Shown here: one piece after another, positions 1 through 36,736 of the stretch | Position numbering within the stretch: position 1 is the first letter of the stretch | Layout of the letters: each line of letters opens with the position of its first letter | Origin: Phycisphaerae bacterium | GTDB lineage: Bacteria > Planctomycetota > Phycisphaerae > Sedimentisphaerales > Anaerohalosphaeraceae | DNA length: 36,736 bases | Reading direction: 5' to 3' | Assembly: GCA_016782835.1 (NCBI GenBank) | Contig: JADHXS010000007.1 | Coordinates: forward strand, 1 to 36,736 | The notes under the pieces: generated by a model | What the model saw: the letters and a program-made list of their open reading frames with translations, nothing else | What the model was told of the DNA's origin: nothing | The model's database searches: none | Program-made: the position numbers and the translations under genes

Positions 1-239
1 TCCGCCTTCCCCCATTTGTTGGACCCACCGGCGTCGATTCGAAGCATTATCCGGAAAACCCGCGATGAAAAAAAGAACGAATCGCTTTTTTTAAGAAAAT
101 CTTTTCATAACGTTTCATGTATCCTTTTATTTTTGCTGAATTCTGTTAAAATATCCAGTGTTCTCAATTGAATCGCGTTGAATTTCTTATACAATCCACG
201 CGAAGATGGAGTCCTGTAGAGAAAGGAATGAGATTGTCT

Positions 240-2444
240 ATGCCAAAACTTGTCATTGTTTCCAATCGTCTGCCGGTCACCATCACCCAACTGGACGAAC
301 AAAACCTATCGGTACAACCGAGTGTCGGGGGAGTTGCCACAGGAATTGCCTCACTGGACCGACCGGAAAAAACCCTTTGGTTCGGATGGCCGGGAATTTC
401 AAACGACAAAATTATTCCGAAAACAAAAACCACAATTCTTGCCAAATTAAAAGAAATCGACTGCAGTCCGGTCTTTCTGGATGCGCAGGATATCCGGGAT
501 TTCTACTATGGATTCAGCAATCGAACGATATGGCCGTTATTTCATTATTTCTCACATTATGCGGTTTTCAAACCGCAATTTTGGGACCGCTATGTGAAAG
601 TCAATGAGACCTTTTGCAAAGCAATCCTGAAAAACATCCATCACGACGATAAGATATGGATTCATGATTATCAACTCCTGCTGCTGCCGAAAATGCTCCG
701 TGAGCATTTGCCGAAGGCCCAAATCGGCTTCTTTCTGCACATCCCGTTCCCATCGTTTGAACTGCTTCGCTTGCTGCCGTGGCGAAAAGAGCTGCTCGAC
801 GGAATGCTGGGCGCCGATTTAGTGGGATTTCACGAATATGACTACGTACGCCATTTCCTGAGCAGCGTTTATCGTATCCGGGGGCTTGAAAATCACTATA
901 ACCAGATTTCAATCGGAGAGCGGCTGGTCCGCGTCGATGCGTTCCCGATGGGAATCGATTACGATAAATTCTGCAACAGCCATGAAAACCCGGCCGTAGT
1001 GAAAGAAATCGATAAAATGCGGTATCGCATCTCCAGCCGGGAAAAAGTGATTATTTCCGTGGATCGGTTGGACTATACAAAAGGCATTTTAAATCGTCTC
1101 GAAGCTTTCGAACTTTTCCTGGAACGTTACCCGCGCTATCACGGCAAAGTCACGTTGATTGTCGTTGCCGTGCCGTCCCGCATCAAAGTCAGCCAATACA
1201 ATCAACTCAAGGAACAGACCGAAAAGCTCATCGGCCGCATTAACGGCCAATACAGTACGATCAACTGGACGCCCATCTCTTATTTATATCGCTGTCTGGA
1301 TTTTGAACAACTCACCGCTCTGTATAACGTCGCAGACGTCGCACTCATCACCCCGCTTCGCGACGGCATGAACCTGATTGCTAAAGAATTTGTCGCCTGC
1401 CAGCAAAGCAAAAAACATCAGGGCATTTTAATTTTAAGCGAGATGGCCGGAGCCGCCAGTGAGTTGGCAGAGGGCATCATCGTCAATCCTTATGACACCG
1501 AAAACATTGTACAGGCGCTGTTGCAATCGCTTAAGATGACCCACGAGGACAAACAGCGGCGCAACCAGGCCATGCAGGACCGCCTGTGCCGGTACACCAT
1601 CGGACGGTGGGCCGGTGACTTCCTTGATATGCTGGACCATGTACACCAAAATCAGGAAGAACTCAGCACACGAAAGCTTTCCAGAAAACTCCGGCAAGCC
1701 ATTTGTTCAAAATATAAACACGCAAAGAAACGATTGATTTTGCTGGATTATGACGGAACACTGGTTCATTTTCATCCACAGCCGCAGCAGGCCCGGCCCG
1801 ATCCGGAACTGATGGACATTTTAACCGGCCTGTCTGAAACTCCGGGCAACGAAGTCGTGATTATCAGCGGACGCGACCGTAAAACCTTAACAAAATGGCT
1901 GGGAAAACTGAACCTCCATTTAATTGCCGAACACGGGGCCTTTGTACGCCAAAAAGGCGGAAGGTGGAAGAGCCCCAACCCCATGGACGATGAGTGGAAA
2001 AAGATCATTCACCCGATCATGGACCTTTATGTGGATCGAACCCCCCGTTCCTTTGTCGAGGAAAAAAATTATTCACTGGTCTGGCACTGTCGAAAAAGCG
2101 AACCCGGGCTGGCTCAGCTTCGTACACAGGAACTTAAGAATGCGCTGGTCATGCTGATGACCAATCTGAACATCGGCATTTTCGAGGGACACAAGATACT
2201 GGAAGTAAAACACCTGTCCGCTAACAAGGGAACAGCAGTGAGTAACTGGCTCAATCACACCGACTGGGATTTTGTGCTGGTCGCCGGCGATGATTATACC
2301 GATGAAGATATGTTCAATGTTGTCGATGAGAAGGCGCTCACGATTCATATCGGACACGGTCCGTCCAAGGCGATGTATCATACGCCGGATGTGAAGTCGT
2401 TCAGGGAATTCCTGAATGAATTACAGAAAGCCGGCGGCAAATAA
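240..2444 (+). CDS. otsAB: Bifunctional alpha,alpha-trehalose-phosphate synthase / trehalose-phosphatase (OtsA-OtsB fusion)
   Basis: N-terminal GT20 domain (KLVIVSNRLPVT, IWIHDYQLLLLP, VDRLDYTKGILNRLEAF, TPLRDGMNLIAKEFVA) fused to a HAD phosphatase (LLDYDGTLVHF, GDDYTDEDMF). ORF 168..2444; the internal ATG at 240 matches the usual OtsA N-terminus. Confidence 0.93.
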   Translation: MPKLVIVSNRLPVTITQLDEQNLSVQPSVGGVATGIASLDRPEKTLWFGWPGISNDKIIPKTKTTILAKLKEIDCSPVFLDAQDIRDFYYGFSNRTIWPLFHYFSHYAVFKPQFWDRYVKVNETFCKAILKNIHHDDKIWIHDYQLLLLPKMLREHLPKAQIGFFLHIPFPSFELLRLLPWRKELLDGMLGADLVGFHEYDYVRHFLSSVYRIRGLENHYNQISIGERLVRVDAFPMGIDYDKFCNSHENPAVVKEIDKMRYRISSREKVIISVDRLDYTKGILNRLEAFELFLERYPRYHGKVTLIVVAVPSRIKVSQYNQLKEQTEKLIGRINGQYSTINWTPISYLYRCLDFEQLTALYNVADVALITPLRDGMNLIAKEFVACQQSKKHQGILILSEMAGAASELAEGIIVNPYDTENIVQALLQSLKMTHEDKQRRNQAMQDRLCRYTIGRWAGDFLDMLDHVHQNQEELSTRKLSRKLRQAICSKYKHAKKRLILLDYDGTLVHFHPQPQQARPDPELMDILTGLSETPGNEVVIISGRDRKTLTKWLGKLNLHLIAEHGAFVRQKGGRWKSPNPMDDEWKKIIHPIMDLYVDRTPRSFVEEKNYSLVWHCRKSEPGLAQLRTQELKNALVMLMTNLNIGIFEGHKILEVKHLSANKGTAVSNWLNHTDWDFVLVAGDDYTDEDMFNVVDEKALTIHIGHGPSKAMYHTPDVKSFREFLNELQKAGGK

Positions 2445-2479
2445 GGATAACAACTATTAAAAATTGAGACGTATTTGCT

Positions 2480-4288
2480 ATGACAAAGAATTTAAACTAC
2501 GGGATTATCGGAAATTGTAAAAGCGCCGCGCTGATCGACGAAACGGGGAGTATTGACTGGTGCTGTTTGCCGGACTTTGACTCCTCTTCGGTCTTTGCCC
2601 GCCTTTTGGATACTGAAAACGGCGGTTCTTTTTCCATCGAATCGGAAGGCGCATACTCCGTCCGCCAGGCCTATATAGAAAAAACAAATATCCTGGTGAC
2701 GGCCTTCTCAAATGAGCAGCATGCATTTGAAATCATCGATTTTATGCCTCGCTATAAAGCCGAGGATGGCATGTATCACTGCCCCCCTGATATTATCCGT
2801 TATCTCAGGGTCGTCAAAGGCCGCCCGACCCTTCGCATCCATTACCAACCCCGTCCGGCCTATGCGCAAAATCCCGTTCGCTGTGAAACAACTGATGCGT
2901 TCATCAAACACATGACCACCAGAGGCGCCTATGAATCGGTCTATTTATATACCAATCTGCCCTTTGACAAAGTCATACAGTCCCAGTCCGTTCAACTCGA
3001 AAACGATTGCTTTCTGCTTCTCAGTTATAACCAAAAACTCTTTACGCCCGACATGAACTGGGTACAACTGGAATTTGAGCGGACAAAAGTGTACTGGATG
3101 GGATGGGTGGCCAAAACAAAAGTTCTGACAACCTATCAAAAAGAAGTCGAACGCAGTTCGCTCGTCCTGAAATTGCTGGCCTATCAGAAAAGCGGGGCCA
3201 TTCTTGCCGCCGTTACCACCAGCCTGCCGGAAACCATCGGTGAAGTTCGTAATTGGGATTATCGGTATTGCTGGCTCAGAGACGCCTCCATGACCATCAG
3301 CATTTTATCCAAACTCGGTCATTACAATGTGGCCTCACGTTTTCTGCAGTTCATTCTCGACATCATCCCGTATAAGGATGAAGAAATCCAGATCATGTAT
3401 CCCATCAATCGCCGCCGTCGCCTTACCGAAAGAGAACTGCCCTGGCTGGCGGGCTATGAAAATTCCAGACCGGTCCGGATCGGGAACGCCGCCGTCAAAC
3501 AAAAACAAAATGACATTTTCGGCATCGTGCTGGATGCGCTCTATCAAAGCCTGGTGATCTTTCACGAAATTCTCAATAACAAAGAGGACTTGTGGACCGT
3601 GGTGCGAACGCTCGCTCGCCACATTGAAAGCAACTGGAAAAACCTGGATTCGAGTATCTGGGAATTCAGAACGGAGCGAAAGCATTTCACGTTTTCAAAA
3701 ATCGTTTGTTGGGTCGGCATGGATCGGGCCGCCCGCATTGCTTCTTTCTTCGGAAAACAAACAGACGCAATGGTGTACATGAAACTGCGCGACCGTATCA
3801 AATCCGATATTCTAAAAAAAGGATGTCACCCGCAGACCAATGCCCTGACCCAATTTTACGGCGGCGAATCAATGGACGCGGCCAATCTGCTGGCGCAACA
3901 GTACAGATTCTTATCCCCGACCGACCCTATCTATACAAATACCGTTTTACAAACCGTCGAACGACTTTGCAAAGACGGCCTGATGTATCGCTACAAAACA
4001 GCAGACGACTTTGGCGTTCCCAAGTCGTCCTTTACGACGTGTACCTTTTGGGCAATTAAAAGCCTTTATCAAATTGGTCAAAAACAACGCGCCCTTGAGA
4101 TGTTTGAACAGGTCCTCAGCTATAGCAATCATTTGGGCTTATTCAGTGAAGACATCGACTTTGAAACCAAGCGGCTGCTGGGAAATTTCCCGCAGGGCTA
4201 TTCCCATATTTCGCTGATCGATACCGCCATCACACTTTCCGGCAGCCCCGAGTGGCTTGAGCAGAATGAATTTTTCCTGCCGGGATAA
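2480..4288 (+). CDS. Glycoside hydrolase family 15 protein (glucoamylase/trehalase-like)
   Basis: GH15-type sequence: YGIIGNCKSAALIDETGSIDWCCLPDFDSSSVFARLLD, WDYRYCWLRDASMTI, GNFPQGYSHISLIDTAITL. 35 nt downstream of otsAB. Confidence 0.88.
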   Translation: MTKNLNYGIIGNCKSAALIDETGSIDWCCLPDFDSSSVFARLLDTENGGSFSIESEGAYSVRQAYIEKTNILVTAFSNEQHAFEIIDFMPRYKAEDGMYHCPPDIIRYLRVVKGRPTLRIHYQPRPAYAQNPVRCETTDAFIKHMTTRGAYESVYLYTNLPFDKVIQSQSVQLENDCFLLLSYNQKLFTPDMNWVQLEFERTKVYWMGWVAKTKVLTTYQKEVERSSLVLKLLAYQKSGAILAAVTTSLPETIGEVRNWDYRYCWLRDASMTISILSKLGHYNVASRFLQFILDIIPYKDEEIQIMYPINRRRRLTERELPWLAGYENSRPVRIGNAAVKQKQNDIFGIVLDALYQSLVIFHEILNNKEDLWTVVRTLARHIESNWKNLDSSIWEFRTERKHFTFSKIVCWVGMDRAARIASFFGKQTDAMVYMKLRDRIKSDILKKGCHPQTNALTQFYGGESMDAANLLAQQYRFLSPTDPIYTNTVLQTVERLCKDGLMYRYKTADDFGVPKSSFTTCTFWAIKSLYQIGQKQRALEMFEQVLSYSNHLGLFSEDIDFETKRLLGNFPQGYSHISLIDTAITLSGSPEWLEQNEFFLPG

Positions 4289-4328
4289 ATATTCTAACAA
4301 CGTTTTAGAAAACCTGTCAGTCTCAGTT

Positions 4329-4357
4329 GTCATTCCCGCGAAGGCAGGAATCCAGCG
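4329..4357. repeat. Dispersed repeat GTCATTCCCGCGAA..GGGAATCCAGCG (dRS3-like), copy 1
   Basis: GTCATTCCCGCGAAGGCAGGAATCCAGCG in the convergent gap between the GH15 and larA-like genes. Confidence 0.7.
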
Positions 4358-4381
4358 GGTAGGATAGATTTTATAGTAATT

Positions 4382-5671
4382 TTATGATCCTCGACGCAGC
4401 AGAAGCTTATTCGCCCCGTCAACAATGAGAATTTTCTCCTGCGGATTCTGACGAAGCCACTCATCGATAGCGACTTGCGGGTCAGGACAGTACATCATGT
4501 GCATCTGTTCAACTTCGGACGCATCGATTTGAGAATACAGCCGCAATCGATTTAGTCGTCGTATCAAACGGGAAAAACGCCACGGCTTGTGACTGAACAG
4601 TTGATATTCTTTCTGGTCACAGGCTTCTATCTCTTCCAGCGGGCAAATGAGCTTGTCGTAAAACTGTTTCTTCGTCCGCAGGCTTCCAACTCCGTTAGGA
4701 CAAGCCGACAAAAATAATATTTCACCGCCATCGGCCACAACCCCGGCGGTTAGCTCCAGTGCCCGTTGAGCAATATAGAGATCGACATCATTGGGCAGCC
4801 CGCCGGGCGAGACGATCATTTTCCGCACCGGTTCAACGGAAAAACAATTCCACTCGTCAGCTTTCAAAAATGCCTGTGCGGTGACCTGCCGGGCCAAACC
4901 AAAATCGACCCATTGAATCCGGCCTTCGCTGCTTAGCGTGACAATGGCCCAGACCGGGTGATTCTGCACGATAGCAGTCATGGCTTCACATTGGTCCTGT
5001 GCAAGAGGATTATTCCGCAGCGCCGGGTCGGGATGCCACGGATGAACGCCGGCACACGAACGGTCGTCCATCGTCCAGCTATGATTCTGCTGAGTCGTTT
5101 TAAAAGCACATAACCCGGGGACAAAATTTTTGACCGGATTCGAATAGCCCGCAAAATAATGATGCTTCACGTCCGAAAGAGCCAGAAACACCGCCGGTTC
5201 CTGCAAACGGGCATGATAAAAAATCTTAGTCACCCGCCGGGTCGTTCCTGCCGATATAAAATCACTTTCCCGGCAGTCGTGCGAAATAATGTCATACGCC
5301 CCAATGGCAGCTTTCTTTGCCTCTGTTTGAATCCGGTCAATGATTTTCTGATTCTCCGGTGTGTCCCCGTTGTGTGTACCTGTGCAAATAAAGAAAATGA
5401 TTTTCTGCGCATTCGTAAACAATGGAAACAACGGCGGAAAAATAGCGTCTAACGGCAAATCCCGTGTCCCATCCGGCAGCAAAACCCCCACCGCCTGCCC
5501 GCGTATGTTTTCAGAAAACTCGGACACCGTTTCAGCAATCGCCCGCTTTACAATATCCGCATTGCTTTGACCGGATACACCCACATGTCGCGGACGAATG
5601 ACCTGGGCAATGTTTTCCTGCGGGATTTGAACAACTACCTGACCGGCGCCATAATGAAGCCCAATATCCAT
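4382..5671 (-). CDS. LarA-family (nickel-pincer lactate racemase-like) protein
   Basis: LPDGTRDLP, CTGTHNGDT, KHHYFAGYSNPVKNFVPGLCAF...NHSW resemble the LarA N-terminal domain motifs, including the Lys/His positions used for NPN cofactor binding. Confidence 0.78.
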   Translation of the reverse strand: MDIGLHYGAGQVVVQIPQENIAQVIRPRHVGVSGQSNADIVKRAIAETVSEFSENIRGQAVGVLLPDGTRDLPLDAIFPPLFPLFTNAQKIIFFICTGTHNGDTPENQKIIDRIQTEAKKAAIGAYDIISHDCRESDFISAGTTRRVTKIFYHARLQEPAVFLALSDVKHHYFAGYSNPVKNFVPGLCAFKTTQQNHSWTMDDRSCAGVHPWHPDPALRNNPLAQDQCEAMTAIVQNHPVWAIVTLSSEGRIQWVDFGLARQVTAQAFLKADEWNCFSVEPVRKMIVSPGGLPNDVDLYIAQRALELTAGVVADGGEILFLSACPNGVGSLRTKKQFYDKLICPLEEIEACDQKEYQLFSHKPWRFSRLIRRLNRLRLYSQIDASEVEQMHMMYCPDPQVAIDEWLRQNPQEKILIVDGANKLLLRRGS

Positions 5672-5691
5672 CTTTCAACTACTTTCTTTCA

Positions 5692-6831
5692 TTAACGCAG
5701 CTTCAACGTGGCCAGCGCCAGCACGGCAAAGGCGATGGCCAGCAACCAAAACCGGACCACGACTTGCGGCTCCGACCAGCCGGCCAGATGAAAATGATGA
5801 TGAATCGGGGCGCAGCGAAAAATGCGTTTGCCGCCGGTGTATTTAAAATAGAACACCTGCAGAATCACACTGAACAGTTCCATCATAAACACGCCGCCGA
5901 TGACAAACAGCAGAATTTCGTTACGCGTTACGATCGCGCCGTATCCCATCGCCGCCCCCAGCGGCAAAGACCCCACATCCCCCATAAAGACCTGCGCCGG
6001 ATGGCAGTTGTACCAAAGAAATCCCAAAATCGCGCCAGTAATCGACGCGTAAAAAATACACAACTCCCCGGACTGCGGAATATGCGGCAAAAGCAAATAG
6101 CTGGCCCAGCTTACCCGCACCGTACGCGACATAGACTCCGAGGCAATGTAACACAACACCACCAGCACACTCGACATAATCCCCAGACACCCCGAAGCCA
6201 ATCCATCCATCCCGTCCGTCAGGTTGACGGCGTTGCTCGTACTCGAAATATACAAAACCGACATGATCACAAATACCCAGGTCGCCAGCGGAATGCCGTG
6301 CTTATAAAACGGCAGCCAGAACATTTTGGCATCCTCAAGCTCATGAAAGTCGGACCGCAAAAAGAGTGCTATCAGAACCGCCCCCCCAAATTGAAAGATA
6401 AGCTTTTCCCATGGCTTAAGCCCGTCCCGGCTGCGATGACGAATCTTGCTGGTTAATTTGAGCCAGTCATCAGCCGCCCCGATCCCCCCAAACCAAATCA
6501 CAATAAAAATGGCCTTATGAACAAACGGATTGTCCAGTCGTGCCCACAGAAAGGTACCGGCCAATACCGCGACCAAAATAATGATTCCCCCCATGGTTGG
6601 TGTATTGGCACGTTCACGCATCAATTCATTCAGTGCGGCATGATGAAACTCCGGCCGGTCACCAATCTTCATCCGCATCAACCAGCGAATTACCTTCGGT
6701 GCCAGAAATAATGCAACGGCCAAACTCGTCAGCGCTGCCATCACCGCTCGAAACAGGACATCTTCATACGCATAAAAACCGATCTTATGCGTGAACCCTT
6801 CCCGAAACCAATCTAGCAGATGATAGATCAA
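5692..6831 (-). CDS. mraY: Phospho-N-acetylmuramoyl-pentapeptide transferase
   Basis: Multi-TM protein with NTPTMGGIIIL, NAVNLTDGMDGLA, FMGDVGSLPLGAAMG and APIHHHFHLAGWSEPQVVVRFW motifs. Confidence 0.95.
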   Translation of the reverse strand: MIYHLLDWFREGFTHKIGFYAYEDVLFRAVMAALTSLAVALFLAPKVIRWLMRMKIGDRPEFHHAALNELMRERANTPTMGGIIILVAVLAGTFLWARLDNPFVHKAIFIVIWFGGIGAADDWLKLTSKIRHRSRDGLKPWEKLIFQFGGAVLIALFLRSDFHELEDAKMFWLPFYKHGIPLATWVFVIMSVLYISSTSNAVNLTDGMDGLASGCLGIMSSVLVVLCYIASESMSRTVRVSWASYLLLPHIPQSGELCIFYASITGAILGFLWYNCHPAQVFMGDVGSLPLGAAMGYGAIVTRNEILLFVIGGVFMMELFSVILQVFYFKYTGGKRIFRCAPIHHHFHLAGWSEPQVVVRFWLLAIAFAVLALATLKLR

Positions 6832-6863
6832 TGCTTACTCCGTTTTTTTGAAATCAAAGCAAT

Positions 6864-6892
6864 GTCATTCCCGCGAAAGCGGGAATCCAGCG
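6864..6892. repeat. Dispersed repeat GTCATTCCCGCGAAAGCGGGAATCCAGCG, copy 2
   Basis: Near-identical to copy 1, perfect hairpin, between mraY and murF. Confidence 0.75.
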
Positions 6893-6907
6893 ATAGTGGA
6901 TTGTATT

Positions 6908-8293
6908 TTACACTTTACATTTTAATATAACTTCCACCGCTTTTTCCAGGCCCACTGCACGCGAACCTTTAACTAATACTATATCGTCAGGCTGAATGGA
7001 TTTATGCAGATTATTGCATAACAACTCTGTATTTTCGAACGTCTGAACCTGCATTGTCTCACAGTGCTGCAACGCTCCGGCCGCGGTGTTCTCTGCGAAC
7101 GGCCCGACACATAATAAAAGCTCTATACCTTCCTTAGCCGCTTTATGCCCAAGTTCAGTATGTAAAACCGCAGACTGCGAGCCCAATTCTTTCATTGTAC
7201 CGGCAATAAAAACAAGACGGCCCTTTTTATCCCTGCGAAATGTTTTTAGACACTCAAGCGCATTGGCCATTGAAGCCGGATTCGCATTATAACAATCATT
7301 AAGAATCGTTAACAAACCGACATGAAGAACTTCCAACCGCATCGAAACCGGTTTTAATCGACCGATAACATCAATATAGTCCGATAACGAAACCTTAAGG
7401 TCTTTGCAAACTGACCAAACGGTCAGAACATTCATCAGATTGGCCTTGCCCGCAAGCGGGACGTCAATGCGCTGTCCTTCGACCACAAGGGAGCTGTTGT
7501 TTCCATCTAACTGAAAATCTGTTCCGATAACATCACAGCTTTGATTCGTGCCAAACGTAATGATGCGTCCATCGAACATGGCTTTGGCCTTGACCGCCAA
7601 CTCCGACTGGTCACCATTCATATACAATGTGCCGTCTTGCTTGAGACCTTTGACAATAGAGACCTTTTCGTTCAACACATTCTCCAACGTCCGAAAACCT
7701 TCCAGATGAGCCGGCCCAACAAATGTGATCACCGCCGCATCCGGTTTTGACATGTCCGTCAACTCCGCGATTTCACCGGGACGGTTAGAACCTAATTCAA
7801 GCAAAAGCATCTCATCGTCCGGCTCGGCGGAAAGAATCGTCAGGGGCACACCGATGTTGTTATTAAAACTTTTCGGGGCCTGCCTGCATCGGCAAAATTC
7901 GCTCAATACCTGATACAACATCTGTCGGGTTGTCGTTTTACCCGCCGAACCGGTAATCGCAATGACTTTGGCGCTCAATTGCTGACGATACCACCCCGCA
8001 AGTTTTCCCAAGGCGTCAATCGTATTACCCGCAAGAATCATCCCCGCACCGCTTTCAGATGGCAAGTCCTCGATTTCATGTTCTAAAACAACGCACGAAG
8101 CCCCTTTTTCAATCGCAGTTCGGGCATAATCATGCCCGTCAAAATTCCCGCCCCGAATAGCAAAGAAAATATCCCCTTCCCGAATCGTCCGTGAATCAAT
8201 ACTGACACCGGTAACCGAAGATGCCCCATCCCCTATAAAAATTCGACCATTGATAACTTCTGCAATTTTTTCAACAACAATTGGTATCATCAT
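6908..8293 (-). CDS. murF: UDP-N-acetylmuramoyl-tripeptide--D-alanyl-D-alanine ligase
   Basis: Mur ligase motifs ITGSAGKTTTRQML, SFNNNIGVPLTIL, NDCYNANPASM. The ORF extends to 8335, but the 5' extension runs into a dispersed repeat; start near 8293 (MMIPIV) preferred. Confidence 0.93.
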   Translation of the reverse strand: MMIPIVVEKIAEVINGRIFIGDGASSVTGVSIDSRTIREGDIFFAIRGGNFDGHDYARTAIEKGASCVVLEHEIEDLPSESGAGMILAGNTIDALGKLAGWYRQQLSAKVIAITGSAGKTTTRQMLYQVLSEFCRCRQAPKSFNNNIGVPLTILSAEPDDEMLLLELGSNRPGEIAELTDMSKPDAAVITFVGPAHLEGFRTLENVLNEKVSIVKGLKQDGTLYMNGDQSELAVKAKAMFDGRIITFGTNQSCDVIGTDFQLDGNNSSLVVEGQRIDVPLAGKANLMNVLTVWSVCKDLKVSLSDYIDVIGRLKPVSMRLEVLHVGLLTILNDCYNANPASMANALECLKTFRRDKKGRLVFIAGTMKELGSQSAVLHTELGHKAAKEGIELLLCVGPFAENTAAGALQHCETMQVQTFENTELLCNNLHKSIQPDDIVLVKGSRAVGLEKAVEVILKCKV

Positions 8294-8338
8294 TATCTCA
8301 TTCCGGTCGTCAACTTCGTCATTCCGAGCACCCAACCT

Positions 8339-8400
8339 GTCATTCCGAATCCCGATTTATCGGGATTCGGAATCTATTAAAATAGTCTCGCCGAAGGCGA
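8339..8400. repeat. Hairpin repeat GTCATTCCGAATCCCGATTTATCGGGATTCGGAATC plus TCGCCGAAGGCGA hairpin
   Basis: Two adjacent inverted repeats between murF and murE; the second hairpin recurs at 32112..32124. Confidence 0.65.
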
Positions 8401-8438
8401 ATCCTTAATTTTACATTTTGCTTTTTACATTTTGCTTT

Positions 8439-9902
8439 TTATATTATTCGTTCCATTGCCTTCATCGCTTCTTCAACATCGCTGAAATGGCGCTTTTCCA
8501 TGCCGATAATCTGATAATCTTCATGGCCCTTACCCGCCAGCAAGACAATATCATTCGGACGAGCCTGCTCAATCGCAAGACCAATCGCTTTCGCCCGGTT
8601 CACCTCAACTAAAGGCTCCTGACCCCTTTTTCTTGTAAAGCCCGGCATAATATCGTCAATAATCGTCTGCGGGTCTTCGGTGCGCGGATTGTCACTGGTC
8701 ACAATCACCACGTCAGCCAACGACTCCGCCACCTGTGCCATGCGCGGGCGTTTGGTCTTGTCACGGTCACCGCCGCAGCCGAACAACACAATCAATCTGC
8801 CTTCGCACAACGGCCGAAGTGTCGTCAACACATTCTTAAGCGCATCGTCGGTGTGTGCATAGTCCACAAAAACCTGTATATTGAGAGTTTCTGCTCCTTC
8901 ATATCGCACCGACTGAAGACGTCCCGGCACATTTTTCAGCAGGGACAGTCCCGCAGCGATATCCGACAGTCCGAATCCGGTCGCCAAACACAATCCGGCC
9001 GCCGCTAAGCAATTACTGATATTATGCCGCCCCGGCAGAACGGTTTTAACGCGCTGTCGGATATGATTAAATTCGATATCAAACTCACTGCCCGACGTAT
9101 CCATTTGGCGGATTCTCGCGTTGACGTCCGCACTGCATTCAATACCATACCAGAATGTCCGCTTGGCCGGCTCAATCAGTTCGGCAATCGTATGGGCCTC
9201 ATCGGATTCAATATTCAAAACCGCCAAACCATGCGGCGGCAATTCCAGAAACAACCGGCTCTTGGCGTCAAGGTAGTCATCTTCCGTTTTGTGATAATCA
9301 AGATGATCGCCGGTCAGGTTGGTGAACGCTGCGGCGGTAAACGAGATGCCTGCCAGACGCCGCTGACTCAGCGCATGACTGCTGGCCTCAATCATCATAT
9401 ATTCACAGCCGTTATCGACCATCTCTCTGGCAGCTTTGGCAATCGTAACCGCATCCGGCGTCGTCAGCGGCGCAGCCGTTTTATGCCCGCCCGTGCTATA
9501 CTCAATCGTTCCGATCAGTCCGCAGCGAACGCCGGTATGTTCAAGAATCGAACGGACCATGTACGCAACCGTCGTTTTGCCGTTAGTCCCGGTAACCGCC
9601 AGATTTGTTAATGAACTGCTGGGATTTCCAAACGACGCCTGCGCCAGCAAACCCAATGCAACGGCAGAGTTCTCAACGATAACACAGTTGATTCCCTCGA
9701 TGGAACGCTGAGCGACAATATAACCGGCACCCCGCTCTTTTGCCTGACGGATATAGTCATACCCGTCGACATGCGCCCCGGTTATGGCCACAAACACATC
9801 ACCTTTAGAAACCTGCCGCGAATCGGCCGTAACTCCTAACCCGCTCGACTGCACCAATGCCAATAGTTGTGTAAACGTCATCCACGTTGCCCCATTATCC
9901 AT
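8439..9902 (-). CDS. murE: UDP-N-acetylmuramoyl-L-alanyl-D-glutamate--2,6-diaminopimelate ligase
   Basis: Mur ligase motifs VTGTNGKTTVAYM, FTNLTGDHLDYH, VDYAHTDDALKNVL; DNPR motif (TSDNPRTEDP) typical of meso-DAP-adding MurE. Start may be 9881 (MTFTQLL). Confidence 0.95.
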   Translation of the reverse strand: MDNGATWMTFTQLLALVQSSGLGVTADSRQVSKGDVFVAITGAHVDGYDYIRQAKERGAGYIVAQRSIEGINCVIVENSAVALGLLAQASFGNPSSSLTNLAVTGTNGKTTVAYMVRSILEHTGVRCGLIGTIEYSTGGHKTAAPLTTPDAVTIAKAAREMVDNGCEYMMIEASSHALSQRRLAGISFTAAAFTNLTGDHLDYHKTEDDYLDAKSRLFLELPPHGLAVLNIESDEAHTIAELIEPAKRTFWYGIECSADVNARIRQMDTSGSEFDIEFNHIRQRVKTVLPGRHNISNCLAAAGLCLATGFGLSDIAAGLSLLKNVPGRLQSVRYEGAETLNIQVFVDYAHTDDALKNVLTTLRPLCEGRLIVLFGCGGDRDKTKRPRMAQVAESLADVVIVTSDNPRTEDPQTIIDDIMPGFTRKRGQEPLVEVNRAKAIGLAIEQARPNDIVLLAGKGHEDYQIIGMEKRHFSDVEEAMKAMERII

Positions 9903-10059
9903 GATTATCGTAAAACTTTTCCGAAAAAAGCATTGTATCCAACATCCCCGCCTTCTGCAATTGAAGATTTAATCTGTTGACAAAATCCCTCCAGCAAAAA
10001 ATATGAAAAAACGCTCCCCCGCTCGTTCACAGCGAGAAATTTGGTTTTTTGTCTTTTTG

Positions 10060-10087
10060 TTGAGTTTTTTCGTTTGTTTGGTACAAT
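10060..10087 (+). promoter_or_regulatory. Putative sigma70-like promoter upstream of the transglutaminase-like gene
   Basis: TTGAGT - 16 nt - TACAAT, about 80 nt before the start codon. Prediction only. Confidence 0.35.
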
Positions 10088-10168
10088 AGCTCCACCATTT
10101 AAAATTCAGAAGCCTTTTTTCCGCAGGCTCTGCCGCCGGGCGGGATGAAATAAGAAAGGAGTAACCCA

Positions 10169-11686
10169 ATGTTCCGACAGATTATTCATAACTCGTTTTT
10201 ATTGATGACGTTATGCTTTTGGGTGCCGCTTGCCTCGGCCGCCGAAACCGAAACCGATTACATGGCCATCATGATGCAGGGACAAAAAATCGGTCATGCC
10301 ACACACACACGAAGCCTTGAAGGCAGCCATGTCATTACCACCGAGGAGTTTTCCATGACACTGGGCCGGGGCGGACAAGCCGTCACCGTTTCCTCCAGAG
10401 AGATGTATATTGAAACCAGTGACGGTAAACCGCTGTCATTCGAAATGAGCATGAAGGCCAGCGGGGTCGAGCAGAAAACCAGCGGTACCATTCAGGACGG
10501 AAAAATCCTTCTCAGCCGTCAGGTGATGGGCACCACCCAAAACAGCGTGGTGGACTGGCCCGCCGAAGCACGGATGCCTGAAGGCATGCAATTGGTGCAA
10601 AAACAAAAAGGACTGGCGCCCGGTACACAATATGAATTAACCACGTTTCGGCCGGATATGCTGATGTCCATCCAAACAAAGGTTCTCGTCGGAGACAAGC
10701 AAAAGGTCGACTTGCTTGGACGTGTGCCGGAACTAACCGAAGTCAAACAAATTTCACGCGTTCAGGGACAGGAAATTACCGTAACCAGCTATGTGGATGA
10801 CAATTTTAAAACCCTGAAAAGTATTGCCCCCATGATGGGCATGACGCTGGAGTTTGTGGTCTGCGATAAGGATTTTGCCCTGCAGAAAGATAATGTCATC
10901 GACTTCCTCGAAAAACTCAGTATCCCCAGTCCCGTACAATTGATAAACCTAAACACTGTGGAGTCTATTGTCTATGAAATCAAACCCACAACAGAACAGA
11001 CGCTTATGCTGCCGAGTTCTTCGCATCAGATTGTTCAGCCCGGAGACGGAAGCCTTCTTGTTACAGTTCAAAGACTCATTCCTGCCGAAAACGTCACATT
11101 CCCCTATGAAGGAAAAGACCCGAATATTCTGGATGCCTTAAAACCCACGGAAATTCTTCAATCTGACAACAAAGAAATCATCGACCTTGCCCGCCACGCC
11201 GTCGGCGGAACCACAGACACCGCCAAGGCCGTTAAACAAATTGAATCCTTTGTGGCCGGTTATATTCAGAAAAAAGATTTATCCGTTGGATATGCCTCTG
11301 CGGCTGAAGTCGCACAAAGCCGTCAGGGCGACTGCAGCGAACACGCCGTCCTGACCGCGGCGATGTGCCGCGCAGTCGGTATTCCCGCTCGCATTGTATG
11401 TGGTGTCCTTTATGTCGATTCGTTCGTCAACCGGAAAAGCATCTTCGGCGGCCACATGTGGGTCGAAGCCTACATCGGCAACCAATGGATCGGGGTGGAT
11501 GCAACGCCGGTCAATCAAACCAATGCCGGTCTCGGATTTGGCCCCGGCCACATCGCATTAGCACACGGGGACGGGTCACCAAAAGACTTTTTCAATCTGG
11601 TCAATACATTGGGCTGTTTCAAAATCGAAAAACTAACCGTCCATAAAGCCAATAATCCAAAAGAAGATAAACCCCAGACACCCTGA
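10169..11686 (+). CDS. Secreted transglutaminase-like (transglutaminase/protease core) protein
   Basis: Signal peptide (MFRQIIHNSFLLMTLCFWVPLASAAE). Core motif RQGDCSEHAVLTAAMCRAVGIPARIVCGVLY...GGHMWVEAYIGNQWIGVDAT with apparent Cys-His-Asp triad. Confidence 0.85.
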   Translation: MFRQIIHNSFLLMTLCFWVPLASAAETETDYMAIMMQGQKIGHATHTRSLEGSHVITTEEFSMTLGRGGQAVTVSSREMYIETSDGKPLSFEMSMKASGVEQKTSGTIQDGKILLSRQVMGTTQNSVVDWPAEARMPEGMQLVQKQKGLAPGTQYELTTFRPDMLMSIQTKVLVGDKQKVDLLGRVPELTEVKQISRVQGQEITVTSYVDDNFKTLKSIAPMMGMTLEFVVCDKDFALQKDNVIDFLEKLSIPSPVQLINLNTVESIVYEIKPTTEQTLMLPSSSHQIVQPGDGSLLVTVQRLIPAENVTFPYEGKDPNILDALKPTEILQSDNKEIIDLARHAVGGTTDTAKAVKQIESFVAGYIQKKDLSVGYASAAEVAQSRQGDCSEHAVLTAAMCRAVGIPARIVCGVLYVDSFVNRKSIFGGHMWVEAYIGNQWIGVDATPVNQTNAGLGFGPGHIALAHGDGSPKDFFNLVNTLGCFKIEKLTVHKANNPKEDKPQTP

Positions 11687-11727
11687 CACCAGGGACACTC
11701 AAAACGTCTTACGAAGGGAGACAAATC

Positions 11728-11922
11728 ATGAATACATGTGAACCAACTGAACATAAAGATCACCTCTGCCATTTATATGGTTCGGGCCTCCATAAAACCG
11801 ACCCCGACAGATATGCACATCTCGTCAAAGACCCCAAATTCGTCTGCAAAAGCTGCGGGCGGGTGGCGACATTTAAAGAAAACCTCTGCGCCCCGATTCC
11901 ACTGGGAACATGGGAAGAATAA
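11728..11922 (+). CDS. Small Cys-rich (zinc-ribbon-like) hypothetical protein
   Basis: RBS-like GAAGGGAG upstream; HLCHLYG...DPKFVCKSCGRVATFKENLC contains CxxC and further Cys/His. 41 nt after the transglutaminase gene. Confidence 0.7.
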   Translation: MNTCEPTEHKDHLCHLYGSGLHKTDPDRYAHLVKDPKFVCKSCGRVATFKENLCAPIPLGTWEE

Positions 11923-11995
11923 ATAGCAATCTGCAGAGTATTCCTCCGGTGAAGTAAAAAAAACAAGACTTTAGCCAAGTGTAAAATACGACTTG

Positions 11996-12049
11996 TCATC
12001 CCCGCGAAGGAATGTCACCCCCGCGAAGGCGGGGGCGCCGAATCCAGCG
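11996..12049. repeat. Tandem/partial copies of the GTCATTCCCGCGAA..AATCCAGCG repeat
   Basis: GTCATCCCCGCGAAGGAAT GTCACCCCCGCGAAGGCGGGGGCGCCGAATCCAGCG. Confidence 0.65.
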
Positions 12050-12372
12050 TAAAAACGGCCTCCGCCGAAGGGGGTTTCCTGTTTTTTTACAATCGGTTAA
12101 AATGTTACAAAAAAGACCAGACTACAGGATATTCACTATACACTTTTGCTTATAGTGGAACAAAAAATTTATTTTTTATGATATTTTTTGTAACGTTGAT
12201 TCTTATGAAACGTCAGACACTTAGAGTGAGCACAGAAAGAACGACCTGAAATGAATACGGACGTGTCCCAGTCATAACGCACCCCATCAACGCCATACTT
12301 AAATCCGAAACAGCGAAGCGCTTTTGAGGATTTTATTCCCGTGCCTGTGAGGCACTTTGATTTTTGATATGA

Positions 12373-14115
12373 TTATTCAAACTGGATATCACTAAGCACA
12401 AATTGCAGGTTTGTCTGACCGTTGTAGGTATTATACTGCGGCTCAAACGCCACATGAAATGTGTCGGCATCGAGCAGTTTCTTTTCAAGCTGCCCCATAC
12501 CGAATCCGATACAGCGAACCGCACCGCCGGCATCGGAAATGGAAATCTGCAAATGGTCATTCCGGCTGCCTACCCGCCGCGGCGGAGCAATCAGCTTGAC
12601 CCCCCGCGCCGCAAACACCGGCTTGGGATTGCCCTGCCCGAACGGCTCCAGCCAGGTCAGCTCTTTCATCACGCATTCATTAAAATCGCCAATCGCCGCT
12701 TCCGCATCAATATCGAGAAACGACTTCAGTTGTTCGTTTGCCAGGTTCGCATGAGCATAGGCCTCAAAGGCCTCGGCAAAATCCGGTATCTTATCGGTGC
12801 GAACCTTCAGCCCCGCCGCCATCTCATGCCCGCCGAAACCAACCAGGTGTTCTGCACACGCCTGCAATGCCCCATGCAGATTAAATCCGGGAATCGAACG
12901 CCCCGACCCCTGTCCCAGCCCGTTAGGGGTACTGACCAGTATCGTCGGACGGTAAAACGCATCGATGATTTTCGACGCCACAATCCCGATGACTCCGGCG
13001 TGCCAGTTATCATCGCTCAATACAATTGTCTTGCGGTCCGGATGATTCAGTCCCGCCTGCAATATTCGTTGCTTAGCCGCCTTGAAAATATCCTGCTGAC
13101 ATTTTTGACGCTGCCGATTCTGATCCTTCAGGTACTGGGCAATCTGAATCGCACGGATTTCATTTTCCGTCGTTAGCAGTTCCACCGCCAGCCGGGCATG
13201 TCCCATCCGCCCTGCGGCGTTGAGCATCGGTGCCAGCCGAAACGCCACCGCATAACTGTCCACCTCAGAAGTTCCCAACTCAGCGGTGCGTATGAGTTGG
13301 CGAATCCCCACCAGATTCGAATTCTCCAGCGCCTTCAAACTATAGCCCACCAGCACACGATTTTCACCCCGCAAATCCACCACATCGGCAATCGTTCCCA
13401 TCCCTGCCAGCGTCGTGGCATTGAGCAGATATTGCCGCAGTTCGGGTGCGATTGTGGCGCCCTTTTTAGTGGCGTTTGCGATGCCCCATGCCAGTTTAAA
13501 CGCCACCATCGCCCCGGATGAAGCCGGATTCGGATAATCCGCCTCTAACAACGGATGCACAATTACCATCGCATCCGGCAACGTTGGCCCCAGCTGGTGA
13601 TGGTCAGTCACAATGACGTCAAGCCCAAGTTCTTTTGCCAGACGCACTTCGTCAACAGCCGTAATACCGCAATCCACCGTAATCAGCAAGTTCGTCCCGC
13701 CATCGGCTAATTGATGCACCGACTCAAGATTCAAACCATACCCCTCATCGACCCGATGCGGAATATAATAGTCAACGTTGGCACCGAGCATCTTCAGTAA
13801 ATGCCACAGAATGGCCACACTGCTGATGCCGTCCACATCGTAATCACCATAGATGGAAATTTTTTCACCGCGTTCGATGGCTTCCCTGATGTACCCGGTT
13901 GCCTCGGTGACACCGGGCAAACACTCCGGCTCAATCAAATCTGTCAGTTTAGGCGATAAAAAGGAACGAGCAATGTCGGCTTTGTGGAGTTGACGGTTTA
14001 GAAGAACCTGGGCAAGAATGGGCGAGACATTCAGTTCATCAGCCAGCGACCTTGCTTTGTCGCTGGACGGTCGAACCTGCCAGACCTTTTTGTGCATCCC
14101 TGCCGGTACTTTCAT
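12373..14115 (-). CDS. recJ: Single-stranded-DNA-specific exonuclease RecJ
   Basis: DHH-family motifs (YGDYDVDGISSVAILW, DVIVTDHHQLG), GRMGHARLAVELL, GSGRSIPGFNLHGAL, GGHEMAAGL. Confidence 0.94.
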   Translation of the reverse strand: MKVPAGMHKKVWQVRPSSDKARSLADELNVSPILAQVLLNRQLHKADIARSFLSPKLTDLIEPECLPGVTEATGYIREAIERGEKISIYGDYDVDGISSVAILWHLLKMLGANVDYYIPHRVDEGYGLNLESVHQLADGGTNLLITVDCGITAVDEVRLAKELGLDVIVTDHHQLGPTLPDAMVIVHPLLEADYPNPASSGAMVAFKLAWGIANATKKGATIAPELRQYLLNATTLAGMGTIADVVDLRGENRVLVGYSLKALENSNLVGIRQLIRTAELGTSEVDSYAVAFRLAPMLNAAGRMGHARLAVELLTTENEIRAIQIAQYLKDQNRQRQKCQQDIFKAAKQRILQAGLNHPDRKTIVLSDDNWHAGVIGIVASKIIDAFYRPTILVSTPNGLGQGSGRSIPGFNLHGALQACAEHLVGFGGHEMAAGLKVRTDKIPDFAEAFEAYAHANLANEQLKSFLDIDAEAAIGDFNECVMKELTWLEPFGQGNPKPVFAARGVKLIAPPRRVGSRNDHLQISISDAGGAVRCIGFGMGQLEKKLLDADTFHVAFEPQYNTYNGQTNLQFVLSDIQFE

Positions 14116-14215
14116 GCTTTTTCAGACCCTCTTGGACGATTACTATTGCTCCAATCAGTATATCGACCAATCCCGCGAAAGTCAATAAATCTTAAGTCGT
14201 TTTGGCTTTGGGTTT

Positions 14216-15850
14216 TTATTTTTCCTTTGCCGGGAGCAGCGACAGCATTTCCGGGTCGGCGATTATTTCGGCGAACTGATAAGCATCCATGTTTTTATTT
14301 GTTTTTATGGACGGGTCGGCGCCGGCGGCGAGCAGGGCTTTGACGACTTCCGGATGCTGATACACAACCGCATAATGCAGCGGTGTTTGATTCAAGGCAT
14401 TTGTGCAGTCAACCGCTGCACCGGCTTCGATCAGCATCTCAACAATACTCAACCGTCCCCATCGTGCGGCCGAATGTAGCGGCGTATCGCCAACATCAAA
14501 CGCCAAGTCGGGCGGTGCCATCAACTGCACCTGCTCATTGGTCCTGCGGGCCTCAAGATTTCGCAAATAAAACGAAACCTGGTCAATCGGCTCGTCGCCT
14601 TCCACGCCGCAGCCTATTCCAATCCAGGCTTGACGAGCACCCGTATTTAACTGCAAGCCGGCATCAAGCAACACCCGTGTTACCTCGTCATAATGACATT
14701 GCCGCTGATAGGGATCAGCATTCGGCAGCTTCGAAACCCAGTGCAGCGGCAGTTCGCCGTGAATGCCAAGAGCATTGACATCCAAACCCGCTGCGAGCAG
14801 CAATTCGACCGTTTTGGGATTTCCCGCGAAGGCCGCCAGGTGAAGGCCATGATTTTTGAATCGTCCCACCGTATGTACATCAGCGCCGTTTTCGATTAAA
14901 TATTCAACGATCTCCGCATGGCCTTCCTTAATCGCAATTATCAACAGGGGCTCCCTTCGAAAGCGATAGGTATGAATAATGTCGGGTTCAGCCCGCACGT
15001 ATTCTTTGAGTCGTTCCAGGTCACCGGCAAACACTATATCGCCCGCATCGGCATCGGCCCCACTGGAAATCAGCAGGCCAAGTGTTTGATAAAAACCTGG
15101 CCGCTCCAAGCCGCATCGGCGATCGACCCTTTCTTCGATAGTATAACGCAGGGGGTTTTGGTCCTTGTTATTATGAGCGTTCACATCCGCTCCTTTATCA
15201 ATCAACAAACGAACCTTTTCTGTCAAACATTCCAAACTTGCTACATGCAGGGGTGTGCATCCCCGATCATCTTTTGCGTTAAGGTCGGCGCCATGTTCGA
15301 TTAAAAGAGCCGCCACATCGATGTCACCGTAAGCGGCACGAAAGTGGAGCGGTACTTCATTTTTATCGTTTCGAGCGTTGACTCCGGCGCCGTGGTCCAG
15401 AAGAGTCTGTGCGGTCTGAACATTTTTGGCATAAGCAAGCGGGCTGCGGCCGGAGTTGATTTTTCCGTTTCCTAAATTAGGATCGTCGCCCTTTTGAATC
15501 AACAACGGTATCAATTCCGTGTACCCTTCCAATGCAGTATAAGCAAGCGGGCTGCGGCGATCGATATTCTTTGTGGGATCAGCTCCCGCTTCAAGCAGTA
15601 TTTGTGCGATCCCCGGTTGTCTGCATTGCAGAGCAAAACACAAAACGGAAATCGAATATTTATCACGGGCTTTGACGGTTCGTTCTATTGTCGCGTTCGC
15701 ATATTCGGGATTGTTCTTAAGCATCTGGCGGACACCGTCTACATCTCCCGCGGTGATCATATCCTGAAATGATTGTTGGGCTGCTTCTGAAAACAGGGAC
15801 ACAGCCGCCATCAGCCATATCAATAGGGCTGCACGAAAACGTAAACGCAT
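14216..15850 (-). CDS. Exported ankyrin-repeat protein
   Basis: Signal-peptide-like N-terminus (MRLRFRAALLIWLMAAVSLFSEA) then many ankyrin repeats (e.g. DDRGCTPLHVASLECLTEKVRLLIDKGADVNAHN). Confidence 0.9.
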   Translation of the reverse strand: MRLRFRAALLIWLMAAVSLFSEAAQQSFQDMITAGDVDGVRQMLKNNPEYANATIERTVKARDKYSISVLCFALQCRQPGIAQILLEAGADPTKNIDRRSPLAYTALEGYTELIPLLIQKGDDPNLGNGKINSGRSPLAYAKNVQTAQTLLDHGAGVNARNDKNEVPLHFRAAYGDIDVAALLIEHGADLNAKDDRGCTPLHVASLECLTEKVRLLIDKGADVNAHNNKDQNPLRYTIEERVDRRCGLERPGFYQTLGLLISSGADADAGDIVFAGDLERLKEYVRAEPDIIHTYRFRREPLLIIAIKEGHAEIVEYLIENGADVHTVGRFKNHGLHLAAFAGNPKTVELLLAAGLDVNALGIHGELPLHWVSKLPNADPYQRQCHYDEVTRVLLDAGLQLNTGARQAWIGIGCGVEGDEPIDQVSFYLRNLEARRTNEQVQLMAPPDLAFDVGDTPLHSAARWGRLSIVEMLIEAGAAVDCTNALNQTPLHYAVVYQHPEVVKALLAAGADPSIKTNKNMDAYQFAEIIADPEMLSLLPAKEK

Positions 15851-15900
15851 GATTCGGCTCCTTTTATGTTTTTTGAATCTGCTATTTTCGTCAATCGATA

Positions 15901-17127
15901 TTACTCAATCGGCGGGAACACTTCGTCGAGTATGTTTTCGGGTTCGGGGGCAGTTCCCTGAGGCCATGTTTTCATTAACTCCCCATTCAGAAGCACAACG
16001 ACATACGGGCTCATGAGTTCCCATTTTTCCGCATCCGTCATCGTGCCGAGAAGACACGTCGTATCCCCCGGTACCGGACCGGTTTCCGCATACGGCGGAA
16101 CCGCTAAAAACGAAATCTTAAACGCATCGTTCCCCTGCTCGCTCATTTCCTTATAGTATGCGCTGTAAGCAGGCACCACATCCGCACATGTCGGGCAATC
16201 GTGATGATACATCAAGACAACCGCCATGCCCTCGCTCAGTTGCGTACGAACATCATCTTCGACCACGAACTCCAGCCAGTCCCACAATTCAGCTTCAGTC
16301 GCCTGCGCGGTGTTAGTGTCTTCAACTTTTTCAACAGGCGGTTGTGTTTGGTCGACTTGTGCAACAACCGGCTCGTCCGGCGTTTGTGCTTCGGCTGCGG
16401 CTAACTCCGCAGCACGGTTCGCTTCAATCGCCGCGGCAAGTTTCGCCTTAACCTCCGCCAGTTCTTTTTCCAATGATTGTATCCGCTTCTGCATCGCTTT
16501 GGACTGCTGCCTCATGGCCGCAGTTTCCTGTTGCCATTGGTCCTTTTCCTGTTCGTGTTGAAATTTTAGCAGTTTAATTTTGCCTTCGGCCGAGACTTGC
16601 GTTTGCTCTTGCGGCTTTTTGAACTCCGGGCGAAATGTCACGATCGCCGGGGCCGCCAGTGCCAAAACGGCCAGAATCGGAACCGCGCAGGCAATCGCAT
16701 GAGCCACATTCGGCCACGGCGGCGGCAACAGCTTAGTTCCCTTCGGACGGAAAATTGCCAGCAGCAGGAAAAACGGAATATCAACAATCCACAGCGTCAT
16801 CCACGGATCGACATGCACCTGCCCGAAACACCCGCAGGATTCGTAACCCAACAGGGCCTTAACCAGTGTTGCACCGATAAACCCGAAATAGCACAGCGTA
16901 CCCGCAACCCACGCCGCCTTGCGAAACAGCCCGCTGACCATCCATGCACCCAATGCAAACTCCAGCGGTATCTGCATCAGCAGAAACTCGTAAGACTCCC
17001 AAAACCCCGTTGGATTGCTCTTCCACGACGGAATGCCGACATTCATCAATTCGTGAGCCTTCAGCAGCGCCGCCGCCATCAGCAGCAGCCCCGCCACCGT
17101 CATAATAAGTTTGTTCAATGTCCGCAT
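15901..17127 (-). CDS. MauE/DoxX-like membrane protein fused to coiled coil and thioredoxin-like domain
   Basis: Four-TM N-terminus with ESCGCFGQV, EKELAEVKAKLAAA coiled coil, C-terminal VVLMYHHDCPTCADVVPAY (CxxC). Confidence 0.75.
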   Translation of the reverse strand: MRTLNKLIMTVAGLLLMAAALLKAHELMNVGIPSWKSNPTGFWESYEFLLMQIPLEFALGAWMVSGLFRKAAWVAGTLCYFGFIGATLVKALLGYESCGCFGQVHVDPWMTLWIVDIPFFLLLAIFRPKGTKLLPPPWPNVAHAIACAVPILAVLALAAPAIVTFRPEFKKPQEQTQVSAEGKIKLLKFQHEQEKDQWQQETAAMRQQSKAMQKRIQSLEKELAEVKAKLAAAIEANRAAELAAAEAQTPDEPVVAQVDQTQPPVEKVEDTNTAQATEAELWDWLEFVVEDDVRTQLSEGMAVVLMYHHDCPTCADVVPAYSAYYKEMSEQGNDAFKISFLAVPPYAETGPVPGDTTCLLGTMTDAEKWELMSPYVVVLLNGELMKTWPQGTAPEPENILDEVFPPIE

Positions 17128-17149
17128 ATAAAACAGTTCCCGTAATTAC

Positions 17150-17228
17150 GGCCCAAAAGGCCAAAATAATTTAGCCCAGCCCAACGGGCTGGGGAAACAA
17201 ACCACAATATACCTCGCCCTGAAAGGGC
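17150..17228 (-). repeat. Three-hairpin repeat, copy 1 (CTA-stem family)
   Basis: On + strand: GGCCcaaaaGGCC - TTTAG - CCCAGCCCaacGGGCTGGG - spacer - GCCCTGAAAGGGC. Same C / NTAG / B / A order as the other copies. Confidence 0.65.
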
Positions 17229-17427
17229 AATATATAAGCCATTACAATCATCAATACACTACCGAATTATACCAGAAATCGGCTTAATGTGGCAACCGCC
17301 TTCGCTTTTTTTACAAACTTATTACTTAGACACTCGAAAATTGTTCAAAAAAGCGTAAAATAATACCCATTGCTGATAGTAGTACCATCGCCAACGGTTC
17401 GAAGGTACATATAAAAGGAAAATTCGA

Positions 17428-17523
17428 TGACCGCGTTGCGGTCAAACAACAATAGCCCCCGGTGAGCAACACGAAACCGGGGGTGACGGATATTCTAACC
17501 GCCCTTGACCCTGAATGGGTCAA
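17428..17523 (-). repeat. Three-hairpin repeat, copy 2 (CTA-stem family)
   Basis: On + strand: TGACCGCgttGCGGTCA - AACAACAATAG - CCCCCGGT...ACCGGGGG - spacer - TTGACCCtgaatGGGTCAA. Confidence 0.8.
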
Positions 17524-17594
17524 ATAGGAAAACCAGCAATGCCGGGCCGAAGGGATTTATTTAAAAGAAGAGTTTTAGCGTTGAGAAAGGCGGA

Positions 17595-18386
17595 ATGACA
17601 ATGATTTATCAAATACTGATATCAATTGTTACGGGGGGAATAGGATTCTCTTTACTTTTTGTAAAAGAAAAATCAAAATCCCAAAAAGCTCTGAGCATAA
17701 CTTTAATATTGATCGGAACAATATCCGGTGTAATTGCCGCATTCAACATTTCCGAATCTGAAGAAATTGGCAGTTTGAAACCTACCAATAAAGTAATTGA
17801 TCCCGAATGGACTGATAAAAATGAAGTGAGAATTGTTCAGCAAGGTGAACCGGTTATAAAGCTCGGGGGTGCATGGGTCAAACCAATATACCCACTTGGG
17901 AGAAATGTAGCACTTGCATTGATTAATGAAATTGACGGTTTAACAATTTATGCCAAAGTAACAAGTTTAGATGGTAAAATTGTAGCTAAGATAATTAGGA
18001 ATAAATGGCAAACAAATCCTAATCACTATTTTCGAAAATTTTCTAATCAATCATCTCTCGAAATTATCGACGAGTATGATATTCCGATTCTTCAAATTGA
18101 ACTTGTCGATTACAATACGGTCAAGATAGGAGGAATTTTCCGATCAGAAAAATCGTTTGTTTCTGATTTTGATAATGATTTCCCGCAATACAGTAACACA
18201 GTTAATGTTTTCTTGACGGGGGAATTCGAAAATACAATTCAGATTGTTGGTGAGGGAGGAGCGTTTTTTAACACAAATAATATGGAACTACAGGACATTA
18301 TTTCAAAATCAAGGGAAATAATTAAACCATGGTTCGATTATAGCTCCCCCTCAAACCCCTCTAAAAGACTTCCAAAGCAAATATGA
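17595..18386 (+). CDS. AT-rich hypothetical membrane-anchored protein
   Basis: 264-codon ORF with two N-terminal hydrophobic segments; RBS-like GAAAGG upstream. No family recognised. Confidence 0.7.
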   Translation: MTMIYQILISIVTGGIGFSLLFVKEKSKSQKALSITLILIGTISGVIAAFNISESEEIGSLKPTNKVIDPEWTDKNEVRIVQQGEPVIKLGGAWVKPIYPLGRNVALALINEIDGLTIYAKVTSLDGKIVAKIIRNKWQTNPNHYFRKFSNQSSLEIIDEYDIPILQIELVDYNTVKIGGIFRSEKSFVSDFDNDFPQYSNTVNVFLTGEFENTIQIVGEGGAFFNTNNMELQDIISKSREIIKPWFDYSSPSNPSKRLPKQI

Positions 18387-18469
18387 CAAAAGACAGAACG
18401 GACGGGTGGTCGGGGTAATGCAGATTGACAATTTAAAAAGAGTTTCTTGTGGGTGGCGTGCTTTGATTT

Positions 18470-18511
18470 GCCTGAAAGGCATATTTAACTTAGCCCAGCC
18501 CAGCGCATGTG
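18470..18511 (-). repeat. Partial/degraded three-hairpin repeat, copy 3a
   Basis: GCCTGAAAGGC - ATATTTAACTTAG - CCCAGCCCAGCGC; resembles copy 1, central stem degraded. Confidence 0.5.
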
Positions 18512-18514
18512 TTT

Positions 18515-18600
18515 AGCCCGAAGGGTTTTGATACAGTAGCCGGGGGTGAAACCCCCGGAAAGGAATACACCCATCCATTCTTTATGAGCTCCGGAGGAGC
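18515..18600 (-). repeat. Three-hairpin repeat, copy 3b (CTA-stem family)
   Basis: On + strand: AGCCCgaaGGGTT - GATACAGTAG - CCGGGGGTgaaACCCCCGG - spacer - GCTCCggaGGAGC. Confidence 0.7.
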
Positions 18601-18721
18601 GAAAGAGAGCGGCGTGTTTTATGTCCCTTTGGGACTGTGTGATTGAAAATTGATACGAGGGAAACCCCCTCCCCCCTTCCGGGTACTGGCCCTTGGCAGG
18701 GGGAGAGCTTTTAAGATTCCA

Positions 18722-18774
18722 AAGCGGGACGCTTCGGGTAAAAAAATGTGCGGGCGGGACGCCCGCGCTCCCAG
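18722..18774. repeat. Palindromic repeats with GGGAC core
   Basis: AAGCGGGACGCTT followed by GCGGGCGGGACGCCCGCGCTCCCAG; sits in the spurious 5' extension of the priA ORF (KRDASGKKMCGRDARAPSE). Confidence 0.6.
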
Positions 18775-18781
18775 TGAAATT

Positions 18782-21172
18782 ATGTCAAAAGATAAAACAA
18801 AAAGCCTGTTTGGAACAGAATTGGATGACACATCGAATGTGTCAGGGCTGATTGTTCGGGTTGCGCTGGATACCGGCGCCGATACTCTGTTCGATTACGT
18901 TTTGCCCCAATTTCTGGGAACCGTCCAGCCAGGACAACGGGTGCAGGTGCCGTTCGGACGGGCAAATAAGCTTCAACAGGCGTTCGTTGTAAAAATTATT
19001 GATGACCCCGATGAAATCGTAAAATGCCGACGGTTTAAGCTCAAACCCGTTAAAGCAATCCTTGACGAGGCGCCATTGCTGGATGCCGAATTAATACAAC
19101 TGGCCCAATGGATTAGCCAGTATTATGTCTGCCCCCTGGGACAGGTTTTCAGCGCAATGGTGCCCGCGGCGGTTAAAAAAGACGTCGGTGTCAAAAAGCA
19201 AAGCATCGTTTATCTGACAAATCGTGGAACGGGCATCCTGCCCGTGGAACATGGCCAGGATGGCCATGCCACCTTAATCAGAAGCAAAAAGCAAAAGGCG
19301 ATTGTCGATATTTTGCAAGAAGCCAATGCGGTTGATATCGACAGCGGGCTTGAAAAGCAGGTTTTGCTCGAGTCGGCCGACTGCACCGAAAGCCCGCTCA
19401 AACAGCTTATACGCAAACAAATTGCCAAAATCGGCAAAAAACAGATTCTGTACGCCCTGCCTGTCGTACCGGAAGGATTAAGTTTCGAAACAAAAAAAGT
19501 CATCCTGAACCAGGACCAGCAAAAAGCCCTGGATTTTGTTACGCATGAAATCACAGACAACCGCTTTGGTGTATCCCTGCTGCACGGTGTGACCGACAGC
19601 GGCAAGACGGAAGTGTATATTCGCGCCATCGAAGCGGCCATCGCGGCGGGCAGGCGGGCGATTATTCTGCTGCCCGAGATTGCCCTGACGGCCCAGACCG
19701 TCCAGCGATTCAGCAGCCGGTTTGAAAACGTCGCGATTCTGCACTCACAGCTTTCCGGCCCGCAGCGCAACGCACAATGGCAAAGCATCAAAAGCAATCA
19801 AGCCGACGTCGTCATCGGGGCACGGTCGGCCATCTTTGCCCCGGTGAGTAACCTGGGGCTGATTGTCATCGACGAAGAACACGAAGGCAGCTACAAGCAA
19901 GACACCGTGCCGCGCTATCATGGGCGGGATGTCGCCGTCAAGCGGGCGCAACTGGCAAACGCGCACTGCATCCTCGGCTCGGCGACGCCGTCGTTGGAAA
20001 CGCTGCACAACTGCACTACGAAAAAACATTACACTCTACTTCAACTGCCGAAACGTGTGAATGATTTGCCGATGCCGGAAATGAAGCTGGTGGATATGAC
20101 CTGCGCATTTGCGGATACGGAACATAAAGGCGTTCATCTTATTAGTCCGCCGCTTCGAGCACATCTTAGCAATATCCTGGAGCGGAAAGAGCAGGCGATT
20201 TTATTGCTAAACCGCCGGGGGTATAGTAATTTTGTCTATTGCCCGTCGTGTCGGCACAGCCTGACCTGTCGAAATTGTGATGTAACGCTGACCTTTCACA
20301 AAAAGCCGCAATTGGAAAATCGCAAAGAAACCATTCTCGGTCGGCACATGGTCGGCGGGTATGCGATTTGTCATTATTGCCTGTCGAAGACGCTGGTGCC
20401 GAAACAATGCCCGATTTGCAGCAAAAATATGACGATGGTTGGATTAGGTTCGCAGCGGCTGGAGGAGGAGCTGGCTAAAAAACTGCCCGCCGCCCGCGTC
20501 CGGCGGATTGACAGCGACGCGATGGCGGGGCAGGATTATTACGATGTTTTAAGGGATTTCGCGGAGCAGAAAATCGATATTCTGGCCGGAACGCAGATGC
20601 TGGCAAAGGGGCTTCATTTTCCGAATGTGACACTGGTGGGGATTATCAGTGCCGATACGGCGTTGTTTTTGCCGGATTTCCGCTCGAACGAACGGACGTT
20701 TCAACTTATCAGCCAAGTGGCCGGACGTGCCGGACGCAGCGAAAGGGGCGGAACCGTTTATGTCCAGACCTTTTTCCCCGAACAACCGACCATCAAATAC
20801 GCCCTGGAGTACAACTTTAAAGGCTTTTTAGAAAATGAGTTATCGCATCGAGAGGCCTGCGGTTTACCACCATTCGGGCGGATGGCGATTGTCGCGATGC
20901 GGGATATGAAATTTGACCGGCTTTCGGCGGCCGCCGAGAAAATGCGCCAGCGTCTGGATGAAATTATCACCACTGAACGGCTGAAAATCACGCTTCGCGG
21001 GCCCATCGAGCCGGCCATCAGCCGAATTCAGCGGCAGCATCGCGTTCAATTCATTCTACAGGGAAAATCGGTGGTTGACCTGCAAAGACTCTTTGGGCGT
21101 TTTCGCGTTATGGCGCCGCTTCGCCCCGCCGTCCAGACACAAGTCGATATTGACCCGATTGGTGTTTTATAG
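18782..21172 (+). CDS. priA: Primosomal protein N' (replication restart helicase PriA)
   Basis: LLHGVTDSGKTEVYIRAIEAA, VIDEEHEGSYKQDTVPRYHGRDVA, LGSATPSLET, zinc-binding Cys pairs (CPSCRHSLTCRNCDVTLTFH, CHYC...CPICS), QVAGRAGRSERGG. Start at 18782 preferred; ORF begins at 18650. Confidence 0.95.
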   Translation: MSKDKTKSLFGTELDDTSNVSGLIVRVALDTGADTLFDYVLPQFLGTVQPGQRVQVPFGRANKLQQAFVVKIIDDPDEIVKCRRFKLKPVKAILDEAPLLDAELIQLAQWISQYYVCPLGQVFSAMVPAAVKKDVGVKKQSIVYLTNRGTGILPVEHGQDGHATLIRSKKQKAIVDILQEANAVDIDSGLEKQVLLESADCTESPLKQLIRKQIAKIGKKQILYALPVVPEGLSFETKKVILNQDQQKALDFVTHEITDNRFGVSLLHGVTDSGKTEVYIRAIEAAIAAGRRAIILLPEIALTAQTVQRFSSRFENVAILHSQLSGPQRNAQWQSIKSNQADVVIGARSAIFAPVSNLGLIVIDEEHEGSYKQDTVPRYHGRDVAVKRAQLANAHCILGSATPSLETLHNCTTKKHYTLLQLPKRVNDLPMPEMKLVDMTCAFADTEHKGVHLISPPLRAHLSNILERKEQAILLLNRRGYSNFVYCPSCRHSLTCRNCDVTLTFHKKPQLENRKETILGRHMVGGYAICHYCLSKTLVPKQCPICSKNMTMVGLGSQRLEEELAKKLPAARVRRIDSDAMAGQDYYDVLRDFAEQKIDILAGTQMLAKGLHFPNVTLVGIISADTALFLPDFRSNERTFQLISQVAGRAGRSERGGTVYVQTFFPEQPTIKYALEYNFKGFLENELSHREACGLPPFGRMAIVAMRDMKFDRLSAAAEKMRQRLDEIITTERLKITLRGPIEPAISRIQRQHRVQFILQGKSVVDLQRLFGRFRVMAPLRPAVQTQVDIDPIGVL
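19224..19272 (+). repeat. Double-palindrome repeat inserted in frame within priA
   Basis: GTGGA ACGGGCAtccTGCCCGT GGAAC ATGGCCAggaTGGCCAT GCCAC: two 7-bp-stem hairpins, in frame with priA (RGTGILPVEHGQDGHAT). Confidence 0.85.
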
Positions 21173-21215
21173 CTTGATTTTTCATCGCCAATCGTGTATA
21201 TTCACCGATTCTTTA

Positions 21216-21290
21216 CGGAGAGTAGCTCAGTTTGGCCAGAGCGCTGCGTTCGGGACGCAGAGGTCGCAAGTTCAAATCTTGTCTCTCCGA
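21216..21290 (+). tRNA. tRNA-Pro(CGG)
   Basis: 7-bp acceptor CGGAGAG/CTCTCCG, D-loop AGCTCAGTTTGGCCAGAGC, anticodon stem-loop CTGCG-TTCGGGA-CGCAG, T-arm TTCAAAT, discriminator A; no encoded CCA. Confidence 0.93.
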
Positions 21291-21408
21291 TTTTTTGTAA
21301 CCCTTTCTGTCTCAATCGGTTGCAGGTTTATGGGTTGACATTTCCCCCTCATTTGACGATAATAATTTGCTATCGACGGTTTGCTCTGGCATTAAATGGC
21401 AATCTTGC

Positions 21409-22941
21409 ATGACAGATAATAACAATATAAATATCCAAAAGAAAGAACCCGACCTCTACAAACGCTCCGTCAAAGGCGGTTATTGGGTGATATCATCGCG
21501 GTTCGCTGTACAGCTTTTAGGATTCGTAAAGTCACTCTTTATTGTCAACTTCTTCTTCCTGAACGACTTGGGCATCATCAGTGCCGCCGTGATGATGATG
21601 GAAATATTATCGACTTTCACGCAAACCGGATTCGAGAGCGCGCTGATCCAAAAAAAAGGCGATATCCACGATTACCTCGATACGGCTTGGACGGCGGGAA
21701 TCATTAAGGGGATCGTTCTGTTCCTGACTCTTTATTTTGCCGCCCCGCTATTAGCAACATTTAGAATTCCCGAAGAAAAAGTACCGCTGGCGATTGGGAT
21801 TTTCCGGGCCATGAGTGTCTGTTTTCTGATTAGCGGATTTCGGAATATCGGGGCCATTTATTTCAGTAAAAACCTGGATTTTCATAAAACCTTTGCCTTA
21901 TCGATGGTTTCAACGTTGACTGATATCGTACTTTCAGTGGGACTTGTGTTATTTTTCCGCAGCATCTGGGGCGTCATCGCAGCCCGACTAGTGACAGCCT
22001 GCATCAACTGTACAAGCACCTATATCCTGTCCTCCTACCGCCCCCGCCTGCATTTTGAACGCGCAAAGGCCCGCGAACTCTGGAAATTCGGACGCTGGAT
22101 TTTCGGGGGAAACATTATCAGCTATCTGCTGGAGGCCGGGGACGACTATTTCGTCTGGTCTTATCTGGGCATTCAGTCGCTGGCGCTGTACCGATATGCC
22201 TATCGGTTTTCCAATATGCCGGCTACTCACATTACCTCTGTTATTTCACAGGTCTCTTTTCCGGCGTATTCAAAAATCCAGGATGACCTGCCGCGGCTGC
22301 GTGAGGCCTATCTGAAAGTCCTGAAAATTACAGCATTATTCTCAGTTCCAACAGCTTTTTTGATCTTCATTCTCGGTCCGGATTTTGTGCATCTATTCCT
22401 GCCGGAACGCATGTACCCCATGATCCCGGCCTTACAACTCTTAGCGATAGTCGGACTCATAACATCATTGGGCGGAGTCATTGGCCCTGTACTTAAAGCA
22501 ACGGGAAAACTTGTGCCCGTTTTATATTTTCAGGGGGGCCGACTTGCCCTCCTGGCAATCCTTATATATCCATTCACAAAAATGTGGGGAATTGCTGGGA
22601 CCGCTCTTGCAATAGCGTTAACGCGAGTCTTAATGTACCCTCCCGGTCTCCTTTTCGTCTGCCGCTTGGTCAATTGCTCAATCTGGAAAGTGATTCAACC
22701 GTTATTGATTCCTCTTGCTGCTTCAACAATGATGGCTTTCGTTACTTTTTTACTTAAATTCTCTGTTTTTACAGAAGTACATTTTCTCTCATTTTTCGGC
22801 TCGCTGCTTTTGGCCTTAGCGATATATTTAACAACAGTATGGCTTATGGATTCGATATTTAATTGCGAAATTCGAAAAATTGTTCGGGAAAACTTTACCG
22901 CGATACGCTGGAAACATAGGAAAAATACCGGAATATATTGA
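21409..22941 (+). CDS. MOP/Wzx-type oligosaccharide (lipopolysaccharide) flippase
   Basis: Polytopic protein beginning KRSVKGGYWVISSRFAVQLLGFVKSLFIVNFFFLNDLGIISAAVMMMEIL, typical of the polysaccharide transporter family. Start at 21409 (MTDNNN) preferred. Confidence 0.85.
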   Translation: MTDNNNINIQKKEPDLYKRSVKGGYWVISSRFAVQLLGFVKSLFIVNFFFLNDLGIISAAVMMMEILSTFTQTGFESALIQKKGDIHDYLDTAWTAGIIKGIVLFLTLYFAAPLLATFRIPEEKVPLAIGIFRAMSVCFLISGFRNIGAIYFSKNLDFHKTFALSMVSTLTDIVLSVGLVLFFRSIWGVIAARLVTACINCTSTYILSSYRPRLHFERAKARELWKFGRWIFGGNIISYLLEAGDDYFVWSYLGIQSLALYRYAYRFSNMPATHITSVISQVSFPAYSKIQDDLPRLREAYLKVLKITALFSVPTAFLIFILGPDFVHLFLPERMYPMIPALQLLAIVGLITSLGGVIGPVLKATGKLVPVLYFQGGRLALLAILIYPFTKMWGIAGTALAIALTRVLMYPPGLLFVCRLVNCSIWKVIQPLLIPLAASTMMAFVTFLLKFSVFTEVHFLSFFGSLLLALAIYLTTVWLMDSIFNCEIRKIVRENFTAIRWKHRKNTGIY

Positions 22942-23032
22942 AAAAAAACTGCCGATGTCTATAATAGGGAAAAGTCTAAAAAAAGGATGGTAACCCTTAT
23001 ACCCTGAGATAGTTAATAGGTGTTAAGTTTTT

Positions 23033-24163
23033 ATGGTAGAACCGTTTAAGAACCCGATTTATGTAACCCGACCTTTTTTGCCGCCGCTTAAGGACTTCTG
23101 TAAGGGTCTCGAAGAAGTTTGGGATTCCCGCTGGCTGACTAATAACGGTCCTGTCGTCACGCGATATGCACAAGAACTTAGATCTTTTTTGGCCATTGAC
23201 AATGTGTGCTTATTTAATAACGGCACGCTGGCACTCCAAATTGGTCTTCAGGGGTTGGGAATCTCCGGAGAAGTTATTACCACCCCATTCAGTTTTGTAG
23301 CGACTACCCATGCTCTATACTGGAATAAAATCCGTCCGGTTTTTGTAGATATCGAACCCGATTTTTATACCATTGATCCGGAGAAAATCGAGGAGGCCAT
23401 CACGCCTTGGACCACTGCCATCCTTGCCGTTCACGTCTTCGGCAATCCCTGCAATCACGACATCCTTTCGGAAATTGCAAAAAAGCATAATCTGAGGCTT
23501 ATTTACGATGCGGCCCACGCTTTCGGTGTTCAAATCAACGGAAAATCCATTGCGCATTATGGGGATCTATCCATGTTCAGCTTTCATGCCACTAAACTGT
23601 ATCATTCTTTTGAAGGAGGCTTGCTGACATTTAATGATGCCAAACTTACTAGAATTTTTGATTATTTGAAAAACTTCGGTTTTGAAAACGAAGTGGAAGT
23701 GGTCATGCCCGGAACAAATGCCAAGATGACCGAGGTACAGGCATTGATGGGAAGCATCCTTTTGCCCTATCTTGATAAAATGATTCAGGAACGCGAAAGT
23801 ATTTATCACTTGTACTGCGAACGTCTAAAGGAAGTCGCTGGAATCCGGCTGCCGATAAAACACGCCCCCTCCATTCAGTACAACTATGCCTATATGCCCG
23901 TCGAAATCGAAGAATGCCGGTTCGGGATGTCTCGTGACCAATTGTACGAGAAATTGAAAGAATACAATATTTATGCCCGGCGGTATTTCTATCCGTTGAT
24001 CTGCGACTTTCCCTGTTACAAAAATATCCAGGTACAGGATCCACTGAGAACTGCAAGAAATGTTGCATCACATATTTTGACATTACCAATATACGCCGGC
24101 TTAAGTCCGGACGAGGTAAATCAAATTTGCGATATTATTATTTTTATACAGAAGAATCATTAA
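23033..24163 (+). CDS. DegT/DnrJ/EryC1/StrS-family PLP aminotransferase
   Basis: NNGTLALQIGLQGLGISGEVITTPFSFVATTHAL, LIYDAAHAFGVQING, SMFSFHATKLYHSFEGGLL (PLP lysine). Confidence 0.92.
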   Translation: MVEPFKNPIYVTRPFLPPLKDFCKGLEEVWDSRWLTNNGPVVTRYAQELRSFLAIDNVCLFNNGTLALQIGLQGLGISGEVITTPFSFVATTHALYWNKIRPVFVDIEPDFYTIDPEKIEEAITPWTTAILAVHVFGNPCNHDILSEIAKKHNLRLIYDAAHAFGVQINGKSIAHYGDLSMFSFHATKLYHSFEGGLLTFNDAKLTRIFDYLKNFGFENEVEVVMPGTNAKMTEVQALMGSILLPYLDKMIQERESIYHLYCERLKEVAGIRLPIKHAPSIQYNYAYMPVEIEECRFGMSRDQLYEKLKEYNIYARRYFYPLICDFPCYKNIQVQDPLRTARNVASHILTLPIYAGLSPDEVNQICDIIIFIQKNH

Positions 24164-24198
24164 ATCGACACAGACTCTTTTAGGAACAGGACATTGCA

Positions 24199-24720
24199 AT
24201 GGAAAATTCGATCTATTTACGAACGCTTGAACCAGAGGATGTTGACCGTGTTTACCGGTGGCACAATGACCAGGAGCTTTATCAGGATTTGATAGGAACG
24301 CACCATTTTGTCAGTCGAGCAACAGTTGAAAAATGGATAGAGAAAAAAAGCGCTTTCTCATCAACAGAAATCAATATGGCGATCTGTTTAAAAAATAATT
24401 CTGAACATATTGGAAACACGTACATCCGCGATATTAACTGGGTAAACCGAAATGGAGTTATACACCTCTTTATCGGAGATAAAGAACAACGTGGTAAAGG
24501 ATATGGGAAAGAAGCGATAAAACTAATTATCGAATACGCGTTTCAAACCATAGGGTTGAACCGTCTATATCTATACGTTTTTGAAGATAATTCAAATGCG
24601 ATCAACCTCTACAAAAAAGCCGGGTTTGTTGTCGAGGGCAAACTTAGAAAACATGTATATAAGAATGGAAAATTCAAAGACATTCTAATTATGGGGTTAT
24701 GCAAAAGTGAGGAAAATTAA
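24199..24720 (+). CDS. GNAT-family N-acetyltransferase (RimJ/RimL-like)
   Basis: IYLRTLEPEDVDRVYRWHND, GDKEQRGKGYGKEAIKLIIEYAF, NAINLYKKAGFVVEGKLRKHVYKNGKFKDILIMGL. Confidence 0.9.
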   Translation: MENSIYLRTLEPEDVDRVYRWHNDQELYQDLIGTHHFVSRATVEKWIEKKSAFSSTEINMAICLKNNSEHIGNTYIRDINWVNRNGVIHLFIGDKEQRGKGYGKEAIKLIIEYAFQTIGLNRLYLYVFEDNSNAINLYKKAGFVVEGKLRKHVYKNGKFKDILIMGLCKSEEN

Positions 24721-24765
24721 TTCCATTATCACAATAAGTCCTAAAAATACTTTTACCGGCCGCTT

Positions 24766-25485
24766 ATGAAAACTATTGGAATAATGCAACCATATTTCAT
24801 ACCTTATATTGGGTATTTCCAACTTCTTGAAGTATCTGACGTTTTTGTATTTCACGACGACGTCAAATATATAAAAAACGGATGGATTAATCGAAACCGA
24901 ATTTTATTTAATGGCACGACAAAGTATATTACTCTTCCTGTCAGAAAGGATACTAATACAAAATATATTAATGAGCGTTTTTTTTCTAAAAATGAATTAT
25001 TGAAAGAAAAAAAATATATTCTTTCTACGATCAAACTAACTTATCGTAAAACGCCGTACTTTAAAGCAATTTATCCCTTGCTGGAAAGCCTTATTAACAA
25101 TGAAGAAACAAATGTTTCACATTTTGCAGAAACATCCATACTTTCAATTATAAATTATCTTGGATTAAACACTTCAATACACAGGTCTTCCGAGATAGAC
25201 TTTGATAAGTCACTGAAAGGGCAAGATCGCGTCATTGCAATTGTAAAAAAACTCAATGGGAATCATTATGTAAATCCGATTGGAGGCATTGATCTTTATA
25301 ACCCAACCGATTTCCAAAAGAAGGGGGTCAAGCTTCAATTCTTACAATCAGAAATAAAACCTTACAAACAATTTGGAAATCATTTTATTCCAAATCTATC
25401 GATTATTGATGTGATGATGTTTAACTCCAAACAAGAAGTTTTGAATATGCTAAAACAATACACTTTAATTGACAAAGAAAGCTGA
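24766..25485 (+). CDS. WbqC-like family protein
   Basis: MKTIGIMQPYFIPYIGYFQLLEVSDVFVFHDDVKYIKNGWINRNRIL matches the WbqC family N-terminus. Confidence 0.9.
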   Translation: MKTIGIMQPYFIPYIGYFQLLEVSDVFVFHDDVKYIKNGWINRNRILFNGTTKYITLPVRKDTNTKYINERFFSKNELLKEKKYILSTIKLTYRKTPYFKAIYPLLESLINNEETNVSHFAETSILSIINYLGLNTSIHRSSEIDFDKSLKGQDRVIAIVKKLNGNHYVNPIGGIDLYNPTDFQKKGVKLQFLQSEIKPYKQFGNHFIPNLSIIDVMMFNSKQEVLNMLKQYTLIDKES

Positions 25486-25553
25486 ATTCTTTTGCCACTC
25501 TTTGAACAATCTATTGACATTTTCAATCGTTAAAATTGACCGTAAAATAAATA

Positions 25554-26588
25554 ATGAATACTAATTATAAGAACGGAACAAGACCGGTGGCAACGAACAA
25601 ACAGCCAACTGTAAGTGTTGTCGTAATCACTTACAACCAGGAAAAATATATCAGGAAATCCCTCGAAGGCATTCTTTCGCAAAAAACCGATTTTGAGTAT
25701 GAATTGATTATTGGTGAGGATTGCAGCACTGATAGAACTCGCGATATATGCGTTCAATATTCTCAGGAATTCCCAGAGAAAATACGGTTGCTTTTGCATC
25801 AACAAAACATTGGAATGCACCAAAATGCTATCCAAACTCTTCGTTCAGCCCGTGGCAAGTATATTGCTTTCTGTGAAGGCGATGATTTTTGGACAGACCC
25901 AAACAAATTACAAATGCAGTATGATTTTCTGGAAAATAACCTTTCTTTCACGGGAGTGCATACGAAGGTCGATTACGTCGATAAAGATGGCCGGAAAATA
26001 GGGACAGGAGATATGATGCCGGCAGATTCAGACATCATTGACTTCAACTATTTACTGCAGCGAAATGTGATTCATACCTGCTCCTTTATGTTCCGTAAAA
26101 GTGTTCTGGACGAAACAGTCTATTCCATCATGGGAGCCGTTCTAAATCAAGACTACACGCTCTTCTTAGCTGTAGCCCTCAACGGTAATATTTACTATTT
26201 TCGGAATACAACAGCCGCTTACAGGAAAGGAGTTGGCGTCACAGCAACATGGATTTTTTCAAATATAAGAAAGCAGCATTTGATGATATTTTCGTTATTT
26301 GAAAAACATTACAACTTAAAAAAATACAGAGCAGCCCTGTACGCAGCGAAACAATTTCAGTACTACCATGTCTTTTCAGCATCAAATAAAGAAACTCGTT
26401 TATTACGATGCCGTTATTTTTGCCTTTTGCTGTGGTATTTTTTTCTGTCATTACTCTATAAACCAGCGATCAAAGTCTATAAAATAAGCTTCACAGATAT
26501 CGTCATGCTTGCTTATAAAGCGAGACCAAAATTAAAAAAATGGCTAAAGTTATTATTCGGAAACATGCCGTCTTCCGATAAAAATTAA
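25554..26588 (+). CDS. Glycosyltransferase family 2 protein
   Basis: VSVVVITYNQEKYIRKSLEGILSQ, GEDCSTDRT, IAFCEGDDFWTDPNKLQMQ. Confidence 0.9.
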   Translation: MNTNYKNGTRPVATNKQPTVSVVVITYNQEKYIRKSLEGILSQKTDFEYELIIGEDCSTDRTRDICVQYSQEFPEKIRLLLHQQNIGMHQNAIQTLRSARGKYIAFCEGDDFWTDPNKLQMQYDFLENNLSFTGVHTKVDYVDKDGRKIGTGDMMPADSDIIDFNYLLQRNVIHTCSFMFRKSVLDETVYSIMGAVLNQDYTLFLAVALNGNIYYFRNTTAAYRKGVGVTATWIFSNIRKQHLMIFSLFEKHYNLKKYRAALYAAKQFQYYHVFSASNKETRLLRCRYFCLLLWYFFLSLLYKPAIKVYKISFTDIVMLAYKARPKLKKWLKLLFGNMPSSDKN

Positions 26589-26623
26589 AGTTTTAAACAC
26601 TGTTTTCTCGTTAATCAAATACG

Positions 26624-27652
26624 GTGAATTTTTATATGCCTGAAATAAATGAAAAAAACAAAGACCTTGCTACTCAGCACAACACACAAAATTATTCCGT
26701 CAGCGTCGTGATACCCGCATATAACGCGGAGAAGCACATTCAACGTTCAATTGACAGTGTGCTGAGACAGACCCGTCCGGCGGATGAAATCATCGTTGTC
26801 GATGATGGTTCAACGGATAATACTCCGGTAATCCTCTCGGAATACGGCAATAAAATTATTCCTATTCGACAGCAAAATGCGGGAGCCAGCATCGCAAGGA
26901 CTACGGGAATCGAGCGGGCAAGCGGAGACTGGATTGCCTTTCTGGACGCCGACGACGAATGGCTGCCTTCAATGCTCGAAGCACAAATCAAAAACCTAAT
27001 AGATAATCCCGAACTGGCGTGGTCCTATAGTAATTATTGGTTTGCTCGTCATGATACAGACCGGGTTAAGATTGCGTTTCCGACCCCCCCCACATCAAAT
27101 AATATAATCACAGATTATTTATCCGTCCATACTAAATATTGCATCAGAACCAGTGCCGCCATCATCAAAAAAAGTGCTTTATATGATTCAGGATTGTTTG
27201 TCCCGGACCAGAAATGGGTGCAGGATACAGATCTCTTTCTGAGAATTGCATATCAATACCCCCAAATCGGATATCTCCATGAGCCACTCGCCAAATACTA
27301 TTGTGATTTACCCGAGTCATTAACAGCAAGATACTGTTGCCATGCAAATGAGCTATGCCTCCTTGTTGAACGCCATCTTGTGCTCTCACGAGAATGCAAC
27401 CGGCAAAAGGAACTGATCAAATCTATGTCTGAGAAAATACCGTATTGGGTTAATGTGACGCTGCAATATAAAAACTATCATGAAGCCCGAATCATGCTCA
27501 AGAGAATAGGGCACATTATCCCTAATAGGATAAAATGGAAATTGAAACTTAAAGCATATTTTCCTTTTCTGGAAAGATTTTGGGATGCAATGCTGCATTT
27601 CGTAAAACGGCATGTGATTCCTGAAAGGCTTAAAATTCGTAAACCGAAGTGA
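26624..27652 (+). CDS. Glycosyltransferase family 2 protein
   Basis: VSVVIPAYNAEKHIQRSIDSVLRQTRPADEIIVVDDGSTDNT, WIAFLDADDEW. Start may be 26636. Confidence 0.9.
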   Translation: MNFYMPEINEKNKDLATQHNTQNYSVSVVIPAYNAEKHIQRSIDSVLRQTRPADEIIVVDDGSTDNTPVILSEYGNKIIPIRQQNAGASIARTTGIERASGDWIAFLDADDEWLPSMLEAQIKNLIDNPELAWSYSNYWFARHDTDRVKIAFPTPPTSNNIITDYLSVHTKYCIRTSAAIIKKSALYDSGLFVPDQKWVQDTDLFLRIAYQYPQIGYLHEPLAKYYCDLPESLTARYCCHANELCLLVERHLVLSRECNRQKELIKSMSEKIPYWVNVTLQYKNYHEARIMLKRIGHIIPNRIKWKLKLKAYFPFLERFWDAMLHFVKRHVIPERLKIRKPK

Positions 27653-27697
27653 ATTTCAGGTAATAAACACAAATACAAAAACTCCGGAGAGACTATT

Positions 27698-28663
27698 GTG
27701 AAAAAGAAAATACTGGTTACAGGCGGAGCGGGTTTTATCGGAAGCCATCTGGTTGAAAGACTTCTGAAAGAAGGACATTGGGTTATCGCAATGGATAATT
27801 TCCATACTGGTACAAAAGATAATGTTTTGGCATTTCTTAATAACCCGCGTTTTGAAGTGCTTCGTCATGATGTCACAGAACCTTTCCGAATCGAAGCAGA
27901 GCAGATTTATAATCTGGCATGCCCAGCCAGTCCTATTCATTACCAGCGTTCTCCAATTCGAACGGTGGAAACCTGTGTTCTGGGACCGATTAACTGTCTG
28001 ACGCTTGCAAGAGACATTCATGCTCGTGTTTTGCAAGCCTCAACAAGTGAAATCTATGGAAATCCAATCATGCACCCCCAAACCGAAAGCTATTGGGGAA
28101 ACGTGAATCCAATCGGTCCCAGAAGTTGCTATGACGAAGGAAAGCGTGTTGCCGAGACACTGTTTTTCGATTTTCATCGTGAAGCCGGAACAGATATTCG
28201 AATCGCCAGAATTTTTAATACTTATGGCCCCCGGATGTCACATGGAGACGGACGGGTGATCAGCAATTTCATTCTCCAGGCCTTGCGAAATGAACCTCTG
28301 ACGATCTATGGAGACGGCTCTCATACTCGCTCATTTTGTTACATCTCCGATCTTGTAGAGGGCTTAATAAGGTTGATGAACATGGATGGATTTACAGGGC
28401 CGATTAATCTTGGCTGCCCGGAAGAAAGAACAATTCGTGAAATCGCAGAACTAATTATCCAACTTACAAATTCGAAATCAGATATTATCTTGCAACCCCT
28501 GCCTATTGATGATCCTGAAAAACGAAAACCCGATATCGAATTAGCAACCGACGTTCTTGGATGGACCCCTAAAATACCGCTTGAAGAGGGATTATCCAGA
28601 ACAATCGAATATTATAAGCCAATCGCCGATGATAATTCGCCGCCAACAAAACAACCTCGTTAA
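27698..28663 (+). CDS. NAD-dependent epimerase/dehydratase, UDP-glucuronate decarboxylase (UXS)-like
   Basis: [45 protein letters not shown] (YxxxK), [13 protein letters not shown]. Confidence 0.88.
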
Positions 28664-28700
28664 AATTTTGCTGATTTGAATACTTAGGATAGTTTGCTAA

Positions 28701-29951
28701 ATGAAAATAGCCTTCTTACTACAATCGTTTCCCTGTCTATCCGAAACCTTTATTCTAAACCAGATCACCGGGCTGATCGACTTAGGCTGTGACGTCAGAA
28801 TCGTAGCGTTCAACAAATTAAAGGAATCTAAACAGCATCCTGACATTCAAAAGTACCGGCTTTTCGATAAAACAACCTATAACAAGGTCCCCGAAACAAA
28901 ATTAGCCAAACGCACCAAAGCAGCGGCTCAGACAATAGCCACCTTCATTCAGCATCCTATCTTAGTTTATCGGCTTCAAAAGACACTTCTGACAAAATCG
29001 CAGGCCTATAACTACCAAAAACTTTTCTTGGGACTGAGGTTCATTCAGGAAAATTTCGATTTCATACAGTGCCATTACGGCCCCGTCGGCAATCAGGCTC
29101 TCTTCCTGAAAGACATCGGTCTTAGAGTAAAAATTTCGACCGTGTTCCATGGCTATGATCTCTCTGTTTATATGAATGAACACGGCCCGAATGTCTATCG
29201 GGAACTGTTCACAAAAGGAGATGTTTTCCTGCCAATCAGTAACTTCTGGAAACAAAAACTTCTCTCTCTCAGATGTCCTGAAGAAAAGATCGTCGTTAAT
29301 CACATGGGTATAGATACCACATTTTTCAGGCCTGTCAACAGGAACAAAACCCACGAGGGGCTTAACATCCTCACCGTAGCCCGGCTCACCGAAAAAAAGG
29401 GCCATCGTTACGCCTTGGAAGCAATTCAAAAAGTTGTCAAATCAATTCCTCATGTGGAATATCATATCGCAGGTGATGGCCCACTCTTAGAAGAACTTAA
29501 AGAGATAACGTGCCGGTTGGGCATTGAAAACTATATCATATTTCACGGAAAAGTTAATAGCAGCGAAATCATGGAACTATACAACAATGCGGATATTTTC
29601 CTGCTGCCTTCGGTGACATCATCGAACGGGGACATGGAGGGCATCCCGGTTTCATTGATGGAAGCAATGGCTTGTGGTTTGCCGGTTATTACCTCCGCAC
29701 ACAGCGGAATCCCGGAATTGGTTATCGACGGAAAGACAGGCTGTATTGCCCCGGAAAAAGACAGCGAAGCTATAAATAAATGGATCGTTCATCTGGCAAA
29801 AAGTCCTGAACTCAGGAACCAACTTTCCAATCAAGGGAGAGAATATGTAAACACGTTTTTTAATAATAAAATACTTTGCAAACAAATTCTCAAAATAATT
29901 AAGCTGCTACTAAAAGATGGTGGGTCTCGAATGAAAGGTTATGAACGGTAA
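28701..29951 (+). CDS. Glycosyltransferase family 4 protein
   Basis: FPCLSETFILNQI, LTVARLTEKKGHRYALEAI, IAGDGPLLEELKEI, EGIPVSLMEAMACGLPVITSAHSGIPELV. Confidence 0.9.
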   Translation: MKIAFLLQSFPCLSETFILNQITGLIDLGCDVRIVAFNKLKESKQHPDIQKYRLFDKTTYNKVPETKLAKRTKAAAQTIATFIQHPILVYRLQKTLLTKSQAYNYQKLFLGLRFIQENFDFIQCHYGPVGNQALFLKDIGLRVKISTVFHGYDLSVYMNEHGPNVYRELFTKGDVFLPISNFWKQKLLSLRCPEEKIVVNHMGIDTTFFRPVNRNKTHEGLNILTVARLTEKKGHRYALEAIQKVVKSIPHVEYHIAGDGPLLEELKEITCRLGIENYIIFHGKVNSSEIMELYNNADIFLLPSVTSSNGDMEGIPVSLMEAMACGLPVITSAHSGIPELVIDGKTGCIAPEKDSEAINKWIVHLAKSPELRNQLSNQGREYVNTFFNNKILCKQILKIIKLLLKDGGSRMKGYER

Positions 29952-30092
29952 TAAAATGATATATCCATCTAATATTATTCTGTCCCGGGCATCGTGTAGA
30001 CAAAAAGATCAATTTCAATATTCTTGAATTAGGCACCATGGGAGGATGTCGTAACATCATAGTTGATTGGTTCGCAAAAACTTAAGCGTAAA

Positions 30093-30827
30093 TCATGTTT
30101 TATTTTTCCAGGGAAATCCGTTCTTGTTAGAAACCGTAACATTCAAAAAAGAGGCAAGATTTTGATAGGCATTGAGTTGTGAGACATTAAGCACCAGCAG
30201 TTTGTCCGGCTTGTCAGTGAAATATTCAATCACGCTTTTATTATGTTGCCGATATAGTTTTGTATAATACTCATAATTGTACAAAGAAACTGTAGGATAA
30301 TTATAGACCATCTTCATCACATCCATACCAAAGCCCCTATATCGGTACAGGGCATTCTCTAAATCTTCTCTGTCGGGAGGGCGGCTTTTGTCCGAAGAAA
30401 ACAATTTCGTATGGAACTTTATCAACGACTGAAACCATTGGTCTTCTGAATCCCTGACCGTCAGTATAAATTTAGCATCTGGAAATGCTTTATCCAAACA
30501 GCGGTATGTTTCCGGCAGAGAAAAGGGGATATCCTGAAACGCCTGTTTGGTGTAACAATATCGAACCAACCGGTTACAATCTTGCTTGTACCAGTCAGAC
30601 AATAACATCTCTGCAACACCCTGATTTCCTAAATGATACCCAAAATCCTCAAGGGTCTGCTCAAGAGAAGTCGTGCCGGTCTTGTTAAAACCTATACAAA
30701 AAACTTTACCTGAAAATTTATTTTCTGAATTAATCCTATGGTGTCTGCGTGTGCCATGCAATCTTTCTATAAATTTATAGAAAACAGGGGGACACAACTC
30801 TTTAAAAATACTTTTCAGAAAAGACAT
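30093..30827 (-). CDS. Sulfotransferase family protein
   Basis: PAPS 5'-phosphosulfate loop-like FCIGFNKTGTTSLEQTLEDFGYH and 3'-phosphate motif-like KFILTVRDSEDQWFQSLI. Confidence 0.82.
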   Translation of the reverse strand: MSFLKSIFKELCPPVFYKFIERLHGTRRHHRINSENKFSGKVFCIGFNKTGTTSLEQTLEDFGYHLGNQGVAEMLLSDWYKQDCNRLVRYCYTKQAFQDIPFSLPETYRCLDKAFPDAKFILTVRDSEDQWFQSLIKFHTKLFSSDKSRPPDREDLENALYRYRGFGMDVMKMVYNYPTVSLYNYEYYTKLYRQHNKSVIEYFTDKPDKLLVLNVSQLNAYQNLASFLNVTVSNKNGFPWKNKT

Positions 30828-30938
30828 CCGAGACTTCCAATATAGCCAACTAAGGCTTCATTATCTAATACTCAAATTAGCAAAAAGTATTATTTTGTCA
30901 ACAAATATCCACTTTAGGTGACCATTTATTCTATAATA

Positions 30939-30979
30939 AAAAGGGCTTTGAAAACAACAATCGTTCCCAAAGCCCTTTT
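30939..30979 (-). terminator. Rho-independent terminator of the pseudopilin-like gene (possibly bidirectional)
   Basis: AAAAGGGCTTTG ... CAAAGCCCTTTT inverted repeat just past the 3' end of the minus-strand CDS. Confidence 0.8.
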
Positions 30980-31008
30980 CTGTTTTTCAACACAATGACA
31001 TTTATTAA

Positions 31009-31980
31009 CTATGGAGCAAGCGGCCCATCGTTAACTAATACCGAATCATCTTGTCCAGCAGGTGTAACATCGGCTAGTTTATTAGTGATAAATGCCCCCC
31101 TTCTACGATCCGCCTCCGTTGCTCCGCCACCTGTCCAATGAGTATAAATTCCATCATTCTTAACAGCCACGTCGCTTCTTGATTCATTAGCAGTATGTCC
31201 ATCAGCAAAAAGCACATTTTGGCTGTCTCGATCATGCGGCAGGGCATTTGCAATTTGTAACCCCTTCTTTACTATATCATCAAAATCCGTCGTAGTAAAC
31301 CAGGGGCCGCCAATCCCCGCAACACGTTCCAGATAGTTGTTATCAGTAACACCGCCGCGCGTTAACTTTTCCTCGAAATAGGGGTTTTGATCCGCCATCA
31401 CCGCAAACGCCGCAGAATGAGTACCATCGGCTGCATACCGCCCTTTGCTTCCGGTACTTGCTGCACCAGTTTGACCGGCAGCGTAAGGCTGATGGTAAGA
31501 ATAGCTCACACACTTTTCAGGCCCCTTGGGATTAGCTGTCCAGCCAACATGTCCAAAGTCCCAAAGATCTACAATATCAAGCGTGGGAACTTGGGTATTT
31601 TTCCCGTCAAACTCTTCCTGGTCACTGGCAGGGCATACAAAAGATTTAGGGCTGACATCAGCTTCACGAACAAGCAGATACAGACTCGCACCTACTGTAA
31701 TACCCGACGGGGTCAGCCAATTTTTTGCGGGATCCGACCAGCCGGCGGTACCATCGCTCCACGTGTGCGCCCCGCCTCCGCCCTGTACTACGTACTCATC
31801 ATCATAGTCGTTGGCATAAACCGTTTGTGCGGTGCCCAGACCTTTCAGGTTAGTGCCGCAAACAACACGCATGGCGATCTTCTTGACCTTACTCAGGGCC
31901 GGCATCAGAATCGCCATCAACATCGCGATGATCGCAATGACGACCAACAGCTCAATCAACGTAAAACCTTTCTTTCTCAT
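31009..31980 (-). CDS. Type II secretion/pseudopilin-like protein with prepilin N-terminal methylation motif
   Basis: MRKKGFTLIELLVVIAIIAMLMAILMPAL, and C-terminal LPHDRDSQNVLFADGH related to the H-X9-DG domain. ORF extends to 32181; start at 31980 strongly preferred. Confidence 0.9.
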   Translation of the reverse strand: MRKKGFTLIELLVVIAIIAMLMAILMPALSKVKKIAMRVVCGTNLKGLGTAQTVYANDYDDEYVVQGGGGAHTWSDGTAGWSDPAKNWLTPSGITVGASLYLLVREADVSPKSFVCPASDQEEFDGKNTQVPTLDIVDLWDFGHVGWTANPKGPEKCVSYSYHQPYAAGQTGAASTGSKGRYAADGTHSAAFAVMADQNPYFEEKLTRGGVTDNNYLERVAGIGGPWFTTTDFDDIVKKGLQIANALPHDRDSQNVLFADGHTANESRSDVAVKNDGIYTHWTGGGATEADRRRGAFITNKLADVTPAGQDDSVLVNDGPLAP

Positions 31981-32111
31981 TTTTACATCTCCTTTCAGGT
32001 AAGATTTACTCACAATCACCTTCGGCAAGACCGAAATCATAATAAGTGCCGTTTTTGCCCCCACGCAGGGCATTTTCAAGACGTTGTAAATCCTACCAAT
32101 TAACAATAGTT

Positions 32112-32124
32112 TCGCCGAAGGCGA
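32112..32124. repeat. Short hairpin TCGCCGAAGGCGA
   Basis: Same hairpin as at 8388..8400, each preceded by AATAGT(C/T). Confidence 0.5.
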
Positions 32125-32448
32125 ATTTTCCGATTTTAATCTTTCCTTAATACACTGTTCAATCAGAACAGAACAACTCACACAAACACTCAGGAATTTT
32201 AGGCATGTTCACGGGATATGAAAAACTTTACTATAATGGCATTTGGAATATAAATATTACTTACAACCCGTAAATCCTGCCGAAACTCTTTTTTTCTATC
32301 TTCTCTTATATCGTCCAATCTACCAATGTCCAATAATAATGTCAAGGAAATTCTATCCCCAAAAAGGATTCTTGCAATAATTCGCTTTTTTTAGTATAGA
32401 ATGAGACTTCATATAAAAAAATAAAAGAATTTTATAAAAGGATATGAA

Positions 32449-33879
32449 ATGAACCAAATGCAGGAATTTGACAATGTTAAGGCACATCTTGAAGATATTG
32501 GCCAGTCACATATACTTCAATTTCAAGACAAAATAAATCCGGAACAGGGTTTGTCTTTACTCAATCAGGTCAAAAATCTGGATTTTTCAAGAATTCCGAC
32601 GTGGGTGGAAAAATACGTCCTCAATGATGGCTCTCTCAAGGTCCCGGAGCATTTCGACCCGGCCCCGTCCTGGCCGCCCGTTCCCAAAACAGCCGAACAG
32701 GCCGAAAAATACGCCAAAGCCGTTCAAATAGGCGAAAACCTGATTCGACAGGGCAAAGTCGCCGGTTTTGTCGTCGCCGGCGGACAGGGAACCCGCCTGG
32801 GATTTGACGGCCCCAAAGGCAATTACCCCATCAGCCCCATCAAAAAGAAAACACTTTTCCGGATTTTCGCCGAAAACCTGCTGGCCGCATCCAAAAAATA
32901 CGGCACAACCATCCCCTTCTACATCATGACCAGCCCGTTAAATCACAATGCGACTGTGGAAATCTTCGAATCCGCCGACTACTACGGCCTCGGCAAAGAA
33001 AATGTCGTCATTTTCCAACAGGGGACACTGCCCAACTTCGGCTTCAATGGCAAAATTCTGCTCGCCGACAAACATAAAATCGCCACCAGCCCCGACGGCC
33101 ACGGCGGCAGTCTCAAGGCCCTCTACCAAAGCGGCGCCGTCGCAGACATGAAAAAACGCGGCGTCCGATACCTCAGCTATTGGCAGGTGGACAACCCGTT
33201 AATCCATCCGATTGACCCCCTGTTCGTCGGCCTGCATGTCGCCGACAACGCCGAAATGAGCTCCAAGGCCCTGCTCAAAACCGGACCGCTGGAAAAAGTC
33301 GGCAACTTCTGCCTTGTGGACGGCAAAGTAACCGTCATCGAATACAGTGACCTCCCCGATGAAGCGGCCCATCGCAAAACCGAAGACGGCTCGCTGGCCT
33401 TCGAATTGGGCTCCATCGGAATCCACATCATCAGCGTTTCATTTATCGAAAAACTCAACGCCGACGGCGACTTCGCCCTTCCGTTTCATCGCGCCGTCAA
33501 AAAGATTCCCCACATCGACAAAAACGGTAACGCAATCGAACCCGACGAACCCAATGGTATCAAACTGGAAACCTTTGTCTTCGACGCTATCCCGATGGCC
33601 GCTCATTCGATTATTCTACAGACCCGAAGAGAAGAGGAATTTGCCCCCGTCAAAAACGCTGCCGGTGTTGACAGCGCCGAAGTTACGCATCAAATGATGA
33701 TTGACCGCGCCGCCGACTGGTTGGAAAAGGCCGGGATAACGGTCCCCCGCAAACCCGACGACACGCCGGACTGCACACTGGAAATCGCCCCCAGCTTCGC
33801 CCTGACGGCAGATGACGTCAAACCCAAAACCGACGAAATCCCGGAACTAACCCCCGGCTGCATAATCTACCTCGAATAA
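32449..33879 (+). CDS. UDPGP-family nucleotidyltransferase (eukaryotic-type UDP-N-acetylhexosamine / UTP-glucose-1-P uridylyltransferase-like)
   Basis: VVAGGQGTRLGFDGPKGNYPISPIKKKTLFRIFAENLL, DGHGGSLKALYQSGAVADMKKRGVRYLSYWQVDNPL. Confidence 0.88.
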   Translation: MNQMQEFDNVKAHLEDIGQSHILQFQDKINPEQGLSLLNQVKNLDFSRIPTWVEKYVLNDGSLKVPEHFDPAPSWPPVPKTAEQAEKYAKAVQIGENLIRQGKVAGFVVAGGQGTRLGFDGPKGNYPISPIKKKTLFRIFAENLLAASKKYGTTIPFYIMTSPLNHNATVEIFESADYYGLGKENVVIFQQGTLPNFGFNGKILLADKHKIATSPDGHGGSLKALYQSGAVADMKKRGVRYLSYWQVDNPLIHPIDPLFVGLHVADNAEMSSKALLKTGPLEKVGNFCLVDGKVTVIEYSDLPDEAAHRKTEDGSLAFELGSIGIHIISVSFIEKLNADGDFALPFHRAVKKIPHIDKNGNAIEPDEPNGIKLETFVFDAIPMAAHSIILQTRREEEFAPVKNAAGVDSAEVTHQMMIDRAADWLEKAGITVPRKPDDTPDCTLEIAPSFALTADDVKPKTDEIPELTPGCIIYLE

Positions 33880-33921
33880 TGACACTCAATTTAGACTGAC
33901 GTTCCCGGCTCTGATTTTTGT

Positions 33922-33945
33922 GCCGGCAGGATGCCGGCGGTACAG
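33922..33945 (+). repeat. Palindromic repeat with AGGATG core
   Basis: GTGCCGGCaggatGCCGGCGGTAC; shares the AGGATG/CATCCT core with the priA insert. Confidence 0.5.
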
Positions 33946-34141
33946 ATTGGGTTCGATTGGGTTCGTTTTAATTACAGATTTCAGACTTCAGATTTCAGTA
34001 AACAATTGTGGAGAAATCGCTTACGGCGGTTTTGCAAATTAGAAAATTGGGTTCGTTTGTCATAAAAAGGTGTGTTGAAAATGCTAACTTTCCTGTGAAT
34101 TGACACTTTGGGCGCATTTTGCGGACGATATTCGCATGGCT

Positions 34142-34170
34142 TCCGCCCTCGCTGAAGCTACGGCGGACAG
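34142..34170. repeat. Dispersed repeat TCCGYCYTCGC..AARCTACRGCKGACAG, copy 1
   Basis: TCCGCCCTCGCTGAAGCTACGGCGGACAG; second diverged copy at 34231. Confidence 0.55.
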
Positions 34171-34230
34171 GTGCGCCATGGCGTTTCTATTACTCCTTCT
34201 GATTGTCAAAGATCCTATTTTTTCAATTTA

Positions 34231-34259
34231 TCCGTCTTCGCCAAAACTACAGCTGACAG
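34231..34259. repeat. Dispersed repeat TCCGYCYTCGC..AARCTACRGCKGACAG, copy 2
   Basis: TCCGTCTTCGCCAAAACTACAGCTGACAG. Confidence 0.5.
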
Positions 34260-34526
34260 TCCCTCCGTATTACGGGTGAACATGCGTGTAAGGTGCGAAA
34301 AATCGCATTGTAGATATGGTTTTCCAGTACTAAGGCAATAGGCAGTAGGCAGTTATAAAAATTTGAAATTTTTGGGAATAGCAAGATAGTACATGCAGAA
34401 TTTGTGCTATGTGGCTTTTGAAAATCCAAATAGTCCTATTCTGCAGTTTTGAATTTTTAGTTCTTAGTTTTGAGTTGTGAAAGTCCACCGGGTGGTTGGG
34501 TTGATTAAACAGGTTCAGGGAAATTC

Positions 34527-34627
34527 AACCCCGATGGGGTTCGGGGGGGGTGTGCGATCCTATTCCACGGGTTCCGGCCTTCGGCCTGCACCCGCGGCTA
34601 TTCTTATTAAAATCCCTACGGGATTTT
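34527..34627 (+). repeat. Three-hairpin repeat, copy 4 (CTA-stem family)
   Basis: AACCCCgatGGGGTT - spacer - CCACGGGT..GGCCttcGGCC..ACCCGCGG - CTATTCTTATT - AAAATCCCtacGGGATTTT. Confidence 0.8.
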
Positions 34628-34745
34628 ATGATTTACGATTTTGAATGCAACGGATATAATATTGTGACATCTTAGAAGAAGGAATGAGGGAGATTTCCAT
34701 TTCAGACAGCATTTGAGGCTTTGGAAAAAGGAGATAGCATAAAAA

Positions 34746-35378
34746 ATGAGCAAAATTGAAAATAATATTCAAAAAGTACATGTTGTCAATTTTCCCGAAA
34801 AGGATAAATGGGACAAGTTGCAAATAATTGTGACAATTATATCTCTACTACTTGCAACTGTATCCACATGGTTATACATACACGAAATTAAAAAGTGTCC
34901 AGATTTATATGTCTCAGTTTTTTCACCTACGCCTACATTAGGCAAAGTAATTTTTGAATTTGGTGATAATGCTCTATCCAATCCATTAGAATTTGATGTT
35001 TCTTTACAAAACAAAGGTGATAAAAAGTCTGAATCACTTACAAAGTTCACTTTGATGTTTGACAGAAAAGTAGAAGTTTCATTAAAATCGCAGGGGCTTT
35101 GGGAAGAAGATAAAGAGTCACAGGATTTCAAAACATTTCATTATCTAAAAGAAGATTTAGGTATTAATTCAGATACCAGCAGACGTATCGGCAAATTTGA
35201 TTTATGCATCCCCAAGCAAGCAAAACCATTATTGTTTGCTATGTTTATAATCGAGGGTGATTTCAAAAGAAAAATGGGATTGATCTATTATGATTACTTG
35301 AATGAAAAATATAATGTTGTTCAATACACCGATCCTCATCGAGCAACTGAAGTATGGAACAAACATTTAAATCAATAA
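34746..35378 (+). CDS. AT-rich hypothetical protein with one N-terminal TM segment
   Basis: RBS-like AAAGGAG upstream; LQIIVTIISLLLATVSTWLYI followed by a soluble domain. No family recognised. Confidence 0.7.
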   Translation: MSKIENNIQKVHVVNFPEKDKWDKLQIIVTIISLLLATVSTWLYIHEIKKCPDLYVSVFSPTPTLGKVIFEFGDNALSNPLEFDVSLQNKGDKKSESLTKFTLMFDRKVEVSLKSQGLWEEDKESQDFKTFHYLKEDLGINSDTSRRIGKFDLCIPKQAKPLLFAMFIIEGDFKRKMGLIYYDYLNEKYNVVQYTDPHRATEVWNKHLNQ

Positions 35379-35429
35379 AAATTGTTCTAAGAGGAATCTT
35401 CTTTAAAAGAATTACTTGGCTCAAATTGG

Positions 35430-35541
35430 ATATCAAAAGCCTATATGGCTTTTGATATGAATAGCCACGGGTGGAGGCCCGAAGGGGCGGAACCCGTGGG
35501 AAAAGGGGCAACAGCAGTATTTGACCCTGTAAGGGGTCAAA
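35430..35541 (-). repeat. Three-hairpin repeat, copy 5 (CTA-stem family)
   Basis: On + strand: ATATCAAAAGCCtataTGGCTTTTGATAT - GAATAG - CCACGGGT...ACCCGTGG - spacer - TTTGACCctgtaagGGGTCAAA. Confidence 0.8.
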
Positions 35542-35554
35542 TAAAGGAGGCGTT

Positions 35555-36001
35555 ATGGCAACCTATACACAGGTTCTTTACCACCTTGTTTACGGGACGA
35601 AAAACCATCGAGGCACGCTGGACCTTGAGCAACATGATGAAGTGTGCCGCTATATTGTCGGAATTCTGAGAAACAAGAACTGTTTCGTTTATAAAGTCGG
35701 GGGATACATTGACCATTTGCATATATTAACGTCTTTACATTCTTCGCTGGCTCTGGCAAACGTCATCAAAGATATTAAACTGGCAACGTCTGACTGGATT
35801 AAAAAGGAAAAGAAACTTTCCATTTTTGACGGCTGGCAGGATGGTTACGGGGCGTTTACCTGCTCATGGAAGGATAAAGAACGAGTTATCAACTATATTG
35901 CCAATCAGCATGAGCATCACCGGCATAAAACGTTTCGTGAAGAATATATTGAAATGTTGAAAAGGAGCGGTGTTGAATTTGATGAGAAATATCTGTGTTG
36001 A
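35555..36001 (+). CDS. IS200/IS605-type Y1 (HUH) transposase, RAYT-like
   Basis: Y1_Tnp features: YHLVYGTKNH, HUH motif DHLHIL, GAFTCSWKDKERVINYIANQHEHHRHKTFREEY with probable catalytic Tyr. No tnpB nearby. Confidence 0.9.
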   Translation: MATYTQVLYHLVYGTKNHRGTLDLEQHDEVCRYIVGILRNKNCFVYKVGGYIDHLHILTSLHSSLALANVIKDIKLATSDWIKKEKKLSIFDGWQDGYGAFTCSWKDKERVINYIANQHEHHRHKTFREEYIEMLKRSGVEFDEKYLC

Positions 36002-36007
36002 TTATTC

Positions 36008-36100
36008 AACCCCTTTGGGGTTGGGGGTGTTTGTTGGATGTTTTCCCCGGGTTGCGCTGGCGCTTACCCGGGGCTATTGGTATTTAACCCCGTTGGGGTT
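36008..36100 (+). repeat. Three-hairpin repeat, copy 6 (CTA-stem family)
   Basis: AACCCCtttGGGGTT - spacer - CCCCGGGT...ACCCGGGG - CTATTGGTATTT - AACCCCgttGGGGTT. Confidence 0.9.
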
Positions 36101-36180
36101 GATGGGGATGTTGTGGGATGTTTTCCCCGGGTTGCGCTGGCGCTTACCCGGGGCTATTGTTATTTAAGCCCTTCGGGCTT
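36086..36180 (+). repeat. Three-hairpin repeat, copy 7, sharing a hairpin with copy 6
   Basis: A ~50-nt core (GGATGTTTTCCCCGGGTTGCGCTGGCGCTTACCCGGGGCTATTGNTATTTAA) recurs 80 nt after copy 6 with one mismatch; ends AAGCCCttcGGGCTT. Confidence 0.9.
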
Positions 36181-36330
36181 TAGGGGGTCTTTTACATATT
36201 CACCGGAACAACAAAAAGTGGTGATTTTATTCTTTTTTGTTTGGCGTTGACGGGGGGGAGGAAATTGGATATTTTAAATTGTAGATCGTATATTGGTGAA
36301 TGACCATTTTGAAAGGCAAGCAAGGCAGAT

Positions 36331-36736
36331 ATGAAAGTATTAGTGATTAACGCGGGGAGTTCCTCGATTAAATATCAGTTGTTTGATATGCCGGGGCGGG
36401 TGATTCTGGCCAAGGGCATGGTTGAGCGCATCGGTTCGCCGGATGCCCAACTGGTACACACCGCCGGCGGCAATAAACACGTCGCCCAGGTCGAAGCGGG
36501 TGACCACGACGCGGGCATGGACGTCATCCTGACAACACTGACGGATGCAAAAATCGGTGTGGTCAAAGACATCAGCGAAATCGGAGCCGTCGGCCATCGC
36601 GTCGTTCACGGCGGCGAGGAATTTACCGGTTCGGTCGCCATCAACGACCATGTCTTAAAATCCATCGAACGGTTTGCCGACCTTGCCCCCCTGCATAATC
36701 CGCCAAACTTAACCGGCATCCGTGCGGCAATGCATT
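36331..36736 (+). CDS. ackA: Acetate kinase, N-terminal fragment (runs off the window)
   Basis: Translated by eye: MKVLVINAGSSSIKYQLFDMPGRVILAKGMVERIGSPDA...IGAVGHRVVHGGEEFTGSVAINDHVLKSIERFADLAPLHNPPNLTGIRAAMH. Absent from the ORF track because no stop is reached. Confidence 0.93.
   Translation, partial: MKVLVINAGSSSIKYQLFDMPGRVILAKGMVERIGSPDAQLVHTAGGNKHVAQVEAGDHDAGMDVILTTLTDAKIGVVKDISEIGAVGHRVVHGGEEFTGSVAINDHVLKSIERFADLAPLHNPPNLTGIRAAMH

Follow-up and report, generated by a model that had tools for sequence, protein, structure and literature searches.

In the REP/RAYT systems of Escherichia coli (group 2) and Stenotrophomonas maltophilia (group 3 REPtrons), a Y1 HUH gene is flanked by inverted palindromes whose 5′ foot is a tetranucleotide that ends in TAG, and dispersed solo copies and inverted pairs of the palindromes are also present. 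The S. maltophilia REP has a perfect 8 bp stem and a 3 nt loop (PMC8266576). The TnpA-REP enzymes of E. coli, S. maltophilia and Marinomonas bind the folded GTAG strand; in Marinomonas an altered GTAG alters the CT or CA cut site, and bases three and four of the foot mattered most in S. maltophilia (PMC8266576). The GTAG-tagged REPs catalogued by Di Nocera et al. (2013, PMC3733652) have an unpaired tetranucleotide at one end of the stem, stems of 6–9 bp, complementary stem variants and GT pairs. That catalogue contains only GTAG and CGTC types with a single hairpin, and its text describes neither a unit of three hairpins nor a subclass 1.2 gene. The hairpins on which the enzymes of the IS200/IS605 family (IS608, ISDra2) act have a guide tetranucleotide at their 5′ foot.

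TnpA-Y1 subclass 1.2 has been listed without REPs and generally without IS200-type ends, mainly in Cyanobacteria and Bacteroidetes (Quentin et al. 2018, PMC6006769). The automatic REP search in that study required GT[AG]G feet, a requirement by which ATAG and TTAG feet escape notice. The literature searched, which included few subscription journals and no preprints, contained no report of such units in subclass 1.2.

The locus described here is in a stretch of 36,736 nt, referred to as the window. It resembles the REP/RAYT systems in the Y1 HUH gene flanked by inverted palindromes, the foot tetranucleotide ending in TAG and the dispersed solo copies and inverted pairs, and the S. maltophilia REP in its 8 bp perfect stem and 3 nt loop. 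However, the Y---NP motif of class 2 is absent from the enzyme, the foot varies at its first base, with ATAG and not GTAG the commonest, each unit has two extra outer hairpins, and the stem core varies widely. The features listed above for GTAG-tagged REPs, from the unpaired tetranucleotide to the GT pairs, are also found here. The enzyme has the same fold as those of IS608 and ISDra2, but the ends are inverted, there are three hairpins per unit and many solo units, and no TnpB was seen in the window. Its length (148 aa), the DHxH, WQ and Y---Q--HH motifs, the low copy number and the low identity between copies within one genome are shared with subclass 1.2, whereas most of the members sampled here are flanked by units and they come from more phyla. 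The locus is best read as a REP/RAYT-like system whose enzyme is IS200-like.

The three-hairpin unit in the window and its genome

A scan of the window for TAG followed by an 8 bp stem recovered all seven copies listed in the original prediction, and in each of them the 8 bp terminal stem is directly 3′ of the foot (Table 1). The foot had been described as an invariant NTAG; the T, A and G are fixed in all seven copies but the first base varies, being A, G or T. The copy near 34527, for which one mismatch had been given, has a single G.T pair in hairpin B, and the other six stems are perfect. The diverged copy with CCCAGCCC at 17175 retained its full-unit score (covariance model E about 1e-7). 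Hairpin B and its foot are thus as first described, with the correction that two further hairpins, A and C, prove to be integral to the unit.

Table 1. Positions of the three-hairpin units and the transposase gene in the window
Feature	Position	Strand	Foot	Hairpin B	Stem B arms	E value
Three-hairpin unit, diverged subfamily	17146–17237	+	TTAG 17171–17174	17175–17193(+)	CCCAGCCC/GGGCTGGG	1.2e-7 (covariance model)
Three-hairpin unit	17426–17529	+	ATAG 17452–17455	17456–17483(+)	CCCCCGGT/ACCGGGGG	4.4e-13 (covariance model)
Three-hairpin unit	18511–18609	+	GTAG 18536–18539	18540–18558(+), loop GAA	CCGGGGGT/ACCCCCGG	8.1e-12 (covariance model)
Three-hairpin unit	34519–34628	-	ATAG 34598–34601(-)	34565–34597(-)	CCGCGGGT/ACCCGTGG, one G.T pair	3.7e-16 (covariance model)
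Three-hairpin unit, upstream flank of transposase	35434–35546	+	ATAG 35461–35464	35465–35499(+)	CCACGGGT/ACCCGTGG	9e-12 (covariance model)
Y1 (HUH) transposase gene, 148 aa	35555–36001	+				4.9e-20 (Pfam Y1_Tnp)
Three-hairpin unit, downstream flank of transposase, in inverse orientation to the upstream unit	36000–36103	-	ATAG 36074–36077	36045–36073(-)	CCCCGGGT/ACCCGGGG	8.1e-16 (covariance model)
Second downstream unit, in tandem with 36000–36103	36078–36183	-	ATAG 36154–36157	36125–36153(-)	as in 36000–36103	2.2e-16 (covariance model)

Alignment of the copies from the same genome gave a unit of about 95–120 nt, in the order hairpin A (for example GCCCgaaGGGC), a spacer of about 6 nt (usually 8–10 nt when counted up to the TAG), NTAG, hairpin B, a spacer of about 23 nt (21–27 nt and C/A-rich in most copies), hairpin C and then GAATA or GACA. 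The edges of the unit are sharp, formed by hairpin A on one side and a point about 5 nt beyond hairpin C on the other, and conservation falls to about zero beyond these limits. Neighbouring units sometimes have one outer hairpin in common, as is the case for 36000–36103 and 36078–36183. A search of the 2.25 Mb genome with a covariance model (R1) trained on the units of this genome alone found 79 units, and inverted pairs of units with no gene were present at C94, C98 and C110. Being short, palindromic, extragenic and present in many copies, the units have the properties of REP elements.

All seven units in the window are extragenic, located between the main genes. TAG precedes six of the 30 perfect GC-rich 8 bp hairpins in the window and is the commonest trinucleotide in this position; the runner-up, TTC, precedes four, at a rate per site roughly 6-fold lower than that of TAG. 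An Rfam search of the window returned only a tRNA and no family for the units, and no defence genes were found in it using defence-gene profiles. Two accessory ORFs (17595–18386 and 34746–35378) are interspersed with the units, as insertions between genes that are otherwise ordinary, and neither had a match in Pfam, NCBIfam or PADLOC. Stems of the CCCAGGGC type with an AAC loop were seen in the unit at 17146–17237 and at C26:1715, C36:16735 and C74:22598 elsewhere in the genome. These units look orphaned, as their apparent cognate transposases (L078 and L084 type) are in related genomes and were not found here.

The Y1 transposase and its flanking units

The transposase gene is located between one upstream unit and two downstream units in inverse orientation (Table 1), and the end of hairpin C in the upstream unit immediately precedes the likely ribosome-binding site. 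RAYT genes have this same arrangement, between inverted REPs that carry a foot tetranucleotide. The predicted protein contains the motifs DHLH, WQ and YIANQHEHH (Y---Q--HH) and, judged by these signature motifs and its length, the enzyme matches TnpA-Y1 subclass 1.2. A classical RAYT (class 2) is ruled out by the absence of the Y---NP motif, YIANQ being found instead. The score against the NCBIfam IS200/IS605 profile was 52.6, just under the cut-off of 55. When an AlphaFold model of the transposase (pLDDT 90) was compared with the PDB using Foldseek, ISDra2 (E 1.8e-8), IS608 (E 2e-7) and the E. coli RAYT (E 1.5e-5) were matched. A profile search of the PDB also recovered the IS608/ISDra2 enzymes, and a search of the PDB with the single sequence gave no match. 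ISDra2, IS608 and the E. coli RAYT, matched by fold and sequence, act on single-stranded hairpins.

In the genome that contains the window, all five subclass 1.2 genes adjoin units, and none of the four other Y1 genes does (distance up to 500 nt; Fisher p 0.008). Among 41 related genomes, at least five units were present in all 17 with the transposase, a set that omits one weak 26% transposase match, and in five of the 24 without it (Fisher p 3e-7). In these five, incompleteness of the genome (true of some of them) or loss of the gene may account for its absence. The remaining 19 of the 24 had at most one unit.

A further 79 relatives of the transposase were fetched from public genomes of at least five phyla (Bacteroidota, Verrucomicrobiota, Planctomycetota, Chlorobiota/Ignavibacteria, Sumerlaeota and others), and the model from the original genome was applied within 150 nt of each gene. 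An upstream unit on the + strand was found at 57 of the 79 and on the wrong strand at two, while an inverted downstream unit, on the - strand, was found at 55 and on the wrong strand at 12. Both flanking units were present at 47, and the distance between gene and unit was most often 4–30 nt. The description of subclass 1.2 as having no associated REPs is contradicted by the adjacent unit on the expected strand at 65 of the 79 loci; at the other 14 none was detectable. When 25 of the relatives' genomes were searched whole, units were found in 24, with up to 127 per genome. In an examination of the relatives' loci that made no use of the model, perfect hairpins in both of the expected orientations were preceded by TAG more often than by any other trinucleotide (34/172 and 55/221), and TAG preceded only 11 and eight hairpins in the two unexpected orientations. 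Chance palindromes are ruled out by the excess of TAG in the window and this orientation bias, and are also countered by the 19 transposase-less relatives with at most one unit.

The units could instead be primarily elements that act at the RNA level or in regulation (terminators, mRNA stabilisers or attenuators), with the adjacency to the transposase secondary. They are intergenic and fold strongly (z about -4 to -9 for the NTAG strand), and some of the A and C hairpins in the window resemble terminators, with seven such found and 1.4 expected. However, hairpin B is without a T-tract, no Rfam family was matched, the copy number of the units tracks the transposase, and the recurrence of the inverted arrangement at a single gene family in several phyla is not accounted for by regulation of diverse host genes; we regard this explanation as unlikely. 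It is very unlikely that the units are just the left end and the right end of an ordinary IS200/IS605 IS with TnpA, together with solo remnants. By sequence and fold the enzyme does belong to class 1 (IS200-like), but the NCBIfam score is below the cut-off and the ends of IS200/IS605 IS are on the same strand, not inverted like the flanks found here. The five genes in the genome of the window are low-copy and 40–72% identical, in place of the near-identical copies of IS200/IS605, and are far exceeded by solo units (79 units, five genes). Inverted, not direct, ends and this level of identity speak against a normal IS200 element.

We consider it quite probable that the NTAG hairpins are the core of a REP-like non-coding mobile unit and that these units serve as DNA substrates for the subclass 1.2 Y1 transposase. 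Enzymes that have been described without a DNA partner would thereby gain a concrete candidate substrate, and REP/RAYT-like behaviour would be extended to several phyla and to enzymes of class 1. There would also be an explanation for the abundant hairpin repeats of this class in many draft genomes.

Stem variation, foot sequence and recognition

The prediction that the stem sequence varies while pairing is kept was borne out. In 28 units from the genome of the window, 98.1% of the pair cells were standard, double changes occurred in 62 cells compared with 18.7 after shuffling, and pairing fell to 31–62% when the partner strand was slid. Related copies inflate these figures, so a second test was performed using unconditioned pairs in other genomes; this superseded an earlier covariation test that was partly circular, its matches having been chosen by pairing. 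Only TAGCC, GGY, RCC and GG were fixed in the search pattern, and the regions near subclass 1.2 genes were searched. All three unconditioned inner pairs were complementary in 71 of 75 matches, from loci and copies that are partly interdependent, with GC, CG, AT and TA all used, and only four matches were in the wrong orientation. The non-standard inner pairs in this analysis were mainly G.T (14) with few C.A (2) on the NTAG strand, an excess which suggests, with a weight limited by shared ancestry, that the NTAG strand is the one that folds. With the fixed pattern TAGCC....GT and AC....GG, 49 matches were found across the genome of the window and 44 in a backward control, a count that alone is not above the control, and the four unconditioned inner pairs were all complementary in 41 of the 49.

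Among the 53 labelled genes on a transposase tree, which have 21 triplets between them, the inner triplet of the stem changed at least 30 times with pairing preserved. When the labels were shuffled, 42 changes were needed on average (minimum 38), indicating that the stem type also follows the enzyme. The triplets of the upstream and downstream stems were identical at 24 of 35 loci, compared with 3.3 expected. The analogy to REP/RAYT drawn in the original prediction holds strongly, in that the stems covary, the TAG is kept across phyla and inverted units surround a Y1 HUH gene.

The expected conservation of NTAG genome-wide was also seen: the foot was ATAG, GTAG or TTAG in 64 of the 66 copies examined from the genome of the window, these being the copies where hairpin B could be placed at low penalty, with TAG given a small placement bonus. 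Near subclass 1.2 genes, 71 of 91 paired CC...GGY hairpins had NTAG feet, and among feet ATAG and TTAG dominate and GTAG, one form of the GT[AG]G foot of class 2 RAYTs, is in the minority. Some loci in Bacteroidota and Ignavibacteria have an ATAA or CCAG foot with the A-B-C layout intact, and in the Chryseobacterium populi group the A- and C-like hairpins are kept and hairpin B is absent. NTAG is therefore the majority foot but not a universal one. Four loci in Chryseobacterium (L157, L160, L161 and L162) include a gene of the same subclass with only small A- and C-like hairpins and CTGTTAAT-like tails, possibly a simpler or decayed form of the unit. Mutual information between the first base of the foot and other positions revealed only subfamily linkage and no candidate cleavage site.

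By analogy to IS608 and TnpA-REP, the enzyme would bind the NTAG strand as single-stranded DNA with hairpin B folded, the cleavage site would be selected with the TAG just 5′ of the stem as guide, and the variable first base of the foot would make a lesser contact than the fixed TAG. A tyrosine–DNA link would then form, and units would be moved by strand transfer, whether alone, in inverted pairs or along with the gene. In the stem, the three central pairs may serve as a changeable cognate label, with the CC...GG ends and the TAG as the fixed part. A wider proposal, which we make only tentatively, is that a class 1 IS200-like lineage in at least five phyla has independently gained a REP-type lifestyle, spreads three-hairpin units, and recognises TAG and the stem geometry, with a cognate code, co-evolving between enzyme and repeat, in the three central pairs of the stem. 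Natural stem variants with their cognate enzymes are available in cultured genera (Belliella, Algoriphagus and Chryseobacterium), which makes recognition of the guide and the stem directly testable.

Turnover of the units and hitch-hiking

Turnover of units is shown by the loci at priA and ackA and in Chryseobacterium/Kaistella. Upstream of priA, the window contains 1655 nt with three units and an ORF, the orthologous gene pair in one relative (G009) is 236 nt apart and free of units, and in a second relative (G001) two units form an inverted pair. Six relatives are without the transposase locus upstream of ackA, and at orthologous loci in Chryseobacterium/Kaistella the number of upstream units differs, from one to three. 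The filled and empty alleles that had been anticipated were thus found as differences in the presence or number of units but not as a base-exact empty junction, which was seen at none of these loci; at priA and ackA this is because the flanks are too diverged between species. Plasmid and phage collections contained only three distant relatives of the transposase, unusable for empty sites. In four Chryseobacterium/Kaistella examples (L099, L105, L113 and L120), the transposase is at one orthologous place, between apparent sensor-kinase and response-regulator genes, and this locus was read as vertical inheritance with turnover of units.

The class I units at C19:154, C22:32441, C38:6371, C98:11547 and C105:14853 (L024, L026, L029, L043 and L044) are bounded by exact or near copies of GCTCTGTAGAAAAG...CTTTTCTACAGAGC, which appears to be the terminal inverted repeat of another, unrelated IS of the DDE type; an NTAG unit seems to have been captured by a MITE and spread with it. 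Some copies of one subfamily are inside this MITE, hence not all of the spread is due to the Y1 enzyme. Wholly passive spread, via DDE-type MITEs or duplication and with the Y1 gene as another passenger, would account for these class I copies and for two units 318 bp apart at C80, but is highly improbable given that most units are without such repeats and have sharp edges even so, and that the stem type follows the neighbouring Y1 protein. The solo copies, inverted pairs and gene-bearing copies are compatible with propagation through strand transfer on single-stranded DNA, with a share of hitch-hiking.

The two units at C80:1–900 (L036) are identical in sequence and probably represent a tandem duplication that carried the unit. 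In a Bacteroidota genome (G048:C279:10218–10580), units form a tandem array with a period of 67–68 nt, in which the outer hairpins are shared (A-B-A-B-A).

Follow-up and report, generated by a model that had tools for sequence, protein, structure and literature searches.

The priA gene of the window (the whole 36,736-nucleotide stretch that was analyzed, from a Phycisphaerae bacterium draft genome) carries within its reading frame a REPIN, a pair of GTGG-tagged REPs of the GTAG superfamily, which entered the gene in this lineage. The element was very probably inserted in trans by a RAYT of the lineage and is most likely tolerated as a neutral addition to PriA; in same-genus genomes a RAYT likewise sits in frame, within the valine--tRNA ligase gene valS. 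By itself, the priA element adds one further member to the intragenic REPs already described. Such REPs are known from replication and repair genes among others, head-to-head dimers are on record (Di Nocera et al. 2013, PMC3733652), and variants with a GTGG tag occur in Opitutus terrae, the species richest in intragenic GTAG repeats (PMC3733652). The coordinates of the features are given in Table 1.

Table 1. Features of the priA insertion and hairpin repeats elsewhere in the window
Feature	Position	Strand	Description or basis
priA, host gene of the insertion	18782..21172	+	796 aa; translation, Pfam domains, PDB match 4nl4 (1.2e-110)
Left-hand remnant of the ancestral 3'BD-WH loop	19217..19223	+	7 nt; orthologue alignment
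REPIN, head-to-head dimer of GTGG-tagged REPs	19224..19272	.	sequence GTGGAACGGGCATCCTGCCCGTGGAACATGGCCAGGATGGCCATGCCAC; read in frame within RGTGILPVEHGQDGHAT
REP unit 1	19224..19246	+	tag GTGG, stem ACGGGCA/TGCCCGT, loop TCC
Linker joining the two REP units	19247..19249	.	3 nt; sequence
REP unit 2	19250..19272	-	tag GTGG (CCAC on the + strand), stem ATGGCCA/TGGCCAT
Right-hand remnant of the ancestral 3'BD-WH loop	19273..19282	+	10 nt; orthologue alignment
Hairpin repeats near the 35555-36001 transposase	34523-34558, 36004-36039, 36082-36117, 36162-36197		

A REPIN in the reading frame of priA

Both halves of the inserted segment are oppositely oriented copies of one 23-nt unit, GTGGCAYGGNCNTCNWGNCCRTG, the first departing from the family pattern at a single base (A instead of C at unit position 5) and the second matching it throughout. 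The initial annotation had described a double palindrome lying in the frame of an otherwise normal PriA and encoding about residues 148 to 164, and this description held up well. Two perfect hairpins with 7-bp stems and 3-nt loops were found in 0 of 20,000 composition-preserving shuffles, and translation of the open reading frame places RGTGILPVEHGQDGHAT in frame at exactly those residues, in a protein that is normal outside the insert and shows the Pfam domains PriA_3primeBD, DEAD, Helicase_C, and PriA_C. The unit pattern matched once in the window against 0.00 matches expected, the second half of the element being listed by the whole-genome scan rather than by this window search. The unpaired GTGG at the foot of each short stem-loop is a documented variant of the GTAG-type tag, and the units are dispersed, multicopy, and joined as inverted dimers, as in REPs and REPINs. 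All six frames are open in the priA copy and only 3 to 5 in other copies; a GTAG tag in place of GTGG would close two. As proof of selection, six-frame openness is weak, with shuffles reaching all six frames in 6.8% of cases.

The same annotation had put the insert near the helicase core, which needs correcting: it lies after the 3'BD (residues 26 to 128) and before the winged-helix region begins, in a loop that aligns with EQGQVVDLNGLKRS of K. pneumoniae PriA, and the helicase core begins only at about residue 239. Its expectation of a lineage-specific insertion was borne out, as the insert occurs in 0 of 27 aligned PriA orthologues, 4 of them from the same genus. Between the flanking YL and SKKQK, the 3'BD-WH loop measures 22 aa in the window's PriA versus 12 aa in the genus, a gain of 10 aa. 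The 66 nt of this loop consist of the 49-nt element and 17 nt of leftover loop; some 19 nt that the loop had ancestrally have been lost or can no longer be recognized, and the junction is in frame but not clean.

A dispersed repeat family with in-frame copies

Element counts in the window's genome (a 2.25-Mb draft in 137 contigs, 91% complete) are based on pattern searches, which recovered 18 units at no more than one mismatch in about 11 places, mostly as head-to-head pairs; the reversed-pattern control gave 0 units in the same genome. Seven of the roughly 11 elements are unit pairs with the tags on the outside, spaced by 3 to 5 nt in six cases and by 20 nt in one. Across 59 genomes (the window's own among them) the unit is present in 18, with a patchy distribution, balanced strands, and almost empty controls, and the highest count in any one relative is 83 units.

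At least five of the elements lie in frame within recognizable genes of the window's genome, where the host names, priA excepted, are our reading of the sequences: priA (RGTGILPVEHGQDGHAT), a sensor histidine kinase (RSTGFQPVKNMGKMPMPH), a B12/radical-SAM-type protein (WHGHLARVVGNRFDHGLEDRAT, in a different reading frame and with a different peptide), an M56-type peptidase, and a prepilin peptidase. The kinase insert is lacking in both same-genus orthologues compared and the radical-SAM insert in the one same-genus orthologue compared, other radical-SAM matches being likewise shorter. These differing frames, peptides, and hosts point to tolerance rather than to a common role for the peptide. 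The original proposal of a mobile, multicopy palindromic repeat tolerated within an essential gene fits a genome in which other copies exist and a PriA family in which the segment is not conserved. Its suggestion of domestication is not supported: the other hosts are unrelated, one copy is read in another frame, and the same-genus orthologues compared lack the kinase and radical-SAM inserts. A repeat-derived peptide that PriA now retains as an interaction or regulatory loop is, overall, unlikely: priA is an essential-type gene, intact, with an insert that keeps the frame, and published intragenic REPs concentrate in replication and repair genes (PMC3733652), but no orthologue retains the insert, further in-frame copies sit in unrelated genes, one of them read differently, and neither hairpin stem has yet lost its perfect pairing, which fits a young element.

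About half of the genome's copies lie between genes, dispersed and with no gene context that they share. This distribution shows nothing specific to priA and weighs against a role for the insert as nucleic acid, in which a pair of mRNA hairpins or an ssDNA hairpin would tune expression or attract a RAYT and the peptide would be incidental; even with the perfect stems, and with REPs that function as RNA elements elsewhere (PMC3733652), we consider such a role quite improbable. In addition, a prepilin-peptidase-type gene of this genome (locus L224, 2091-2249, contig C88) contains a REP unit that is duplicated together with a 136-bp tandem repeat at the gene's end.

With the GTAG-superfamily REPs (PMC3733652) the priA family shares tagged short stem-loops, head-to-head dimers, dispersal, and some intragenic copies, and it differs in its distinct stem (GTGGCAYGGNCNTCNWGNCCRTG) and in belonging to another phylum. 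REPINs as originally defined (Bertels and Rainey 2011, PMC3116915) similarly combine two inverted REPs into a unit with many dispersed copies and a link to RAYTs, although the linkers of the priA family are shorter, its copy number is low (about 11), and many of its copies are in frame. The resemblance to Rickettsia palindromic elements, drawn in the initial annotation, is a partial one. In both cases palindromic repeats are translated at permissive sites within genes for unrelated proteins; the organism, a planctomycete relative, is a different one, however, the sequence appears to differ as well, and the priA element is a head-to-head GTGG-REP dimer of the kind that RAYTs mobilize, with a candidate transposase, rather than an element of the Rickettsia type.

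RAYTs embedded in valS and other host genes

The window's genome has nine Y1_Tnp genes, which were rejected as mobilizers because no unit was found in their vicinity; the one located in the window (35555-36001) is of a short type with other repeats at its flanks. This genome (91% complete) has no RAYT of the subfamily to which the valS-embedded copies belong, and its valS is empty; the unit-rich relatives G028, G040, and G021 contain no close RAYT either. In two same-genus genomes, G005 and G009, a RAYT with REPINs of the priA family on either side was found within the frame of valS, which is open over 1,221 aa in G005 and over 670 aa, cut by the contig end, in G009. RAYTs flanked by the same repeat also occur in G044 and G058, but not in the window's own genome. 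The flanking REPINs of G005 are nearly identical and in frame, encoding GTAFQAVNATNTGRMSVP and GTAFQAVDTANTGRMPVP, and against NCBIfam the fusion scores 1,047 bits as valine--tRNA ligase and 76.7 bits (cut-off 80) for an internal REP_Tyr_transpos. A single valS was found in each of G005, G009, and G044 (drafts 82, 70, and 93% complete), which leaves the fused gene to act as the ValRS unless a second copy is unassembled. Judged by its sequence, the stop-free REPIN-RAYT-REPIN cassette within the only valS found is probably read through in translation and would form an internal domain of the synthetase. AlphaFold models of ValRS-RAYT and FabZ-RAYT, with a mean pLDDT of about 49, were uninformative. 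At the same valS site, G028 (83 REP units; locus L222) has an in-frame REP remnant, DHGQDAHAT, and no RAYT, which looks like either the trace of a RAYT since lost or an independent insertion of a REP.

The embedded proteins carry the motifs of RAYTs, with the HUH motif (NHxH) in 45 of 46 copies and the catalytic tyrosine in the class-2 motif Y..xNP in 46 of 46. The A1 RAYT profile matches the TnpA_REP structure 4er8 at 5.8e-10, and the NCBIfam model REP_Tyr_transpos scores above its cut-off in the purH and metH fusions and slightly below it in others. The HUH (NHVH) and Y..xNP motifs, the REP flanks, and the 4er8 match are all shared with known RAYT/TnpA_REP proteins (Nunvar 2010, PMC2817692; Corneloup 2021, PMC8266576; PDB 4er8). 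Known RAYTs are described as free-standing, whereas the embedded RAYT has no stop of its own and is in frame with its host on both sides. The survey of GTAG-superfamily REPs (PMC3733652) contains no report of a RAYT itself in frame in a gene, and among open-licence papers we found no published report of RAYT cassettes in frame in essential genes.

Between G005 and G009, the RAYT has a dN/dS of 0.105 (dS 0.74) compared with 0.05 to 0.06 for the ValRS parts; silent sites are mostly saturated in other pairs. The embedded RAYT is under purifying selection.

Fusions of this kind extend well beyond the genus. A search of 392 genomes of the phylum recovered 83 RAYTs of this subfamily, of which 30 lie in open frames of at least 350 aa, with both host halves recognized for about 20 of these; among other Y1_Tnp genes in 11 genomes, the control, 0 of 60 lie in a frame longer than 346 aa. 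Not every long open frame is a host gene, and those of G170 and G228, which resemble chance frames, were excluded. Among the best 80 relatives of the RAYT from 84,980 species genomes, 42 are in frame with a recognized host gene and thus not free-standing with their own stop, although a few (L231, for example) end at a contig edge on one side; other members of the subfamily are free-standing. Their hosts include valS (11), ispG (6), fabZ (5), DNA methyltransferases (5), a TPR protein (4), alaS (3), metH (3), leuS (2), and dinG, tsaC, and a GH38 enzyme (1 each). In G125 and G105 the fused alaS is single-copy. The REP-encoded peptides flanking the RAYT vary by lineage. Carriers belong to phyla that include Planctomycetota, Verrucomicrobiota, Armatimonadota, and Hydrogenedentota, and one carrier, Roseibacillus persicicus KCTC 12988, with its RAYT in metH, is in culture. 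The same behavior in so many genomes, a cultured one included, bears on whether the priA insert could be an assembly or binning artifact of a metagenome-assembled genome. That genome is indeed a 137-contig draft, but the element lies deep within a 36.7-kb contig and is bordered on either side by normal PriA, and the genome has several independent in-frame copies, which makes an artifact highly improbable.

Several individual hosts deserve mention. The RAYT in ispG occupies two sites, at about residue 490 or at 340-390 (L262 versus L287, L288, L293, L306, and L307), so that this gene has been hit at least twice. In G058, a type ISP restriction-modification gene (L138, 22-4164 on the - strand) forms a single frame of 1,381 aa with an in-frame RAYT and five REP pairs, at least four of them in frame. 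Restriction- or defense-type DNA methyltransferases recur as in-frame hosts in unrelated lineages (L173, L177-L180, L184, L234, L245, L247, L259, and L264). The alaS of G177 with its RAYT (L186, contig C30) is split into two overlapping frames of 692 and 638 aa by a frameshift or a sequencing error.

In phylogenies, the RAYTs sort by host gene, with 24 label changes against 44 in shuffles. Those of valS form one clade (98/92), the sole extra row being truncated by a contig end, those of the TPR protein form another, and 5 of the 6 from ispG group in one clade; fabZ and alaS RAYTs are mixed, which indicates that jumps from host to host occur. Occupied valS genes are dispersed among empty ones in the ValRS tree, where G005 and G009 group with a mostly empty genus, and the RAYT of these two is closest to that of more distant relatives. 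With the two trees in conflict and the occupied genes scattered, plain vertical descent of valS::RAYT was rejected; the distribution may reflect transfer into the same site, or old presence followed by many losses.

A mobile enzyme in frame in essential genes, at a shared site and patchily distributed among relatives, recalls inteins and homing endonucleases. Unlike inteins, the fusions show no Hint (protein-splicing) domain, Pfam finding host domains and Y1_Tnp only, and the sites are variable loops, which implies that the insert stays in the mature protein and has to be tolerated there by the host.

Origin of the priA insertion and other repeats of the window

In the mechanism that we favor, a RAYT (TnpA_REP, HUH/Y1) acting in trans at some time in the lineage would have moved or copied the REPIN into the priA loop. 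We infer that this mover was a RAYT of the window's own lineage and, by analogy with TnpA_REP, that the transfer probably took place as single-stranded DNA. The REPIN would be a nonautonomous element built of structures that a RAYT recognizes, and work on one RAYT showed that cleavage at CA is still possible with a GTGG tag, which directs cleavage to CC (PMC8266576). In-frame hits in permissive loops would be those that survive selection; with its frame kept and the loop permissive, PriA should still be functional, and the inserted peptide is most likely a neutral linker. Where the RAYT itself is embedded, the cell would produce it as an internal domain within the host enzyme, the open frames of the fusions predicting their translation.

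We put forward a broader model only tentatively. Here a widespread RAYT lineage would exist as translated, stop-free domains within essential enzymes (ValRS, AlaRS, LeuRS, FabZ, IspG, and PurH), maintained in active form by purifying selection and moving between alleles of one and the same gene in a homing-like manner, and in-frame REPINs such as that in priA would be its nonautonomous offspring, aided by a GTGG tag without the stop in GTAG. RAYTs are very long-lived, for reasons that to our knowledge are not settled. Should many of them lie in frame in essential genes, deletion would have to be exact or be lethal and expression would be guaranteed, offering a testable reason for persistence. 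Many annotated valine-, alanine-, and leucine-tRNA ligases, FabZ, IspG, and MetH proteins in Planctomycetota and Verrucomicrobiota would then include a transposase domain that has escaped notice, and peptides like GTGILPV..HGQDGHAT, short and in frame, would be transposon footprints, not functional insertions.

The window contains further repeats. A second, short Y1 transposase of IS200 type (35555-36001, + strand, 148 aa) is flanked by a different hairpin repeat family, ATTCAACCCC..GGGGTT and CCCCGGGTTGCGCTGGCGCTTACCCGGGG (Table 1), with which it probably forms another REP/RAYT-like pair. An intergenic repeat, TGTCATTCCCGCGAA..GCGGGAATCCAGCG, at 4328-4357, 6863-6892, and 11994-12042 represents a further dispersed palindromic family, and a 36-nt repeat, GCCCAAAAGGCC..TTTAGCCCAGCCCAACG, occurs at 17151-17186 and 18470-18505, in the gaps flanking the gene before priA.
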